Positions 1 through 64,000 of a stretch of DNA of 64,000 nucleotides are shown piece by piece. The notes beneath the pieces are model-generated. The model worked only from the letters and a program-made list of their open reading frames with translations, was not told the DNA's origin and did not search any database. Source of the DNA: Acidobacteriota bacterium. GTDB lineage: Bacteria > Acidobacteriota > Vicinamibacteria > Vicinamibacterales > JAKQTR01. The position numbers and the translations under genes are program-made. Each line of letters opens with the position of its first letter. Positions within the stretch are counted from its first letter, which is position 1. The stretch covers positions 62,001-126,000 of the forward strand of contig JAPKZO010000028.1 of NCBI GenBank assembly GCA_026393755.1. Direction: 5' to 3'.

Positions 1-369
1 AACTTGGGCCGCAGTGACCGGCGGAGCGGCGGGCGCGGCAGTGGCGGGAGCGGGCGGCGGTGAAGCTGGCACTGCCGGCTGCAATGGCGACTCTATCGCC
101 TTGGCGGGAACGGGAGCGGCCGCGGCGACCGCGCCAGCCTCGCCAATCACCGCAACGACGCTGTTCACCAGAACGGTCTCTCCCTCCTTGGCTCGTATCT
201 CCAGCAGTACGCCGGCCGACGGGGAGGGGATTTCGGCATCGACCTTGTCGGTCGAAATTTCGAACAGCGGCTCGTCGCGATCGACGCGGTCGCCGACCTT
301 CTTGATCCAGCGAACAATGGTCCCCTCAGCGATCGACTCGCCCATCTGCGGCATGACGACATCGGACAT
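1..369 (-). CDS. E2 lipoyl acyltransferase of a 2-oxoacid dehydrogenase complex (5' part only)
   Basis: The gene starts at ATG 369 and runs off the left edge of the window, so only the N-terminal 123 residues are seen. Residues 1-75 are a biotinyl/lipoyl attachment domain beginning [16 protein letters not shown]. The lipoylated lysine is K42 in [12 protein letters not shown]. An Ala/Pro-rich hinge follows from about residue 78, as is typical between the lipoyl domain and the E1/E3-binding domain. In the complex the lipoyl arm carries acyl groups between E1, E2 and E3. The E3 gene lies immediately upstream on the same strand (gap 119 bp), which fits a shared transcript. Whether the substrate is pyruvate, 2-oxoglutarate or a branched-chain acid needs the missing catalytic domain. 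Confidence 0.92.
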
Positions 370-397
370 GAAGAACCTCGTTCGGATGTGTGATCGT

Positions 398-470
398 CGG
401 GCGCGATGAATCGCGCCCCTACGGCCGATTGGCAGGTGCGGTCTCGTAGGGGCGCAATTCATTGCGCCCG
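398..470. repeat. inverted pair of GC-palindrome repeats
   Basis: Two copies of a 26-bp element face each other at 398-423 and 445-470. On the + strand the second reads GTAGGGGCGCAATTCATTGC followed by GCCCG. The first is the reverse complement of the same element with GCGCGATTCATCGCGC in the centre. Each copy is itself a near-palindrome, and together they could form a 26-bp stem with a 21-nt loop. They lie between the E3 and E2 genes, so they may shape or terminate that transcript. Related copies occur at 13088, 30489 and 33089. Confidence 0.85.
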
Positions 471-488
471 CATCCCCAGTCTCCTCTA

Positions 489-1904
489 TCACCCATGTAT
501 CGCCGCCCCGTGCGTTGCATGCGCGGCCTCGCCCACCGCCTCGGACATCGTCGGGTGCGCGTGAATCGTGCGAATCAGCTCCTCGACCGTGCTCTCGAGC
601 CGAAGCGCCAGTGTGGCCTCGGCCACCAACTCGGTCGCCCGCGGGCCGATCATGTGCACGCCGAGCACTTCGTCGTACTTCTTGTCGGCCACGATCTTGA
701 CGAGGCCGTCGGTCTCATTGGCGATGCGGGCGCGCGCCAGCACGCCAAACGGGAACGTCCCGATCCGAACGTCGTAGCCCCGCTCGACGGCCTGTTTCTC
801 GGTGAGGCCGACGCTGCTGATCTCGGGATCGCAATACGTGCACTTGGGCACCTGGTCGTAATTGATCGCGTGGAAGGGTTTGCCTGCCAGCCGCTCGGCC
901 AGCGCGATGCCCTCGGCCGTCGAGAGATGAGCGAGCTGCAGATGCCCGGGCGCGCCAAACGTAATGACATCACCGATCGCCGACACATCAGCGACGCTCG
1001 TCCGGAACTGTTCGTCGACACGCACGTAGCCTCTCTCGAGGGCGAGGCCGACCTGTTCGGCGCCGAGTCCGGCGGTGACAGGGCCGCGGCCGGTCGCCAC
1101 CAGCAGGTACTCCACCGACAGCGTCTGTGTCGAGCCGTCCGGCATCTTCATGTCGAGATCCACGCCATCCGCTCGTGCGCGGGCGGCGGTGACCGTGGTC
1201 GACGTGTGGAACTTGATGCCCTGCTTCTTGAACGCCTTCTCCAGCTCAATGGAAACGGTTTCGTCTTCGAGCGGCACCAGATGCGGCAGCAGCTCGACGA
1301 CCGTGACGTCGCTGCCGAACCGCTTGAAGACAGTGGCAAACTCGACCCCGATTGGACCGCTACCGAGCACGACAATCGACTTCGGCACCTCGCGCAGAAA
1401 GATGGCTTCGTCGCTTGTGATGATGCGCTTCCGGTCGAGCTCGATGCCCGGCACGCTGCGCGCGCTCGACCCCGTCGCGACGATGATCTGGGTTGCGGTG
1501 ACCAGCCGCGTTTCTCCGCCGGTGACCTCCACTTTGCCCGGGCCGGCCAGCCGGCCGCTGCCCTTGATCCAGTCGATCCCGTTCTTCTTGAACAGGAACT
1601 CGATGCCGCGCGTCAGGATCGTCACGATCTTGTCCTTCCGCACCTGCACCTGGTTCATGTCGATGCGGGGCGCGTCAGGTCCAATCACCAGGCCCCATTC
1701 CTTCGCACCCTGCGCGATCTTGAGCGCGTGCGCGTGCTCCAGGAGTGCCTTGGTCGGAATGCAGCCCCAATTCAGGCAGGTGCCACCGAGCGTCTTCTGG
1801 CGCTCGACGACCGCGACCTTGAGGCCGAGCTGCGCGGCGCGGATGGCCGCCGGATATCCTCCGGTGCCGGCGCCGACGATGATGACGTCGTACTGGTTGG
1901 CCAC
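489..1904 (-). CDS. lpdA: dihydrolipoyl dehydrogenase (E3)
   Basis: This 471-residue FAD enzyme reoxidises dihydrolipoamide on the E2 arm and passes electrons to NAD+. The FAD-binding GAGTGG lies at residues 11-16. The redox-active disulfide is C43/C48 in [14 protein letters not shown] second dinucleotide fold ([13 protein letters not shown]) serves NAD. The C-terminal HAHPTMSE holds the His-Glu catalytic pair that completes the partner active site in the dimer. Length is normal for the family. The start is GTG 1904 with an AGGAG upstream. It reads directly toward the E2 gene at 369, and a GC hairpin sits in the gap. Confidence 0.97.
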
Positions 1905-2135
1905 GGGTGGCTGCTCCTGCGGTGGACCACGAGCCCCACGAACGACAACGTGTCGGACGCGGGCCTGGGCGTCACTGGAGACGGCTTCACAACCCTCCTG
2001 AGCGGCGAGGAGAGGTTCTGAAACCGGCTCTACTTCCGGTTCCGGAGGCGTCGAGAGTTCACGTTACCGGGAGGCTCGCGGCACTGTCAAGCAACGGCCG
2101 CGGGCGCGGTTGCGCCCGGTAGCCGCCCGTCACGC

Positions 2136-2165
2136 TTGAACTTGCAGCCATCGGGCGCCTACAAT
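2136..2165 (+). promoter_or_regulatory. sigma-70-type promoter of the NtrC-family regulator
   Basis: TTGAAC (2136-2141) and TACAAT (2160-2165) are separated by 18 bp. Transcription would begin near 2172, about 25 nt before the GTG start at 2197. The regulator is therefore probably made from a housekeeping promoter, unlike the sigma-54 promoter of the genes it precedes. A perfect GGGCGC/GCGCCC hairpin lies just upstream at 2102-2117. Confidence 0.6.
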
Positions 2166-2196
2166 CAGGCGCTCGTAACCCGGGAGATCCCCAAGC

Positions 2197-3585
<1,389 letters not shown>

Positions 3586-3606
3586 CCCACTCCGTCTCCT
3601 CCCGAT

Positions 3607-3657
3607 ATTGCAGAAATTGCAACCGTTTTGGTGGCTCCGGATTGCAGTTTCTGCAAT
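3607..3657 (+). promoter_or_regulatory. paired TTGCA palindromes, probable enhancer sites
   Basis: Site 1 is TTGCAGAAATTGCAA (3608-3622). Site 2 is ATTGCAGTTTCTGCAAT (3641-3657), a perfect dyad around TTT. Their centres are 34 bp apart. They lie 170-220 bp upstream of the -24/-12 promoter at 3828, the usual position for NtrC-type upstream activating sequences. The adjacent NtrC-family regulator is the obvious candidate binder. The exact reverse complement of site 1 recurs at 13218. Confidence 0.7.
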
Positions 3658-3827
3658 CGACCGGAATCCGGGCCGGCACCCGCCCGCTTGCCGTCTGCAC
3701 ACAATGGCGCAGCCGCTACACGCCGTGATGCCAGAACTCGCGGCATACCTCCAAAATTGTTGAGAGTTGTCTCGTCCTGCTGACCGCTGTTTCACATTGA
3801 TACACGAAGTTGCTCAGCCGCCGGGTG

Positions 3828-3844
3828 TTGGCCCGGCGGTTGCA
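3828..3844 (+). promoter_or_regulatory. sigma-54 (-24/-12) promoter
   Basis: TTGGCCCGGCGGTTGCA matches the consensus YTGGCACGRNNNTTGCW at every defined position except one (C for A). The invariant GG and GC doublets are exactly 12 bp apart. The predicted transcription start is near 3855. The ATG at 3872 follows after a GGCGGAG at 3854-3860, so this promoter also decides the start of the radical SAM gene. Confidence 0.82.
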
Positions 3845-3871
3845 GTTGGCGAGGGCGGAGATCGACTGACC

Positions 3872-5293
3872 ATGGAGCCGTCCGCCTTTAACGTCCGGGT
3901 GCCGCTGTCGACGGGCGACGTGTTCTTGATGAACACGTTGACTGACGCCCAGGTGGTGGTTTCGGCGGACGCGGCGCGGTTGGTCGACCGGCCAGGCGAT
4001 ACCTGCGAGGACACGGTACATGCCGCTGCCGACGTTCGCGACGCGCTCGCGACGTTTGCCGAACATGGATTCCTGGTCCAGGATCGCACCTCCGAACAGG
4101 CGGCGCTCGCGCGGCGTTTCCACGAATTCCGCGAAGACACCTCACAGCTGCGGATCACGATTCTGACCACGCTGCAGTGCAACTTCGCGTGCGACTACTG
4201 CTATCAAGGCGACCATGCGGCGGCCGGACGTCCGGCCCCGAAGATGTCGCTCGAGACATCTGCCCGGGTAGCCGAGTGGATCGCGGGCCAGCTCGACGCG
4301 GTCAATCCGCGCCGCCTGGTGCTCACCTTCTTCGGGGGCGAACCGCTGCTGAACACGCCGGCGATGATCGATATCGCCGGCCGTTGCTGGCAGGCGACGC
4401 AGGCCAGAGGCGTGCGGCAACTGGTCAGCATCATCACGAACGGCCTCCTTCTTTCTCCCGCGATCGTCGATCGGATGCTGCCGTTCGGGCTGACCGGCGT
4501 CAAGGTGACGCTCGACGGCGATCGCGCCACGCACGACCGGGTGCGCCCGGCGCGCGGCGGCGAGGGCACGTTCGATCGCATCATCGCCAACATCCGGCGC
4601 GTGGCGGACAGAACGCCTGTCGCGATTGGCGGCAACTTCGACGGCTCCACTGCCGGGAGTTATCCCGCGCTGCTCGATTTTCTCAAGAGTCAGGATTTCG
4701 CCGGCCGCATCTCGAAGGTCACATTCAAGCCCGTGATCGCTCCGCGTTCGGCGGAGGCGCCCGCTGGGTCGATTCCACTCACCGACGTGGGAACGGACCG
4801 CCCGTCGCAGAACGGATCGTGCATGAGCGTTGCGGGCAGCGGCGGCGCGTCGGCGTGCGACAGCTGCCGCTTCGCCGACGACCAGATGGCGACGTTGCGC
4901 GAAGAAACGAAGCGGCACGGCTTCTCCACCGCCGACGGCGTACACATGGGCCCGTGCGAGCTGTACCGCCGGCACTCGCACACGATCGGACCCGACGGGT
5001 CGCGCTACGCATGCCCTGGATTCACTGGCGCCAACGCGCTGGCGATTGGCAATATCGCTGCCGGCGAAAACGGCGTGCTGTCTGAGGCAGCCTCACAAAT
5101 TGAGCGGCTCGCGCCCTGGCACCAGTGCGGAGACTGCTCGTTCGTTCCGGTGTGCGGGGGCGGCTGTGCGGTCGCTTCCCACGCGGAACTTGGCGACATG
5201 AAAGCGCCGTCATGTCACAAGCGTGCGTTTGAATCGGCGTTGATTGCGCTGGCGGAAGATACCGCCGGCGCCATAGCAGGAGGGTTACAATGA
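3872..5293 (+). CDS. radical SAM/SPASM peptide-maturase
   Basis: The protein has 473 residues when begun at ATG 3872. An in-frame TTG at 3767 lies upstream of the sigma-54 promoter and is rejected. The N-terminal 90 residues (FNVRVPLSTGDVFLMNTLTD) resemble the leading region of SPASM peptide maturases. The radical SAM cluster motif is C103-NFA-C107-DY-C110. The C-terminal SPASM region has Cys362, Cys381, C419-GD-C422, C428-GGG-C432 and Cys448, enough for two auxiliary Fe-S clusters. Such enzymes install carbon-thioether or carbon-carbon crosslinks in short ribosomal peptides, or mature sulfatases. The stop overlaps the ATG of a 29-codon gene with two Cys and a Trp, and no sulfatase is nearby, so peptide modification is the better reading. 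The exact chemistry is unknown. Confidence 0.88.
   Translation: MEPSAFNVRVPLSTGDVFLMNTLTDAQVVVSADAARLVDRPGDTCEDTVHAAADVRDALATFAEHGFLVQDRTSEQAALARRFHEFREDTSQLRITILTTLQCNFACDYCYQGDHAAAGRPAPKMSLETSARVAEWIAGQLDAVNPRRLVLTFFGGEPLLNTPAMIDIAGRCWQATQARGVRQLVSIITNGLLLSPAIVDRMLPFGLTGVKVTLDGDRATHDRVRPARGGEGTFDRIIANIRRVADRTPVAIGGNFDGSTAGSYPALLDFLKSQDFAGRISKVTFKPVIAPRSAEAPAGSIPLTDVGTDRPSQNGSCMSVAGSGGASACDSCRFADDQMATLREETKRHGFSTADGVHMGPCELYRRHSHTIGPDGSRYACPGFTGANALAIGNIAAGENGVLSEAASQIERLAPWHQCGDCSFVPVCGGGCAVASHAELGDMKAPSCHKRAFESALIALAEDTAGAIAGGLQ
5278..5284 (+). promoter_or_regulatory. strong ribosome binding site of the 29-codon peptide gene
   Basis: AGGAGGG lies 5 nt before ATG 5290, inside the last codons of the radical SAM gene. 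It is a near-perfect Shine-Dalgarno sequence at ideal spacing, clearly stronger than those of the neighbouring genes. This implies high translation of the very short reading frame that follows. Confidence 0.85.
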
Positions 5294-5379
5294 GGATCAC
5301 AGTGGTGAAGCGGGGCGAGAAGCCCCCGATCGATTTCTGCCCGTGGATGATCTGCGTCCCACCAGAGGACATCAACTAG
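5290..5379 (+). CDS. 29-residue putative RiPP precursor peptide
   Basis: ATG 5290 overlaps the TGA of the radical SAM gene (ATGA) and is preceded by a strong ribosome binding site. The product starts MRITVVKRGEKPP; residues 14-25 are IDFCPWMICVPP, followed by EDIN and a stop. The first part is short, charged and leader-like. The second is a hydrophobic core with C17 and C22 (CX4C), W19, F16 and four prolines. No Fe-S or zinc fold can be built from so few residues, so the Cys/Trp core is most simply a substrate for the adjacent SPASM enzyme. Its size is close to PqqA and the shortest SPASM substrates. NCBI families for short radical-SAM peptides (for example CbpA) exist, but I cannot test membership. 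Confidence 0.8.
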   Translation: MRITVVKRGEKPPIDFCPWMICVPPEDIN

Positions 5380-6980
5380 CGCGGCAACCATGCACACCCT
5401 GGGAGGGGGCAGGCAGTTGCTCCGCCCGCGCGATCTGTATCGCCTCGGGCATCGTGTGGGCGCTGTCTGCCCTCGGGTGCGGGACCTCCACGCCGCCCGC
5501 CCCGCCATCGGGACCGGCGACCATCGTCATCGGCGTGCCGCAAAGCCGCCAGATCGATCCATCGCACAGTATTCGCGCACTCGCCAATACCCTCGCCCGC
5601 GAACGGCCAACCGGCAGTGACGCCAGCGGCAGAACCTCTCCGCGACTCGTCGACAGCTGGTCCGAAACCGACAACGGCCTGACCTGGCGGCTTGTGCTCA
5701 AGCCGCAGTTGCAGTTTCAGGACGGCACCAGGCTGACCGCCGCCGACATCAAGCGCCATCTCGATCAGGCACGCGATGAAGCACGCGACAATCGATCCGG
5801 TCAGACGCTCTCGGTGTGCGTCTCCGACATCAGGGAGACGGCGGTCGAGGGCGATCGCGAGGTGGTCGTCCGGCTCAACCGCCGCTGCGCGTTCCTGCTT
5901 GACGATCTGGTCATGACCGTCGCGCACCAGACAGCCGACGACAGCCCCGCGGTCGGGACCGGCCCGTTTGCAATCACATCGGCGACGAAGGACGAGATCG
6001 TGCTGGACGCGAACCCCTACTACTATCTTGGCAAGCCGGCAATCGGCCGGGTGATCGTGAAGGCGTATGACACGCTGAGAACGGCCTGGGCCGAGATGAT
6101 GCGCGGGCGCGTTGACTTCCTGTGGGATGTCGGGCCGGACACCGCCGAGTTCCTCCGTGACCAGTCGGGCGTTCAGGTGCGTTCGTATCTGAGCTACTTC
6201 GCCTACACGATCGTCATGAACTCGGGGCGGCCGGTCTTCCGCGATCGGGCAGTGCGGCGCGCCTTGAACCTCGGCGTCGACCGCGCCGAACTGGTGCAGC
6301 AGGCACTCAAGGGCCAGGGCCGCGCCGGCGTCGATGCGATCTGGCCGTCGTTCTGGGCGCGCGATGACAGTGTGCCTGCGTGGCGGTACGATCCTGCCGA
6401 AGCGGCCGGCCTGCTTGACGCCGCCCGCCGCAGCGGCGGCCTTCCGCCGAGCAGCTCGAAGGCCGGAGCGCCAGTCGTCGAGTTCACATGCCTCTTGCCG
6501 GAGGGCTTCACCATCTACGAACGCCTGGCGTTGCTGGTGCAGCGCCAGCTGCGGCTGGTCAACGTCGAAATGCGGATTGAGGCGCTGCCCGCAGACGTCT
6601 ACAACGGGCGCATCAACGCGGGCGATTTCGACGCGGTGCTGACGAACCTGGTCGGCGGGCCATATCGGACGATTCATTACCAGTTCTGGCATTCGCCGGG
6701 AACGTCGAAGCGCTTGAATTTCTGGGGCTACCGGGATGCGGCGGTTGACGCGGCGCTCGAGCAGATGCGCAACGCGCCGGACGATCACGGCACGCGCATG
6801 GCGATGAGGGCGTTGCGTCTCGCCTTGCGCGAGAACCCGCCGGCCATCGTGCTTGCGTGGAGCGACTCGGTTCAGGCCGTCAGCCGCCGGTTCGAACTGC
6901 CCGAGGGCGCGGCGGGCCGGGACGCGCTACACACCCTGAGCCGGTGGCGCATCCGAACTCCCGGAGGCGTGCCGCCATGA
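5343..6980 (+). CDS. family 5 extracytoplasmic peptide-binding lipoprotein
   Basis: This 545-residue SBP_bac_5 type protein is related to OppA/DppA periplasmic binders of oligopeptides. Family signatures are a SWSETDNGLTWRLVLKP-like segment, FQDGTRLTAADIK, and PAVGTGPFAITSATKDEIVLDANPYY-like spacing broken by a conserved Gly-Pro-Phe. A long basic n-region precedes the hydrophobic segment ICIASGIVWALSALGC, so export and lipidation at Cys46 are likely, although the lipobox is not ideal. The only in-frame start (GTG 5343) lies inside the peptide gene, giving a 37-nt overlap and probable translational coupling. No permease or ATPase follows. A kinase does, so it probably acts as a sensing partner rather than an importer subunit. 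The real start is uncertain. Confidence 0.8.
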   Translation: MDDLRPTRGHQLARQPCTPWEGAGSCSARAICIASGIVWALSALGCGTSTPPAPPSGPATIVIGVPQSRQIDPSHSIRALANTLARERPTGSDASGRTSPRLVDSWSETDNGLTWRLVLKPQLQFQDGTRLTAADIKRHLDQARDEARDNRSGQTLSVCVSDIRETAVEGDREVVVRLNRRCAFLLDDLVMTVAHQTADDSPAVGTGPFAITSATKDEIVLDANPYYYLGKPAIGRVIVKAYDTLRTAWAEMMRGRVDFLWDVGPDTAEFLRDQSGVQVRSYLSYFAYTIVMNSGRPVFRDRAVRRALNLGVDRAELVQQALKGQGRAGVDAIWPSFWARDDSVPAWRYDPAEAAGLLDAARRSGGLPPSSSKAGAPVVEFTCLLPEGFTIYERLALLVQRQLRLVNVEMRIEALPADVYNGRINAGDFDAVLTNLVGGPYRTIHYQFWHSPGTSKRLNFWGYRDAAVDAALEQMRNAPDDHGTRMAMRALRLALRENPPAIVLAWSDSVQAVSRRFELPEGAAGRDALHTLSRWRIRTPGGVPP

Positions 6981-8803
6981 GGACACTGCGCGTCCGCTTT
7001 GCCGTCATGCTGGCGACGGCCGCCGTCGTGCCGTTGCTGACGTACGGCGCGGTGTCGCTCTATTCGCTCAATGTCGGAACGCGCCGCACCGTGGTGGAGA
7101 GCCACCTCAATGTCGCGCGCCAGGTCGCCCAACAGGTGCGGCGGTACATCTCCACCAACCTCCAGATTCTCCAGGCCCTGGCCGCGGACCTGGAGAACAC
7201 CAGCCTCACGCCCCAGCAGACCGATCGAATCCTGAAGAATTACGTGCTGCGTTTTCCGGAATTCCGCGAACTCACGGTCGTCGACGGCTCAGGCAACGCC
7301 GTCGCAACCAGCCGGCTGGGCCTCCCGGCTGTGTTGAAGGCAGCTGAGTTCACTCAACTCACAGCGGACTGGACTCCGCGGAGCGGGCAGGCGGCCGGGA
7401 GGATTATCGATAGGGTCCGGATGTCGCACGTGTTCGTCGACGGCGACATGCTGCCAACCACGCTGGTGGTCGCGCCGATTGCGGCGAGCGGCCAGCAGGG
7501 GGCCGGATGGCTGGTGGGCGAATTCAGCATTGAGGAACTGTGGCGAATGGTCGGCCGCATCAGCTTCGGCGCACAGGGATACGCACTGGTTCTTGGTCCG
7601 GGCGGCGAACTGCTCGCGCATGGCAATCCGGACGAGCGGTCGAGAGTGGCCACCGACGCCGTCGTGCGCACACAGGGCGGCCGGATACAGGGCAGCGATC
7701 CAACGATCAACGCCATCATCGACGCCCTGCATGGGCAGAGTACCGACGCACCCGTCGTCAGGGAAGACGAACGCCTTGTCGGTGGTCGGATGCTTGCGGT
7801 CGGCATCGACATTCCGGACCTTGGCTGGACGGTCGTGGTCTCGCAGCCGACCCGCGAAGCATACGCGATTGCTGACCAGCTGCAGAATCAGCTCGTCGGC
7901 GCCATCAGCCTCGCGTTGCTGATTATGATCCTGGTCGGCTGGGTGTGGGGGCGATCGCTCATCAGGCCCATCACGGCGCTCATTACGGGCACGCAGGCAA
8001 TCGCCAGTGGGCGACTCGATGAGCGCGTCGCCATCGAGTCGAAGTCGGAACTCGGCACGCTGGGGGCCGCATTCAACGGGATGGCCGATCGCCTGGTGGA
8101 GCTGCAGGCAGACGTCCGAAGGCAGGAGCGCCATGCGATGTTCGGACGTGTGGCGGCAGGCCTTGTGCATGACCTGTCGCACCCGTTCAAGAACGTTCAG
8201 AACAACTGCCGGCTGATACTCAAGATGCACGACGACCCGGAGTATCGCGAGATGTTCCGCCGGACCGTCGACCGCGAGTTCGGCACGATCAGGCGCGTGT
8301 TCGAAGATCTCCGGAACATTGCGCGCCCCATGCCGCTCGAGCGCTTTCCGCTCGATCTCAACACCCTGGTGGCAGATATCGGCGAGTCGATGCGCGCCAA
8401 CGCCGCCACCGCCGGCGTGGCGCTCAGTGTGGAACTGGGCCGCGCACGCCTGTTCATGCTGGGCGACATGTTCGCGCTCGGCCGCGTGTGCCGAAATCTG
8501 GTGCTGAACGCGATCGAGGCGACCCCTCCGCGGGGAAGGATCGTCATGGACGCAGCGGCGATCGGCGGGAAGGTCCGGATTCGCGTGAGCGATACCGGGT
8601 GCGGCATCGCGCCGGACCGGATCGCCACCGTGTTCGAGGATTTTACGACGACCAAGCGTCAAGGCCTCGGTCTGGGCCTGGCCATCGTCAAGAAGATCGT
8701 CGAACAGTTGGGAGGGAACGTCAGCGTGACGAGCGAGGTCGGGCGGGGCACGACGTTCGTCCTGGAATTCGGGCAGATCCCGCCGCCTGAGACGGCCGGA
8801 TAG
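6977..8803 (+). CDS. membrane sensor histidine kinase (dCache-HAMP-HisKA-HATPase)
   Basis: This 608-residue kinase starts at ATG 6977, overlapping the stop of the binding-protein gene (ATGA). A transmembrane helix at about 8-28 is followed by a periplasmic dCache-like region to about 305. A second helix (about 310-332), a HAMP segment and the H-box LVHDLSHPFKN with phospho-acceptor H398 come next. The HATPase domain shows DTGCGIAP and GLGLGLAIVKKIV. H-boxes of the HDLxxP type are common in NtrB-like partners of sigma-54 activators. It is the last gene of the peptide operon and probably phosphorylates the regulator at 2197. The preceding binding protein could present a ligand, perhaps the mature peptide, to its periplasmic domain; that part is inference. 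Confidence 0.9.
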   Translation: MRTLRVRFAVMLATAAVVPLLTYGAVSLYSLNVGTRRTVVESHLNVARQVAQQVRRYISTNLQILQALAADLENTSLTPQQTDRILKNYVLRFPEFRELTVVDGSGNAVATSRLGLPAVLKAAEFTQLTADWTPRSGQAAGRIIDRVRMSHVFVDGDMLPTTLVVAPIAASGQQGAGWLVGEFSIEELWRMVGRISFGAQGYALVLGPGGELLAHGNPDERSRVATDAVVRTQGGRIQGSDPTINAIIDALHGQSTDAPVVREDERLVGGRMLAVGIDIPDLGWTVVVSQPTREAYAIADQLQNQLVGAISLALLIMILVGWVWGRSLIRPITALITGTQAIASGRLDERVAIESKSELGTLGAAFNGMADRLVELQADVRRQERHAMFGRVAAGLVHDLSHPFKNVQNNCRLILKMHDDPEYREMFRRTVDREFGTIRRVFEDLRNIARPMPLERFPLDLNTLVADIGESMRANAATAGVALSVELGRARLFMLGDMFALGRVCRNLVLNAIEATPPRGRIVMDAAAIGGKVRIRVSDTGCGIAPDRIATVFEDFTTTKRQGLGLGLAIVKKIVEQLGGNVSVTSEVGRGTTFVLEFGQIPPPETAG

Positions 8804-8823
8804 CGAGGGATGGATGAGATGCC

Positions 8824-8862
8824 GTGTGGCACGGCCTGGCCCCAGGCCGGACCGAGCCACAC
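8824..8862. terminator. hairpin between convergent genes
   Basis: Nested inverted repeats lie between the kinase stop (8803) and the HU gene end (8876): outer arms GTGTGGC/GCCACAC and inner arms GGCCTGG/CCAGGCC around a 2-nt loop. The placement between converging genes suggests a bidirectional terminator. There is no T-run, so it may need Rho or act only as a boundary. Confidence 0.55.
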
Positions 8863-8875
8863 GACTATCCCCAAC

Positions 8876-9175
8876 TTACTTGCGCGGCAGAACAGCGTCC
8901 TTCAGCTTCTTGGCAATGCGCGCCTTGACCACGGTCTTGGCCGGGATCTTGATGGGCTCCCCCGTCGCCGGGTTGCGCCCCAGGCGGGCCTTGCGCTTCT
9001 GGATCACCAGTTTCACCATGTCGGGGAGCACGAACTCGCCCGAGCGCTTCAGTTCCTTCTCCGAGAGCATGGTCAGCTCTTCGAAGAACTCGCGCGCCAT
9101 TGCCCGCTTCACCTCGAAGCGCTCGGCAAAGTGCGCAAACAGTTCCGACTTGCCCATCCTCCGGGCCTCAGCCAT
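8876..9175 (-). CDS. HU/IHF-family DNA-binding protein
   Basis: The protein has 99 residues and begins MAEARRMGKSELFAHFAE. The helical N-terminal half and the arm signature GRNPATGEPIKIPAKTVVKAR are those of HU-type nucleoid proteins, which bend DNA and coat the chromosome. ATG 9175 is chosen because GAGGAGA lies 6 nt upstream; the longer reading from 9193 adds only MTRREA. The first 15 residues differ from classical HU (no MNKTEL start), and the C-terminus is Lys/Arg-rich (KARIAKKLKDAVLPRK), as in the histone-like HU variants of several GC-rich phyla. It is transcribed alone. Confidence 0.9.
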   Translation of the reverse strand: MAEARRMGKSELFAHFAERFEVKRAMAREFFEELTMLSEKELKRSGEFVLPDMVKLVIQKRKARLGRNPATGEPIKIPAKTVVKARIAKKLKDAVLPRK

Positions 9176-9361
9176 TGCTTCTCTCCTCGTCAAAGCCCGC
9201 GCGCGTTGTGCTGCTGGATGGTCTGCTGTGCGCGCGGCCAGCGACCTCAGGAGTCAATTCGAATGTCGTTGCATCCTAACGCGCAGAATCGGCCAGTGTC
9301 AATTGCTCAAATCCGTGGATGCAGCCCGGATTCAGGCCTCTAAGTGATAATATTCACCTCG

Positions 9362-9709
9362 ATGTCAAGTGTGACGATCGAGACGTTTCCGAATCCCAGC
9401 CCCGGCCGTGATTACCAGGTCGTCATCAGCGCGCCGGAATTCACCTCGGTCTGCCCGATGACCGGACTCCCGGATTTCGGCGAAATCCTGGTCACATACG
9501 TGCCCGACCAACGGTGCCTTGAGTTAAAGGCACTGAAATTCTACCTGCTCGACTATCGAAACCGGGGCATCTTCTACGAGGCGGCCACCAATCAGATTCT
9601 CGACGACCTGGTGGCAGCCTGCCAGCCGCGCAGGATGACAGTCGTGGGCAATTTCACGGCCCGCGGCGGCATCAAGACATCGGTCACTGCAACCTTCGTC
9701 CAGCCGTGA
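9362..9709 (+). CDS. queF: NADPH-dependent preQ0 reductase
   Basis: This 115-residue short-type QueF reduces preQ0 to preQ1 in queuosine biosynthesis. The nucleophilic Cys is in FTSVCPMTGLPDFG. The NADPH-contacting QueF motif is ELKALKFYLLDYRN, followed by a conserved His/Glu-equivalent region FYEAATNQIL. Length fits the unimodular, folate-synthase-like QueF type. ATG 9362 is used; a GTG at 9344 would add six residues. A TAATAT element at 9348-9353 ends 8 nt before the ATG, so the transcript may be almost leaderless. No other queuosine gene is present in the window. Confidence 0.93.
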   Translation: MSSVTIETFPNPSPGRDYQVVISAPEFTSVCPMTGLPDFGEILVTYVPDQRCLELKALKFYLLDYRNRGIFYEAATNQILDDLVAACQPRRMTVVGNFTARGGIKTSVTATFVQP

Positions 9710-9760
9710 CTGGGACCGAGATGACGACCGTCGTAGCGCCACTCCCCGAACCGTGGTTCA

Positions 9761-10321
9761 ATGGGAGACATGAAAGCCACCGAAATCCTGATGCACGAAC
9801 ACGAGCTCATCATGCGCGGCGTGACGGTGCTCGACCGCATGGCTGATAAGGCTGAATCCGGTCAGCCCGTTCCGGTCGCGGATGCGAACGCGATCATCGA
9901 GTTCATCAGGAAGTTCGCCGACGGATGCCATCACGCCAAGGAAGAAGGCGTGCTGTTTCCCGCGATGGAAGCAGCCGGGATGCCCCGCGACGGCGGCCCA
10001 ATCGCCGTGATGCTCGCGGAGCATGATCAAGGCCGCGCGGCAGTCAAGGCCATGTCAGCCGCGGCATCTGCCTTCGGCGCTTCTGCCGAGCCCCTGGCAC
10101 AGTTCGCCCGCGCGGCGCGAGCCTATGCCAACCTGCTCACCAATCACATCCACAAAGAGAACAACATCCTGTTCCGGATGGCCGACCAGGTGATCGGGGC
10201 CCACAAGGACGCGGAAATCCTGCAGGCGTACGACGAGCACGAAGCCAGAGTCACGGGCCCTGGCGAGCACGAACGCTTCCACAAGGTGATTGACGAACTC
10301 GAGGCGGCATACCCGGGATAG
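9761..10321 (+). CDS. hemerythrin HHE-domain protein
   Basis: The 186-residue helical protein carries the hemerythrin-like cation-binding pattern. HEHELI near the N-terminus, DGCHHAKEEGVLFPAME, MLAEHDQGR and NHIHKENNILFRMAD supply the His/Glu ligands of a di-iron site. A C-terminal GEHERFHKVIDELE repeats the HExxxH theme. Proteins of this type bind O2 or sense or repair oxidative and nitrosative damage to iron centres; the substrate here is unknown. Translation may begin at ATG 9761 or ATG 9770 (MKATEIL), which looks like the natural start of the first helix. It is a single gene, 51 bp after queF. Confidence 0.88.
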   Translation: MGDMKATEILMHEHELIMRGVTVLDRMADKAESGQPVPVADANAIIEFIRKFADGCHHAKEEGVLFPAMEAAGMPRDGGPIAVMLAEHDQGRAAVKAMSAAASAFGASAEPLAQFARAARAYANLLTNHIHKENNILFRMADQVIGAHKDAEILQAYDEHEARVTGPGEHERFHKVIDELEAAYPG

Positions 10322-10338
10322 ATCGGGTCGCGCCCTCC

Positions 10339-10995
10339 CTACTTCTCGATCGTCGCCTTCTTGATGTAGTCCATCTTCGGGAATTCCTTCGCCAGGTAGG
10401 AATTGCCCTCCGCCTGGATCCGGCCCTGATCGGGACCTTTGCCCCTCGGCGCGCCGTCGCCGTACTCGGAGTAGATCTTTTCGACAACGTCCATGCCGGA
10501 CGCGATCTTCCCAAAGGGTGCGAATCCCATCCCGTCAAGCCTGACATTGTCGCCGAAATTGATGAACACCTGCGTCGTCCGCGTATCTGGCGATCCGCCC
10601 ATCGCGTAGGTGATGTAGCCGCGCTTGTTGCTCTCTTTGACCGGATCGACGCCGATCTGCGCGCCCCGCCAGACCGCCGACACCGCCGGATCACCGCTGA
10701 TCCCGAACTGCACCATGAAATTAGAGACCACCCTGAAGAAGCGGCAGTCGTCGTAGAACCCGTTCTTGACGAGGTTGTAGAACCGGTCCGCGCCAAGCGG
10801 CGCCCAGTCGCGGTGCACCTCGACGACGAACGAGCCGGCGCTGGTCTCGAACTTCGCCTTGTAGACGGCCGGCGCCGTCTCTTTCAGGGCGGCGGGATTC
10901 TTGAGCCCACCCGACGCGGGCTGCGCGCACGCCACCGCGGCCACGGCCAACACCATCATCACTGACATGAACACGGCAAACGGTCGCATACTCAT
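10339..10995 (-). CDS. exported cyclophilin-type peptidyl-prolyl isomerase
   Basis: This 218-residue protein has a signal peptide (MSMRPFAVFMSVMMVLAVAAVACAQ). ATG 10995 is preferred because AAGGAG stands 6 nt before it. The cyclophilin domain shows CRFFRVVSNFMVQFGISGDP, GYITYAMGGSPDTRTTQVFINFGDN and FAPFGKIASGMDVVEKI, which form the active-site pocket. It catalyses cis/trans proline isomerisation during folding of exported proteins. The cut at CAQ could be signal peptidase I, or II with a short lipobox (AVAC). It lies 20 bp behind an S9 peptidase on the same strand and may be cotranscribed with it. Confidence 0.93.
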   Translation of the reverse strand: MSMRPFAVFMSVMMVLAVAAVACAQPASGGLKNPAALKETAPAVYKAKFETSAGSFVVEVHRDWAPLGADRFYNLVKNGFYDDCRFFRVVSNFMVQFGISGDPAVSAVWRGAQIGVDPVKESNKRGYITYAMGGSPDTRTTQVFINFGDNVRLDGMGFAPFGKIASGMDVVEKIYSEYGDGAPRGKGPDQGRIQAEGNSYLAKEFPKMDYIKKATIEK

Positions 10996-11015
10996 GATCG
11001 GCTCCTTCATCTGGT

Positions 11016-13058
11016 CTACTTGATCCAGCGTCCCAGCCAGTCCAGAACGGTGTGATACCACAAGGCGCTGTTCTGCGGCTTATTGATCCAGTGCCCTTCG
11101 TCAGGGAAGTACAGCAGCCGCGACGGCACGCCCTGGCGCTGCAGCGTCGTGAACAGCTGGAGACCCTCGCCGACCGGCACGCGGAAATCGAGCTCGCCGT
11201 GCGAAACGAGCGTCGGCGTCTTGAAGTTCTTCGCGTAGGTGTGCGGCGACCACTTCGCGTAGCTCTCCGGATTGGTCCATGGCATGCCGCCCAGATCCCA
11301 CTCCGGGAACCACAACTCCTCGGTGACGCCGTACATGCTCGTCAGGTTGAACACACCGGCGTGCGAAACGATCGCCTTGAAGCGATCGGTGTGGCCGAGA
11401 AACCAGTTCATCATGTAGCCGCCATAGGAGGCGCCTGCCGCAACCTTCCGCGTGGCATCCACATAGGGCAGCTTCTCGGCGGCATCGACGCCCTTCATCA
11501 GATCGTCGAACGGCTTGCCTCCCCAGTCGTTGCTGATGTCGTCGGTGAACTTCTGGCCGAAACCGGTCGATCCGCGCGGATTCGGCATGAAGACCACATA
11601 GCCGGCCGACGCAAACACCTGCGCATTCCACCGATAGGTCCACGAATCGCTCCACGCGCTTTGCGGGCCGCCATGCACGAGATAGAGCAACGGGTACTTC
11701 TGCCCTTCCTTGAACCCGTTCGGCTTGACGATCCAGGCCTGCACCTGCGCGCCGCCCGCACCGGCGAACGTGATGGCCTCTCCAGCTCTCAAGCTGAACT
11801 TTGCGAGGAACTCCCTGTTGAGCGTGGTAACCGCGGTGATGCCGGTGCCGTCGGCAGATGACTTGTAGATCTCGGCGGGCGCGGTCAGCGAGTTGCGCGT
11901 GAAGACCAGGGTCTTCCCGTCGGCCGACAACTGCACGTCGCCGTTCGATCCGTCCTTGAGAATCAGCCTGGGCGCGCCGCCGGCCAATTCAGCCCGATAC
12001 ACGCGCACGCCGCCATCTTCTTCTACCGTCAGATACACAGCCTTCGAATCGGGCGTCCACACCCACGCGTCAACGGCTCGATCGAAGTCTCCGGCCACGA
12101 TCTTCCGTTCGCCGGTCGCCCGATCGAGCAGCGTCACTGTCCATCTGTCGGCCTCGAAGCCCGCCCGCAGCTGCGACCTCCACGACAGGTACTTCCCGTC
12201 TGGCGAGTACTGCGGCCCGGAATCGGCGCCTTTGGCGGTCGTGATCTGCCTTGGTTTCGCGCCAGGCGTTCGAAAATCGAGCGCGAAGATGTCGCTGTTG
12301 GTGCTGATGGCTTCGACCGGATCGGTCTTGGTCGCGTACGCAATCTCCTTCGAGTCGGGCGAGAAGGCGTAGTCGTCTGGCCCGCCCAGCGAGAACGGCG
12401 GCACGTCCGATCGGCCCGGCGTCAGGTCGCGCGGCGGCGCCGACCCGTCGGCCGGCACGACGAACAGGTGGCTGTAGCGCCCGTCTTTCCAGCCGGTCCA
12501 ATGGCGAAACAGCAGATTGTCGATGACCCGCGCCTTCGTCTTGACCGCCTCCCGCTTCTTCAGCGCTGACTGATTGCACGCCGCCTCGCTTGCGACGTTG
12601 CCGTCACACTCCGAGAAGACATCCGACACAAACGCGATCCACTTGCCGTCCGGCGACCACGTCACGCCGGCTGCACCGGTCGCCAGCCTTATCGTGCGAA
12701 GTGGCGGCGCGCTGGCGGCGCCAAAGCGGTAGATGACGATGCTTGAATCGGCCGAATCGAACGCGAGTTGCTTGCCATCCGGCGACCAACGCGGCCGGCC
12801 GCCTTGGAGAGGAGGCCCTGGTGTCCGGATCGCCGGCACGAAGGAAATCTGGTTGCGCCGGCTGTTGCCATCCAGATCGACCTCGGTGAGGACGTAAGCG
12901 ATCCGCGCGGCGTCAGGCGAGAGCTGCGGGTCGGAAAGGCGCTTCAGCTTCAGCATCTCCTCGACCGTGAACGGCGGAGGGGCCTGCGCCCGCACCAGTG
13001 GCACGGACGCCATCACGATGGCAGCAAGAACGGGAAGAAACAACGCGCGGCGATGCAT
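11016..13058 (-). CDS. S9 family prolyl-oligopeptidase-type exported peptidase
   Basis: The 680-residue protein begins MHRRALFLPVLAAIVMASVPLVRAQ, a clear signal peptide. ATG 13058 has GGAGG at good spacing; the longer upstream reading is not supported. An N-terminal beta-propeller follows, with repeated SPDGK blades (WSPDGKWIAFVSD, YSPDGKYLSWRS). The C-terminal alpha/beta-hydrolase domain has the nucleophile in GASYGGYMM, the Asp in HGELDFRVP and the His in FPDEGHW. It probably trims peptides in the periplasm or outside the cell. The propeller contains an insertion rich in Cys (ECDGNVASEAACNQ). It is divergent from the SNF2 gene at 13261. Confidence 0.93.
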   Translation of the reverse strand: MHRRALFLPVLAAIVMASVPLVRAQAPPPFTVEEMLKLKRLSDPQLSPDAARIAYVLTEVDLDGNSRRNQISFVPAIRTPGPPLQGGRPRWSPDGKQLAFDSADSSIVIYRFGAASAPPLRTIRLATGAAGVTWSPDGKWIAFVSDVFSECDGNVASEAACNQSALKKREAVKTKARVIDNLLFRHWTGWKDGRYSHLFVVPADGSAPPRDLTPGRSDVPPFSLGGPDDYAFSPDSKEIAYATKTDPVEAISTNSDIFALDFRTPGAKPRQITTAKGADSGPQYSPDGKYLSWRSQLRAGFEADRWTVTLLDRATGERKIVAGDFDRAVDAWVWTPDSKAVYLTVEEDGGVRVYRAELAGGAPRLILKDGSNGDVQLSADGKTLVFTRNSLTAPAEIYKSSADGTGITAVTTLNREFLAKFSLRAGEAITFAGAGGAQVQAWIVKPNGFKEGQKYPLLYLVHGGPQSAWSDSWTYRWNAQVFASAGYVVFMPNPRGSTGFGQKFTDDISNDWGGKPFDDLMKGVDAAEKLPYVDATRKVAAGASYGGYMMNWFLGHTDRFKAIVSHAGVFNLTSMYGVTEELWFPEWDLGGMPWTNPESYAKWSPHTYAKNFKTPTLVSHGELDFRVPVGEGLQLFTTLQRQGVPSRLLYFPDEGHWINKPQNSALWYHTVLDWLGRWIK

Positions 13059-13087
13059 AAGTGCCTCCACGGAGGACCACCCGACCG

Positions 13088-13113
13088 CGTAGGGGCGCGA
13101 TTCGTCGCGCCCG
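13088..13113. repeat. copy of the GTAGGGGCGCGAT palindrome repeat
   Basis: The element reads GTAGGGGCGCGATTCGTCGC followed by GCCCG, one substitution away from the copy at 398-423. It lies in the divergent promoter region between the S9 peptidase and the SNF2 gene, about 30 bp upstream of the peptidase start. Confidence 0.85.
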
Positions 13114-13216
13114 TCTGGCCGGCCAACCCATAACGGTCGAGGATAGCACGGGGATTGCGTAGACAAATCACGCCACGCCGCGAATGCTCGTAAATCGGGC
13201 ACTTTGGACCATGGAC

Positions 13217-13266
13217 GTTGCAATTTCTGCAACGCGGACGCCACGCGATGATGGCAGAAAATGCAA
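13217..13266. promoter_or_regulatory. second pair of TTGCA palindromes
   Basis: GTTGCAATTTCTGCAAC (13217-13233) contains the exact reverse complement of the 15-mer at 3608. TGGCAGAAAATGCAA (13252-13266) matches the same 15-mer at 13 of 15 positions and overlaps the SNF2 start codon. The centres are 34 bp apart, the same spacing as the pair at 3607-3657. The sites cover the -44 to +6 region of the SNF2 gene, which looks more like an operator than a distant enhancer. The same regulator may control both loci. Confidence 0.6.
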
Positions 13267-15846
13267 AGTCACATTCCGGGCGAGCTTCTCGCCGTGCGAG
13301 GCGCCATCTGGCGGCTTCGCCGCCAGACCCTTCACGCCGACTGCACGGAACTGGAACTGGAGCCTGTCGATCCTGACAGTTGCGCCAGTGGGACGGCAGA
13401 CGACTTGCCATTCGAGTCCACCGAGCCAGATCGCACCCCGGCCGGGCGGCGTGACACCCTGGGGATCGCCGACCCGCCGACTCGGGTGCTGCTCGAACCG
13501 TTCGATCGGCCCGAAGCGCTCGCTCGAGAGCCAGCACCATTCGTCGTCACGCGGCGCGCGTGGATGATCGCTCTGCTCGCCGCGCTTTCGAGTGAGCGGA
13601 GGTGCGACCTGCTCTCGGCACCGGTCGCGGCCGCCATCGATATCTATCCCTACCAGCTCGAGCCCGCGCTCGCCATGACGATCCGTGGTGTGCCTCGCGT
13701 GCTCCTGGCGGATGCGGTTGGTCTCGGCAAGACGATCCAGGCGGCGCTGGTGATAGCGGAACTGCTGGCGCGCCACTCGTTGCAGCGCGCGCTCGTGCTG
13801 ACTCCGTCAGGGCTGCGCGACCAGTGGGCCGGGGAACTGCGCGATCGGTTTGGCCTCAACCCGATCGTCGCCGACGCGGCGTGGTTGCGCGCGGCCCGCG
13901 CGGATCTGCCGGCGTCGGTCAATCCATGGTCAGTCGACCGCCTGATCGTCGCGTCGATTGATTTTGTGAAGCGTCCAGATGTTCTTCCCGGCCTCGCGTG
14001 TCTCGCATGGACCATCATCGTCATAGACGAGGCGCATGCCGCATCAGACGACAGTCTGCGGCGCGCGGCCGCCGACGCCCTGGCACGCCGGGCTCGCCGG
14101 GTGCTGTTGCTGACGGCCACCCCCCACTCTGGCGACCAGGCGGCGTTTGATGCGCTCTGCCGGATTGGTGCGACTGCGGTCGACGAGCCCATCGTCCTGT
14201 TCCGGCGATCGAGAACGGATGTCGGCTTCAAGACCTCGCGGCGTGTGCATCTGCTGCCGGTGCGGCAGACGGAAGCCGAGCGCGAGCTGCACGGGCGCCT
14301 GCTGGCGTACGTGAGAAGGATCTGGCGGGAGCGCAGAGACAAGGATGGGGCCGACGCGAGGCTGGCCACGATGGTCCTGCTGAAGCGGGCCTTCTCGAGC
14401 ATGGCCTCGCTGGCCGAGTCGCTCGCATTCAGGATGGCCCATCTGGCCGACCCGATCTCGGCGCTCGTGGCGCAACTCGACTTGCCGCTCGACGAGGACG
14501 TGTCATCGGCCGACGACACGCCGGCAGTGTTGCTGGCCTCGCCCGGATTCGACGACGAGCGGGAAGAACGGAGCGTGCTCGCGTCGCTGGTCGAGCTGGC
14601 GCGCGCAGCCGCTGCGACCGACAGCAAGGCGCGCGTGCTTGGCCGCGTCCTGCGCCGCGTGTCGGAGCCGTGCATCGTGTTCACCGAGTTCCGCGACACG
14701 ATCACGGCAATCGAGCGCGTGCTGCCGGCGGGAGTGTCGCGCGCGATTCTGCACGGCGGGATGGATCGCCGCTCGCGGGCCGAGGCGGTTTCCCGGTTCG
14801 TCGGGGGTGGCGCGCGCGTACTGCTCGCCACCGACGCCGGCGGCGAAGGACTGAACCTGCAGGCCGCCTGCCGGCTCGTTATCAATCTCGAATTGCCATG
14901 GAGTCCGATCCGCCTCGAGCAACGCATCGGCCGGGTCGACCGGATTGGCCAGCGGCGCACCGTGCATGCCGTCAATCTGGTCGCGGCGGGCACGCACGAA
15001 GCCAGCCTTCTTGCCCGCCTGGTCCGTCGAATCGAGTGTATTCGCGACACGCTGGGGCCGGTCGAAGACGTGCTTGGGCCCGGCGGCGACATGACGATCG
15101 CCGGCGTCCTGGCTGACGACCCGGGCGCGGCTGTTCCCTGGTCGTCATCGCCACCTCTGACGCCGGAGGCGCTGTCGTCAACGATTGAGCGCGTCTCGCT
15201 TGACCAGGAAGTCCTGCACCAGTGCGCACGCCTGGCCAAGCGGCGCGCAATCCGGGTGTCGCTCGCACGCCAGACGCGTCCTGTGCCTCGTACCCGCGGC
15301 ATTGGGGCCTGGCGACGCCCTTCGCCAATGGTCGCGGCGATCCCGGCGCGCCGCCTGCGCGGCCGGTTTGCGCGGCCTGGCGCGGTCGCCGTGTACCACG
15401 CCACCACGGTTGACGCCGCTGGCGGCCGCGTGGACGACGCGCTATTGCCTCTGTTTACGCCGTTCATGCTGCCGCATCTGAGCCGCCGGAGCGAGGTGGT
15501 GGCAATGGCGCGGGAGTGGCTGTCGATGTTTCGACCGGCATCCGACGCGCTGGCGTTGCGCGCAGCGACTGAGCGTCTCGAGACGACGCGCAGGATGCAC
15601 GCACAGGAAGAAACGGCCGGTTTCTCGCGGTCGCGTGCGCAAGGACTGATCTCGATCGGCGAAGGACTGATGATCCAGGGCGGGCTGTTCGATCGCCGGA
15701 CGGAGCGCGAAGCCGAGCAGCGACAGCGCGAAGCAGAACAACAGGAGTGGCCGGCCACCTCTCCGGCGATGCTCGGCGCGGGACCGGGCGACGTCGCGCT
15801 GGCAGAACATCCGGTGCTCCAGCTTCTGCTGATGGTCACGCCGTGA
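13261..15846 (+). CDS. SNF2-family helicase, DISARM DrmD-like
   Basis: The protein has 861 residues. A short N-terminal domain (GELLAVRGAIWRLRR) resembles the RapA/SNF2-associated leading domain. Walker A is DAVGLGKT with K157. The DEAH box is D256-E-A-H259. The C-terminal helicase lobe includes LLATDAGGEGLNLQ and the arginine-finger motif RLEQRIGRVDRIGQRR near residues 553-568. A charged tail contains ERDEREAEQRQREAEQQEW-like coils. Such ATPases translocate on duplex DNA. The stop overlaps the start of an N6-adenine methylase gene, the arrangement of drmD and drmMI in class 1 DISARM phage defence. The core drmABC genes are not in the window, so the assignment is by resemblance only. It is preceded by the TTGCA site pair. 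Confidence 0.88.
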   Translation: MQSHIPGELLAVRGAIWRLRRQTLHADCTELELEPVDPDSCASGTADDLPFESTEPDRTPAGRRDTLGIADPPTRVLLEPFDRPEALAREPAPFVVTRRAWMIALLAALSSERRCDLLSAPVAAAIDIYPYQLEPALAMTIRGVPRVLLADAVGLGKTIQAALVIAELLARHSLQRALVLTPSGLRDQWAGELRDRFGLNPIVADAAWLRAARADLPASVNPWSVDRLIVASIDFVKRPDVLPGLACLAWTIIVIDEAHAASDDSLRRAAADALARRARRVLLLTATPHSGDQAAFDALCRIGATAVDEPIVLFRRSRTDVGFKTSRRVHLLPVRQTEAERELHGRLLAYVRRIWRERRDKDGADARLATMVLLKRAFSSMASLAESLAFRMAHLADPISALVAQLDLPLDEDVSSADDTPAVLLASPGFDDEREERSVLASLVELARAAAATDSKARVLGRVLRRVSEPCIVFTEFRDTITAIERVLPAGVSRAILHGGMDRRSRAEAVSRFVGGGARVLLATDAGGEGLNLQAACRLVINLELPWSPIRLEQRIGRVDRIGQRRTVHAVNLVAAGTHEASLLARLVRRIECIRDTLGPVEDVLGPGGDMTIAGVLADDPGAAVPWSSSPPLTPEALSSTIERVSLDQEVLHQCARLAKRRAIRVSLARQTRPVPRTRGIGAWRRPSPMVAAIPARRLRGRFARPGAVAVYHATTVDAAGGRVDDALLPLFTPFMLPHLSRRSEVVAMAREWLSMFRPASDALALRAATERLETTRRMHAQEETAGFSRSRAQGLISIGEGLMIQGGLFDRRTEREAEQRQREAEQQEWPATSPAMLGAGPGDVALAEHPVLQLLLMVTP

Positions 15847-18800
15847 CGCCCCGCGGCTGCGGCGGTCTTCCGGGCGTCACCGGCACGCTGGTGTCGGGCG
15901 CCTTCGCGGAACGCCGGCTCGGCGGAATGTTCGCCGGGCAACTCGGCGAGTCGACTCGCCAACGCGCGTGCCACGCCCTCGGATCGTGGTTCAGGCAACA
16001 CGGAAGCCGGCTGGGACCCGCGTCAAGCCTGCGCACGCTGGCCGATTCTGGAGCGGGGCCGCTGGTCGAGGCGCTGGGCTTCTGCCTGTGCGAATGCAGG
16101 AGCAGACAGCCCGCGCGGATGCTGCCGGCCGTGGCGCGCACAACCGGTGTCACGCTGCCGGTGGCGGTCTTCCCGTGGGGTGATCCCATGGATCGGAACT
16201 GGACCGATCTCGCAAGGCTGGCGATGCATGCGGGTACGGAATGGGTTGCCTGCTTCAACGGCCGCAGCTTGCGGCTCTGTGACGCCCGCCGCAGCTACGC
16301 CCGGGCCTTCGTCGACTTCGACCTCGAAGTGGTCGCAGGCGCTCCGGCGTCGTTCGCGCTGTTCTGGGGACTGTTGCGGCCGGAAGCTCTCGCCGAACTC
16401 ACTCGGCGCATCACGGTCGAATCGGCCCGCCACGGCGTGGCCGTCTGCGCGTCGCTGCGCGACGGCGTCCGCGACGCGCTGGCGCTCCTGCTGCAGGCGC
16501 TCTTCAACACCGGCCGGAGAGACCCGGGCCGTTGGATCAATGCCGTCGATCGGGACGCGGCCTTCGAGCAGGCGCTCACGATCATCTACCGCATGCTGTT
16601 TCTGCTCTTCGCTGAATCGCGCGGCCTGGTGCCCGTGTGGCATCCGGTGTATCGCGCCAGCTACACCATCGAGGCGCTGCGCGTTCAAGCCGAGCGCCCT
16701 GGACGCAGACGCGGCCTGTGGGAGGCGTTCCAGGCCCTTTCGCGCCTCGCGCACGCGGGCTGCCATGCGGGCACGCTGCGCGTCACGCCCTTCAATGGCC
16801 GCCTGTTTGCTCCGGTTCGAACTCCACTCGCCGAACGGCGCGAACTCGACGACAACCTGGTCGGAAACGCGCTCGTGGCACTGACAACGAGCCCGGGCAC
16901 GACGGGACGCGAACGAATCTCGTTCCGCGATCTGGGTGTCGAGCAACTGGGCGCCGTCTACGAAAGCGTGCTCGACTACGAACCGGTCGTTGCGCTGGCA
17001 CCACACAGTCCGCCGGCCGGCAAGCGCGACCGCACGTCGGCGATTGGCGTGACACTGGTCGCCCATCGCAGCCAGCGAAAGGCGAGCGGGACGTTCTACA
17101 CGCCGCAGAGCATGACGGACTATCTGGTCCGGCAGACACTTCAACGCCTGGTCAGCGGCGCCACCGCCGAAGGCATCCTCGCGTTACGCGTGCTCGATCC
17201 CGCCATGGGGAGCGGTGCGTTTCTTGTCTCCGCATGCCGGTACCTGGCGTCTGCGTACGAGCAGGCGGTTGTACGCGAGCGCGGTTGGCTTCCGGCGGAC
17301 ATCACAGAAGCCGATCGGGCCGGGTTCCGCAGGATCGTCGCCCGGCGCTGTCTCTACGGCGTCGATCTGAACCCGATGGCCGTGCAGGTCGCGCGGCTGT
17401 CGCTGTGGCTGGCCACGCTCGCCGCCGATCGGCCGCTGACCTTTCTCGACCATCACCTGGCGGTTGGAGACAGCCTGCTCGGCGCATCGCTCGACGACCT
17501 GGCGCGGCAGCCGCCCGGAACGGGCCGGCGCCTGGCGTGCTCATCAACGCTGCCGCTGGCCGACGGAAGCGACATCGGTTCGGCGCTCGAACGGGTCCTG
17601 CCGGTCAGAAACCGGCTCGAGCAAGTGGAGGACGATACCGCCGAGGCGGTGCACGACAAAGAGCAGCTGCTCGCGGGATTGTGGTCGGCATCAAGCCCGC
17701 TCGTCCCGCTCAAGCGGGCGGCCGATCTGTGGTGCGCGTGCTGGTTCTGGGACACGGCCACCCCGCCTGCGCCGGACGAACACGAATATGCCGACCTTCT
17801 GGCCGCGGTCGCGCACGGCTCGGCGGCGCTGCCGCCTCGGTGTGTCGAACCCCGGCTGTCCCAGGTTCGGCGCATCGCCGAGTCGAGGCGCTTCTTCCAT
17901 TGGACGCTGGAATTCCCCGAGGTCTTCTTCGACAGCGACGGCAGGCCACTTTGCGCCGGAGGGTTCGACGCCATCGTTGGAAACCCTCCGTGGGAAATGC
18001 TCAGGGGCGACGGCGCTCCCGACGACCAGCGCGAGAATCGGCGCGCCTTCGCCGCGCAGGTCACGCGATTTGCGCGCGCCGCCGGCGTCTACACATCATG
18101 CAATCACGGTCACGCAAACCAGTATCAGTTGTTCGTCGAGCGCAGTCTGCGCCTGGTTCGCCGGGGCGGACGCGTGGGCCTGGTCGTGCCCTGGGGGCTG
18201 GCATCGGACCATGGATGTGCCGACCTCCGGCGTGTGCTGTTCGAACAGTGCAACACCGATCGACTGGTCGGCATGGAGAACGCCGCCGGGATCTTCCCGA
18301 TCCATCGAGGCGTGCGCTTTCTGCTGTTGTCCACCACCACCGGCACGCCCACGCGACGAACCCGCTGCCGATTCGGCGCGCGTGACCCATCCGAACTGGA
18401 AGCCCTGTCGTCTGGCGCGGCCGGGCACTCCGGTCGCGATTCCGCTGTGACGATCACACCGGAGTTCCTGAAGCGCGTTTCTGGAACAGGCCTGGCCATC
18501 CCCCATCTTCGGAGCAAACCGGACATGCGCCTGGTCACCCGGCTGGTCGATCGCTTCCCGCCGCTTGGGGATCATCGCGGATGGGGTGCGACCTTCGGGC
18601 GCGAACTGAATGCCACCGACGATCGCGGCATCTTTACCACCAGCCAGGGCACCATCCCGGTCATCGAAGGGAAGCACCTGGATCCGTTTGTCGTGCGCCT
18701 CTCAGCCTGCACGCGGTGGATTGGCAATCCGGAAGCGCTTGCGGCCCGGGCGGTCTGGCACGCCACGAGGCGGCCGCGACTCGCCTATCGTGACGTCGCT

Positions 18801-19235
18801 TCGTCCTCGAACCGCCTCACGTTGATCTCCGCGATTCTCCCCCGTCATACCGTGGCCGTCCACACGGTCGTCTGCCTGAAGACGCGTCTGCCGCTTCGGG
18901 ATCAGGTGTTTCTGTGCGGCATGCTCAACAGCCTCGTCGCCAACTACCTGGTTCGGCTGTGGGTGACGCTGCACCTGGGCACGCAGACGGTTGAGCGGCT
19001 GCCGATGCCTCGACCCGACGCGCGGTCGGACGAGGCGGCGCGTCTGGTCAGGCTGGCGCATGAACTGGGAAGGTCCGGTCGCGACTGGGACGGGGCTTAC
19101 GCCAGACTGCAGGCAGAGGCGGCGCATCTCTATGGTCTGTCGGAAGAGGAGTTGGGCCTCGTGCTGGACTCCTTCCCGTTGGTGGATGACTCCATCCGGC
19201 GCGCCGTAATGACGGCTTTCGCGGCGTCGCGTTGA
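15843..19235 (+). CDS. Eco57I/type IIG-like N6-adenine DNA methylase, DrmMI-like
   Basis: This 1130-residue protein starts at GTG 15843, overlapping the SNF2 stop (GTGA). The N-terminal third carries a type IIG-like segment (TEWVACFNGRSLRLCD) but no convincing PD-(D/E)XK nuclease motif. The methylase core has S-adenosylmethionine motif I as DPAMGSGAF at 452-460, RRCLYGVDLNPMAVQVARLS and catalytic motif IV as N714-PPW717. A target-recognition region follows (LFLCGMLNSLVANYLVRL, RLPMPRPD). It should methylate adenine in a specific site. Paired with a SNF2 motor it fits a DISARM-, BREX- or orphan-type modification system. No separate nuclease gene follows before bacterioferritin. Confidence 0.87.
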   Translation: MTPRGCGGLPGVTGTLVSGAFAERRLGGMFAGQLGESTRQRACHALGSWFRQHGSRLGPASSLRTLADSGAGPLVEALGFCLCECRSRQPARMLPAVARTTGVTLPVAVFPWGDPMDRNWTDLARLAMHAGTEWVACFNGRSLRLCDARRSYARAFVDFDLEVVAGAPASFALFWGLLRPEALAELTRRITVESARHGVAVCASLRDGVRDALALLLQALFNTGRRDPGRWINAVDRDAAFEQALTIIYRMLFLLFAESRGLVPVWHPVYRASYTIEALRVQAERPGRRRGLWEAFQALSRLAHAGCHAGTLRVTPFNGRLFAPVRTPLAERRELDDNLVGNALVALTTSPGTTGRERISFRDLGVEQLGAVYESVLDYEPVVALAPHSPPAGKRDRTSAIGVTLVAHRSQRKASGTFYTPQSMTDYLVRQTLQRLVSGATAEGILALRVLDPAMGSGAFLVSACRYLASAYEQAVVRERGWLPADITEADRAGFRRIVARRCLYGVDLNPMAVQVARLSLWLATLAADRPLTFLDHHLAVGDSLLGASLDDLARQPPGTGRRLACSSTLPLADGSDIGSALERVLPVRNRLEQVEDDTAEAVHDKEQLLAGLWSASSPLVPLKRAADLWCACWFWDTATPPAPDEHEYADLLAAVAHGSAALPPRCVEPRLSQVRRIAESRRFFHWTLEFPEVFFDSDGRPLCAGGFDAIVGNPPWEMLRGDGAPDDQRENRRAFAAQVTRFARAAGVYTSCNHGHANQYQLFVERSLRLVRRGGRVGLVVPWGLASDHGCADLRRVLFEQCNTDRLVGMENAAGIFPIHRGVRFLLLSTTTGTPTRRTRCRFGARDPSELEALSSGAAGHSGRDSAVTITPEFLKRVSGTGLAIPHLRSKPDMRLVTRLVDRFPPLGDHRGWGATFGRELNATDDRGIFTTSQGTIPVIEGKHLDPFVVRLSACTRWIGNPEALAARAVWHATRRPRLAYRDVASSSNRLTLISAILPRHTVAVHTVVCLKTRLPLRDQVFLCGMLNSLVANYLVRLWVTLHLGTQTVERLPMPRPDARSDEAARLVRLAHELGRSGRDWDGAYARLQAEAAHLYGLSEEELGLVLDSFPLVDDSIRRAVMTAFAASR

Positions 19236-19276
19236 TTCGGTCGGGCGGGCGAGCGGCGGTGGCGGACCTTGAGAAG

Positions 19277-19306
19277 TTGGAGACGAGCGTCGTGGAGAGT
19301 TACACT
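19277..19306 (+). promoter_or_regulatory. possible sigma-70 promoter before bacterioferritin
   Basis: TTGGAG (19277-19282) and TACACT (19301-19306) are 18 bp apart, in the 228-bp gap between the methylase stop and the bacterioferritin start. The transcript would carry a leader of about 150 nt that includes the imperfect palindrome at 19382. The -35 element is only a fair match. Confidence 0.4.
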
Positions 19307-19381
19307 CGGACTGCAGTTGTCGTCCTGGCAGCCGGTCGGCGCAGGACGGCAGCAGGTCGGAATTAATGGTTGCCGGATCGT

Positions 19382-19401
19382 CCCTTCGACCGAACTCAGG
19401 G
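19382..19401. repeat. imperfect palindrome CCCTTCGAC...CTCAGGG
   Basis: CCCTTCGACCGAACTCAGGG lies in the bacterioferritin leader region. Elements with this shape are scattered between genes in many GC-rich bacterial genomes. Only one copy was noticed in this window, so its repeat status rests on general knowledge. Confidence 0.45.
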
Positions 19402-19463
19402 CAGGCAGACCAGGCAACGCCTTTCCCACCGGGTGCCGGTGGTTCATACCGCAGGAGACCGCC

Positions 19464-19928
19464 ATGAAAGGGAACCCGCAGATTCTCAGGGTGTTGAATG
19501 AACGGCTCGCCGAAGAGTTGACGGCCATCAGCATGTACATGGTGCACTCGGAGATGTGCGCGAACTGGGGCTTTCAGAAGCTGCACGAGGCCTTCGAGAA
19601 ACAGGCCATCGACGAGATGAAGCACGCCGAGATGTTGATCGGGCGCATTCTTTTCCTCGAAGGTCTGCCCACCGTGTCGAAGCTCAATCACATGAAGATC
19701 GGTGCCAACGTCACCGACATGATCGTCGCAGACGAGGACGCCGAATCCGATGCGATCAAGAACTATAACGAGACGATTGCCGCCGCCGTCAAGGCCGGCG
19801 ACAACGGCACTCGTGAGCTGATTGCCAAGATCCTGCTCGACGAAGAGCGGCACGTGGACTGGGCCGAGACCCAGCGTGAACTGATCGCCCAGATGGGACT
19901 GCAGAATTATCTGGCGAACCAGGCGTAG
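19464..19928 (+). CDS. bfr: bacterioferritin
   Basis: The 154-residue haem ferritin begins MKGNPQILRVLNERLAEEL at ATG 19464, after GCAGGAGA. All landmark residues are at the Escherichia coli Bfr positions. The ferroxidase ligands are E18, E51, H54, E94, E127 and H130, and the haem-ligating Met is M52 in IDEMKHAE. The C-terminus DWAETQRELIAQMGLQNYL is also typical. Twenty-four subunits form a shell that oxidises and stores iron. No bacterioferritin-associated ferredoxin gene is adjacent. It stands alone between the methylase and the convergent DUF1634 gene. Confidence 0.97.
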   Translation: MKGNPQILRVLNERLAEELTAISMYMVHSEMCANWGFQKLHEAFEKQAIDEMKHAEMLIGRILFLEGLPTVSKLNHMKIGANVTDMIVADEDAESDAIKNYNETIAAAVKAGDNGTRELIAKILLDEERHVDWAETQRELIAQMGLQNYLANQA

Positions 19929-19975
19929 GATGGACGGCCGCGCAAGAGCGTGGCGATCCCGGGGACACGTCGGAG

Positions 19976-19995
19976 GGGCACGGCATGCCGTGCCC
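19976..19995. terminator. 20-bp perfect palindrome between convergent genes
   Basis: GGGCACGGCATGCCGTGCCC is a perfect dyad between the bacterioferritin stop (19928) and the end of the minus-strand DUF1634 gene (20027). It could act as a bidirectional terminator, though no T-run follows on either strand. Its outer GGGGC/GCCCG resembles the GTAGGGGCGCGAT repeat family, from which it may be a distant variant. Confidence 0.5.
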
Positions 19996-20026
19996 GTCCT
20001 CTCGGCGCCGCAAGCCGGACCCGGAG

Positions 20027-20335
20027 TCAGTGCAGCGCAACCAGGAGGCTGCCGGCAAGCACGAGCAGCACCGTCGCGGTCAGGCCTGCAAACAGCCAGT
20101 CGCGCCGGCTCGCGTACTCGAAGACGGACACGAGGACCCGCAGTGCGGGCGTGGCCATCAGGATGACAAGACCGGCGCGCAGCAGCCATGCGCCGGCTGC
20201 ATGCGCCGGCCACAGCACGGCGAGCGTCAGTCCCACCGCCAGCACGATCGTGCTCAACGTGCTCCCTATCAGGAGCACGCGGCCGAGAATCCGTTCCAGA
20301 TCGTGCGTCGAGGTGGTCGGCGGCCCGTCGCTCAT
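20027..20335 (-). CDS. DUF1634 small membrane protein
   Basis: The product has 102 residues and begins MSDGPPTTSTHDLERILGRVLLIGS. Three hydrophobic helices at about 17-42, 47-72 and 82-101 make it an inner-membrane protein. The family is repeatedly found next to TauE/SafE exporters, as here, and its role is unknown. ATG 20335 overlaps the TauE/SafE stop (ATGA), so the two are translationally coupled. A longer reading back to 20848 is open only because it runs antisense-like through the exporter gene and is rejected. It is the last gene of a 9-kb minus-strand run that begins at the his attenuator. Confidence 0.85.
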   Translation of the reverse strand: MSDGPPTTSTHDLERILGRVLLIGSTLSTIVLAVGLTLAVLWPAHAAGAWLLRAGLVILMATPALRVLVSVFEYASRRDWLFAGLTATVLLVLAGSLLVALH

Positions 20336-21156
20336 CTCGCCGCCCTCACAATCATCAGCCCCGCGACGACAACCAGGATGCCGCTCATGATGATCTTGAG
20401 CCATCGAGTGCGCAACCGCATCGCAAGCCGCAGGCCGATCCGCGATCCGGCGAGCACTCCGAGGACGGTCGCGGCCGCCAGCGTCGGAACGATGTGGCCC
20501 TGCCCGTAGTAGATCACCGCCCCCGCCGAGGCGGTGACGCCAATCATAAAGGCGCTTGTCGCCGCGGCCGCCCGAAGCGGCATTCCGCACCACGCATTCA
20601 GCACCGGCACCTTGATGATCCCGCCGCCCACGCCGAGCAACGTCGAGACATTCCCCGCCACGAGCGAGGCCAGCAGGGCCAGCCCCAACCGCCTGACGCG
20701 ATAGATCACCATGCGGCCGACTTCCGCGTCGTAGAACCGGCCTCCCAGTGTGCCCGGGGCCACATCGGGTTCGGTGATCACGTTGCGGCGATCGAGTCGC
20801 GTCAGCATGACGCCCGCGACAGCGCAGGCCACGATCGCGAACAGCCATTCAATTGTTCGTTCCGAGAGGTAGTGTGCCGTGAGGCCTCCCATCAGACCTC
20901 CAGCGGCGGTCGCGACTTCCAGCACCATGCCGAAGCGGAGGTTGATGAGCTGTCGTCCGGCCGAATGCGCCGACACCGTGCTCGACGTGGCAATCACCGT
21001 GATCAGGCTGATGCCCACCGCGGTCTTGATGGGCAGCCCCGCCGCCAGCACGAGGAACGGCACGAGGAACACGCCGCCCCCGAGACCGAGCAGCGCGCCC
21101 ATCGCGCCGGCGACTCCGCCCATCACGATCATCAACGCCAGGAACAGTGGCGACAT
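20332..21156 (-). CDS. TauE/SafE-family anion exporter
   Basis: This 274-residue polytopic membrane protein has two related halves. Each half carries a Gly-rich signature: GALLGLGGGVFLVPFL near the N-terminus and STLLGVGGGIIKVPVLNAW near residue 170. About seven to eight hydrophobic helices are visible. Family members move sulfite, sulfoacetate or other organosulfur anions outward; the substrate is unknown here. The partner DUF1634 gene overlaps its stop. It begins 4 bp after the PanE-like gene, so it lies in the same run of genes, but no sulfur metabolism gene is adjacent. Confidence 0.9.
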   Translation of the reverse strand: MSPLFLALMIVMGGVAGAMGALLGLGGGVFLVPFLVLAAGLPIKTAVGISLITVIATSSTVSAHSAGRQLINLRFGMVLEVATAAGGLMGGLTAHYLSERTIEWLFAIVACAVAGVMLTRLDRRNVITEPDVAPGTLGGRFYDAEVGRMVIYRVRRLGLALLASLVAGNVSTLLGVGGGIIKVPVLNAWCGMPLRAAAATSAFMIGVTASAGAVIYYGQGHIVPTLAAATVLGVLAGSRIGLRLAMRLRTRWLKIIMSGILVVVAGLMIVRAAR

Positions 21157-21160
21157 CCGA

Positions 21161-22102
21161 CTACTCTCTCGTTCCGCCTGCCCACGGCTTGAGCGCCGAG
21201 TAGAGCGCGCCCATGATTGGCGTAGGCACCCGAGCCGCGCGGCCGCGGCGAACCACCGATCCGGGCAGCGCCTCGAGCTCGATCCGCTTGCCCATCTGCA
21301 AGTCGATCAGCAGCGACGAACGCGTGGCCGCCGGCAGCGCGGCGACGTAACTGGCGACGTACTCCATCAGGCTGCCGTGATCACGAATGGCAACGCCCTC
21401 TGCCCGCGCGACGGTCTCGACTTCGCACACCGCCACCATGATCTGCTCGTAGATGAACGGGTCGGATCTGAGCGGTCCAATCGGCAGCCGCGCGGCACCC
21501 GTGAAGGCGGCAAACGGCGACAGGTAGATGAACTTCTCCCACATCGCCACGCGCGCATCGGCCACAGCTTCGGCCTGGATGTCGGCCGCCATCATGACTA
21601 CGGCAATTCGCTCCACCCGTTCGGTAATCGAGGTCCGCTCGCCGAACGCCTCGCCAAAGACGATGCGCCGGTGCACGCCGGTCTGTTCGATCAGGCCAGG
21701 CAACGAGAGGGCCGTGGCGATATAGGTCGGGCCTCCGAGAACGTGGTCTTCTCCAACCACGGCCGCGACCTCGTCGACCGAGTCCACGCCGTTCTGCAGC
21801 GACAGAACGACGGTGTGCGGGCCGAGCAGGGGCTTGAGCCGGGGAAGCACGGTCTGGTTGTCGTACGTCTTGACAGCCAGCAAAACGACGTCGACCGGCC
21901 CGATCTTCGCCGGGTCGTCTTCGGCCTGCGCACGCACCGTGAAGTCACCCAGCGGGCTCCAGACCATCAGGCCCCGCTCCCGGATGGCCCTGAGGTTCGC
22001 GCCTCTCGCCACGAAGCTCACCTTCTGACCGGACCGAGCGAGTTTCGCCCCGTAGTACCCGCCAACGGCTCCAGCACCGACGACCGCAAAATGCATCGAC
22101 AT
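21161..22102 (-). CDS. ketopantoate reductase family protein (PanE/ApbA)
   Basis: The 313-residue protein begins MSMHFAVVGAGAVGGYYGAKLA, the NADPH-binding GxGxxG fold. The mid-region has KTYDNQTVLPRLKPLL and LQNGVDSVD, and the C-terminal helical domain has RVAMWEKFIYLSPFAAFTGA with the family's catalytic Lys. The family reduces 2-dehydropantoate to pantoate for coenzyme A synthesis, though many homologues act on other 2-oxo acids. The dinucleotide motif and Lys are present, but no other pantothenate gene is nearby, so I leave the symbol blank. It follows the HAD phosphatase after a 72-bp gap that holds an 18-bp inverted repeat. Confidence 0.85.
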   Translation of the reverse strand: MSMHFAVVGAGAVGGYYGAKLARSGQKVSFVARGANLRAIRERGLMVWSPLGDFTVRAQAEDDPAKIGPVDVVLLAVKTYDNQTVLPRLKPLLGPHTVVLSLQNGVDSVDEVAAVVGEDHVLGGPTYIATALSLPGLIEQTGVHRRIVFGEAFGERTSITERVERIAVVMMAADIQAEAVADARVAMWEKFIYLSPFAAFTGAARLPIGPLRSDPFIYEQIMVAVCEVETVARAEGVAIRDHGSLMEYVASYVAALPAATRSSLLIDLQMGKRIELEALPGSVVRRGRAARVPTPIMGALYSALKPWAGGTRE

Positions 22103-22126
22103 ATTGGCAACTTACCACGCCCGAAC

Positions 22127-22188
22127 CACTCCCGGAGTGATTATGGAAGCGGCACGAGATCCGCGCCGAGATAATCACTCCGGGAGTG
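22127..22188. repeat. 18-bp inverted repeat between the HAD phosphatase and PanE-like genes
   Basis: CACTCCCGGAGTGATTAT (22127-22144) is repeated as its exact reverse complement at 22171-22188, with 26 nt between. Each arm also contains its own small dyad (CACTCCCGGAGTG). The right arm overlaps the stop codon of the phosphatase gene. It could be an attenuating or mRNA-stabilising stem, or an operator; there is no T-run. It separates the histidine genes from the three unrelated downstream genes. Confidence 0.8.
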
Positions 22189-22855
22189 ATTGACCCGCAT
22201 CCAGCGAGACGATGGGCCAGCCGTGAGCCTCGGCATGCGCCCGCAGCCTCTCGTCCGGGTGCACGGCGCATGGGTTGGTCACCTTCTGCAGAAGCGGAAG
22301 ATCGTTGATGGAATCGGTGTAGAACCAGCTTTCGTCGTAATCGGACAATCGCTCACCGCGGGCCGCCAGCCACTCGTCGAGCCTGGTCACCTTGCCTTCC
22401 CGGAAGCATGGCGTTCCCCGCTCCCGTCCGGTGAACCGCCCGTCAACCTCCTCGAGGTCGGTCGCCAGGAGATTCGTCACGCCGAGCGCGTCGGCAATGG
22501 GCCCGGTCACAAACCGGTTTGTCGCCGTGATGATCACCTCGACATCGTCGCGGTAGCGTTCGATGAGCCCCCTGGCGCCCGGGCGGATCATGGGCAGCAC
22601 TTTCGACGTCATGAACTGCGCGTGCCACAGGTCGAGTTGGCTGCGCGGATGGCTCGCCAGCGGCTCCAGCTGGAAGGCGAGATATTCGCGGAGATCGAGG
22701 ACGCCCGCCTTGTACCGCTCGTAGAACTCGAGGTTGCGCGCCTCGTACGTCGCGCGATCGAACACGCCCACGTCAATGAGCGTCTGACCCCACTCATAGT
22801 CGCTGTCACCGGCGAGCAGCGTGTCGTCGAGATCGAACAGGGCCAGACGCTTCAT
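22175..22855 (-). CDS. HAD-IB phosphatase, probable histidinol-phosphate phosphatase
   Basis: The 226-residue HAD enzyme has motif I as FDLDDTLLAGDSDYEWG (nucleophile D8, acid D10), motif II as IITATN, and motif III/IV as GKVTRLDEW and FYTDSINDLPLL. This pattern resembles the HAD-IB subfamily whose Pseudomonas member PA0335 I recall as a histidinol-phosphatase. The gene lies 9 bp behind hisA at the end of the his operon. The hisB here is a dehydratase only, and no HisN or PHP-type HisK phosphatase is present. It therefore probably supplies the missing histidinol-phosphate step. A phosphoserine-phosphatase role is the main alternative. Confidence 0.8.
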   Translation of the reverse strand: MKRLALFDLDDTLLAGDSDYEWGQTLIDVGVFDRATYEARNLEFYERYKAGVLDLREYLAFQLEPLASHPRSQLDLWHAQFMTSKVLPMIRPGARGLIERYRDDVEVIITATNRFVTGPIADALGVTNLLATDLEEVDGRFTGRERGTPCFREGKVTRLDEWLAARGERLSDYDESWFYTDSINDLPLLQKVTNPCAVHPDERLRAHAEAHGWPIVSLDAGQSLPE

Positions 22856-22864
22856 GCAACTCCG

Positions 22865-23557
22865 TCATGGTTCGCTTCGCGCGCGTAACGGCAGGCGGCC
22901 GGTATAGATGGCCATGCCGACGACCGCGTCGATGCCAAGCGCCTCGAGTGCGGCGATTTCTTCCGCGGTCGTGATGCCGCCCGCAGCGCTGATCGGTCGG
23001 CTGGTCGCCGCGTGGACCCGAGCGACGGCAGCCATGTCGATTCCTTCCATCATGCCTTCGGTTTCGACATGCGTATAGAGAAACCCGCCGCAGTAAGGCT
23101 CCAGCTGGCGCGCGGCCTCCTCGGGACTGACCGTAGTCTGCTTCTGCCAGCCGCGCACGACGACCCGGCCGCCGATGCTGTCAATGGCCGCAATGACGCG
23201 CTCGGCACCCACCGCGCTTGCCAGCGCCCCGGCGAAATCTGTATCGATGCCCGCCGGACCGAAGAACGCCGACCCGACGATCACCTCCCGAGCGCCGCCG
23301 TCAAGCCATCGCTGTGCGCGTGCGATGTCGCGCACGCCGCCGCCAACCCGACACGCAACCCGGGCGCAGATCTGCCGTGCGAGCGTCTCATTGGTGCCAG
23401 TCGCCAATGCCCTGTCAAGATCGATGAGTTGCACCCGCCGATAGCCCGCAAAGCGATCCACCCATGCGAACACGTCATCAAAGGCGAGCGCCAGGCGTTT
23501 GCCCTGCACGAGCTGGACGACCTGTCCCCCGCGCAGGTCAATGGACGGAATCAGCAT
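22865..23557 (-). CDS. hisA: ProFAR isomerase
   Basis: This 230-residue (beta/alpha)8 enzyme isomerises ProFAR to PRFAR, the fourth step of histidine synthesis. The catalytic Asp is in the N-terminal IPSIDLRGGQVVQL. Phosphate-binding loops are VGGGVRDIA and ISAAGGITTAEEI, with VIAAIDSIGG holding the mid-barrel acid. The conserved VIVGSAFF segment is also present. Length is slightly shorter than usual, with a clipped C-terminus. It lies 9 bp downstream of hisF. Confidence 0.95.
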   Translation of the reverse strand: MLIPSIDLRGGQVVQLVQGKRLALAFDDVFAWVDRFAGYRRVQLIDLDRALATGTNETLARQICARVACRVGGGVRDIARAQRWLDGGAREVIVGSAFFGPAGIDTDFAGALASAVGAERVIAAIDSIGGRVVVRGWQKQTTVSPEEAARQLEPYCGGFLYTHVETEGMMEGIDMAAVARVHAATSRPISAAGGITTAEEIAALEALGIDAVVGMAIYTGRLPLRARSEP

Positions 23558-23566
23558 CGCTTTCTC

Positions 23567-24343
23567 TCAGCGGTCGATCGCCCCGGACATCTGGCGCACA
23601 GGCACGCCGTGCTGCCCGAGCCAGGTCTTGAGGTCGCGAACCGCGTGCTCCCCGAAGTGAAAGATCGAAGCGGCCAGCGCGGCATCGGCGCGGCCGTCCG
23701 TGAAGACCTCGAGGAAATGTTCGAACGATCCCGCCCCACCCGACGCGATGACCGGAATCGAGACGGCATCCGCCACCGCGGCGCTGAGATCGCAGTCGAA
23801 ACCCTGACGTGTGCCGTCACGGTCGATCGACGTCAACAAGAGTTCGCCCGCCCCGCGTGCTGCTGCTTCGCGCGCCCACCCGACCGCGTCGCGTGTGGTC
23901 GCGCTCTGCCCGCTGCGCGAGTACACGCGAAAGCTCTGGGCTTCTCGCTTCGCGTCGATGGCCACGACGACCGCCTGGCTGCCGTACCGTCTGGCCAGCG
24001 TCGTAAGGAGCCGTGGGTCGGCCAGTGCCGCGCTATTGAGGCTGACCTTGTCCGCCCCGGCGTCGATCATAGCCGCGGCGTCAGCTTCAGTCTTGATGCC
24101 CCCCCCGACAGCCAGCGGAATGAACAACTCGGCCGCCACCGCACGGATCGTTTCCGCCATGGCACGGCGGCTCTCGATCGTTGCCGTGACATCGAGGACG
24201 ACCAGCTCGTCGATCCCCTCGACGTTGTAGCGGCGGGCCAGCACCGCTGGATCACCTGCTCGCGTGAGGCCCGCAAACTGAACGCCCTTCACGACCACGC
24301 CGTCACGGACGTCGAGGCAGGCAATGATGCGCCTGGACAGCAT
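23567..24343 (-). CDS. hisF: imidazole glycerol-phosphate synthase, cyclase subunit
   Basis: The protein has 258 residues from ATG 24343, beginning [24 protein letters not shown]11 and the later Asp in [15 protein letters not shown] are the catalytic acids. [11 protein letters not shown] and [12 protein letters not shown] bind the substrate phosphates. With HisH it converts PRFAR plus ammonia into IGP and AICAR, the ammonia passing through the barrel. A longer upstream reading covers hisH in another frame and is rejected. The spacing to hisH is 2 bp, fitting a stoichiometric complex. Confidence 0.97.
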
Positions 24344-24345
24344 CG

Positions 24346-24987
24346 CTATGCCCCCTCTGCAATGCGAAGGAAGTTGGCGAGCAGGGTCAGGCCGACGTCG
24401 CCGGACTTCTCCGGATGGAACTGCACGCCGAACACGCGGTCGTGTTCGACTGCACTCGCAAAGACCGCGCCATGAACAGTCGTCGCGATTGCGGCGCCGG
24501 TGACCGGCACGGCGTACGAATGCGTGAAGTACGCCTGCGCCCCATCGGTCAGACCGGTGAGCAACGCCGATGGCCTCACGAGGCGAACGTCGTTCCATCC
24601 GACATGAGGGATCTTTGTTGTCTCGCCGAAGGCGTGCACGGGACTTCGCTCTGTATCGATTTCGTCGAGACGCACGCTGCGACCCTGAAACAGGCCAAGG
24701 CCCGGCAGGTCAGGCGCCTCACTGCTTCCCTCGAACAACCACTGCTGGCCCAGGCAGATCCCGAGCAGCGCGCGTCCTGATGCGACCGATGCCATCACGG
24801 CCGCGCGCCACGAATTGTCGAGCGCGGCGGTCGCCGCGAAGTGTCCCACCCCAGGAATCACAACGGCGGCGGCCTCGTGCAGTTCAGCTGGCGCCAACGG
24901 GATGAACACCTCGGCGCCAAGGGCACGAAGCGCCTTGTGCACCGACGTCAGGTTGCCGGCCCCATAATCCACGAGCGCGATGCGCAT
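24346..24987 (-). CDS. hisH: imidazole glycerol-phosphate synthase, glutaminase subunit
   Basis: This 213-residue class I glutamine amidotransferase has its nucleophile Cys in [12 protein letters not shown]. The catalytic His-Glu pair is in [12 protein letters not shown]. The oxyanion-forming region is [10 protein letters not shown]. It hydrolyses glutamine and delivers ammonia to HisF. The N-terminus [16 protein letters not shown] is canonical. It lies 2 bp from both hisB and hisF, so the three are tightly coupled. Confidence 0.97.
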
Positions 24988-24989
24988 GG

Positions 24990-25577
24990 CTACAGCAATC
25001 CCTTCGTGCTCGGCAGCATCCGCCCCAATTGCCGGTCGCGACTGCAGGCTACGCGCAGGGCCCGCGCGAAGGCCTTGAAGACGGCCTCGACGCGGTGATG
25101 GCTCGATCGGCCGTACAGCACCTTGAGGTGGACGTTGGCCCGTGCGCCAACGGCGAAGCCTTCGAAGAAGTCGTGCACAAGTTCGGCCTGCAGGTCGCCG
25201 ACCATTCTGGCGCGCAGACCGAGGTCGACCACCGCGTGCGGCCGGCCGGACAGGTCAATGGCCGCAACGGCCAGCGTCTCGTCCATCGGCATCACGAAGT
25301 AGCCGGTCCGGTTGATGCCGCGACGCGCGCCGAGCGCCTGCGACACGGCCTCGCCAAAGGCGATGCCCGCGTCCTCCACGGTATGGTGCTGGTCAACGTC
25401 CAGGTCGCCCTGCGCCCGGACCTCCAGATTGAACGCCCCGTGGCGGGCGACCAGCTCGAGCATGTGATCAAGGAATCGAATGCCGGTCGAGACCATGTAG
25501 CGGCCTTGCCCCTCCAGCCCGATAGCGATCCAGATGCGGGTCTCGGCCGTGTGTCTCTCGGCTACGCCCTTGCGCAC
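24990..25577 (-). CDS. hisB: imidazoleglycerol-phosphate dehydratase (monofunctional)
   Basis: The enzyme has 195 residues when begun at GTG 25577, overlapping the hisC stop by 16 nt; the family pattern [16 protein letters not shown] then follows as expected. Metal-binding His clusters are [27 protein letters not shown] and [17 protein letters not shown]. It removes water from IGP to give imidazole acetol phosphate. There is no N-terminal HAD phosphatase domain, unlike the enterobacterial bifunctional HisB, so histidinol-phosphate must be cleaved by another protein. A longer start at 25652 runs into hisC and is unlikely. Confidence 0.95.
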
Positions 25578-26605
25578 AGGTCCTCCAGTTCGGCCAGGCA
25601 CGCGGTCGTGTGCTCGACCAAGCCGGCCGTGATGCGAATGCATCCGCCGCACCCGGCGATATTGGAGCGATCCCGCACATACACACGGCGCGCAGCCAGC
25701 GCTTCAACCAGCGCGGGCGCGCCCGGGCCCACGCGAACCAGGACGAAGTTCGCCTGGCTCTTCCAGTACTCGAGGCCGAGCCGCTCGCACGCTTCATAGA
25801 TGCGCCGGCGGGATGCCTCAACCTGCGCGACGTACCACTTCACGTAGTCGCCGTCGTCGATGGCGGCCCGCGTAGCTGCCAGCGCGAACACGTTTACGCT
25901 GAACGGCAGCGTCACGCTGCGAACGCGACCGATAGCCTGGCGCGCTCCCACCAGATACCCGGCACGCACGGCTGCCAGCCCGTACGCCTTCGCGAATGTC
26001 CGGCCCAGAAGCACGTTCGGGCACGAGACAAGCTCGTCAAGGAAGCTGGTGCCCGCGAACTCGATATACGCCTCGTCGAGAAACACAATGGCGCCGGGGG
26101 GCAACCGAGTCGCCACCGCTCGCACCTCTTCGGCTGTCACCAGCACCCCCGAGGGGTTGGCCGGGCTCGCGATGAAGACGACCCGCGTGGCTGGCCCGAT
26201 GGTGTTCAGCGTCTCCGCAAGCGGAAACGAAAAGTCCGGCCGCGGCCCGACACGGATGACGCGCGCACCGACCACCGAGGCGCTGGCCGCAAACAGCGCG
26301 TACGCGGGCTCGACAACGATGGCGTCGGCCCGTTGACCGTCATCCAGGCGCTGCAGCCAGGCCACCGCCGTCGAGTAGATGCCTTCGTCGAGACCGTTGG
26401 TCAGAAAGAACCGGTTCTCGTCAATCCCCAGCCACCGTGCGCACGCTCGGAGGGTGGCTCCGTAGTCCGGGTAGAACGCGGCCTCGCCGGCGGTCACGGC
26501 CCGCATCGCGTTCAGCACGCGCGGCGAGCAACCCGCGGTGTTCTCGTTCAGGTGCAGGCGCAATCCAGGGCCCCGCTCGGGCGCTCGTTCGTATAGATCG
26601 CTCAT
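25562..26605 (-). CDS. hisC: histidinol-phosphate aminotransferase
   Basis: This 347-residue fold-type I PLP enzyme begins [12 protein letters not shown] at ATG 26605, overlapping the hisD stop (ATGA). [14 protein letters not shown] is the typical substrate-arm region. The cofactor Lys is in [16 protein letters not shown], with [11 protein letters not shown] supplying the PLP-contacting Asp and Tyr. It transfers an amino group from glutamate to imidazole acetol phosphate. It may also serve aromatic amino acids, as many HisC proteins do. Confidence 0.95.
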
Positions 26606-27843
26606 CGCAACCGCTCCCTGATCGAATCTGCGTGCGCCGTGAGGCCCTCGGCTTCGGCAAGGGTGATGACGGCCTTGCCGATGCGCCGCAGCCCCGCGCG
26701 CGTCACACACTGCACACTCGACACGCGCACGAAGTCGGCCGCCGACAGCCCGCCGCGGAAACGCGCCGCGCCAGCAGTTGGCAACACGTGGTTCGACCCG
26801 GTGGCGTAATCACCTGCGGCCTGCGCGCTCCACGCTCCGACAAACGCCGTGCCCGCCCTCACGCGCGACGCCACCTCGTCGTCATCGCACACCAGGTGTT
26901 CCGGCGTGAGCCGGTCGGCAATCGATATGACTTCCTCGCGCGTCCGGGCGACAATGATGGCGCCCCGCCTGGCGAGCGACTCCCGCGCCGGCCCACTCGC
27001 TGGCATCCGCCGCTCAATCGCCCGCAGGACACTGCGCGCCAGCGCACGCCGGGTCGTGATGAAGATGGCGCGCGCCTCCGGGTCGTGCTCCGCTTGCGCG
27101 AGCATGTCGGCCGCGATCCACGTCGCCGGCGCCGCGTTCGAGACAATCACGATCTCGCTGGGCCCTGCATAGAAGTCGATGGCACACTCGCGCGCAACAA
27201 GCGCTTTCGCCTCGGCAACGTAGCTGTTGCCGGGTCCCACGATCTTGTCGACCCGCGGGATCGTGTCGGTGCCATACGCCAGCGCGGCAATTGCATGGGC
27301 TCCGCCGATGCGGAACATACGATCGACGCCAGCCTCGATGGCGGCCGCGAGCACGACTGGCTCCGGCCTCGGGCACACGGCGATCACTTCATCGACCCCG
27401 GCGACCCTGGCGGGAATGGCCGTCATCAGTAGCGACGATGGCAGCGGGAAGCGTCCGCCGGGCACGTAGCAGCCCACGCGGCGGAGCGGCGTCACCCGCT
27501 GCTCCACGACAATACCGGGCACGACGCAAACCGACGATGGTCGCAACCGTTGCGCGCGCGCCACCTTCCGGATGTTGCTCGCGGCTTCACGCAGCGCGCG
27601 CCTGGTCGTCGCCGGCGTCGACCGCGCGCCCGCTTCGATCTCGTCCCGCCCGATCTCGAGCGCCGCCGCCAGGCCGTCCAGTTGCCTTGCGTACGCGCGG
27701 ACGGCACGATCGCCCCTGCGGCGCACGTCCGCGACAATGCGCGCGACCTGATCGCCAATCGCCGCACGACGGCGCGTCGGCCGCTCGAACAGCTGTTCAA
27801 TGGCCCGGTGGTCGGCTCCGTCGAGGATTCTCACGGTTGCCAT
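26602..27843 (-). CDS. hisD: histidinol dehydrogenase
   Basis: This 413-residue zinc enzyme catalyses the last two NAD-dependent oxidations, histidinol to histidinal to histidine. Diagnostic segments are GCYVPGGRFPLPSSLLM, DKIVGPGNSYVAEAK, FYAGPSEIVIVSN, the zinc-ligand region LAQAEHDPEA, the catalytic LTPEHLV and TGSNHVLPTAGAARF. The N-terminus is a little shorter than in enterobacteria. It begins 7 bp after hisG. Confidence 0.97.
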   Translation of the reverse strand: MATVRILDGADHRAIEQLFERPTRRRAAIGDQVARIVADVRRRGDRAVRAYARQLDGLAAALEIGRDEIEAGARSTPATTRRALREAASNIRKVARAQRLRPSSVCVVPGIVVEQRVTPLRRVGCYVPGGRFPLPSSLLMTAIPARVAGVDEVIAVCPRPEPVVLAAAIEAGVDRMFRIGGAHAIAALAYGTDTIPRVDKIVGPGNSYVAEAKALVARECAIDFYAGPSEIVIVSNAAPATWIAADMLAQAEHDPEARAIFITTRRALARSVLRAIERRMPASGPARESLARRGAIIVARTREEVISIADRLTPEHLVCDDDEVASRVRAGTAFVGAWSAQAAGDYATGSNHVLPTAGAARFRGGLSAADFVRVSSVQCVTRAGLRRIGKAVITLAEAEGLTAHADSIRERLR

Positions 27844-27850
27844 CTCGTCC

Positions 27851-28738
27851 TCACTCGACGATCTTGTTCAGCGGGTATTCAACGATGCCTTCGGCCCTGG
27901 CGGCCTTGAGGCGCGGGATCAGATCGCGCACGGTCGGCTCCTCGACGATGGTGTTCAACGCGGCCCACTCGGCGTCGGCCAGCGGCGAGATCGTGGGCCG
28001 ACGAAGAGCGGGCAGCAGGGCCAGCACGTTCGGCAGATCGACCAGGCGAGCGTTGAGCATCAGGCCTACGCGGCCCTGGGCGGCGATCGCGGCGCGCAGC
28101 AGCATCGCGATGTTCTCAAGCTTGGTCCGCTTCCACTGGTCCCGCCACGCCGTCTCGTTCGCCACAAACTGAGTGGCCGATTCCATCACCGTGTCGATGA
28201 TGCTCAGCCGGTTCGCGCGCAGTGTCGATCCGGTCTCGGTGGCCTCGACAATCGCGTCGGCCAGAACCGGGGGCTTCACCTCGGTCGCGCCCCAGGAAAA
28301 TTCGACGGTGACCCGCACGCCGAGGCGGCGGAAGTAGTCCTCGGTCACTCGCACGAGTTCGGTGGCGACGGTGGCACCTTCAAGATCGGTGGGCGTCTTG
28401 AACCGCGACTCGTCGGGCACGGCCAGCACCCACTTCACCTTGCCAAAGCTCTGCTTGGCGTAGACCAGTTCGGACACTGTCTGCAGTGGCTGGCGTCCGC
28501 CGCCGGCCAGCGCCTGCTCGAACACCCAATCCCGGCCCGTCAGCCCCGCGTCGAGCACGCCGTCGCCGACATAGCGCGCCATCTCCTGCGCCCGGATGAG
28601 CATGCACTCGATTTCCGGGTCGTCGATGACCGGGAAGTACGAGCGCGGGTTCACGTAGATGCTGAACCCTGCCCGCGCGAACAACTGGACGGTCGAATCC
28701 TGCAGCGACCCTTTCGGGATGCCAAGCTTCAGTTTCAT
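27851..28738 (-). CDS. hisG: ATP phosphoribosyltransferase, long form
   Basis: The enzyme has 295 residues from ATG 28738, overlapping the hisI stop (ATGA). It joins ATP and PRPP to open the histidine pathway. [20 protein letters not shown] and [10 protein letters not shown] are catalytic-core landmarks, and the PRPP-type loop is in [12 protein letters not shown]. The length implies the hexameric HisG(L) type with a C-terminal ACT-like regulatory domain (about 215-295) for histidine feedback, consistent with no hisZ in the window. Control is thus doubled, by feedback here and by attenuation upstream. Confidence 0.96.
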
Positions 28739-29088
28739 GACGCGCTCGCCTCCGCCGCCCTCTCCGTCTTGACGTCCACGCTGCGGCGGAAACAGGTCCG
28801 TTCCCCGGTGTGGCAGACGTTGCCGTCGCCAAGCCGCCGAACCAGCAGCACCACCGTGTCGTTGTCGCAATCAACGAGCAGGCGCTCGACAGCCAGTCGG
28901 TTGCCCGATGTCTCGCCCTTGGTCCAGAGCGTGTTGCGGGTCCGGCTGAAGAAAGTCGCGTAGCCGGTGTGTCTGGTGATGTCGAAGGCGGTCTCGTTCA
29001 TGAAGCCCACCATGAGAACTTCCCGGGATGTCGCGTCCTGTACGACTGCCGGAACCAGCCCTCCGAGTTTCGAATAGTTCAGTGTCAC
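28735..29088 (-). CDS. hisI: phosphoribosyl-AMP cyclohydrolase
   Basis: The product has 117 residues from GTG 29088, which follows GGAGGAG by 9 nt; a TTG at 29112 lies inside the attenuator terminator and is rejected. [32 protein letters not shown]-like order is seen, with the zinc-site motifs [13 protein letters not shown] and CHTGERTCF. It opens the purine ring of PR-AMP. The fused PR-ATP pyrophosphatase domain (HisE) of many bacteria is missing, and no separate hisE is found here. It is the first structural gene after the attenuator. Confidence 0.95.
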
Positions 29089-29104
29089 GGCGTGTGTCTC
29101 CTCC

Positions 29105-29146
29105 AAAAGCAAAACGGCCCGCCAGCGTGGTTGCCGGCGAGGCCGT
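29105..29146 (-). terminator. his operon attenuator terminator
   Basis: On the minus strand the stem pairs ACGGCC(T)CGCC (29146-29136) with GGCGGGCCGT (29123-29114), with one bulged base and a 12-nt loop. TTTTGCTTTT (29114-29105) follows, a typical intrinsic terminator tail. It sits 31 nt after the leader peptide stop and just before hisI. The minus-strand segment TCGCCGG (29140-29134), part of the 5' arm and loop, can instead pair with CTGGCGA (29198-29192) inside the leader gene to form an antiterminator. Confidence 0.85.
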
Positions 29147-29177
29147 CTGAGATCGGAAGCGTGTGTCCTGTCCTAGC

Positions 29178-29255
29178 TCATAAGCGCAGCATCGCCAGTC
29201 TGCATGTGGTGCAGTGGTGGTGGTGGTGCCGCACGGCGAGCAGGACCGTAACCAT
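29178..29255 (-). CDS. hisL: histidine leader peptide
   Basis: The 25-codon reading frame begins MVTVLLAVR, continues with five consecutive CAC His codons (residues 10-14) and ends CTTCRLAMLRL before TGA. A GGGAAG stands upstream of the ATG at 29255. Stalling at the His codons when charged His-tRNA is scarce would leave CTGGCGA (29198-29192) free to pair with the terminator arm and let transcription enter hisI. Reading through to the stop would cover CTGGCGA and allow the terminator to form. This is the classical enterobacterial design. Confidence 0.88.
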   Translation of the reverse strand: MVTVLLAVRHHHHHCTTCRLAMLRL

Positions 29256-29399
29256 GTTCAGCTTCCCTGTCACGTTAGCGGACCTTCGTGCCACTGTCAA
29301 GTCTGGTGCGCCGGCGATCGACGCCTCACGGGCGCCATTGATGTCGCCTCACGCCACCGACGTCTGCTGCGTCGCGATTGGTTGCGCCCTGACGGGTGT

Positions 29400-30461
29400 T
29401 CAGCGCTTGACGATGCCGATGTTGGCGATGGTCTCGCCCTTTGTCATCGACGGTACCGCGCGGATAAAGAGCACCTCGCCGGCGGCCGGCGCGCGAGCGT
29501 CGAGAATGACCTTCCCCACGTAGTCGGTCACGTAGCCGATCTTCATCCCGGCCTCCACCGTCATGCCGCGCTTCACGAGCGGATAGAAGATGCCCGTCTG
29601 GTCGCTGGTCACCGTCGCAATCTTCTCGATCCATACCGGGTGTTCGACAACCGCGGCCGCGCCAGGCAGCATCTTCAGATGCCGCATCACGTTGACCGAT
29701 CCGTTGACCAGCGCCGCGATGTCATCAGTCTCCGTCGTGCCGGCGTGCCCGGCCTCGGCGGTGATGGAGGGTTTGCCGCGCGTCGACGCGGTGTTCTCCA
29801 GGTAGCGCGATGCCGCGGGGTCTTTTGGTCTGTCGGCAGAGATGATGATGTGGTCGAGCCCGAATGCCAGCACGAGCTCTCTCGAAATGGCGTCCTGACT
29901 CGCGTTGCCCGTAACGGTCCAGTAGGAATACGGCCGCAGGCTCTCGTCGATGTCGCCGCCGTGCAGATCGATCAGGTGATCGCACTGGTCGACCACCTCT
30001 TTCGTCATCAGGAACGACGCCCGCTCGGTCTGCGTCCCGTCCATCTTGCCAGGGTAGTAGCGGTTCATGCTCTTGCCGTCGATCGGGTTGATGTGCGCGA
30101 TCTTCTGCTCGAACGACGCGACGTTGACCAGCGGCACCAGAATCACGGTGCCCGCGATCTCCGCCGGATTGAGCACCTGGATGAGGCGCTCGACGGCAAG
30201 GATGGAGCTGTACTCGGTGCCGTGGGCGCCGGCGACAATGGCGACCACCGGACCGGGCTTTGCCCCGTGCACAACCGCGACCGCAATGCTTGTGGCGGCG
30301 TCGACGCCGGCCGGCACCGCGATGACGCCGGTCGCCTTCTGCCCGCGTGTGGCAGAGGCGGTGCCGACCTTGATGGTCGGATGGGGGTCCGCCGCCTGGG
30401 CGGCCGGCTGCTGCCCGGGCGCCAGAGTGATCGTCAGAGCCAAGAGTGTCGTTGTCAGCAT
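29400..30461 (-). CDS. exported M14/AstE-type zinc deacylase family protein
   Basis: The protein has 353 residues with a signal peptide (MLTTTLLALTITLAPGQQ). It belongs to the succinylglutamate desuccinylase/aspartoacylase family of zinc carboxypeptidase-like enzymes. The first zinc ligands are in VAGAHGTEY (HxxE) and the third His is in LIDLHGGDID. EAGHAGTTE may hold the catalytic Glu. Family enzymes remove acyl groups from amino acids or trim amides. The exported location argues against a role in arginine catabolism; the substrate is unknown. It diverges from phoB at 30587. Confidence 0.85.
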   Translation of the reverse strand: MLTTTLLALTITLAPGQQPAAQAADPHPTIKVGTASATRGQKATGVIAVPAGVDAATSIAVAVVHGAKPGPVVAIVAGAHGTEYSSILAVERLIQVLNPAEIAGTVILVPLVNVASFEQKIAHINPIDGKSMNRYYPGKMDGTQTERASFLMTKEVVDQCDHLIDLHGGDIDESLRPYSYWTVTGNASQDAISRELVLAFGLDHIIISADRPKDPAASRYLENTASTRGKPSITAEAGHAGTTETDDIAALVNGSVNVMRHLKMLPGAAAVVEHPVWIEKIATVTSDQTGIFYPLVKRGMTVEAGMKIGYVTDYVGKVILDARAPAAGEVLFIRAVPSMTKGETIANIGIVKR

Positions 30462-30488
30462 GATGCGCTCCCAGATAGAAGGACGTCG

Positions 30489-30512
30489 CGGGCGCGCCAT
30501 GTCGCGCGCCCC
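30489..30512. repeat. degenerate copy of the GC-palindrome repeat
   Basis: CGGGCGCGCCATGTCGCGCG followed by CCCC keeps the GGGGCGCG...CGCGCCCG arms of the repeat family but has a changed centre. It lies in the divergent region between the AstE-like gene and phoB. Confidence 0.55.
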
Positions 30513-30574
30513 AGATCGCCGGCTGTGACGGGCATGAGCATACCAGTTCCCGCCGTCGGCTGGCCGCGCCCTTG

Positions 30575-30580
30575 TATACT
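30575..30580 (+). promoter_or_regulatory. -10 element placed for a leaderless phoB transcript
   Basis: TATACT ends 6 nt before ATG 30587, so transcription would start at or within a base or two of the start codon. No Shine-Dalgarno sequence is visible upstream of the ATG. A clear -35 element was not found at 17 bp. Confidence 0.4.
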
Positions 30581-30586
30581 CGTGGC

Positions 30587-31317
30587 ATGAGTCGCATCCT
30601 CATCGTCGAAGATGATGACGACATCGCGCAGCTTGTGCGCCGGTATCTGACCCGGGCCGGCCACGTCGCGGACGTGGTTCGAGCCGGAGACGAGGCGCTC
30701 GGGCGCATTCGAGAACGCGCGCCCGATCTGGTCATCCTGGACCTGATGCTGCCGGGGCTTGATGGACTCGAAGTGTGCCGCTCGCTCCGGACCTCGCCTG
30801 GCACTCGCGCCCTGCCCATCATCATGTTGACCGCGCGTTCGGAGGAGTCGGATCGCATCGTCGGCCTCGAACTGGGCGCCGACGACTATGTCACCAAACC
30901 GTTCAGCCCCAACGAACTGGTCGCGCGGGTTGGCGCGCTGCTCCGGCGCGCCCAGCGCTGGGCCGAATCGGGCGAATCCACGCTCAGTTTCGATTCGATC
31001 GTCCTCGACCGCGAGCGCCATCGGATCACCGACGAAGGACGCGACGTCCGACTGACGGCCAAGGAATTTCTGCTGCTCGAGTACCTGCTGCAGCACCGGG
31101 GCCGTGTCTTGTCGCGCGACTTGCTCCTCACCGACGTGTGGGGGTACCGGTACACGGGCGGCACCCGTACCGTCGACGTTCACGTTCGGCGCCTCCGGGA
31201 GAAGATCCCCGCGCTCGCCGAAGCTATCGAGACGGTAAAGCAATTCGGGTATCGGCTGATTGAGCCTGGCGATTCTCGCGACGACCAGACCCCATCCGAA
31301 ACGGGGAGCTCACGGCG

Positions 31318-31321
<4 letters not shown>
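30587..31321 (+). CDS. phoB: OmpR/PhoB-family response regulator, probable PhoB
   Basis: The 244-residue regulator has a receiver domain with acidic D9-D12, phospho-acceptor D52 and the conserved Lys in DYVTKPFSPNEL. A winged-helix DNA-binding domain follows (LTAKEFLLLEYLLQHRGRVLSRDLLLTDVWG, read in parts, and TRTVDVHVRRLREKI). It is cotranscribed with a PhoR-type kinase (GTGA overlap) and converges on phoU-pst, so phosphate control is the likely role. Two TTWACC-N5-KTAACA boxes upstream of pstS and the OprP-like porin are its probable targets. It begins MSRILIVEDD; an upstream start adding MYTRG is less likely. Confidence 0.9.
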
Positions 31322-33088
<1,767 letters not shown>

Positions 33089-33093
<5 letters not shown>

Positions 33094-33165
33094 GGGCGCG
33101 ATTCATCCGCCTTCGCGTAAAGCTCCGGCGGACCGCCGTAGCCTTAGCGGAGGGGGTCACGCCCG
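33089..33165. repeat. GTAGGGGCGCGAT repeat split by a second hairpin element
   Basis: The left part GTAGGGGCGCGATTCATC begins at 33090 and would normally continue into GCGCCCG. Instead a 46-bp GC-rich element runs from CCGCCTTCGC (33107) through TCCGGCGGA to CCTTAGCGGAGG (33153), and GTCACGCCCG then closes the unit. The inserted part has its own inverted arms (CCGCC/GGCGG and CCGC/GCGG). The composite supplies the phoR stop codon and lies between the convergent phoR and phoU genes. Confidence 0.6.
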
Positions 33166-33176
33166 ACCGGACCCGT

Positions 33177-33189
33177 GGGGTCAGACCCC
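33177..33189. repeat. GGGGTCAGACCCC palindrome
   Basis: This 13-bp dyad overlaps the end of phoU and supplies its stop: the minus strand reads GGGGTCTGACCCC with the TGA in frame. Palindromes of this shape are frequent short repeats in environmental bacteria. Only this copy was noticed in the window. Confidence 0.55.
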
Positions 33190-33879
33190 GTTGTTCGCCC
33201 CCATTCCGGGATTCCCGTGATCCGACCGATGGTGCCGGACGTCCATCGCCTCGACAAGAAAGATCGCATCCTCGGCCATGTTTGTCGCGTGATCGGCGAT
33301 TCTCTCGAGGCAACGGCTCACGATCACCAGCTCCATGCCGCGCTCGATTGTGGCGGGGTCCCGGGTCATCTGGTCGATCACGACGCGCAGCACCCGGCCT
33401 TTCATGGCATCCACCTCATCGTCCTGCCGCAACACCTCCCGCGCGACGCTGGCATCCCGATCGAGAAAGGCGGCGAGGCCGTCCCGGCCCATGGCGAGCG
33501 CCCGCTGGGACATCGTCCCGATCTGAATGATCTGCGGGAGCTCCGGTGTGTTCATCAGGCGCTGGGCGGACTCGGCAATATTGACCGCCTGATCCCCCAG
33601 CCGCTCGAGGTCCGCGTTCGCCTTGATGGCGGAGACGACAAAGCGGAGGTCGCCGGCTTCAGGGCCCTGAAGGGCCAGCAGAAACAGCGCACGCTCATCG
33701 ACCTGGACCTGTAGTGCGTCAATCTCGCGATCGCCCTCGATCACCAGCCGCGCCGCAGCCTCGTCGCGCTCGACCAGCGATCGGACAGCCAATGTGAGCC
33801 GTTCCACGACGAGGTCGCCCATCCACGAGACCGTACGGCGAAGCGCGGCCAAATCCGCATCGCGTTGAAACCGTTCCAT
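33181..33879 (-). CDS. phoU: phosphate signalling protein PhoU
   Basis: The 232-residue all-helical protein has two PhoU repeats. Metal-cluster/helix motifs are AIKANADLERLGDQAVNIAE in the first repeat and VSRCLERIADHATNMAEDAIFL in the second. It restrains the Pst transporter and signals repletion to PhoR. The start overlaps the pstB stop by one base (TAATG). The last residues NNGV and the stop come from a GGGGTCAGACCCC repeat, so the natural C-terminus may have been altered by repeat insertion. It is the last gene of the pst operon. Confidence 0.95.
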   Translation of the reverse strand: MERFQRDADLAALRRTVSWMGDLVVERLTLAVRSLVERDEAAARLVIEGDREIDALQVQVDERALFLLALQGPEAGDLRFVVSAIKANADLERLGDQAVNIAESAQRLMNTPELPQIIQIGTMSQRALAMGRDGLAAFLDRDASVAREVLRQDDEVDAMKGRVLRVVIDQMTRDPATIERGMELVIVSRCLERIADHATNMAEDAIFLVEAMDVRHHRSDHGNPGMGANNGV

Positions 33880-34802
33880 TAGCCGAACCTCCCGGTGATG
33901 TAATCCTCGGTGTGCCTCTCGCGCGGATTGGTGAACAACTCTCCGGTCCTGCTGTACTCGATGAGCCTGCCAAGCCAGAAGAACGCGGTCGAGTCCGACA
34001 CGCGGGCCGCCTGTTGCAGATTGTGAGTGACGATGACGATAGTGTAATCGCGCTTCAGCTCGAAGATCAGTTCCTCGATTCTCGCGGTCGCAATCGGATC
34101 GAGCGCCGAGCAGGGCTCGTCCATCAGGATGATCTCAGGCTCGATGGCGATGGCGCGGGCGATGCATAGGCGCTGCTGCTGCCCGCCCGACAGCGAAAGG
34201 CCGCTGGCGTGGAGCCGATCCTTGGCCTCGTCCCAAAGCGCCGCACCCCGGAGCGAGCGCTCGCAGGCCTCGTCGAGCGTCGGCCTGTCCTTGATCCCCG
34301 CAATGCGCAGGCCGTAAACGACGTTCTCGTAGATCGACTTGGGCAGCGGGTTGGACTTTTGAAAGACCATGCCGACCCGCCGCCGGACCTCGATGACGTC
34401 GGTCGCTGCGGCATTGACGTCCTGCCCCCGCACGATGACGCGTCCGGTCACGCGCACGTTGTCGATGAGATCGTTCATCCTGTTGAAGCAGCGCAGCAGC
34501 GTGGACTTGCCGCAGCCGGACGGCCCGATCAACGCCGTCACCTGATTCTCGGCCAGGTTCATCGTGATATCGAAGAGCGCCTGGTTGGTTCCGTACCAGA
34601 GGTTGGCATGGTCGACCACGATCGCGGGCTCGGCGATCGCCCTTGCGCCTGGATCCTTGTGGTCAGCCTCGGCCCGGTGGGCCGCCTCGGCGCCGACCGT
34701 GACACGCATCCTGAAGCCGGGGTCCTGAGTCCCCGGGTTGTCGCTAGCAATAGGCAATTCCCGGTGCGTGTCTTGCGTGACTGACGTCGTGACCATCTTC
34801 AT
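33879..34802 (-). CDS. pstB: phosphate ABC transporter ATPase
   Basis: The ATPase has 307 residues. Walker A is GPSGCGKST, the signature is [18 protein letters not shown] and Walker B is [14 protein letters not shown], with the switch His in [14 protein letters not shown]. The conserved PstB features [10 protein letters not shown] and [22 protein letters not shown] place it firmly in this family. About 55 residues precede the ABC domain, longer than usual, and they are low in structure-forming residues. A later start is possible; none is marked by a good ribosome site. It lies 12 bp after pstA. Confidence 0.96.
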
Positions 34803-34814
34803 GACCTGAAGAAC

Positions 34815-36422
34815 CTAGAACGCCGACGTCTGATACTTCCGCCGCAGCCTGGTCCTGACAATGATCGCAGTCAGGTTCAGCAGCACGACGATGACCAGCA
34901 GGAGCACCGCGGTGGCGTAGACCATCGGTTTGGCCGCCTCGACGTTGGGGCTCTGAAAGCCGACGTCGTAGATGTGAAAACCAAGGTGCATGAACTTCCG
35001 CTCGAGGTGCAGGAACGGGAACGTCCCGTCGAGCGGGAGGTCGGGCGCCAGCTTGACGACGCCGGTGATCATGAGCGGTGCCACCTCGCCTGCGCCCCTG
35101 GCCATGGCGAGGATGAGACCAGTGAGAATCCCTGGCGCCGCCGCGGGCAGAACGACCCGCAGGATCGTCTGGAACTTGGTGGCGCCCGTCGCCAGCGACG
35201 CCTCGCGCATCGACCGCGGGACGGCCGCCAGCGCCTCCTCGGCGGCAACAATCACGACTGGCACCGTCAGCAACCCGAGCGTGAGCGAGGCCCACAGAAT
35301 CCCGCCCGTGCCGAACGTCGGCGTCGGCAGCCGTTCGGCGTAGAACACCCGGTCAATCGTGCCGCCGAGGAAGTAGATGAAGAACCCGAGACCGAAGACG
35401 CCGAACACGATCGACGGGACACCAGCGAGGTTGTTGACGGCAATCCGCACGACCCGAACCAGCACGCCCTGTCGGGCGTATTCGCGCAGGTAGAGCGCGG
35501 CGACGATTCCGAAAGGCATAGCGACGAAGCTCATCAGGATGACCATCATCAGCGTGCCGAAGATCGCCGGGAAGATACCGCCCTCGGTATTCGACTCGCG
35601 AGGATCGCTGCTCAGGAACTCCCACAACCGGCTGGCGTACACACGGGCCCGCTCAAACGTCGACAACTGGTTGGCCCGGTAGGCACGGAACACGTCGACA
35701 GTGGCGAGATCTTTCTCGCGCCCATCGGCGACCTTGATGGTGACGCGTGTCCGCGCGGCGTCCTCGGCCAGCCTCCCGAGACGCAGTTCGAGCAGGGTGT
35801 ATTGGCCTGTAAGAGCGGCGGTTTCGCGCTCGAGAAGCTCGCGAGCGCCGGCGTCTTGCTTGAGCGCAAGCCGCGCCAGCTCGATGCGCGCGTTGACATC
35901 GCCAATTTCATCACGCTCGAGACGACGGATGGCCGTACGATCAAACTCGGCCTTGTCGATCAGCGGAACCAGTGCGTCCCATCCGGGCTCCGGTCCCTGC
36001 GCGATGGTGCGATCACCGTCGGTCACCTTGACGATGCGCCCGAGAAGCGGACCGTACTCGCGCCGCTCGATATAGACCGCGTCGGCCGGCCACGCGCGCG
36101 CCGCGATTTCCTCTTCGTCCACCCACCGGTAGTCAGCGCCAAACAGATCGCGGTTTCCCAGCTTCAACTGGATCCGAAAAGACGGCAGGTGCGCTGGGGC
36201 TCCGGGCGTGGGAATGATCTCGCGTCCGGACACTTCGCCGAGGAGCACGGTGCCGTTCTTGAGCGTGACTTCAACCAGCTGGCCGGGCCAGAAGAAGCCG
36301 AGGCCGCGCGTCAGTATGAGCGCGATCATTCCGCCGATCATCAGCAGGCAGACGCCCAGACCCGTGCCGGCCAGCCAGATGGCGGGGTCGCCGCGCCGGA
36401 TGAGATCGCGCAGCGCGCTCAT
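34815..36422 (-). CDS. pstA: phosphate ABC transporter permease PstA (long form)
   Basis: This 535-residue permease is nearly twice the length of the E. coli protein. A first helix (about 15-40) is followed by a roughly 220-residue extracytoplasmic insert of DUF3333 type that includes a helical stretch rich in Glu/Arg/Leu (about 165-225). The usual six-helix PstA domain then runs from about 280 to the end. The EAA-type loop contains VPRSMREASLATGATKFQTI. ATG 36422 overlaps the pstC stop by one base; a GTG at 36425 would add one residue. Long PstA/PstC forms are also known in pseudomonads and vibrios. Confidence 0.93.
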   Translation of the reverse strand: MSALRDLIRRGDPAIWLAGTGLGVCLLMIGGMIALILTRGLGFFWPGQLVEVTLKNGTVLLGEVSGREIIPTPGAPAHLPSFRIQLKLGNRDLFGADYRWVDEEEIAARAWPADAVYIERREYGPLLGRIVKVTDGDRTIAQGPEPGWDALVPLIDKAEFDRTAIRRLERDEIGDVNARIELARLALKQDAGARELLERETAALTGQYTLLELRLGRLAEDAARTRVTIKVADGREKDLATVDVFRAYRANQLSTFERARVYASRLWEFLSSDPRESNTEGGIFPAIFGTLMMVILMSFVAMPFGIVAALYLREYARQGVLVRVVRIAVNNLAGVPSIVFGVFGLGFFIYFLGGTIDRVFYAERLPTPTFGTGGILWASLTLGLLTVPVVIVAAEEALAAVPRSMREASLATGATKFQTILRVVLPAAAPGILTGLILAMARGAGEVAPLMITGVVKLAPDLPLDGTFPFLHLERKFMHLGFHIYDVGFQSPNVEAAKPMVYATAVLLLVIVVLLNLTAIIVRTRLRRKYQTSAF

Positions 36423-38653
36423 CACACCGCCTTGTACTGGTCGCGCAGCCGCTGCCGGATCAGCTCGGCCACGGTGTTGACGAGGAAGGTCAGGACGAAC
36501 AGCAGTGACGCCGTCAGGAAGAGCGTGCGGTAGAGCGTGCCGCCTTCCGGCGACTCCGGAATCTCGACGGCAATGTTGGCCGCCAGCGTGCGCATGCCGT
36601 TGAAGATCGACCAGTCCATCAACGGCGTGTTACCCGTCGCCATAAGCACGATCATCGTTTCGCCGACGGCACGGCCGAAGCCCACCATGATGGCCGAGAA
36701 GATCCCCGGGCTTGCCGTCGGCAGCACCACGCGCACGGCGGTCTGCCACCGGCTCGCGCCGAGGGCCAGCGACGCGGCTGTCAGGTTCGATGGCACACTC
36801 GAGAACGCGTCTTCCGAAATCGTAAAGATGATCGGAATGACCGCGAACCCCATTGCGACGCCGACGACGAGGCAGTTGCGCTGATCGTAGGTGACGCCCA
36901 GCGCCTCCTTCAGCCAGAAGCGTGCATCCCCGGCGAACAGCCACCGCTCGAGTACCGGCCCGGTGGCGTGTGCCATCCATACGGCGGCCAGCAGCATGGG
37001 AAGGATGACGACCAGCTCGGTGCCCGGGCGAAGGCGCGCCAGGATCCTTCGCGGAAGAGCGCGCCACACCACGACGCCCGCCGTGCCACACACGGGCGCC
37101 AGCACAAACAGCGCTCCCATGGCGACGAGGTTCTTCTCAACCACCGACGCCAGGTAAAGGCTGGCCAGCAGGCCGATGACCACGCTCGGCAGGGCGGCCA
37201 TGATCTCGACGGTGGGTTTGATCCTTGCGCGGATCGTCGGGTGCACAAACTGCGACGTGTACAGCGCGCCCAGCACCGAAAGTGGAATGGCGAAGAGCAT
37301 CGCGTAGAGCGTGCCCTTGATGGTGCCAAACACGAGCGGCACCAGACTGAGCTTCGCCTCCACATCGTCGGTTGCACCGGTGGACTGCCAGACGTACTCG
37401 GGCTTCGAGTAGCCCTCGTACCACACCTTGCCGAACAGGACAGTCCAGCTGACTTCCGGGTGCGGGTTCACGACCGCGAAGCAATCGATGACGCCGCCGC
37501 GCGCGACGAGCAGGCCGTCAGCCTTTGGCGTGATGAGGAGCGTCGGTGCCGCTTCTCCCGCTGGTATCTCCGCCAGCACGCGCTCGGACGTGAAATGTCG
37601 CAGAACGATGGAGCCGTCGCGTCCCGCGGTGGCGAAACTCCGCTCGCGGCCCGACATCGCGATGGCCACGACCGCGCTGGACTGCCGCAGGTAGGTGTGG
37701 GCGTTGACCATCGCCTGCGGGCCGTCCGGCCTGGTCGCCGCTCGGAACCAGCCCGACACGCTGCCATCCTCGGTGCCCGCCACCCACGACTTGCCGCCGA
37801 GCACCCATTCGATGGCGGTAATGGCTCCGCCGCCGACCGGCGACACGTCGGTCAGGCGCATCTCAGGCTGCGGAAGCCAGTGGTAGACGTTGCCGCGATC
37901 GGTGCCTGCAACGAGTGCGCCATTGCGGCCGAGGCGAATGGCGGTCACGCGTTCGGGTGCGGGTACGGCGAGACTGGCGCGCCACTCCTTGCCGTCGGCA
38001 TCGGTCCACCAGCACGCGATATCGCGGTCGGTAACCAGCGCCGCAACGAACTTCTGTCCCTCCTGCTCCAGGTACGACACTTCTCGAACCGGGCGCTTCG
38101 CCGGATCGATCTCGACGATCCCTCGGTCGCGAAGCTCGATCGAGAGATCGGCCATCGTCTGTGCCCGGTACTGCGGCGTGAACCGGATCTGCATGAGCGA
38201 GACGCGACCGTCGCTCGTGCCGGCGGCCACAAAGTTGCCGAGCAGGCTCTTCGATGAGGCGGTGATCGTGGCTGACCCGAGCCCGGGAATCGGCAGTTTG
38301 CGGGCAGCCTCTCCGTTGTCGTAGCGATAGAACGCCAGGCGGCCATCCGGATCCACCGCATAGATGAACTTCCGGTACTCGTCGGTACCGAAGACGGGCA
38401 GACGGGACGCGCCTTCGGCCAGCGGCGCGGTGCCGAGACGGACGTGTTCAGACAGGGTCAGTGTGGCCGGCTTGAACAGCGGCACGGCCTCCGCAGCAAT
38501 GAAGACCAAAATGCCGAGCACCGCAAGGATGACACTGATGCCGCCGAGCGTGATCACACCCACCGCGGCGCGATCGATGCGCTTGAGCCGGCCGATGCGC
38601 CTGGCGGCGCCGGCCATTCTCTCGCGTACGCTTGGCATCGAAGGGTTCATCAT
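36422..38653 (-). CDS. pstC: phosphate ABC transporter permease PstC with propeller-like insert
   Basis: The protein has 743 residues from ATG 38653. After an N-terminal helix (about 35-60) comes a large insert of about 350 residues with repeated WD40/propeller-like blades: FVAAGTSDGRVSLMQI, LVAGTDRGNVYHWL, WVAGTEDGSVSGWF and TAGRDGSIVLRHF. The permease domain occupies the last 290 residues, with PSNLTAASLALGASRWQTAVRVVLPTA holding the ATPase-contact loop. Its partner long PstA shows that both subunits carry big extracytoplasmic parts. No Shine-Dalgarno sequence is evident at this start. It lies 89 bp behind pstS. Confidence 0.93.
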   Translation of the reverse strand: MMNPSMPSVRERMAGAARRIGRLKRIDRAAVGVITLGGISVILAVLGILVFIAAEAVPLFKPATLTLSEHVRLGTAPLAEGASRLPVFGTDEYRKFIYAVDPDGRLAFYRYDNGEAARKLPIPGLGSATITASSKSLLGNFVAAGTSDGRVSLMQIRFTPQYRAQTMADLSIELRDRGIVEIDPAKRPVREVSYLEQEGQKFVAALVTDRDIACWWTDADGKEWRASLAVPAPERVTAIRLGRNGALVAGTDRGNVYHWLPQPEMRLTDVSPVGGGAITAIEWVLGGKSWVAGTEDGSVSGWFRAATRPDGPQAMVNAHTYLRQSSAVVAIAMSGRERSFATAGRDGSIVLRHFTSERVLAEIPAGEAAPTLLITPKADGLLVARGGVIDCFAVVNPHPEVSWTVLFGKVWYEGYSKPEYVWQSTGATDDVEAKLSLVPLVFGTIKGTLYAMLFAIPLSVLGALYTSQFVHPTIRARIKPTVEIMAALPSVVIGLLASLYLASVVEKNLVAMGALFVLAPVCGTAGVVVWRALPRRILARLRPGTELVVILPMLLAAVWMAHATGPVLERWLFAGDARFWLKEALGVTYDQRNCLVVGVAMGFAVIPIIFTISEDAFSSVPSNLTAASLALGASRWQTAVRVVLPTASPGIFSAIMVGFGRAVGETMIVLMATGNTPLMDWSIFNGMRTLAANIAVEIPESPEGGTLYRTLFLTASLLFVLTFLVNTVAELIRQRLRDQYKAV

Positions 38654-38742
38654 GAGACGGCAATGGGCCGGCGACACATACGGCCGCCGGCCCGAATACA
38701 CCTCCGGGGCCCGACGCATCTGGCCGGGCTCCGGAGGCGCGG

Positions 38743-39699
38743 TTACTTGTTCAGCGTGGCCAGTTCCTGCTGGCACTGGACGCCGGTAAGCGGCATGTAG
38801 CCGTCCTTGACCACCACGTCCTGGCCTTCCTTGCTGAAAATCAGTTTCACGAATTCGCCGACGATCGGATCGAGCGGCCTGCCCGGAGCTTTGTTAATGT
38901 AGATGTAGAGGAAGCGCCAGAGCGGATATTTGCCGCTCTTCACGTCCTCGTAGCTTCCGTCCGAGGCCGCCGACCCGGCGGATTCCGACAGCGGGACCCC
39001 ACGCACGCCGGACGTCTTGTAGCCGATGCCGCTGTAGCCCATGCCATACCGGTCCTCGGTGACGCCCTGAACCACCGACGCGGAGCCTGGCTGCTCCTTC
39101 ACGGTGTCCTTATAGTCGCCGTTCTTGAGCACGTGCTCCTTGAAGAAGCCGTAGGTGCCGCTGGCCGAGTTGCGGCCATAGAGGCTGATCGGCCGTTTGG
39201 CCCAGTCGCCGGTGAGGCCCAGCTGGCCCCAGGTTGTGATGTTTTCTTTGTAGCCGCGCGCGCGGTTCTTGCCGAACACGGCCTCCACCTGCGCGAGCGT
39301 CAGCGACTTGATGGGGTTGTCCTTGTTCACGTAGACGGCGAGAGCGTCGTAGCTGGTCTTGAGCTCGGTCGGCTTGTATCCGTGCTTCGTCTCGAACGCG
39401 TCGAGCTCGGCGGGCTTCATCTGGCGTGACATCGGGCCGAATTGCGACGTGCCGGCGATCAGTGCTGGCGGCGCGGTGCCGGAACCCTTGCCTTCGACCT
39501 GGATCTTGACGCTCGGGTAGAACTTCCGGTACGTCTCGGCCCACAGCGTCATCATGTTGTTCATCGTGTCGGAGCCGACGCTGGTCAGGCTGCCGGATAC
39601 GCCGCTCACCTTCTGGTAGGACAGCAGCCCGGCCGTCTGCGCGCCGATCAGCACCACGCTGGTGGCAACGAGTGCGAGAGCAATCAGTGCGTGTTTCAT
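38743..39699 (-). CDS. pstS: phosphate-binding protein PstS
   Basis: The 318-residue periplasmic phosphate binder begins MKHALIALALVATSVVLIGAQ at ATG 39699, with GGAGG 8 nt upstream. The conserved ligand regions are VGSDTMNNMM, KGSGTAPPALIAGTSQFGPMSR and YGRNSASGTYGFF; the last two wrap the phosphate. It delivers phosphate to PstC/PstA. It is preceded at 39789-39805 by a box shared with the OprP-like porin gene and is the first gene of pstSCAB-phoU. Confidence 0.95.
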   Translation of the reverse strand: MKHALIALALVATSVVLIGAQTAGLLSYQKVSGVSGSLTSVGSDTMNNMMTLWAETYRKFYPSVKIQVEGKGSGTAPPALIAGTSQFGPMSRQMKPAELDAFETKHGYKPTELKTSYDALAVYVNKDNPIKSLTLAQVEAVFGKNRARGYKENITTWGQLGLTGDWAKRPISLYGRNSASGTYGFFKEHVLKNGDYKDTVKEQPGSASVVQGVTEDRYGMGYSGIGYKTSGVRGVPLSESAGSAASDGSYEDVKSGKYPLWRFLYIYINKAPGRPLDPIVGEFVKLIFSKEGQDVVVKDGYMPLTGVQCQQELATLNK

Positions 39700-39788
39700 G
39701 AATCGATCCTCCACAAGTCTCCGGCGCGGTCTCCGTCACGGCTCAGTTCCGATGCTATCGGTTGGCCTGGGCGGGGAGATTGCGCCGA

Positions 39789-39805
39789 TGTTAATTCCGG
39801 GTAAA
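39789..39805 (-). promoter_or_regulatory. Pho-box-like direct repeat upstream of pstS
   Basis: The minus strand reads TTTACCCGGAATTAACA, two TTWAC-type hexamers at an 11-bp period. The same layout occurs upstream of the porin gene. Exactly 29 nt downstream is a -10-like GATAGCAT. The probable binder is the PhoB-type regulator at 30587. Confidence 0.6.
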
Positions 39806-39858
39806 TTCCTGCGCCGGGGCGAGCCTCCCGGGCCCGCCCCGATTCGAACCGTGCGTTG

Positions 39859-41163
39859 CTACCAGGTCCAGAAGAACGTCGCACGCAATACCATTTCATT
39901 CTTCGCGGGCGCTGTCCCGCCAGTAGCCACGGTCCCGTAGCTGACCCACTCGACGTTCGGGCTGAAGCGCACCGACGGGTGGATGTAGTACTCGAAGCCC
40001 GCCACGCCCAAATTGAACGCCGCCTTGTTATAGATGGGGATGTAGTCGATGCCGAGCGCATCGGGGTTCGCATCCGAGTGATCGAACCGGCCGAACACCG
40101 TGAACTTGCTCGGCTTGACAATCCATACGCCAAATCCCGACATCACGTTGATCGTGGTCACCGGGTTCGTCGTGCCTTCGTTGGGTTGGCGCGTGTGATG
40201 GACGTACTGGACGCCGATCCGGCCCTGGGGACCCTGGTACGCGGCGAATCCCTGAACCGTCTGGCGGTTCGCCGAGAGCGCTTTGTAATGGTAGGTGTAG
40301 ACGCCCTCTGCCACGAACCCTGGGTTCGTCACATAGCGCATCGCGAAGCGGACAGCCTTGTATTTGTCGATTTCGGAGTTGTTGCCGGAATCGTTCCCGA
40401 TCTGTGCCGTGTACTGGAGCGTGTTGGCCTGATTGAGCGGACCAGAGAAGCTGACGCCGAAGTCGCGCGACGAATCGATGCGATAGAGGTCAACCGGCGT
40501 CTTCTCGATGTGGCGCAGGCCGAAGAAGCCTTCGAGCCAGTCGAACGTGGCGGTGGGCTGGATGCCGACCGTGATCACGTGCTTGCCCGAGTACGTCCAC
40601 TTCACCCACGCGTCCTTGATGTATGGAGTGATCGCCGCGGTCGGCGAGGTCATCTTCCCGTTGCTGTTCGCCTCGAGCCGGAAGCGCGTCGAGATGACCG
40701 GGCTGAACGTCCGGTCGTAGGTGAAATAGATGCGGCGGAGCCAGAAGCCCTGCTGCGTGTCGAACGCAGCGACATTGCTGCTCTTGAAGTAATAGTAGTC
40801 GCCGAACATCAGGCCGCTGAACTTGTCGGGTGACGGCGCTGGAGGAGGAGGTGGCGGCGGCTCGGGCACGGCCTCAGACAAACCGCGTTTGAAGAAGTAG
40901 AGCTGCAGCGCACGTTCGCTGTCGCCCACGACCGTTTCGCCATTTGGACCGGCGTTGAGCTTCGTGATGCCGACGCCCATCTCGCCGCTCTTCTCGAAGG
41001 CGTCGGCGCGGGTCGCCGAATTGAACACGTAGATACGACCGTCCTTGGTGATTTCCTTGTAGTACAGACCCTGAGCGAACAGCGGGCTGGCCGCCAGGGC
41101 GACAACTGCTACGACGAGCGGTGCCAGGATGGCGACGCGGCGGGGACGAAAGAGAGCACTCAT
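39859..41163 (-). CDS. OprO/OprP-type phosphate-selective porin
   Basis: The 434-residue outer-membrane protein has a signal peptide ending SPLFAQ. A region of about 60 residues with a bZIP-like charged stretch precedes a run of seven prolines, and then the beta-barrel domain begins at SPDKFSGLMFGDYYYFK. Alternating aromatic strands continue to a C-terminal Trp (LRATFFWTW), as required for barrel insertion. OprP-family channels admit phosphate or polyphosphate. The upstream Pho-box-like element and the adjacent pst genes support that. It is about 65% alike over the barrel to the next gene (my visual estimate). Confidence 0.87.
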   Translation of the reverse strand: MSALFRPRRVAILAPLVVAVVALAASPLFAQGLYYKEITKDGRIYVFNSATRADAFEKSGEMGVGITKLNAGPNGETVVGDSERALQLYFFKRGLSEAVPEPPPPPPPAPSPDKFSGLMFGDYYYFKSSNVAAFDTQQGFWLRRIYFTYDRTFSPVISTRFRLEANSNGKMTSPTAAITPYIKDAWVKWTYSGKHVITVGIQPTATFDWLEGFFGLRHIEKTPVDLYRIDSSRDFGVSFSGPLNQANTLQYTAQIGNDSGNNSEIDKYKAVRFAMRYVTNPGFVAEGVYTYHYKALSANRQTVQGFAAYQGPQGRIGVQYVHHTRQPNEGTTNPVTTINVMSGFGVWIVKPSKFTVFGRFDHSDANPDALGIDYIPIYNKAAFNLGVAGFEYYIHPSVRFSPNVEWVSYGTVATGGTAPAKNEMVLRATFFWTW

Positions 41164-41242
41164 GCGTTCATGCCTCCATGCAGGGAAGTTGTCCTGCGAG
41201 AGGACAGCATATGGACGGCATGTTGCCGCGGCGTCGCACGGG

Positions 41243-41259
41243 TGTTACGGCGTGGTTAA
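41243..41259 (-). promoter_or_regulatory. Pho-box-like direct repeat upstream of the porin gene
   Basis: The minus strand reads TTAACCACGCCGTAACA, two TTAAC/GTAAC hexamers at an 11-bp period. A -10-like CATATG lies exactly 29 nt downstream, the same distance as at pstS. It is 80 bp before the porin start. Confidence 0.6.
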
Positions 41260-41308
41260 TTTCCGAATAGTGGGGAGAAAGAGCGCCTGGACAGGCGATT
41301 GATGAGTG

Positions 41309-42421
41309 TTACCAACTCCAGTACCACGTCAGGCGGAACACCAGGTCATCGCTCGCCGGCGCCGCCGCGCCCGCAACCGGCGTCCCGTACCTGACCCATT
41401 CGACGTTGGGGCTGAACCGCACGGACGGATGAATGTAGTACTCGACGCCAGCCACCGTCAGATTGAACGGCGCGTTCCTGGAGATCGGCAGGTAGTCGAT
41501 GCTGGCCGAATCGGGGTTCGCGTCCGAATGGTCGAGCCGGCCAAACACCGTAAACTTGTTCGGCCTGACAATCCACACGCCGAAGCCAGACACGACGTTG
41601 ATGGTGATCTCCGCGGTTGTCGTGCCCGCAGCGGGCTGACGGGTGTGGTGGACATACTGGACACCCGCGCGGCCCTTCGGGTTCTGATACCCCGCGAAGG
41701 CCTGCCACGTGACGCGGTTGGCCGAGAGGGGCTTGCGATAATAGGCGTAGAAACCCTCGGCCACCAGCCCGGGGTTGCTGACATAACGCACAGCGAGCCG
41801 GACGGCTTTGTACTTGTCAATCTCCGAGCTATTGCCGGACTCATTTCCGAACTGGGCCGTGTACTGCACGGTGTTGTCTGCGTTGAGCGGGCCGGAGAAG
41901 CTGATGCCAAAGTCGCGGGTCGAGTCGAACCGGTAAAGGTCAATCGCCGTCTTCTCGACATGGCGCAGGCCGAAGAACCCGTCGACGAACTCGATGGTCG
42001 CGGTCGGCGAGATGCCAAGCATCAACTGGTGCTTGCCGCTGTAGGCCCATCTCACCCAGGCATCCTTGATGGCCGGACTGATCGTGGCTGTCGGCGACGC
42101 CAGCTTCCCGTTGCTGCTCGCCTCCAGCCTGAACCGCGAGGCGATGGCCGGGCTGAACGTGTGATCGTAGGTGAAGTAGATGCGGCGAAACCAGAAACCC
42201 TGCTGCCCGCTGAATGCCGCCACATTGTCGTTCTTGAAATAGTAGTAGTCGCCGAACACGACGCCGCTGAACTTGTCGGGCGAGGGCGCCGACTGAGGTG
42301 GCGGCGGCTGAGACACAGCCTGAGACACTCCCTGCGCGACGAGCGGGCCGGCCGCCAGGAGGAGAACTGCGACGACGAGTTGGGCCCGAAGGGCGGCGCG
42401 ATTCAAATGTTCATGTCTCAA
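41309..42421 (-). CDS. second OprO/OprP-type porin (paralogue)
   Basis: This 370-residue paralogue of the preceding porin lacks its roughly 65-residue N-terminal domain. A signal peptide (LVVAVLLLAAGPLVAQ) is followed by a proline-rich linker and SPDKFSGVVFGDYYYFK. The barrel ends with LTWYWSW. The start is uncertain: TTG 42421 overlaps the stop of the M14 gene (TTGA), and no other good start precedes the signal peptide. It appears cotranscribed with that peptidase, not controlled by the Pho-box, so the two copies may have different conditions of use. Substrate specificity is unproven. Confidence 0.83.
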   Translation of the reverse strand: MRHEHLNRAALRAQLVVAVLLLAAGPLVAQGVSQAVSQPPPPQSAPSPDKFSGVVFGDYYYFKNDNVAAFSGQQGFWFRRIYFTYDHTFSPAIASRFRLEASSNGKLASPTATISPAIKDAWVRWAYSGKHQLMLGISPTATIEFVDGFFGLRHVEKTAIDLYRFDSTRDFGISFSGPLNADNTVQYTAQFGNESGNSSEIDKYKAVRLAVRYVSNPGLVAEGFYAYYRKPLSANRVTWQAFAGYQNPKGRAGVQYVHHTRQPAAGTTTAEITINVVSGFGVWIVRPNKFTVFGRLDHSDANPDSASIDYLPISRNAPFNLTVAGVEYYIHPSVRFSPNVEWVRYGTPVAGAAAPASDDLVFRLTWYWSW

Positions 42422-43788
42422 TATCGGATCACCTTCTCCACTTTGTACTGATCCCCTTGCGGCCGCAGGAGAACAAGTTCGGCCGGCTCTCCCTGAGCCA
42501 CCACGTGCGCGGCCCGCTTCGCCTTCCAGTCGGGCAACGACACCACATCACCCTCCTTGAGGGCCGGGTCCCACAGCGGCGCCACCAGGAGGCCCTTCGC
42601 ATCGATCGATTCGAGCGCAGCCATCGTGTGCAGGTCGCCCAGATCGTCGATCCGCGCCGACAGCCGCGTCGCCCGCTGGCCGTCCGCGGTTCGTACTCCT
42701 CGCGTGGCAACAATGCCGACATCGGCCACAAACGGCGCGACACCGGTACCAGGCGCAACGATGCCGTCGCGGACCAGCACGTAGAAGAGATTCGTCTCAT
42801 TGATCGGCAGCGTCTCGTATCGCCGCTTGTCCGCCTGCTCGACACGGTTGGTCGCGAGCGCATCGAGCGCGGTCATGATCGCCACGAAGTTGAGCCGGAC
42901 CAGGTACGGATCCGGCTCGGTCGCCGGCCACGCGCCTGTTTCGATCAGCACGACGCTGGTCCCCCACTTCGTCAAATTGTCGCCAAATGCCCTCACCTCG
43001 AACTCATCGTCGTACCGGGCCACCCGGCCAGGAGCGATCGGCTCGAGCGCGTCGCGGATCACGGCGCACACCTTCTTCGTCAGCAGGCGTCCCGCCGATT
43101 CGGTCCGCGCCTCGTCAAAGGCCACCGAGAGCAGCGAGATGGACGCCGGCTGGCCGGTCTTGCCGGCTTCGGTGCGCCAACTCTGGTTGTGGAGGTTGAA
43201 GCCGATCGGGGCCTTCAGCCGGTCCCGGAGCGCCTTGAGCGCGAGGCCCTCTGGCGTCTGAAGCCGCAGCCCGTCGCGGTTGATGTCGATGCCCTGTGCG
43301 TTGCGGCGCTGGAACCGCTCAGCGCCGTCCGGGTTGAGCATCGGCACGACGTGAATCGTCAAGGCGGTCAGCATCCGGGCAATCGCCGGCTCATTCCGGT
43401 GGCGGCGCACGTATTCGAAGATGTCGAATACGGCTGCCGTCGCCGTCGGCTCGTCACCGTGCATCTGTGACCAGAGCAGCACATGGAGCGGCCCGGTGCC
43501 GAACCAGATGTGATTGATGGAACGCCCTTCAACCGAGCGTCCGACTTCCTCGAGTTGAAACAGGTCCGGTTCGCTTCGCTGCACGTCGCGCAGCCGTCCC
43601 TCGACGTCGGCATGCCTGACGAGCGGCGGCACTGGCCACGAGACGTGTTCCTGATTCCAGACGCCGACCAGTTGCTGCGGCGCGAACGATGGCGGAATCG
43701 GCTGCAGCGCCGGGCGGGTGTTGGCATGGGCGCAAGCGCTTGCCGCAACGACGATCAGGGCGCCGGCGACGAGTTTGACTCGATTCAT
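42418..43788 (-). CDS. M14-family zinc carboxypeptidase, exported
   Basis: The protein has 456 residues with a signal peptide and possible lipidation at Cys19 (VVAASACAHA). The zinc site is H and E in QMHGDEPTATAA plus the later His in FNLHNQSWR. The catalytic Glu is in VVLIETGAW. NRDGLRLQTPEG is a substrate-binding segment of the family. The C-terminal 150 residues form a separate beta-rich domain. It probably removes C-terminal residues from peptides in the envelope. The stop overlaps the start of the second porin, a link that suggests joint function in peptide scavenging or envelope turnover. Confidence 0.88.
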   Translation of the reverse strand: MNRVKLVAGALIVVAASACAHANTRPALQPIPPSFAPQQLVGVWNQEHVSWPVPPLVRHADVEGRLRDVQRSEPDLFQLEEVGRSVEGRSINHIWFGTGPLHVLLWSQMHGDEPTATAAVFDIFEYVRRHRNEPAIARMLTALTIHVVPMLNPDGAERFQRRNAQGIDINRDGLRLQTPEGLALKALRDRLKAPIGFNLHNQSWRTEAGKTGQPASISLLSVAFDEARTESAGRLLTKKVCAVIRDALEPIAPGRVARYDDEFEVRAFGDNLTKWGTSVVLIETGAWPATEPDPYLVRLNFVAIMTALDALATNRVEQADKRRYETLPINETNLFYVLVRDGIVAPGTGVAPFVADVGIVATRGVRTADGQRATRLSARIDDLGDLHTMAALESIDAKGLLVAPLWDPALKEGDVVSLPDWKAKRAAHVVAQGEPAELVLLRPQGDQYKVEKVIRY

Positions 43789-43900
43789 GAGCGGGCCTCG
43801 CGATTGGATGCGGTCTACGCTAAACGAACAGGATAGCCGATCGGGTGCCGGCTATGCGCGTCCGCGGCAAAGCGGTACGATAGCGACCGAGAATGCCGCC

Positions 43901-45307
43901 ATGAGCCATCATCCCTCTTCCGCCGCCCCGCTCCCCGAACAGGCCGACCATCTTCAGCCGCTCAGCCGCCAGATTGGAAAGCCGCCGGCGTCGTGGACCG
44001 TCGACGATCTTGTCGCGTTCGTCCGCGATCGCGACATCCGGCTGCTCTCGCTGATGCACGTGGGAGGAGATGGGTGGCTCAAGACGCTCGACTTCGTCCC
44101 GCGAAACGCCGAACACCTGGCAGATGTCCTGGCTGGCGGCGAACGGGCCGACGGGTCGAGCCTGTTCGGCGATCTCGGGATCCCGGTCGGCGCTTCCGAC
44201 ATCGTCATCCGGCCGCGCCTGGCAACGGCATTCATTGATCCGTTCTCGCCGAGACCGACTCTCGCCATGCTCTGCAGCCACTACAACCGGCAGGGCGAGC
44301 CGCTGGCCGAATCGCCGGATACGCTGGTTCGCGCAGCGTACAAGCGCGTGGTTGAGAGCACCGGTGTCGAGTGGCACGCGCTTGGCGAGATCGAGTTCTT
44401 TCTCGGCCAGCGCGGCGAAGAGGCCGAGGTGTACGGCGCGAACGAGCGCGGGTATCACGCCAGTTCGCCGTTCGTGTTCGGCGAGGCACTGCGGCGGCAG
44501 GCGCTCTTTCATCTGGACAATATGGGTGTGCCGGTGAAGTACGGCCACGCGGAAGTGGGGTACGTCGAAGCCGATGCGACGGATCCGCGCGTGTGGGAAC
44601 AGCACGAAATCGAACTGTGGCTCCAGCCGCTGCCCGAAGCCGCCGACGCCGTCGTACTGACCGAATGGGTGCTGCGCAACCTCGCGCAGCGCAGTGGGAT
44701 GCTCTGCAGTTTCGCTCCCATGGCACGCAAGGGCCACGCCGGCAGCGGCATGCACTTCCACTTCGCGCCCTGCGCCAACGGCGTCTTCCTGCCGCACACC
44801 GGACCGGACGGCCACCTCACCGCCGAGGCCAGCTGGCTCATCTGCGGGTTGGTCACTCACGGCGGCGCGCTGATGGCGTTTGGCAATCGAAGCCGCGATT
44901 CGTTCGTCCGGTTGAGTCAGGGCAGGGAAGCCCCGAGCCGGCTGACCTGGGGCCGCTACAATCGCCGCGCACTCGTCCGGATCCCGATCGTGCCCACCGA
45001 TGCGCATGGACGGCCGACCAGCGCCGAGACGATTGAATTTCGCCTGCCCGACGGATCGGCCCATCCGCACTTGTTGCTGGCCGGCGTGGCACAGGCCGTG
45101 GTCGCGGGCAAGTCGATTCCTGATCCGGAAGGACTGCTCGAACGATCCGCCGTCACAGCCCAGGGATCGGCATCGGAGGCGAGCCGCGTGCCGCTGACGA
45201 TGGTCGAGGTCGCCGACAGTCTGGTGCGGAGCCGCCCTGTGCTCGAGGCCGGCGGGGTGTTCACCGCGAACCTGCTCGATCGGGTGATCGCGCTGCTCAG
45301 GGCGTAG
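43901..45307 (+). CDS. glutamine synthetase family protein (divergent)
   Basis: The protein has 468 residues from ATG 43901. The N-terminal beta-grasp is recognisable (VDDLVAFVRDRDIRLLSLMHVG), and the catalytic domain shows WHALGEIEFFLG, VWEQHEIELWLQPLP, GHAGSGMHFHFAP and the ATP/ammonia loop SQGREAPSRLTWGRYNRRALVRIP. These are the GS metal, ammonium and glutamate motifs, but several positions differ from GlnA, for example FVRLSQG in place of YKRLVPG. The C-terminal adenylylation loop is not clear. It may be a GlnA-III-like or gamma-glutamyl ligase using another amine. It is 14 bp from the DUF218 gene downstream. Confidence 0.82.
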   Translation: MSHHPSSAAPLPEQADHLQPLSRQIGKPPASWTVDDLVAFVRDRDIRLLSLMHVGGDGWLKTLDFVPRNAEHLADVLAGGERADGSSLFGDLGIPVGASDIVIRPRLATAFIDPFSPRPTLAMLCSHYNRQGEPLAESPDTLVRAAYKRVVESTGVEWHALGEIEFFLGQRGEEAEVYGANERGYHASSPFVFGEALRRQALFHLDNMGVPVKYGHAEVGYVEADATDPRVWEQHEIELWLQPLPEAADAVVLTEWVLRNLAQRSGMLCSFAPMARKGHAGSGMHFHFAPCANGVFLPHTGPDGHLTAEASWLICGLVTHGGALMAFGNRSRDSFVRLSQGREAPSRLTWGRYNRRALVRIPIVPTDAHGRPTSAETIEFRLPDGSAHPHLLLAGVAQAVVAGKSIPDPEGLLERSAVTAQGSASEASRVPLTMVEVADSLVRSRPVLEAGGVFTANLLDRVIALLRA

Positions 45308-45321
45308 AGGAGTTCCACCCC

Positions 45322-46047
45322 GTGCGAATCAGCAAGGTGCTTCGGGGCGCCGTGATGTCAATTGGCATCGCCACGCCGGCGCTTGTCGCCTGGCTGGCAG
45401 CCGGCTGCCCGGTGATGGTGGACCGGCTGTTCGTGATGAACGAGGCGCCCGTGAAGGCCCGGGCGATCGTCTGCATCGGCGGCGGGCTCGGCGGGCACAA
45501 CCTGCCCACCGAAGATGGCTGGATGCGCGTCTACACGGCCGTGCAGCTGCACCACGACCAGTTCGCGCCGGTGGTGGTGTTCAGCGGCGGCGGCGCCCAG
45601 AAGGTCAGCGAGGCTGAGGTCTACTCGGAGACCGCCCAGTGGCTGGGCCTGCCCGCATCGAGCGTGGTACTTGATCCGGTGCCGGGCGGCACCAACGAGC
45701 ACCCGCGGAACCTGCTGAACATCGCGACGCTCGGTTTGACGAAGGACACGCCACTGCTCGTCGTGACGTCGCCGCTCCACTCGACACGCGTCTGGTTGTG
45801 CTTCCGCAAGGCGGGATTCACCAACGTCAGAATGGTCACGTCGTACGTCGCGAAAGGTCCGGACGCAGATCACCCGGACACCCGCATCATCCGGGATCGG
45901 CGCGTCTCGTCAGTTGAGTCCTATCGGCCAAGTGGCAAGAGCTACGACGATCCGATCAACCGCGTGAAGTGGGGGCTCGACAGCCTGCTCACGATCGCAC
46001 GCGAGGCGGTCGCCATCGGGGTCTACAAGTTCAAAGGCTTCATATAG
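45322..46047 (+). CDS. YdcF/SanA-type DUF218 protein
   Basis: The 241-residue protein has one N-terminal hydrophobic segment (ATPALVAWLAAGCPVMV), so it is membrane-anchored or exported. The DUF218 domain is visible as AIVCIGGGLGG, VVVFSGGGAQKVSEAEVYSE, HPRNLLNIATLG and LLVVTSPLHSTRVWLCFRKAGF. Proteins of this family have been linked to envelope barrier function and bind nucleotide-like ligands, but the activity is not known. It follows the glutamine synthetase-like gene closely and is probably cotranscribed. Confidence 0.85.
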   Translation: MRISKVLRGAVMSIGIATPALVAWLAAGCPVMVDRLFVMNEAPVKARAIVCIGGGLGGHNLPTEDGWMRVYTAVQLHHDQFAPVVVFSGGGAQKVSEAEVYSETAQWLGLPASSVVLDPVPGGTNEHPRNLLNIATLGLTKDTPLLVVTSPLHSTRVWLCFRKAGFTNVRMVTSYVAKGPDADHPDTRIIRDRRVSSVESYRPSGKSYDDPINRVKWGLDSLLTIAREAVAIGVYKFKGFI

Positions 46048-46209
46048 AGACGGCTTCTGCACCATCCGAGGAGCCCCGCTTCCGGCTCTTCTGGTAGACT
46101 GATTCCAGGCACCTTGGACGGCCGTCAACCGGTCATTTTCGGCCGGTAGCCGCGCGAGATGCCGAGCCCTTATATTCCTTCCTGATACAGCCCTGTCGAG
46201 GAGACGGTC

Positions 46210-48417
46210 ATGTCCACGACCTACGACTACAAAGTCCGAACGACTTACACCGATGACGTGCCTCGCCTCCGCGCCGCGCACCGGATCGTGGCGGAGTTCC
46301 CGTTCACGCCAAGTCTGCCCGACAAGGGGTACACCGGGCGCACGCTCTTTATCGACCTCGATACGATGAGCATCAGGGAGAAGGCCGTCACGAAGGAAAT
46401 GGTGGACATCTTCACGGGGGGGCGCGGCTTCGGCCTTTACTACCTCTGGCACGCGACAACGCCGACTACCAAGTGGAACGATCCGGACAACGAGATCATC
46501 ATCTGCCCCGGCCCGCTGGCGGGCAACACCCAGTACGCGGGGTCGGGCAAGTCGATTGTCGTGACGATTTCCCCGGAGACGGATCTGGCGATCGACTGCA
46601 ACGTGGGTGGATACTTCGGGCCCCTGGTGAAGTTCTGCGGCTTCGACGCGGTCGAGATTCGGGGCAAGGCGAAGAGCGAAACCATCATCGTCATCGACGG
46701 CCCGCGCGGCGTGATCCGCTTCGAAGAGGCGGAAGAAGAGACGCCCGACAGCCACATCGCCGGCGAAATCTTCACGCACATGTACGCGGAAGATGCGAAG
46801 GATATGCAGAACGTGTCGGTGGTCTCGGCCGGCAAAGCGGCCGAATCGGCCTACATGGGGTGTCTCAATTTCTCGTGGTACGACCCGAGGCGAGGGGCGG
46901 TGCGATTGAAACAGGCCGGGCGCGGCGGGACGGGCACGGTGTTCCGCGACAAGAAGCTCAAGGCCCTGGTCGTCCGCGGCTTCAAGATGAAGGCCGACTT
47001 GAATCACGCCGCCGACTTTCCCATCACGGTCCAGGTCGGCAAGAAGATCAACCAGGAGATTCGCGACTATGACGACGAGCAGTGCCATATGCGACGGCAA
47101 GGCACGGCGCATCTGGTCGAGGTGATGGACGCGTACGACCTGCTCCCGGTGCACAACTTCCAGTACGGCAAGCACCCGGACACGCCGAAGATTGATTCCC
47201 AGGTGTGGGACAAGCGCTTCACGCAGGGCATCCCCGACCATTGCTGGTACGGCTGCGGCATGGGCTGTTCCAAGGGCGCCGACGGCCATCTGGTCCGCAC
47301 GGGCCCCTACAAGGGGGACATCGTCACGGTGGACGGCCCGGAATACGAGAACGCCGCCGGCCTCGCATCGAACTGCGGGCTGTTCGATCCCGACTGGCTG
47401 CTCGAGGTGAACTTCTACTGCGATACGTACGGGATCGACACGATTTCGTACGGCACCTCGTGCGCGTTCGTCATGGAGTGCTATGAGAAGGGCATTCTGA
47501 ACAAGGAACGGACCGGCGGCGTCGACCTTACGTGGGGCAACGGCGAGGCCGAGGTGGAACTGCTGCATCAAATGTGGCGCGGCGAGGGCTTCGGCGTCAT
47601 CGTCGGCAAGGGCGTCCGCTACATGCAGAACCTGTTCATCAAGAAGGGGTGGGGCGACCCGCAGTTTATTCGCGACATCGGCATGCAGAACAAGGGCCTC
47701 GAGTTCTCACAGTACATGTCGAAGGAGTCGCTGGCACAGCAGGGCGGATACTGCATGACCAACAAGGGGCCCCAGCACGACGAGGCGTGGCTGATCTTCA
47801 TGGACATGGTGAACAACCAGATCCCGACCTTCGAGGACAAGGCGGAGGCGCTCTACTACTTCCCGCTCTTCCGCACGTGGTTCGGCCTGCAGGGCCTCTG
47901 TAAGCTGCCGTGGAACGACATCGAACCGCCGGACAATCACGAGAAGTACCCAGGGCCGGAAGCCGCGAAGGTCCCCGAGCACGTGGATAACTACCTGGCG
48001 CTCTACACCGGCATCACGGGCAAGCCGCTCGACAGGGCGTCGCTGATTGACCAGTCCGCCAGGGTCTACAACTTCCAGCGCATCTTCAACCTCCGCAGGG
48101 GATCGGGCCTGCGCGAACACGACATGCCGCCGTACCGGGCGATGGGGCCGGTGACGGCCGAGGAGTACGAGTCGCGGGCCGATCGCTACGACAAGCAGCT
48201 CAAGGACATCGTCGGCGTCGATCCGGCCGGCAAGACCACCGCGGAGAAGATGAAGCTGCACCGCGAGTGGCGAACCGATCGCTACAACAAGCTGCTCGAT
48301 GCGGTGTACAAGCGGCGCGGCTGGACGCCAGGCGGTGTGCCGACGCTGGAGCGGCTGAAGCACCTCGGGATCGATTTTCCCGAGGTGGTGGCGCTGGCGA
48401 AGCCGCACTGGGGATGA
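46210..48417 (+). CDS. tungsten-type aldehyde:ferredoxin oxidoreductase
   Basis: This 735-residue AOR-family protein binds a tungstobispterin and one 4Fe-4S cluster. The cluster ligands include C345, C349 and C353 in HCWYGCGMGC, with another Cys further on. The family core appears as FTGGRGFGLYYL, CPGPLAGNTQYAGSGKS, AGRGGTGTVFRDKKLKALVVRG and CDTYGIDTISYGTSCAF. It would oxidise aldehydes to acids (or run the reverse at low potential) with ferredoxin. The C-terminal 130 residues are longer than in archaeal AOR. GAGGAGA precedes ATG 46210. A ThiS-like gene follows 6 bp later. The substrate is unknown. Confidence 0.9.
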   Translation: MSTTYDYKVRTTYTDDVPRLRAAHRIVAEFPFTPSLPDKGYTGRTLFIDLDTMSIREKAVTKEMVDIFTGGRGFGLYYLWHATTPTTKWNDPDNEIIICPGPLAGNTQYAGSGKSIVVTISPETDLAIDCNVGGYFGPLVKFCGFDAVEIRGKAKSETIIVIDGPRGVIRFEEAEEETPDSHIAGEIFTHMYAEDAKDMQNVSVVSAGKAAESAYMGCLNFSWYDPRRGAVRLKQAGRGGTGTVFRDKKLKALVVRGFKMKADLNHAADFPITVQVGKKINQEIRDYDDEQCHMRRQGTAHLVEVMDAYDLLPVHNFQYGKHPDTPKIDSQVWDKRFTQGIPDHCWYGCGMGCSKGADGHLVRTGPYKGDIVTVDGPEYENAAGLASNCGLFDPDWLLEVNFYCDTYGIDTISYGTSCAFVMECYEKGILNKERTGGVDLTWGNGEAEVELLHQMWRGEGFGVIVGKGVRYMQNLFIKKGWGDPQFIRDIGMQNKGLEFSQYMSKESLAQQGGYCMTNKGPQHDEAWLIFMDMVNNQIPTFEDKAEALYYFPLFRTWFGLQGLCKLPWNDIEPPDNHEKYPGPEAAKVPEHVDNYLALYTGITGKPLDRASLIDQSARVYNFQRIFNLRRGSGLREHDMPPYRAMGPVTAEEYESRADRYDKQLKDIVGVDPAGKTTAEKMKLHREWRTDRYNKLLDAVYKRRGWTPGGVPTLERLKHLGIDFPEVVALAKPHWG

Positions 48418-48423
48418 CGTCCG

Positions 48424-48621
48424 ATGCTCGTCGTCAATGATGAACCTCTGGACTACGACGCCGGGATGACCGTCGCCGACGTTCTCAAGAAGCGCAGCTA
48501 CATCTGGCGCCTGCTGGCGGTGTTCGTCAATGGCACGTTCGTCCCGCGCGGCACGTACGACAAGACGCCGGTGCCCGACGGCGCCGACGTCAAAGTCATC
48601 CACCAGATCGCCGGCGGATAG
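48424..48621 (+). CDS. ThiS/MoaD-like small sulfur-carrier protein
   Basis: The 65-residue beta-grasp protein ends VIHQIAGG; the C-terminal Gly-Gly is the site of adenylation and thiocarboxylation in this superfamily. It lies 6 bp after the AOR gene, so it probably serves that enzyme, for example as sulfur donor in making its dithiolene pterin. It starts ATG 48424 (MLVVNDEPLDYD). No activating E1-like (MoeB/ThiF) gene is nearby, so activation must come from elsewhere. Confidence 0.85.
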   Translation: MLVVNDEPLDYDAGMTVADVLKKRSYIWRLLAVFVNGTFVPRGTYDKTPVPDGADVKVIHQIAGG

Positions 48622-48684
48622 CGCTCGACCGTATCCCTCTGATTGGGGATGCGGGGCCTCGCCGCCGGCCGTAGACTCCGCATC

Positions 48685-50031
48685 ATGAACGGTATCACCC
48701 TCCCTGTTCCCATCGCCAATCCCGTTCGAATCAACACCCGCACCGTGCTCGCCATTTATGCGGTGGGCGCCATGCTGCTCGGCGCCGCGCTCGCCGCCTT
48801 CGGACCGATCTGGTTCCACGGCGAGGTTGACGGACTCCCCTACGCCAAGAACGCATTCGTTCGAGTCGTTGGCGCGGTCATCTTCGCCGCCGGATGCTTC
48901 GCGATGGCGCTCGCCAGGGTGGAAGACCCTGACGCCCGCCGGCGAGGAATCGGGTGGCTGGCAATCGGTCACGCCGTCGTTGCGGCCGTCGTGATCAGCC
49001 AGCATTTCACCATCTGGATCGCTCCGTGGTCCGCTGCAGCCGGCGGATCACTTTTCACTGTCGCCGGCCTGCTGCTCTACTTGTGGCAATTCGGCGAGGG
49101 ATCCGACGGCCGGTTGCAGGGCGGCATGATCGTGCTGTTCCCCGACGGCGACGTGTCGGTTCCGTACTCGCTTCGTTCGGAATACGAGCGTCGCATTCAG
49201 CAGGCCGCAGCACAGGAGGAGCGGAACCGTCTCGCCCGCGATCTCCATGACTCAATCAAGCAGCAACTGTTCGCCATCCACACCGCTGCCGCGACGGCCC
49301 AAGCGCGATTCGAGGGCGAGCCGGCTGGGGCGCGCGCGGCCATTGACCAGATACGCGAATCCGCTCGGGCGGCGACGGGCGAGATGGACGCGATGCTCCA
49401 GGGTTTGCGCGCCGCACCCCTCGAGAACGTCGGTCTCGTCGAAGCGCTCAAACAGGCCTGCGAGGCCCTGGCGTTCAGAACCGGTGCCCGTGTTGACTTC
49501 ACGCCGGGCGCGTTGCCGTCCAGCATGGGATTACCTCCGGGCACTCAAAACGCCATCTTCCGCATCGCGCAAGAGGCGCTCGCCAACATCGCGCGCCACG
49601 CCCGCGCCACTCACGTGCAGGTGACGCTGGCCGGTTCCGATGGCGAAATCGAATTGACGGTGAAGGACGATGGGGCGGGGTTCGATCAGAGTCAGCCGGC
49701 CCGAGGCGTGGGACTCTCCAACATGCGTACGCGAGCAGAACAGCACGGCGGGCGAATTGAACTGGTCAGCCAGCCCGGTGTCGGCACTCGCGTCCGGCTG
49801 ACTGTCCGCGCCGCGGGCCGGGATTCGGGCGATGCCAAGTACCACGGAAGGCGCGCGGCCATGTACGGCATGATCGCGTTCACGAATCTCATGATGGGGT
49901 TGGCCACGGCGTCCCACGACAGAGACCTCCTGATGTTGAATGTGCCGGTCTCGATCCTGATGCTCGCCGGATGCGTGCACGAACTGCTTGCGTACTTCCA
50001 CACGCGCAAGCCCCAGGGAGCCGGCCAATGA
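48685..50031 (+). CDS. NarL-type sensor histidine kinase with C-terminal helices
   Basis: The 448-residue kinase begins MNGITLPVPIANPVRINTRT. Four hydrophobic helices span about 22-150. The HisKA_3 dimerisation region follows with the phospho-acceptor H188 in RLARDLHDSIKQQL. The HATPase domain has IFRIAQEALANIARHA and GVGLSNMRTRAEQHGG. After the ATPase domain a further 70 residues contain two likely membrane helices (MYGMIAFTNLMMGLA and LMLNVPVSILMLAGCVHELL), which is unusual. The stop overlaps the start of a LuxR-type regulator (ATGA), its evident partner. There is no periplasmic sensor domain, so it may read the membrane itself. Confidence 0.9.
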   Translation: MNGITLPVPIANPVRINTRTVLAIYAVGAMLLGAALAAFGPIWFHGEVDGLPYAKNAFVRVVGAVIFAAGCFAMALARVEDPDARRRGIGWLAIGHAVVAAVVISQHFTIWIAPWSAAAGGSLFTVAGLLLYLWQFGEGSDGRLQGGMIVLFPDGDVSVPYSLRSEYERRIQQAAAQEERNRLARDLHDSIKQQLFAIHTAAATAQARFEGEPAGARAAIDQIRESARAATGEMDAMLQGLRAAPLENVGLVEALKQACEALAFRTGARVDFTPGALPSSMGLPPGTQNAIFRIAQEALANIARHARATHVQVTLAGSDGEIELTVKDDGAGFDQSQPARGVGLSNMRTRAEQHGGRIELVSQPGVGTRVRLTVRAAGRDSGDAKYHGRRAAMYGMIAFTNLMMGLATASHDRDLLMLNVPVSILMLAGCVHELLAYFHTRKPQGAGQ

Positions 50032-50666
50032 ACGCCATCAGCGTCGTACTTGTTGACGATCACAAGGTCGTGACGCGCAGTTTGAAGAGCTACCTGGAGT
50101 CGTTTCCCGATCTTCGCGTGGTAGGCATCGCGGCAAGTGGCGAGGAACTCCTGGAGCACCTGTCCGACTGGCACCCGCAGGTTGTCGTCCAGGATCTGCT
50201 CTTGCCGGGCGGCATCGACGGCATCGAAACAACCCGCCGGGCGCTTGCCCGTGAGCCGTCGATACGGGTCGTGGCTCTCACCGCGTCAATAGACGAGGGA
50301 CGCATGATGGCCGCACTGAGGGCCGGCGCAACCGGCTACATCAGGAAGGACGCAGAACCGGAAACTCTCCTCGCGGCGATTCGCGCCGTCGCGCGCGGGA
50401 GGACGTTCATCGACCCGTACGTGGCTTGTCGTGTCGCCGAGGATGCGACAGCCCACGAGGAGTTGACGGCCCGCGAGCGCGAAGTGCTGCGTCATGTGGC
50501 GTTGGGCCTGTCAAACAAGGACATCGCAGAAGCGCTGTCGGTCAGCGAGGAGACCATCAAGACGCACGTCGGTCACCTGCTCGGCAAACTGGGCGTGGAG
50601 AATCGCGCCCAGGCTATCGTGCAGGCGCTGAAGCGCAGTCTGATCTCGCTCGACGAACTCGATTAG
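50028..50666 (+). CDS. NarL/FixJ-family response regulator
   Basis: The 212-residue regulator has a receiver domain with D10/D11 and phospho-acceptor D56, and a LuxR-type HTH (ELTAREREVLRHVALGLSNKDIAEALSVSEETIKTHV, read in parts) near residues 145-205. It begins MNAISVVLVDDHKVV at ATG 50028, coupled to the kinase stop. It should be phosphorylated by that kinase and control promoters that cannot be named from this window. Confidence 0.93.
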   Translation: MNAISVVLVDDHKVVTRSLKSYLESFPDLRVVGIAASGEELLEHLSDWHPQVVVQDLLLPGGIDGIETTRRALAREPSIRVVALTASIDEGRMMAALRAGATGYIRKDAEPETLLAAIRAVARGRTFIDPYVACRVAEDATAHEELTAREREVLRHVALGLSNKDIAEALSVSEETIKTHVGHLLGKLGVENRAQAIVQALKRSLISLDELD

Positions 50667-50767
50667 TTGCCAGACGGATTTCATGACGGCACTCCCTGTC
50701 GTCGCGCCGGATCTCCTCGATGTTAACTCGCTCCTGCTATCATCATCATGCACCCCAGGAGACGACC

Positions 50768-51235
50768 ATGCCGCAACTGAAGACGGGCGATAAGGCTCCC
50801 GCGTTCTCGCTCAAGAACCAGCAGGGGGAAACCGTGAAGCTCTCTGCATTCAAGGGCCAGAAGGTTCTGGTCTACTTCTATCCGAAGGCCGACACGCCCG
50901 GCTGCACGACGCAGTCGTGCAACGTGCGCGACGCGAGACCGAACCTCAGCCAACTTGGCGTTGCCGCCCTCGGCATCAGCCCGGACCAGCCCGAGGCGCA
51001 GCAGAAGTTCGACACCAGGTTCAAGCTCGGTTTCCCGCTCCTGGCCGATACCGATCACTCGGTGGCGGAGGCGTACGGCGTGTGGGGCGAGAAGTCGATG
51101 TACGGGAAGAAGTACTTCGGCATCATCCGCTCGTCGTTCCTCATCGACGAGAAAGGCAAGATCGCGCACGCCTGGTACAAGGTGTCACCTGACGACACCG
51201 TGCCGCTGGCCATCGCCGCGCTCCGAAGCGTCTAA
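50768..51235 (+). CDS. bcp: thioredoxin-dependent peroxiredoxin, BCP type
   Basis: The 155-residue peroxiredoxin begins MPQLKTGDKAPAFSLKNQQG at ATG 50768, after CCAGGAGA. The peroxidatic Cys is in the PKADTPGCTTQSC motif, and the second Cys five residues on is the resolving one of the atypical 2-Cys BCP type. YGVWGEKSMYGKKYFGIIRSSF is a family signature. It reduces peroxides using thioredoxin. It stands alone between the NarL-type regulator and the convergent S9 peptidase. Confidence 0.95.
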   Translation: MPQLKTGDKAPAFSLKNQQGETVKLSAFKGQKVLVYFYPKADTPGCTTQSCNVRDARPNLSQLGVAALGISPDQPEAQQKFDTRFKLGFPLLADTDHSVAEAYGVWGEKSMYGKKYFGIIRSSFLIDEKGKIAHAWYKVSPDDTVPLAIAALRSV

Positions 51236-51288
51236 GCGCCTGTGTGAGCGGGGACGCGGCGCGGGCGGACGTCTCCGCTTGCGCCGAT

Positions 51289-54102
51289 CTACCGTCTCAC
51301 GGGCTTGTCGCCAACCTGCTCGCGTTCGCGGTTCAGCTCCACGATGTCCACGCTCTCGGACGCTTCGCCGAGCAGCCAGCGGCAGAAGTAGTCCGCCCGC
51401 ACCATGTTGAAGTACGCGGCGGCCGACCCGTAACTGTGCCGCTGACCCGGCAGCACGACGAAATCAAACCGCTTGTTCGCCTTGATCAGGGCGTCGATCA
51501 GCCTGTAGGTGTTCGCCGGATGCACGTTGTTGTCGATATCCCCGGTCGACAGCATCAGGTGGCCCTTGAGGTTCTTGGCGAGTTCGGAGTTCCTCTCGAT
51601 GTTGTACTCGAACGTGACGTTGCCATCCTTGCCGACAACCTCTTTCACGCCCTGGTGCTTCTCGCTCCAGGTGTTGTTGTAGATGTTGTTCTCGTGGTTG
51701 CCTGATTCCGACACCGCCACCTTGAAGAAGTCCGGGTACACCAGCATGGCGGCGGTGGACATGAACCCTCCGCCCGAGTGGCCCCAAATGCCAACCTTGT
51801 TGATGTCGATAAACGTGTTCTTGCGGGCCAACTGCTCGACGGCCGCCTTCTTGTCGGCCAGGCCGTAGTCGCGCAGGTTGCCGTACCCGTAGTTGTGGTA
51901 CCACTTCGACCGCTGCGGGCTGCCGCCCCGATTCCCGACCTCGACGACGATGAAGCCGAACTGGGCGAGCGACATGCTGTTGCTTCTCGGATTGAAGGTC
52001 TTGGTGACGCTCTCCTGCTGCGGACCCGGGTAGACGTAGAGAATCACCGGGTACTTCTTCGCCGGATCAAAGTCGAACGGCTTGTACATCACTCCGAACA
52101 AGTCCGTGATCCCGTCGTCGGCCTTCACCTTGAACGGCTCCGGGTATTTGAAGCCGGCGTCGACAAGGGCGCTGACGTCAGTGGTCTCGAGCGGCGTGAC
52201 CAGCGTGCCCATGGCGTCGTAGAGCGCCGAGGTTGGCGCCAAGTTGATGCGCGAAGCGTTGTCAACGAAGTACCGGTTGGATTCCGCCAGGGTGGCCGCG
52301 TGCGACGCGTCACCCGGGTTGAGCAGCTTGAGACCGGTGCCGTCGAGATTCGTGCGATAGAGATGCGGATAGTAGGGATCTTCGCCCGCCTCCCGGCCGA
52401 GGGCCGTGAAGAAGGCAACTCGCAATTTCTCGTCGACGCCATCGAGACTGGTCGTCACGAACTCCCCTGACGTGATGGCGTTCTTGAGCGCGCCCGTCGC
52501 GGCGTCGAAGAGGTAGTAGTGTCCCCAGCCCGTCCGCTCTGACCAGTGCACCAGTTCGGTGCCCTTGTTGATGAGGCGGAGCGGTTTCGTCTCGATATAG
52601 GTGTTCAGCCGCTCCTCGATGAGGACCTTCACGTCTCCCGTCTCCGGGTCGGCCACACAGACGTCCACCTTCTTCAGGTCCCGGCTGATGCGCGTGAAGT
52701 AGAGCTTGTCGGTGGTCTCGCTCAGCCACTGCGGAGGCGGAGGCGCATCCGGTCCGGTGGCGGCGCCGCCGCCCTGCCCGCCGCGTCCGCCGCCGCCGCC
52801 ACGAGTCGGCATGGTGGCGATCGACACGGTCTGATCCTTGAACTTGTCGATCTTCGTCTTGACCATCGCCTTGGTGTCGCGATCGAACACGTTGAGCTCC
52901 GACTGCGGCGCGTTGGCTTCGCCGGGCATCGCGTACCGGTAGGTCTCGAGCTTCGGGCGCGGCGAGGCCAGCGAGTCGATCACCCACAGATCGGCGACCT
53001 TCCGCTGGTCGCGGCGAACGACGACGAACTTCTTCGAGTCTCGCGACCAGATCACCCCGATGGCCGCAACGCGGGCGTTCTTGTCGACCGCCGCCTGATC
53101 GCCTTCGGCCTGCTGCTGGTCTTCTTCCTGCTGCTGCTGCTCGATCTGGCCGCCGACCGGCGCCGTTCGCGCGTAACTGTAGTTCTCCTCGCCGTCCTTG
53201 GTGAGCTGCACCTCGACGATCTTCGGATCGTCGGCCTTCTTCTCCGCCAGCGCGAAACTCGCCGCATCCATCATGAACAGGTTGTGGTTTCGCGCGAACA
53301 CGATCGTCTTCTCGTCAGGCGACATCTGCACCCATCGTGGTCGCCTGGGCGCCCGATAGTCGTCATCAATCAGGTCGAGCATGCCGGTCGCCAGGTCGTA
53401 CTCGAAGTGCAGCGTCCTCGGGCGGGGCGGAGGCGCGGCCCCCGCGCCAGGCCGTTGGGCTGTCTGACCTGTCTGGCCGCGCTGCTGTTGCTGGGCGCTC
53501 TCTTGCTGGCCGTCCTCGTCCCCCGCGACACCGTCGGTCATCTGGACCGGAACGTCCTTCTTGACGACCGCTTCGGTCTTTTTCACTACCGCGGCGCCCT
53601 TCTTGTCGACCGCGGGCGGCTCTACCGGCGCCGGCTTCTTCGGCTTGACGATCTGGGCATCTCGCGGCACGGTGACGTCGAATTGGAATGCGGTGTCCTT
53701 CTTGACAAACCTGATGGTGGTAAACGGCAGGTGCTGCGCGTCGTACGGCTGGAGCGTGATCGCCGTCAGCGTGGCAGCCATCTTGGCGTGATCAAAGAGC
53801 GGCGTCCTGGTCTTCTTGACGGCGTCAACGATGAAGAACTTACGCCCGTCGCGCGTCTGGAAGCTGTACCAGAACCGGTCGCCACTCTCGAGCCATCGCG
53901 GCGTCACCGATGTGTCGAAAACGAGCCGGCCGACCTTCTGCGTCGTCCACTGCGATGCCAGATCGTAGTTCGGTTTCGGCGTCGGCGGCGCCTTCTGGGC
54001 GAGCGGTGTGGCGGCCGGCATCACGGCGAACGCCACGGCGAGACCACACACGACGACTAAGCGGGACAGACTCGAACGCTGATGAGCGCCTGGCAAGTGC
54101 AT
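51289..54102 (-). CDS. S9 family dipeptidyl-peptidase-like exported peptidase
   Basis: The protein has 937 residues and starts at ATG 54102, with AAGGAG 7 nt upstream. A signal peptide (about 1-36) precedes a propeller domain of DPP IV-like type. A Gln/Pro-rich low-complexity insert at about 195-235 (QQESAQQQQRGQTG) and a Gly-rich loop (TRGGGGGRGGQGGG) interrupt it. The hydrolase domain has the nucleophile in IWGHSGGGFMS, Asp in STGDIDNNVHP and His in GQRHSYG. It probably releases dipeptides outside the cytoplasm. It is larger than the S9 enzyme at 11016 and only distantly related to it. Confidence 0.92.
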   Translation of the reverse strand: MHLPGAHQRSSLSRLVVVCGLAVAFAVMPAATPLAQKAPPTPKPNYDLASQWTTQKVGRLVFDTSVTPRWLESGDRFWYSFQTRDGRKFFIVDAVKKTRTPLFDHAKMAATLTAITLQPYDAQHLPFTTIRFVKKDTAFQFDVTVPRDAQIVKPKKPAPVEPPAVDKKGAAVVKKTEAVVKKDVPVQMTDGVAGDEDGQQESAQQQQRGQTGQTAQRPGAGAAPPPRPRTLHFEYDLATGMLDLIDDDYRAPRRPRWVQMSPDEKTIVFARNHNLFMMDAASFALAEKKADDPKIVEVQLTKDGEENYSYARTAPVGGQIEQQQQEEDQQQAEGDQAAVDKNARVAAIGVIWSRDSKKFVVVRRDQRKVADLWVIDSLASPRPKLETYRYAMPGEANAPQSELNVFDRDTKAMVKTKIDKFKDQTVSIATMPTRGGGGGRGGQGGGAATGPDAPPPPQWLSETTDKLYFTRISRDLKKVDVCVADPETGDVKVLIEERLNTYIETKPLRLINKGTELVHWSERTGWGHYYLFDAATGALKNAITSGEFVTTSLDGVDEKLRVAFFTALGREAGEDPYYPHLYRTNLDGTGLKLLNPGDASHAATLAESNRYFVDNASRINLAPTSALYDAMGTLVTPLETTDVSALVDAGFKYPEPFKVKADDGITDLFGVMYKPFDFDPAKKYPVILYVYPGPQQESVTKTFNPRSNSMSLAQFGFIVVEVGNRGGSPQRSKWYHNYGYGNLRDYGLADKKAAVEQLARKNTFIDINKVGIWGHSGGGFMSTAAMLVYPDFFKVAVSESGNHENNIYNNTWSEKHQGVKEVVGKDGNVTFEYNIERNSELAKNLKGHLMLSTGDIDNNVHPANTYRLIDALIKANKRFDFVVLPGQRHSYGSAAAYFNMVRADYFCRWLLGEASESVDIVELNREREQVGDKPVRR

Positions 54103-54206
54103 GACCGACTCCTTGTGAGATGCGTGATCGCTTGAGAACAGACTGACCCCTGGACCGGCCGGAGCCAGCCCGGGCTGGACGGGCAAATAGTGAAGTGCAC
54201 GCGAGA

Positions 54207-54704
54207 CTAGATCTGGACAAACCGGGACTTCTTCGCTCCACAGATCGGGCATTCGTCGGGCGGCGTGCCCGGTTCGATGTAACCGCAGACCGGACACAGG
54301 TAGAAGTGTGTCTCCGCAAGATCCCGGCCCTGCGATGCGGCGTCGAGTGCGGCCTGGTACAGCCGGGCGTGAACTTCTTCCGCCTTGACGGCATAGCCGA
54401 ACATGCGCTTTGCCTTGTGGCCTTCGGCCTCGGCAGTCGCCAGCATCGGCGGGTACATTTCGGTGAACTCGTACGTCTCGCCGCCAATGGCGGCCTTCAG
54501 GTTGTCCGTGGTGGACTGCACCGCGTCAAGCGCCCGCAGATGGCCCTCGGCGTGTATCCGCTCGGCCTCGGCGGTCGTTCGGAACAGACGTGCGATATTC
54601 GCAAATCCCTCCTGTTCGGCCCGCGCGGCAAACGCCCGGTACTTCTGGTTCGCCTGGCTTTCCCCAGCGAATGCGTTTTTCAGATTGTCGATGCTCGTCG
54701 GCAT
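54207..54704 (-). CDS. rbr: rubrerythrin
   Basis: This 165-residue protein has an N-terminal four-helix diiron domain with ExxH ligands (AEAERIHAEGH and AVKAEEVHARLY). The C-terminal rubredoxin-like FeS4 knuckles are CPVCGY and CPICGA. It reduces hydrogen peroxide in oxygen-sensitive or microaerobic cells. ATG 54704 has GGAGG 7 nt upstream. A longer start at 54833 passes through the promoter region and is rejected. It is divergent from the lipoprotein gene at 54832. Confidence 0.96.
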   Translation of the reverse strand: MPTSIDNLKNAFAGESQANQKYRAFAARAEQEGFANIARLFRTTAEAERIHAEGHLRALDAVQSTTDNLKAAIGGETYEFTEMYPPMLATAEAEGHKAKRMFGYAVKAEEVHARLYQAALDAASQGRDLAETHFYLCPVCGYIEPGTPPDECPICGAKKSRFVQI

Positions 54705-54784
54705 AAATGGCCTCCAGGATGTCAATGGGCCGTATTGTAGACGTGACCGGGCAAAATTGCATGTGCGTCGGCCACGCCGGCCGA

Positions 54785-54813
54785 TTGACCCCGGCCAGAC
54801 AGCATCGTACAGT
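54785..54813 (+). promoter_or_regulatory. sigma-70 promoter of the unknown lipoprotein gene
   Basis: TTGACC (54785-54790) and TACAGT (54808-54813) are 17 bp apart, the best sigma-70 match I noticed in the window. Transcription would start near 54820, 12 nt before ATG 54832. GGGAGG lies between. Confidence 0.65.
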
Positions 54814-54831
54814 CTGCTCGGGAGGCTGGCC

Positions 54832-55494
54832 ATGCGTCATTCCTGGCTCGTCGTCGTCGCACTGTGTTGTGCCGTCGTTCTTGCGGACTGCACGAACAAG
54901 AAGCCGCTGCCGCCCGTCGCCCCATCCGCACAGGGGGCAGCCATGCAGCTGGGACTTGCGGCCGGCAGTTTCGTCGCGCAGGCCGCACAGCCGATGGAAC
55001 TCCGCAAGGAGTCGGCAGTGGGATTTTCCAGAAGCGAATCCGACCTGTTCACCTTCATGGGCAGGCTGCAGATCGCGGAGGCCGAGGCGGCGGGAGTCGC
55101 TTCAGGCATGCTGGATGGCTTTGCTGACCCGAATCCGACGCGGGGATCCCAGCTCATCTCGGATGCGATGAACGACGTGATGGCTCGGCTCGAGGCGAGC
55201 TCGTATCCGGAGTTGCTGTGGGCGTTCAAGGTCGGATTCACGATCGGCCACATGGGCGAGACGGTCAACGTGCTGACGCGGGGCATCCCGCAAGAGGAGC
55301 ACGTCCAGCCGTACGCGACACTGACAACCAGAGACCGGGAGACGCTGCAGGCAGATCTCGACCAGTCGGGCTTGCCGGCCGAACTCTACGACGCAATCCA
55401 GACGGTTCCTGTGGAGATACGGTCTGTCTCGGACTTGTTCGCGATCACCAGGGCCTGCCTGAAGATCAGGGTCATGGCCGCTCAGATGCGGTGA
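54832..55494 (+). CDS. unknown exported lipoprotein-like protein
   Basis: The 220-residue protein begins MRHSWLVVVALCCAVVLADC, a signal peptide with a possible lipidation Cys at position 20 (the Asp before it is unusual). After KKPLPP the rest is predicted mostly helical, with Met/Ala-rich segments (AAMQLGLAAGSFVAQAA, SDAMNDVMARLEAS). I recognise no domain. The strong promoter and good ribosome site show it is a real gene. Its 3' end overlaps the convergent DDAH-like gene by 23 bp. Confidence 0.75.
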   Translation: MRHSWLVVVALCCAVVLADCTNKKPLPPVAPSAQGAAMQLGLAAGSFVAQAAQPMELRKESAVGFSRSESDLFTFMGRLQIAEAEAAGVASGMLDGFADPNPTRGSQLISDAMNDVMARLEASSYPELLWAFKVGFTIGHMGETVNVLTRGIPQEEHVQPYATLTTRDRETLQADLDQSGLPAELYDAIQTVPVEIRSVSDLFAITRACLKIRVMAAQMR

Positions 55495-56254
55495 AGGCAA
55501 AGATCAGGCTGCAGCAGGTGACGGCGCCCTCGGCCTTCTGCAACTCCGACACGTCGACAGGCACGACGGCAATTCCGTGGGCTTCGAGACGATCGCGGGT
55601 GCGCGGGAACGACGATGGGTAGATGACGCGGTCGCCGATAAGCAGACCGTTGGCCGCGTACGGCTCGTCCGGGTCGACGTCAATCACCGTCCACTGGCCA
55701 AATATCGACGCGTCAACCCACTTCGGATTGACGAGTAGCGTCCGATCCGCAACCTGCGTCACGGCCGACTTCAGGTGCAGGCACCCGGCGACCGGCACGG
55801 GAGTCACCGTGTAGCCGCACGGCCAGACAACCGCCCGCAACTGCATGATGCCCGACTGGTTGCTCCGCCCGGAGAGGCCTACGAAGAGCCTGTGGCCCAG
55901 GCGCAGCACATCGCCGCCCTCCACTGTGCCTGGAGCCTCCACGAACCGGATTCGCCGGTATGGCGTCAGCGCCTCGGCGACTGAGAGCGTCTCGCAGCGC
56001 CGCGACGGGACGCCCGGCCTGGTGACGATCGCAATCTCGTCGAGCACGATGGCCGCGTCTTCGACAAAGACCGAATCAGGCATCGCAGGCTGCGAAGGCA
56101 GCGAGATCACCTGGCATCCCTGTGCGGCCAGCGCCTGCTCGTAGGCGCCGTGCTGTGCACGCGCACGGCCCACGTCAATCTGAACGCGCGGCAGGTGCGT
56201 CAGCTCACATCCGCCGATGGCGGCCGAGACCTGCCTGGTTATGGCGACGGGCAC
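55472..56254 (-). CDS. dimethylarginine dimethylaminohydrolase-like enzyme
   Basis: This 260-residue member of the guanidino-modifying superfamily starts at GTG 56254, 4 bp after acs. The substrate-binding acids are in MPDSVFVEDAAIVLDE, and TVEGGDVLRLG is conserved. The catalytic His is in GCLHLKSAV, and the nucleophile is one of the two Cys in GAVTCCSLIF. DDAH hydrolyses methylated arginine to citrulline and methylamine; some relatives act on other guanidines. Its place behind the acetate genes does not explain its role. The C-terminus overlaps the convergent lipoprotein gene. Confidence 0.83.
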   Translation of the reverse strand: MPVAITRQVSAAIGGCELTHLPRVQIDVGRARAQHGAYEQALAAQGCQVISLPSQPAMPDSVFVEDAAIVLDEIAIVTRPGVPSRRCETLSVAEALTPYRRIRFVEAPGTVEGGDVLRLGHRLFVGLSGRSNQSGIMQLRAVVWPCGYTVTPVPVAGCLHLKSAVTQVADRTLLVNPKWVDASIFGQWTVIDVDPDEPYAANGLLIGDRVIYPSSFPRTRDRLEAHGIAVVPVDVSELQKAEGAVTCCSLIFAFTASERP

Positions 56255-56258
56255 GGCC

Positions 56259-58217
56259 TTAAGTATGCTCCTTCTTGTGCTCGTCGATGAGACGCTGGAC
56301 CACGTCCGGCTCGGCCAGCGTCGAAGTGTCGCCCATGCCGTCGTATTCCGATGAGGCGACATTCCGGAGAATGCGACGCATGATCTTTCCGCTCCGCGTC
56401 TTGGGCAGGCCCGAGGCGATATGGATGATGTCGGGCGCGGCAAACCCCCCGATCGCATTGCGCACCTGCTGCTTCAGCGCGCCGACCAGTTGCTCCGGAT
56501 CGCCGTTCTGATACTCGTTGTTGAGCAGTACGTAGCAGTAGATCCCCGTGCCCTTGAGGTCGTGGGGATAACCGACGACGGCCGCTTCCGCCACCGCCTC
56601 GTGCGCCACCAGCGCACTCTCGATTTCGGCCGTCCCGATCCGGTGGCCCGACACGTTCAGCACGTCGTCGATGCGACCGGTGATCCAGTAGTACCCGTCC
56701 TCGTCCCGCTTCACGCCATCGCCGGTGAAGTAGTACCCGGGGTACGTGCTGAAGTAGGTCTGGCGGAACCGCTGATGATCGCCCCAGACCGTCCGCGCCT
56801 GCCCCGGCCACGGCGACGCCAGGCACAGCGCCCCCGAGACGTTATTGCCTTCGAGCGGCTTCGACGTGGTCACGTCCATCACCACCGGCTTGATGCCGAA
56901 GAACGGCAGCGTCGCCGATCCCGGTTTGGTCGGCGTGACGCCCGGCAGCGGCGTAATCAGCGCGCCCCCGGTTTCCGTCTGCCACCAGGTATCCACGATC
57001 GTGCAGCGCTTGTCGCCGCAGACGTCGTGATACCAGCGCCATGTTTCTGGATTGATCGGCTCGCCGACCGTGCCGAGGATACGAAGCGATTCACGCCTGT
57101 ACCGCTTGACCCATGCATCGCCGGCCTGGGCGAGCGCGCGCAGGGCTGTCGGCGCCGTGTAGAGCACATTGACGCCAAGGTCGTCCACCACGCGCCAGTA
57201 GCGGCCCGCGTCGGGATAGAGCGGCGTCGACTCGAACATCACCGTTGTCGCACCGTTGGCCAGCGGCCCGTACACGATGTAACTGTGACCGGTGACCCAT
57301 CCGATGTCTGCAGCGCAGAAGTAGATGTCGCCAGGGTGATAGTCGAAGATCAGCCGGTGCGTAAACGCGGCAAAAACGAGGTACCCGCCGGTCGTGTGCA
57401 TCAGACCCTTGGGTTTGCCCGTGCTGCCAGAGGTGTAGAGCACGAAGAGCGGATCCTCGGCACCCATCCACGCGTTCGTGCAGGTGGAGCGTTGCTTGCG
57501 GCACTCCTCGTCCAGCCAGAAGTCGCGTCCAGCCCTCATCTCCACGTCGCTGTCGGTTCGCCGCGCCACGAGCACGGTCTCGACCAGTGACATGCCCTCG
57601 ATGGCCCTGTCGACGGTCCTCTTGAGCGGCACCTTCTTGCCGCCGCGCAGGCCCTCGTTCGCCGTGATGACGACCTTGCACTTGGCGTCGATGATCCGGT
57701 CGCGCAGCGAGTCGGCCGAAAAACCGCCGAACACCACCGAGTGCACCGCACCGATGCGCGCGCAGGCGAGCATCGTGTACACGAGCTCGGGGATCATCGT
57801 CAGGTACACGCAGACGCGATCGCCCTTCCGGACGCCGTGACTCAGCAGCACGTTGGCGACGCGGCACACGTTGTGCTTCAGTTCGCGGTAGCTGATGTGC
57901 CGGTACACGCCGGGCTCGTCTTCGACCCAGATGATGGCCGTGCGATCACCCAGTTCCGGCAGGTGACGATCGACGCAGTTGAACGACGCGTTCAGGCGGC
58001 CCCCGGAGTACCAGGAGAAGTCGACCTCCTCGTAGTCCGAGTCCAGCACCGATTGCCAGGGGTGGAACCACGTGAGCGCCTTCGCCTGTTCGCCCCAGAA
58101 CCACTCCGGATTGTCGAGTGACAGGCGATAGAGCCGCTGGTACTCCTCCATGCTGCGGATGTAGGCACGCTCGGCGATGTGGGGTTTGACGGGATAGACG
58201 TCCATCTGATCCTTCAT
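56259..58217 (-). CDS. acsA: acetyl-CoA synthetase
   Basis: The 652-residue AMP-forming enzyme begins MKDQMDVYPVKPHIAERAY at ATG 58217, with AAGGAG 6 nt upstream. The P-loop is YTSGSTGKPKG, the adenylate motif is VDTWWQTETGG, and the hinge is ITGRIDDVLNVSGHR. The catalytic, acetylation-controlled Lys is in LPKTRSGKIMRRIL. It turns acetate, CoA and ATP into acetyl-CoA. The uptake gene actP lies 11 bp upstream, so the operon is an acetate-use module. Confidence 0.97.
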   Translation of the reverse strand: MKDQMDVYPVKPHIAERAYIRSMEEYQRLYRLSLDNPEWFWGEQAKALTWFHPWQSVLDSDYEEVDFSWYSGGRLNASFNCVDRHLPELGDRTAIIWVEDEPGVYRHISYRELKHNVCRVANVLLSHGVRKGDRVCVYLTMIPELVYTMLACARIGAVHSVVFGGFSADSLRDRIIDAKCKVVITANEGLRGGKKVPLKRTVDRAIEGMSLVETVLVARRTDSDVEMRAGRDFWLDEECRKQRSTCTNAWMGAEDPLFVLYTSGSTGKPKGLMHTTGGYLVFAAFTHRLIFDYHPGDIYFCAADIGWVTGHSYIVYGPLANGATTVMFESTPLYPDAGRYWRVVDDLGVNVLYTAPTALRALAQAGDAWVKRYRRESLRILGTVGEPINPETWRWYHDVCGDKRCTIVDTWWQTETGGALITPLPGVTPTKPGSATLPFFGIKPVVMDVTTSKPLEGNNVSGALCLASPWPGQARTVWGDHQRFRQTYFSTYPGYYFTGDGVKRDEDGYYWITGRIDDVLNVSGHRIGTAEIESALVAHEAVAEAAVVGYPHDLKGTGIYCYVLLNNEYQNGDPEQLVGALKQQVRNAIGGFAAPDIIHIASGLPKTRSGKIMRRILRNVASSEYDGMGDTSTLAEPDVVQRLIDEHKKEHT

Positions 58218-58228
58218 GGGGGACTCCT

Positions 58229-59767
58229 TCACTCTGCGCCAATACCCAGGTACGCGCGCAGTTTCTGTGCGGCAAACGCCGTCTCGGCGCCCTCCTCCCT
58301 CGTCAGCAGCGACACGAGGATGGCGACGGCAAACGCAGTGGTCATCGAGACAATCGCCGGATTCCGGAGTGGGAAGTACGCTGTCGTGTGCTTGAGCACG
58401 TCGATCTGGATCGTCGGGCTCAAGACGATGAGCAGTACCGCGAGGATCGAGCCCGTGACGATCGAGGCCACCGCTCCGGCCGTCGTAAACCGGCGCCAGA
58501 TGATCGACAGCAGCAGCGCCGGGACGTTCGCGCTGCAGGCAATGGCAAAGGCGAGGCCAACCAGGTACGCGACGTTCTGCCCTTTGAAGACCACGCCCAG
58601 CAGCACGGCGATGACGCCGAAGATCACGGTGGACCAGCGTGCCACCCGCGCCTGCCCCTGCTCGGTCGCCTTGCCCTTCTTGACGACGTGCACGTAGATG
58701 TCATGCGAGAGGGCTGACGCACCGGCCAGGGCGAGTCCAGCCACGACCGCGAGAATCGTGGCGAATGCCACCGCCGCGATGAAGCCGAGAAACGGCGTGC
58801 CGGCCATGCTCTCGGCGAGCAGCAGCGCGGCCATGTTTCCGCCCGTGTCGACCTGGGCGATCAGCTTCCGGCCGACCAGCGCAGCGGCGCCGAAGCCGAC
58901 AATCGGGATGATGATGTAGAAGTAGCCGATGAACCCTGTGGCGTACAGCACCGACGTGCGCGCGGTCTTCGCGTCAGGCACGGTGTAGAACCGCATCAGA
59001 ATGTGCGGCAGCCCGAAAAGACCGAGCATCAGGGCGATTCCCAGCGAGACCGTATCCCACGGATTCGACACCTGGCCGCCAGGCTCAAGCGCGGCCTGCC
59101 CGTAGCGGGACACGACGGCAGAGTAGAGGTGGCCCGGGTTGAAGCTGAACTGCGACAGAACCATGACGGTGAGAATCGTCACACCGCCGAGCAGGACCAC
59201 GGCCTTGATGATCTGAACCCAGGTGGTGGCGATCGTGCCGCCGAACAGCACGTACGCCAGCATGATCACGCCGACGATGACCAGGGCCGACTCGTACGAG
59301 ATGCCGAACATCAACTGGATCAGGTTGCCGGACCCGACTATCTGGGCGACCGCATAGAACAACACGGTCAGGACGCCGCCGATGGCAGACGCGACGCGGA
59401 CGGGCGCCTGCTTGAGCCGAAAGGCCAGGAGGTCAGCGAAGGTGTACATGCCGAGATTGCGCAAGGGCTCAGCAACCAGGAACATCAGCGCCGGCCATCC
59501 GACCAGCCAGCCGGTCGCGTAGATCATGCCGTCATAGCCCTGGAGGGCCACCATGCCGGCAATACCGAGAAACGACGCGGCGCTCATGTAATCACCCGCC
59601 AACGCCAGGCCGTTCTGCAGCGCGCTCATGGTGCCGCGGGGCGCCCCGATCTCCTGGCTGCCGCGCGTGCGCCTTGCGGCCCAGTACGTAATCGCCAGGG
59701 TAATGACGCTGATGACCAGGAAAAACGCGATAGCTCCGGTCGTGGGGGTGCCGAGGGTCGTCTGCAT
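58229..59767 (-). CDS. actP: cation/acetate symporter ActP
   Basis: This 512-residue sodium:solute symporter has about thirteen helices. ALAGDYMSAASFLGIAGMVALQGYDGMIYATGW, read in parts, is the ActP signature, and GLPHILMRFYTVPDAKTARTS is the SSS family loop. It imports acetate and other short acids with Na+ or H+. ATG 59767 has GGAG about 9 nt before it. The small DUF485 gene upstream and acs downstream match the yjcH-actP-acs set of enterobacteria. Confidence 0.96.
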   Translation of the reverse strand: MQTTLGTPTTGAIAFFLVISVITLAITYWAARRTRGSQEIGAPRGTMSALQNGLALAGDYMSAASFLGIAGMVALQGYDGMIYATGWLVGWPALMFLVAEPLRNLGMYTFADLLAFRLKQAPVRVASAIGGVLTVLFYAVAQIVGSGNLIQLMFGISYESALVIVGVIMLAYVLFGGTIATTWVQIIKAVVLLGGVTILTVMVLSQFSFNPGHLYSAVVSRYGQAALEPGGQVSNPWDTVSLGIALMLGLFGLPHILMRFYTVPDAKTARTSVLYATGFIGYFYIIIPIVGFGAAALVGRKLIAQVDTGGNMAALLLAESMAGTPFLGFIAAVAFATILAVVAGLALAGASALSHDIYVHVVKKGKATEQGQARVARWSTVIFGVIAVLLGVVFKGQNVAYLVGLAFAIACSANVPALLLSIIWRRFTTAGAVASIVTGSILAVLLIVLSPTIQIDVLKHTTAYFPLRNPAIVSMTTAFAVAILVSLLTREEGAETAFAAQKLRAYLGIGAE

Positions 59768-59830
59768 CTCCTGCGTCTCCAGCCGGATCCGGGTATGGCG
59801 CGAAGAATCGAACGGTGCTTGGAACCGTCT

Positions 59831-60130
59831 TTAACGAAACTTCCGCTTCAGATCATTGACGTCGGGATCGTGCACCCTGTTGGCCCACACCACGTAGATG
59901 GCCGTCAGCACCCACGACAGCACGATGACGGCCACGCCGATCGGAATCCCGAGCGTCGTCACCTCGCCGACCTTCTGCGCCATCAAGGGCTTGTTCACCG
60001 CGATGAGCACGATGTAGCCGTAGTAGATCGCAAACAGCGCACTGGTCAGGATGACCGAACATATCCATCGCCTTGCGATCATGCGCTTGAACTCCGGTGA
60101 GTCCAGAATCTGGCGGGCGGTCTGTTTCAT
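59831..60130 (-). CDS. DUF485 small membrane protein (YjcH-like)
   Basis: The 99-residue protein begins MKQTARQILDSPEFKRMIARR at ATG 60130, preceded by GGAGG at 5-nt spacing. Two helices, about 22-45 and 58-82, make it an inner-membrane protein. The family nearly always precedes actP and is presumed to assist the symporter; its biochemical role is not known. The gap to actP is 63 bp. Confidence 0.92.
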   Translation of the reverse strand: MKQTARQILDSPEFKRMIARRWICSVILTSALFAIYYGYIVLIAVNKPLMAQKVGEVTTLGIPIGVAVIVLSWVLTAIYVVWANRVHDPDVNDLKRKFR

Positions 60131-60172
60131 TCCGGCCTCCGATCGTTCGTGCACGTCCCGACGCATCATCAT

Positions 60173-63100
60173 CTATTTCAACGTGATCTGCACCAGTCCC
60201 GCCTGTTTCAGTTTCGCGTTCAACGCCGGCAGATCGGCAGTCCTGATTCGATTCCACTGCGCCAGCAACTGGGCGAGCGAATCAGCCAGCCTGCGCGCCA
60301 CAGCCGCATTCTGAGTGGGCGGAGCGGCATCAGCTTCCTGAAGCAGACCGAACATCTGCGTCAGTTCGCCACTGATCCGTCCCAGATCATTGGTCGCCGC
60401 CGTTGCGGCGCGCCCGGCGCGCCGTCCAGTCGTCTGGCCGCCGAGCACAGCCAGTCTCTGATCAAGCACCGCGATCGATTCCGCCACCGGTCCGGCGCCA
60501 GCCTTCGCCTTCACCGCGTCAAGCTGCGCCCTGACCGCCGCGATCTCGGTCGACGCCGCAGCCGATGTCGCGATGCCGTCGTACATCTGCATGGACAACG
60601 CGAATTGCTGCTGCAATCCCGCGAGCGATGTCCTGACACGCGGGTCCATCTTCACGGTTAGCGGCTGCTTCAGGCTCCGGCCAGCAACAGTCAACCTCAC
60701 CGTGTACACGCCTGGCAGCACGAATGGCCCCCGCGGCTCGCGCGGCGTGTTCCAGAAGATGGCGGAGATCGGATACTCGAACTCAGTGACCGCCGGCGCG
60801 GCGTATCGCACGTCCCACACGAACCGATGCAGCCCGGCCACTGCCGACAGCACCTGGGGCGGCCGGATCCAGTAGTCGGGAATGTTGCGCCCCTCAATCG
60901 GCGGCTCCGGTATCTCGTCGCTCGAGTACGCCCTCACGATCTTGCCGGCGCTATCGAGAATCTCCAGCGTCACCCGTCCGGCCGCAGCCGTCTTCAGGTA
61001 GTAGTTGATGACGGCACCATCGGGCGGGTTCTGCCCCGCCGGTTCGTCGGGCGGTAACGGCGTGTCGGTGTTCTTGTTCCAGCGGAATCGCCACGCGTCC
61101 TGCGGCTTGAACAAGTGAACATCGGACGCCATCACCTGCTCGCTGATCTGCCGCAGAGGCGTAATGTCGTCGAGAATCCAGAATCCCCGGCCGTGCGTGG
61201 CCACAACGAGGTCGTCACCCTTCACTACCAGGTCGCGTACGGAGGAGGCCGGCATGTTCAGGCGCAGCGACCGCCAGTGGTCGCCGTCATCAAACGACAC
61301 GTAGACCGCCTGCTCGGTGCCCGCAAACAGCAGCCCCTTTCGCTTCGGATCCTCGCGCACGACACGGACGATACCGCCATCTGGAATGCCGGTGGTGATG
61401 TGCGCCCACGTCCTGCCGCCATCGTGCGTGCGATAGATGTGGGGACGCGTGTCGTCGAGCCGCATCGTGTCGATGGCAGCGTACGCCGTCAGTTGGTCGA
61501 CGTGCGAGGCGTCCATGATTGACACTTTCGCCCACGGCTTCAAGTCCGGTGGCGTCACGTCCTTCCAGGTGAGGCCCCCATCCGCCGTCGTGTGGATCAG
61601 GCCATCGTCTGTGCCCACCCAGATCCGGCCGAGCCTCAGCGGCGAGGGCGCGATCGTATAGATGACACCCCGTTGGGCTACCGCCGCCTGGGCGTCAGTC
61701 CGGTACTTGCCGACGTTGGCAGGCACTTCCCATGTCTTGCGCGTGAGATCCGGGCTGACGCTTGTCCAGTTCTGGCCCCCGTCGAGCGTCTTCCACAGCG
61801 TGTTCGAGGCGAAGAACAACACATGCGGATCGGCCTGAGAAAACACGACCGGAGCCGTCCGTACGGTGCGGTAGCCGTCGCCACGAAGCGGCTTCGGGCC
61901 GACGTTCTGCACCTGTCCGGTGCGCCGGTCGTAGCGCGTCAGCTTGCCACCGTAGACGATGTCGGCATTCAGGGGGTCGGGCACGGCGTAGCCGTACTCT
62001 TCCACACCCACTGGATGCCATTCGCGAAACGTGATCTGCCCGTCATCGCCGCGGCTCTGCACACAGGCGGATCCGCTATCCTGCTGGCCGCCGCACACGC
62101 GATACGGAAAGCTGTTGTCCGTGTTGACGTGGAACATCTGCGCCGTCGGCTGGGTGTACCAACTGCTCCAGCTCGCACCGCCGTTCACCGTGATGACGGC
62201 CCCCTGGTCCACGGTGAGCGCCATGATGTCGGGGTTGTCCGGGTTGATCCAGATGCGCTGATAGTCGTCGCCGCCGGGCGCGCCTCGAATGCCGGCGAAC
62301 GTCTTCCCGCCGTCGATCGACTTCCACGTCACGATCGTCGGGACAAAGACGATGTCGGGGTTGCGCGGGTTGACGCGAACATCGGTAGCATCCGATGGCC
62401 GTGCCACGACGCGCTGGTCGTTGCACACCAGGTACCAGCTTTCGCCGGCATCATCCGACCGGTAGAAACCGCTCTGACGCGCCTCGACCACCGCGTACAG
62501 CCGGCGGGGATCGCTCGGCGCGACGGTAATGCCGATCCGCCCGAGCCCGTCCGCGTTGGACGGAAGGCCCTTGGTGAGCGGCTTCCACGTGTTTCCGCCA
62601 TCGGTCGACTTGAACAGCCCGCCGCCAGGGCCGCGCCATTCGGCGTTTTCCCACGGCCCGAGCCGTGATTCCCACAGCACGGCATAGACGGTGTCGGGGT
62701 TGGCGGGATCGAAGGCCAGATCGACACCTCCCGTGTTCTCGTCCTTGTAGAGCACTTTCTGAAATGTGGCGCCGCCATCGAGCGAACGGAAGATGCCTCG
62801 CTCTTCGTTCGGGCCGTAAGGATGGCCCAGCACGGCGACGAACAGCCGGTTCTGGTCGCGTGGGTCGACGATGATCTGCGGAATCTGCTGGCCGTCTCGC
62901 AGGCCCAGATGCGTCCACGTCCTTCCGCCGTCGTTGGATCGATAGAAGCCGTCGCCGGTGGACAGGTCGGGGCGCTGCATGCCCTCGCCGCTGCCGACGT
63001 AGATCCGGTTCGGGTTCGAGGGCGCCACCGCGATGGCGCCCACCGATCCGGTCGGCTGGTCATCGAACATCGATTGCCACGTCCGTCCGAAGTCGGTTGT

Positions 63101-63346
63101 TCTCCACACACCGCCGTTCACCGGGCCTATGTAGAACGTGCCCGGCTGGGACGGAACGCCCGACAGCGCCTTGGTGCGCCCGCCGCGGAAGGGGCCGATG
63201 TGACGCCAGCGGATCTCGCTGAACAAGCCTGGCGCAAACGGCACATCGGCCACGGGGGGGAGTAAGGCGGTCGGCGTCGCGGCTGCCAAGACACACGCCA
63301 TCGCCGCAACGGTTGACAGCCACACGACACACCGCTCTGAACGCAT
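60173..63346 (-). CDS. BNR/sortilin-type beta-propeller exported protein
   Basis: The 1057-residue protein begins MRSERCVVWLSTVAAMACVL at ATG 63346, after GGGAGAAG. A signal peptide is followed by about 650 residues of propeller blades with Asp-box motifs such as STDGGNTWKP, SNDGGRTWTH, TADGGLTWKD and THDGGRTWAH, as in sialidase and VPS10/sortilin propellers. The last 300 residues hold a beta-sandwich (LPGVYTVRLTVAGRSLKQPLTV) and a helical tail of about 120 residues. Proteins of this layout are abundant in Acidobacteriota and Bacteroidota. They probably bind or process glycans or peptides outside the cell; no catalytic residue can be assigned. Confidence 0.87.
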   Translation of the reverse strand: MRSERCVVWLSTVAAMACVLAAATPTALLPPVADVPFAPGLFSEIRWRHIGPFRGGRTKALSGVPSQPGTFYIGPVNGGVWRTTDFGRTWQSMFDDQPTGSVGAIAVAPSNPNRIYVGSGEGMQRPDLSTGDGFYRSNDGGRTWTHLGLRDGQQIPQIIVDPRDQNRLFVAVLGHPYGPNEERGIFRSLDGGATFQKVLYKDENTGGVDLAFDPANPDTVYAVLWESRLGPWENAEWRGPGGGLFKSTDGGNTWKPLTKGLPSNADGLGRIGITVAPSDPRRLYAVVEARQSGFYRSDDAGESWYLVCNDQRVVARPSDATDVRVNPRNPDIVFVPTIVTWKSIDGGKTFAGIRGAPGGDDYQRIWINPDNPDIMALTVDQGAVITVNGGASWSSWYTQPTAQMFHVNTDNSFPYRVCGGQQDSGSACVQSRGDDGQITFREWHPVGVEEYGYAVPDPLNADIVYGGKLTRYDRRTGQVQNVGPKPLRGDGYRTVRTAPVVFSQADPHVLFFASNTLWKTLDGGQNWTSVSPDLTRKTWEVPANVGKYRTDAQAAVAQRGVIYTIAPSPLRLGRIWVGTDDGLIHTTADGGLTWKDVTPPDLKPWAKVSIMDASHVDQLTAYAAIDTMRLDDTRPHIYRTHDGGRTWAHITTGIPDGGIVRVVREDPKRKGLLFAGTEQAVYVSFDDGDHWRSLRLNMPASSVRDLVVKGDDLVVATHGRGFWILDDITPLRQISEQVMASDVHLFKPQDAWRFRWNKNTDTPLPPDEPAGQNPPDGAVINYYLKTAAAGRVTLEILDSAGKIVRAYSSDEIPEPPIEGRNIPDYWIRPPQVLSAVAGLHRFVWDVRYAAPAVTEFEYPISAIFWNTPREPRGPFVLPGVYTVRLTVAGRSLKQPLTVKMDPRVRTSLAGLQQQFALSMQMYDGIATSAAASTEIAAVRAQLDAVKAKAGAGPVAESIAVLDQRLAVLGGQTTGRRAGRAATAATNDLGRISGELTQMFGLLQEADAAPPTQNAAVARRLADSLAQLLAQWNRIRTADLPALNAKLKQAGLVQITLK

Positions 63347-63469
63347 GTTTCTTCTCCCGCCTGGGGCTGCGTGTTGGTTCACTACTGCCCAGCCTGAGTC
63401 TGGCGCCAGTGTAGCGCAGTCACTGATTTCGGTGGACCCAGTGGCTCCCCTCGCTGAAGAGGAGATTGG

Positions 63470-64000
63470 TCAGGACAACAGCGCGCGGAGAGCGCGTAGG
63501 CCATCGGCCAGCAAGTCCGGGGGATCCGTGTCCGCGAACGCCGCCTCGGCCGCGGCGCGTTCCCTGGCCAGCGTCAGGGGCAGCAGCGGGTCGATCCGGC
63601 TCTTCGCCTCGGCTGTCTCTTTCAACTGCGCCACGGCTTTCTGCATCTGATCCGGATCGAGGACGGCGACCGGCGTGCGGCAGAACCGGCAGGCCGCATC
63701 CTGTCCGAGATCGATCGGCGCGCCGCAGTTGGCGCAATTGATCTGCTTGATCCGGCGCCGCAGGTCGTTCACTTCGTCGGCGTTCAACACGCGCACGAAG
63801 CTCCTGGCCCGAAGAAACTGGTAGTACGTCATGATGCGGCCGTGCCCGGCCGGGCAGCGGAAGTAGGTAAAGCGCGTCGCCCGCTGCATGTCGTGAGTGT
63901 CCTCGAGCGGCGTCGCGCAGCGCGGGCACCGCAACGTGGCCGCCAGCGTAGTACGCGGAGCGTTCTGCTCGGTCGCAATCGCCGCCAGCAGATCGAGCGT
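63470..64000 (-). CDS. zinc-ribbon protein (5' end outside the window)
   Basis: The reading frame is open to the right edge, so the N-terminus is missing; at least 176 residues are seen. Two zinc-binding modules are visible: CPRC paired with FRCPAGHGR, and CANC paired with CRFC. A helical tail (MQKAVAQLKETAEAKSR) with many Ala/Arg/Glu ends in DGLRALRALLS. The residues upstream of the first knuckle (LDLLAAIATEQNAPRT) show that the gene continues. I do not recognise a family; it may be a structural or DNA/RNA-binding zinc protein. Confidence 0.8.
   Translation of the reverse strand, partial: TLDLLAAIATEQNAPRTTLAATLRCPRCATPLEDTHDMQRATRFTYFRCPAGHGRIMTYYQFLRARSFVRVLNADEVNDLRRRIKQINCANCGAPIDLGQDAACRFCRTPVAVLDPDQMQKAVAQLKETAEAKSRIDPLLPLTLARERAAAEAAFADTDPPDLLADGLRALRALLS

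Follow-up and report, generated by a model that had tools for sequence, protein, structure and literature searches.

Quorum-sensing circuits of the LuxP-LuxQ-LuxO type, described in Vibrio, combine a periplasmic binding protein, a membrane kinase whose outer domain is Cache/PAS-like and a sigma-54 NtrC-type regulator. PqqA and MftA are precursors to small redox cofactors. Thioether formation is described for PapB, which makes Cys-Asp/Glu thioethers and tolerates spacings of 0-6 (PMC9413430), and for QhpD, which also links Cys to Asp/Glu (PMC5682303); sactipeptide enzymes form the bond at the alpha carbon of Ser, Thr and Ala acceptors (PMC5682303). Streptococcal RaS-RiPP systems are under cell-density control (PMC8092268, PMC13361665), the signal being an unmodified SHP peptide read by Rgg. 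In CuaD-CuaS-CuaR, a solute-binding protein (SBP) acts as the sensor of a two-component system, a precedent for an SBP in this role (PMC10384115).

We analyzed a window of 64,000 nucleotides from an acidobacterial contig (JAPKZO010000028.1) of the order Vicinamibacterales. It carries a 29-residue precursor gene in a locus that resembles several of these systems in part. The layout of binding protein, kinase and sigma-54 NtrC-type regulator is that of LuxP-LuxQ-LuxO, but the SBP here belongs to family 5, the module has no phosphorelay protein, and the signal, as proposed, would be a modified peptide encoded in the same operon. With CteB (SCIFF), PapA/PapB and QhpD the locus shares an RRE-like domain, a radical SAM core and a SPASM domain, as well as an invariant Cys donor, followed by a downstream Asp/Glu (C-X4-D/E) in the relatives outside the window's family. 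It differs from ranthipeptide and thioether systems in that nearly all precursors carry a single Cys behind a leader of 16-20 residues, the acceptor is non-acidic in the window's family, and a dedicated SBP-kinase-sigma54 module is present. As in the streptide and tryglysin RaS-RiPPs, the precursors are short and served by a radical SAM/SPASM enzyme, but in the present locus the signal may be the modified product. CuaD-CuaS-CuaR, for its part, senses cellobiose, involves no RiPP, and uses an unrelated SBP family and regulator.

We put at about 0.48, close to one in two, the probability that this radical-SAM-modified peptide serves as its own signal for a LuxPQ/LuxO-like circuit. The peptide-maturase pair is a new, unnamed family among a known type of radical SAM RiPP; the unusual part is its wiring to the SBP-kinase-sigma54 circuit, and this tie is also the most informative part of the locus. 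Among the papers searched, we found no matching radical SAM RiPP with SBP/kinase signaling, nor any in Vicinamibacter, and no described peptide signaling system for Acidobacteriota. The features of the locus are as follows.

2197..3585, + strand: NtrC-type sigma-54 response regulator (receiver, AAA+ with GAFTGA, Fis-type HTH)
3608..3622, no strand: near-palindrome, candidate regulator binding site, TTGCAGAAATTGCAA (C28:65608-65622)
3642..3656, no strand: perfect palindrome, candidate regulator binding site, TTGCAGTTTCTGCAA
3828..3844, + strand: sigma-54 (-24/-12) promoter, TTGGCccggcggTTGCA, score 12 of 13
3872..5293, + strand: peptide maturase (N-terminal RRE-like domain, radical SAM core with CX3CX2C, seven-Cys SPASM domain)
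5290..5379, + strand: precursor peptide gene, 29 aa (leader 1-16, invariant Cys17, variable acceptor position 22)
5343..6980, + strand: SBP_bac_5 solute-binding lipoprotein (PF00496, E=2.6e-59; start codon uncertain; lipobox Cys codon about 5478-5480)
6977..8803, + strand: sensor histidine kinase, dCache-HAMP-HATPase (ATGA overlap with the SBP gene; HisKA under the cut-off)

The precursor gene and its conserved core

The product of the gene at 5290-5379 (+) is MRITVVKRGEKPPIDFCPWMICVPPEDIN. The original prediction, made from the letters of this DNA, had described an AGGAGGG ribosome binding site 5 nt upstream of the ATG, a start overlapping the maturase stop, a very short leader, and Cys17, Trp19 and Cys22 in the core, all of which we found as described, the overlap being an ATGA. 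About 13 residues do precede the core, but they are not all charged, only R2, K7, R8, E10 and K11 being so. The peptide of the sister genome is identical at 26 of 29 residues, and the two genes differ by five synonymous and three nonsynonymous changes (pN/pS of 0.15; 0.41 when pooled across 36 pairs). So few residue differences alongside five synonymous changes indicate that 5290-5379 is protein-coding.

A peptide gene lies directly 3' of the maturase in 53 of 60 nonredundant loci and in 53 of the 54 with assembled downstream sequence, the exception being a shortened peptide gene; this bears out the predicted coupling of the precursor to the radical SAM maturase upstream. Six of the seven loci without a peptide end at or near a contig end. 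The seventh is L020/L040, where an intact maturase is followed by a good ribosome binding site and an MKIT start as in the family, and then by unrelated sequence, a lost precursor. Profiles built from half of the peptides as seeds recovered 40 to 42 of 49 held-out loci (E<1e-3) and matched none of the shuffled ORFs. Judged by these comparisons, the ORF is a genuine gene, beyond chance, and it almost certainly encodes a real precursor of a modified peptide.

No profile of NCBIfam, Pfam or PHROGs matched the window peptide, and the same was true of relatives' peptides, six searched against NCBIfam and one against PHROGs. The CbpA family, suggested earlier as a place to look, did not fit: no model matched the peptide, and the maturase reached 66 bits against the CbpB model TIGR04163, for which the cut-off is 375. 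Rfam contributed no matching family within the window.

The family peptides have the form MKIxVIKK...KPxxFC-P-W-x-x-D/E. The Cys17 position is invariant in the 59 Cys-type peptides (59/59), and Trp is found at C+2, the position of Trp19, in 37 of them, the other 22 carrying F, V, L, Q, S, T, I, C or A. Outside the window's family, the Cys+5 position is always acidic (39 Asp and 15 Glu, 54/54), whereas in the five members of the window's family it is Cys, Ser, Ala or Thr and acidic in none (0/5). The sister genome carries Ser as residue 22, and the next genus has Ala, Thr or Cys there. Among the three core residues singled out by the original prediction, only Cys17 is a family feature. Since Cys22 is not conserved, a Cys17-Cys22 pair or cross-link cannot be the shared feature and was rejected as such, and a Trp-centered ring was rejected as a family rule because Trp19 is replaced in 22 of 59 relatives. 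In the window, Cys22 is best read as occupying the acceptor position of a C-X4-X unit, a position that varies.

Several loci carry near-identical precursors in tandem, up to a maximum of four in L023, where the four genes and a related LWPFLVDYPP peptide occupy offsets 155-800 after the maturase. At 11 loci (L007, L015, L019, L021, L023, L024, L026, L027, L058, L064, and L083), just 3' of the maturase, the Cys-type precursor is preceded by, or alternates with, a Cys-less, B-type companion peptide (GTLRPWLVDV or VSPWLVDVP type); one such companion matched PHROGs at chance level only (E=0.25).

The maturase and the predicted cross-link

A longer maturase ORF from 3767 is unsupported, since relatives start at the Met encoded at 3872. 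The protein is 81% identical to that of the sister genome. Of 198 related genomes, 68 gave a maturase match at E<=1e-20, strong in 66 cases; a genome-contig collection contained 52 loci, many of which come from those same genomes. Sampling the phylum evenly (396 genomes) gave 18 matches, every one within Vicinamibacterales, and the known loci are all confined to this one acidobacterial order, with one maturase per genome and many genomes of the order carrying none. Viral contigs and plasmids yielded no close relative, only distant radical SAM enzymes (among the matches listed, 20-34% identity for viral and about 23-27% for plasmid sequences).

Nine Cys residues of the maturase are invariant (C103, C107, C110, C362, C381, C419, C422, C428, and C432) and C448 is nearly so. 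Three further conserved Cys (C317, C329, and C332; CX11CX2C), which could hold a further cluster, sit in a stretch without resolved model structure that separates the radical SAM core from the SPASM domain. In the AF2 model (pLDDT 80), the part ahead of the radical SAM core, about residues 7-64, folds as a bbb-aaa domain. The nearest solved maturase, by sequence (E=1e-28) and by fold, is CteB, a thioether-forming enzyme, to which residues 4..466 align (Z 24-25; Z 25.0 at rmsd 4.6 over 384 residues); the alignment begins at residue 4 and so includes the RRE-like domain. The top NCBIfam match is TIGR04280, the geopeptide maturase, with 234 bits across almost the whole model, which is far under the curated cut-off of 400 and compares the two systems by the maturase alone. 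The next models are CefB, TIGR04463, FlmE/OhkG, PapB and QhpD. The enzyme is placed by these matches within the thioether-rich part of the SPASM maturases, outside every named family.

The invariance of Cys17 and the Asp/Glu found at Cys+5 in 54 of 54 peptides elsewhere make a thioether from Cys17 to residue 22 the most likely modification, as the most economical guess; this agrees with the thioether among the products originally proposed. We lean, by a modest degree, toward a thioether being formed from Cys17 at all. The alternative, of lower probability and yet a serious one, is that no thioether is made and the maturase carries out an epimerization, a C-C ring or another change, Cys being needed otherwise. 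The loss of Asp/Glu in the window's family without a matching loss in the maturase would fit such chemistry, as would the B-type peptides, which retain PWLVD without a Cys; it accords less well with Cys being the only fully invariant core residue and with the matches of the maturase to models of thioether-forming families (CefB, TIGR04463, PapB, and QhpD). Six maturase columns differ in the window's family, with no obvious charge change that would compensate for the lost acidic residue.

A co-inherited module with a sigma-54 promoter

The gene order is fixed across Vicinamibacterales: NtrC-type regulator, maturase, peptide(s), SBP_bac_5 lipoprotein, and dCache-HAMP histidine kinase, with a divergent LPD gene on one side and a convergent HU gene on the other. 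The Response_reg, Sigma54_activat and HTH_8 domains of the regulator exceed the Pfam cut-offs, and its position is shared by 47 related loci. Among the 66 genomes whose maturase is clear, 62 encode the periplasmic half of the kinase as well; in the remaining four the maturase lies at or near a contig end. Such nearly identical genome sets indicate that the module is inherited and lost as a unit; the SBP, the dCache kinase and the sigma-54 regulator are a single co-inherited set. The conserved module has no exporter, protease or immunity gene, and no permease, outer-membrane receptor or oxidoreductase gene. Without a permease gene between SBP and kinase, the SBP looks like a sensor part. The original prediction had drawn no link from the peptide to the binding protein, the kinase or the sigma-54 regulator.

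A GG-N10-GC promoter scoring at least 9 was present 5' of the maturase in 49 of 51 loci, against 8.7 expected from shuffles, and a score of at least 10 was reached in 37 loci, against 1.9 expected. The LPD-NtrC intergenic region, used as a control, showed no excess of sigma-54 promoter scores. The near-palindrome at 3608-3622 recurs with small changes in L032 and L033. A second regulon target was sought through the palindrome TTGCAGN3CTGCAA. Apart from the copy in the locus, the genome has a single perfect one, immediately 5' of dnaX and without a sigma-54 site, and this candidate was rejected. One-mismatch copies were hardly more frequent than in the reversed control, and the genome palindrome search did not reveal a further operon under the regulator. 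Established at the level of sequence are the conservation of the peptide gene, its occurrence together with the maturase, the constant module, the promoter for sigma-54 and the identity of the domains.

The peptide as candidate ligand

The signal and lipobox of the SBP are found in the window and in many relatives. Its true start is uncertain because there is no obvious ATG, the sole listed start being a GTG inside the peptide gene (TTG in the sister genome). Its AF2 model has a pLDDT of 91, and its best solved relatives are AppA by profile and NikZ by fold, NikA also being close; AppA was crystallized with a nonapeptide. Peptide core distance correlated with SBP distance when maturase distance was controlled (r=0.31, p=0.001), when maturase and LPD were (r=0.30, p=0.001), and when LPD was (r=0.44), in partial Mantel tests that are liberal for sequences sharing a tree, as those here do. 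The correlation was weaker with the kinase and absent with the regulator, and leader distance did not follow SBP distance (r=0.05, p=0.34). The SBP is the fastest-evolving of the proteins, which gives it more resolution in such comparisons. In the family that lost the acidic core residue, the SBP also lost basic residues that are kept elsewhere: R472 became Q in three of four members (the fourth is gapped), R245 became S or G, and H87 became Q. This is a single evolutionary event. From these patterns the peptide is a likely ligand of the SBP; that the modified product is the ligand of the SBP-kinase set we regard as an even bet.

In the proposed circuit, the short basic leader (consensus MKIxVIKK...KP) would be bound by the N-terminal RRE-like domain of the maturase, which would then cross-link the core at Cys17, most probably as a thioether to residue +5, with a loss of 2 Da. 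The acceptor would be Asp/Glu in most of Vicinamibacterales and Cys, Ser, Ala or Thr in the window's family. The modified peptide would be trimmed and exported, and the product would bind the neighboring lipoprotein SBP, from which the signal would pass to the dCache-HAMP kinase and on to the NtrC-type regulator. The regulator would activate the sigma-54 promoter of the maturase-peptide-SBP-kinase operon. Because it would thereby switch on the operon encoding both peptide and sensors, the peptide signal would be self-inducing, and the constant position of the peptide gene between the maturase and the binding protein with its kinase suggests a new kind of bacterial peptide signal. We propose tentatively, with somewhat less confidence than in the general reading, that a Gram-negative circuit of three components has the cross-linked peptide as its autoinducer and induces the synthesis of that peptide across the order, mostly in uncultured soil and water bacteria. 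What counts against the peptide-signal model is a module with no exporter or protease gene to bring the product to the periplasm, the absence of the Asp/Glu acceptor in the window's family, whose maturase is otherwise conserved, and the failure of the palindrome search to find a second target of the regulator.

Three other roles for the product were weighed. The modified peptide could be an output, an antimicrobial or other effector, whose production is turned on when the SBP, kinase and regulator sense dipeptides, nickel or another nutrient. SBP_bac_5 proteins take many ligands, the solved relatives including NikZ and NikA besides AppA, and tandem near-identical precursors (up to four, in L023) are common in bacteriocin arrays; still, we consider this role unlikely, given a module without immunity or exporter gene, a core distance that follows SBP distance, and an SBP and kinase that are kept with the maturase everywhere and never swapped. 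A peptide metallophore, its Cys and acidic residue binding a metal and a NikA-like SBP importing or sensing the complex, would account for the invariant Cys with Asp/Glu at +5 and for the NikA/NikZ-like fold. The module, however, lacks genes for a permease and for an outer-membrane receptor, the window's family no longer has the acidic residue, and the B-type companions are without Cys, which leaves this role improbable.

The least probable of these, a very long shot, is a precursor of a small redox cofactor in the manner of PqqA or MftA. The very short precursor, the single maturase per genome and the order-wide conservation would agree with it, but no aromatic residue is invariant, several loci have multiple precursors, an oxidoreductase gene is lacking from the module, and many genomes of Vicinamibacterales do without the system. 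A PqqA-like precursor, which would have an invariant Glu/Tyr pair, was rejected: there is no conserved Tyr, the conserved residues being the Cys and position +5. To return to the peptide as its own signal, the locus joins a radical-SAM peptide and an entire sensing circuit, whose promoter is recognizable. Should the peptide be the ligand, Acidobacteriota would have a peptide signal spanning an order, and the role of a radical-SAM product could be read clearly from its operon; together, the promoter and the five genes make a small reporter system open to direct test.

Eleven genomes had the kinase only: eight cases were at contig ends, one was a weak match in another class, and two looked like decayed remnants of the module. 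In the first remnant (L140, genome G116), the regulator lies beside a kinase split between two frames, and the maturase, peptide and SBP are missing. In the other (L141, genome G123), the first 47 residues of the regulator abut the rear part of the kinase.

Follow-up and report, generated by a model that had tools for sequence, protein, structure and literature searches.

A stretch of 64,000 nt of DNA (hereafter the window), from a 4.4-Mb genome in 42 contigs, carries on its minus strand what is very probably a ribosome-mediated transcription attenuator for histidine. Judged by sequence comparison, the probability of this reading is roughly 0.93. All of the parts of a classic attenuator occur here, namely a leader ORF with clustered codons, a terminator, a mutually exclusive antiterminator and his genes downstream. 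The original prediction had named a 25-codon leader with five tandem His codons, a terminator with a U-tract, and a 7-bp alternative pairing of CTGGCGA with TCGCCGG, all in the correct order, in a probable acidobacterium. Each of these parts was recovered in that order, the pairing with one G-U wobble, and the promoter and region 1 described below are additional to them. The assignment of the host likewise held, its relatives being Vicinamibacterales, and the identity as a histidine attenuator was supported by family matches to the downstream his genes and by retention of leader and terminator in nearly all relatives.

The leader region and his operon of the window

From 29300 down to 29088, the minus strand runs TTGACA, 17 nt, TAACGT, the leader ORF, a spacer, the hairpin, the U-tract, GGAGGAG and the GTG start codon of hisI. 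The features are as follows:

29272..29300, minus strand: sigma-70-type promoter, with TTGACA at 29300-29295, a 17-nt spacer and TAACGT at 29277-29272
29178..29255, minus strand: leader ORF of 25 codons, by ORF translation MVTVLLAVRHHHHHCTTCRLAMLRL and a stop codon, with equivalents in own and relative hisI loci
29235..29239, minus strand: region 1, TCGCC, a possible partner of region 2 without a ribosome, from the window sequence
29214..29228, minus strand: five tandem His codons (CAC x5), the proposed ribosome stall site
29192..29198, minus strand: region 2, CTGGCGA, the antiterminator strand within the leader ORF, from sequence, duplex with region 3 and co-variation in relatives
29134..29140, minus strand: region 3, TCGCCGG, part of the terminator's 5' arm
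29114..29146, minus strand: GC-rich terminator hairpin, by folding
29105..29114, minus strand: U-tract TTTTGCTTTT, its first T being the last base of the hairpin
29098..29104, minus strand: Shine-Dalgarno-like GGAGGAG of hisI, from the window sequence
28735..29088, minus strand: hisI (phosphoribosyl-AMP cyclohydrolase), the first structural gene, GTG start, NCBIfam NF000768 above cut-off
27851..28738, minus strand: hisG, TIGR00070
26602..27843, minus strand: hisD, TIGR00069
25562..26710, minus strand: hisC, TIGR01141 (ORF limits; the true start may be further in)
24990..25652, minus strand: hisB dehydratase, NF002111
24346..24987, minus strand: hisH, TIGR01855
23567..24343, minus strand: hisF, TIGR00735, the match starting at residue 86 of ORF 23567-24598
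22865..23557, minus strand: hisA-like ORF, judged by eye on its translated sequence

The operon that follows the attenuator on the minus strand is therefore written hisIGDCBHF(A), with the reservation that hisC is the best family match of its ORF at a score under the curated cut-off of TIGR01141. A HAD-type phosphatase ORF, recognized by eye, lies immediately after the hisA-like ORF (22175-22855, minus strand) and could be the operon's histidinol-phosphate phosphatase. The gene upstream of the attenuator (29403-30500, minus strand) matches the TIGR02994 deacetylase family with 97 of 403 bits, far under cut-off, and is unrelated to his.

The promoter was missing from a consensus scan because the thresholds of that scan exclude TTGACA-17-TAACGT; a pattern search found one match in the window, against a shuffle mean of 0.03. 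Promoters of this type also precede the leaders of most relatives. Transcription would be expected to start at about 29265. The (CAY)5 run at 29228-29214 is the only one in the window. Downstream of it, CTGGCGA (29198-29192) and TCGCCGG (29140-29134) can form their 7 bp in a structure that excludes the terminator, and the TCGCC of region 1 can pair with the GGCGA of the antiterminator strand. The hairpin begins 31 nt after the leader ORF. Folding of the minus strand, which the original prediction had offered as a check, gave -27.1 kcal/mol for the 42-nt terminator stretch, compared with -14.7 +/- 2.6 for its shuffles, and a z of -4.0 for the entire leader.

These parts would work together in the following manner. 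Transcription would begin just upstream of the leader ORF, and a ribosome would translate the leader as RNA polymerase advances. When charged His-tRNA is scarce, the ribosome would stall at the five His codons, leaving region 2 free to pair with region 3, so that no terminator forms and hisIGDCBHF(A) is transcribed. With ample histidine, the ribosome would instead arrive at the stop codon (29180-29178) and cover region 2, whereupon regions 3 and 4 would form the terminator. Region 1 (29239-29235) may hold region 2 if the ribosome is absent. The spacing is suited to such a scheme. A translating ribosome occupies about 12 nt of RNA beyond the codon that it is reading (PMC4833913); region 2 starts at 29198, 15 nt past the end of the last His codon (29214), and would therefore be free with the ribosome halted at any of the His codons. 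The end of region 2 lies 14 nt ahead of the final stop-codon base (29178), which is why a ribosome at the stop would be predicted to cover it.

Conservation in the Vicinamibacterales and beyond

Relatives of the window's HisI in named genomes are nearly all from Acidobacteria, several of them labelled Vicinamibacterales, with Luteitalea MAGs among them. From 168 hisI loci, the 166 with at least 100 nt upstream were reduced to 121 distinct upstream regions; L045 and L106 had less than 100 nt and were left out. Also left out, at contig edges, were G021 and G099 as well as one of the two pieces of G086. No hisI match was present in 28 of the 120 relatives. A leader was counted where three or more His fell within eight codons of a short ORF lying no more than 420 nt from hisI, and a terminator where a hairpin with E <= -8 kcal/mol and a U-tract lay between the leader stop and hisI.

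By these definitions, a His-rich leader ORF precedes hisI in 117 of the 121 distinct regions. The search for poly-His leaders upstream of hisI that the original prediction had called for was positive at 89 of 90 loci in the genome set (own genome and relatives), 84 of which also have the U-tract terminator, and at 72 of 76 loci from the named collection. The leader-negative loci are L128 (which shares its upstream region with L070), L083, L107 and L108; by their record titles, L107 (Desulfobacteraceae) and L108 (Pseudovibrio), two of the four, stand outside the phylum. Terminators were found in 112 of the 117 leader loci, compared with 7/117 and 12/117 when shuffled spacers were put through the same search. 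Loss of the His codons or terminator from close relatives, which had been named beforehand as evidence against the attenuator, is thus not what was seen, leader and terminator being kept in almost all of them.

In G001, the congener of the window's genome, hisI and hisG both went unmatched, which leaves G004, a member of the window's family, as the closest genome for comparison. Its HisI is 76% identical, its leader carries the run HHQHHHH, and its terminator has a U-tract. In six genomes with reported completeness of 97-100% (G001, G017, G023, G026, G033 and G035), neither hisI nor hisG was matched; histidine synthesis may therefore have been lost in several relatives, the window's congener included.

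No U-tract terminator was found at five of the 117 leader loci, comprising four of family f10 (L054, L084, L151 and L154) and one of the window's own family, f1 (L137). The f10 loci retain a strong pairing of the leader tail with a downstream arm, and further hairpins adjoin the hisI start in place of the U-tract. Locus L137 also keeps its His leader and the pairing, and it too has extra hairpins near the hisI start. Such hairpins suggest control of translation, and the f10 leaders look like an apparent switch to it. This raises the first alternative for the window, in which the leader switch would chiefly hide or free the ribosome-binding site of hisI rather than stop polymerase. The five loci show that a leader and pairing can occur apart from a U-tract; nevertheless, a strong hairpin and U-tract stand before hisI in the window, as in 112 of the 117 loci, and the window's GGAGGAG lies outside the hairpin. 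Translation-level control is accordingly very improbable for the window, and attenuation of transcription is the preferred reading.

A second alternative is that the ORF encodes a functional His-rich peptide, for instance a metal-binding one, and that the terminator is incidental. Poly-His peptides can bind metals. The leader peptides, however, vary widely in sequence except for the His cluster and the part coding the antiterminator strand, from which come recurring C-termini such as GGPVELR and GPAGLRA, and the ORF is placed ahead of his genes and a terminator. This explanation is even less probable than the previous one. Least probable of all is a chance His run beside the ordinary terminator of an upstream gene; a same-strand gene does end near 29400, and hairpins form easily in GC-rich DNA, but a His run arose in 0 of 100 shuffles, on which ground chance was rejected, and the leader is kept at all but one of the genome-set loci.

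Pairing of the antiterminator strand was evaluated at 112 loci. Between leader tail and terminator arm the median pairing energy is -15.4 kcal/mol. Spacer pieces of matched length reach -5.5, and the tail pairs more strongly than the spacer at 107 of the 112. Simple randomization did not separate the antiterminator well at these loci. With mononucleotide shuffles, 23/112 tails passed the 5% level (median fraction as good, 0.25); with plain arm swaps, the real pair had a median rank of 0.42; and with synonymous recoding of the tail, 13/112 fell at or below 0.05 (median 0.355). Since any C-rich arm will pair with a GC-rich tail, shuffle statistics of this kind were rejected as proof of the antiterminator. 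A matched-versus-swapped test was therefore used, in which the average strength of every tail and every arm was subtracted before permutation. Own tails and arms then fit better than permuted ones by -1.61 kcal/mol (sd 0.19), and none of 5000 permutations equalled them. When the set was thinned to 32 dissimilar loci, the sole means by which relatedness was handled, the value was -2.18 kcal/mol (sd 0.40; 0/5000). With relatedness treated by thinning only, the fit is taken as probable co-variation of tail and arm.

Elsewhere in the phylum, hisG (PF01634) was present in 190 of 297 sampled genomes, and 70 hisG loci (L170-L239) from 68 genomes were picked to spread over families. In three of these, L219, L224 and L229, the match frame was not open; they were kept in the denominator of 70, with L219 having 42 nt and L229 having 471 nt upstream. 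An adjacent poly-His leader occurs at 24 of the 70 loci, all within families f23 (9/9), f34 (11/13), f37 (2/2) and f71 (2/2); none was found at the other 46 loci or in any other sampled family. Judged by eye from translations, the gene after the leader resembles hisI in f23 and f71, and hisG in f34. Of the 24 leaders, 21 are followed by a terminator with a folding energy of at most -7 kcal/mol.

Leader starts close to the promoter

Among 116 leaders, 80 have a promoter scoring at least 10 (of 14), and in 70 of those 80 the leader's start codon falls 7-11 nt past the -10 hexamer; the distances peak sharply at 9 nt. Control ORF starts reached that score in 36 of 1136 cases, 2 of the 36 at this spacing; of 5000 random positions, 118 did so, 7 of them at 7-11 nt. 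In the rest of the phylum, 15 of the 24 leaders have a promoter that scores 9 or more and lies 7-11 nt away. Shine-Dalgarno-like tetramers precede just 7 of 117 leader starts. Since transcription usually begins 6-9 nt past the -10 box, RNA 5' ends would be expected to coincide with the start codon or to lie just a few bases from it, and across the order and in parts of the phylum the leader messages are probably leaderless or nearly so, with few untranslated bases. The window is itself an exception, with 16 nt between -10 box and start codon, as is L003 with 15 nt; for these two, the prediction is a 5' UTR of about 10 nt that lacks a clear Shine-Dalgarno sequence. Near-leaderless leaders agree with the share of leaderless genes that one study gives for three Acidobacteria genomes, 9.7-19.4% by a similar criterion (PMC3160421).

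Taken as a whole, the loci form what appears to be a well-supported, phylum-level set of his attenuators with a near-leaderless twist, and it is this phylum-wide near-leaderless form that would be unexpected to a specialist. The odds slightly favor a fuller account, in which an old and widely kept Acidobacteriota regulator would operate on a leader that is leaderless or has a 0-5 nt UTR, and would have lost its terminator and switched to translational control in at least one family.

Known attenuators and related sites

Ribosome-mediated attenuation is a textbook mechanism, and his leader attenuators are known from Gammaproteobacteria. The enterobacterial hisL (RF00514, His_leader) resembles the present element in its tandem-His leader peptide, terminator and alternative antiterminator before the his operon. 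The two differ in that the first acidobacterial gene is hisI (hisG in f34) and that most of the acidobacterial relatives have a predicted near-leaderless leader start. They differ also in their Rfam matches. A scan found no family at gathering in the window and none in 40 leader loci (20 from the order, 20 from elsewhere in the phylum), with the T-box model likewise unmatched throughout, and RF00514 gave nothing at E <= 10 around the window leader; a known Rfam element was thus rejected.

Other phyla offer precedents for leader peptides that are leaderless. The polycysteine leaderless short ORFs of mycobacteria, reportedly described by Canestrari in 2020, are alike in being amino-acid-rich upstream ORFs that regulate an operon and unlike in using cysteine. 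The Sinorhizobium meliloti trpL transcript begins at the ATG of the leader ORF and undergoes classic transcription attenuation; it concerns tryptophan, trpE(G) and an alphaproteobacterium, whereas histidine control is here predicted across a phylum (PMC7298713). The description of the design as best known from Gammaproteobacteria was fair, with the qualification that it is also predicted in Firmicutes. The candidates there, from the Bacillus cereus group, Peptostreptococcaceae and Erysipelotrichales, share a His-rich leader peptide, a terminator and an antiterminator deduced by comparison, and they too lie outside RF00514; they belong to another phylum, carry runs of three to five consecutive His codons, and are presented with no mention of leaderless starts in the available portion of the paper (PMC9413887). 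No his attenuator of Acidobacteriota was found in the literature searched, and its novelty in print is likely, not proven, because older surveys lay outside that scope.

Acidobacteriota are abundant soil bacteria whose regulation is little known, and, by one survey, hardly any of the attenuators predicted in them has been assigned a function (PMC2965389). The present analysis would supply function, sensor and gene target for one attenuator set in about 90 genomes of one order and in four further families. If the near-leaderless prediction is true, the sensing ribosome has to load with no Shine-Dalgarno sequence to guide it, and nearly at the moment when the 5' end of the RNA emerges. Whether such initiation at the 5' end can pace RNA polymerase for attenuation, beyond Proteobacteria and Actinobacteria, thereby becomes testable.

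In the window's own genome (G000), the pattern TTGACA-N16-18-TANNNT with an ATG 6-12 nt on occurs 21 times (L240-L260), and the reversed-pattern control 0 times. Several of these sites start ordinary genes, which suggests wider leaderless expression. One of them, L255 (about 1540-1770; G000:C32, about 271138), is a near-leaderless Met-rich ORF, MATRLGFPRPAMMVMRMLVMRMTSVGGRIVSGL, followed by a hairpin and then by an O-acetylhomoserine sulfhydrylase-like gene (by eye), and is a possible methionine attenuator. As a general finding, the Met leader was rejected, there being no Met-rich leader at any of 16 relatives of the gene (one of which, L272, has 105 nt upstream only). Another, L244 (about 1540-1700), is a near-leaderless ORF of 34 aa, and the start of the next gene resembles, by eye, adenylylsulfate reductase subunit beta.
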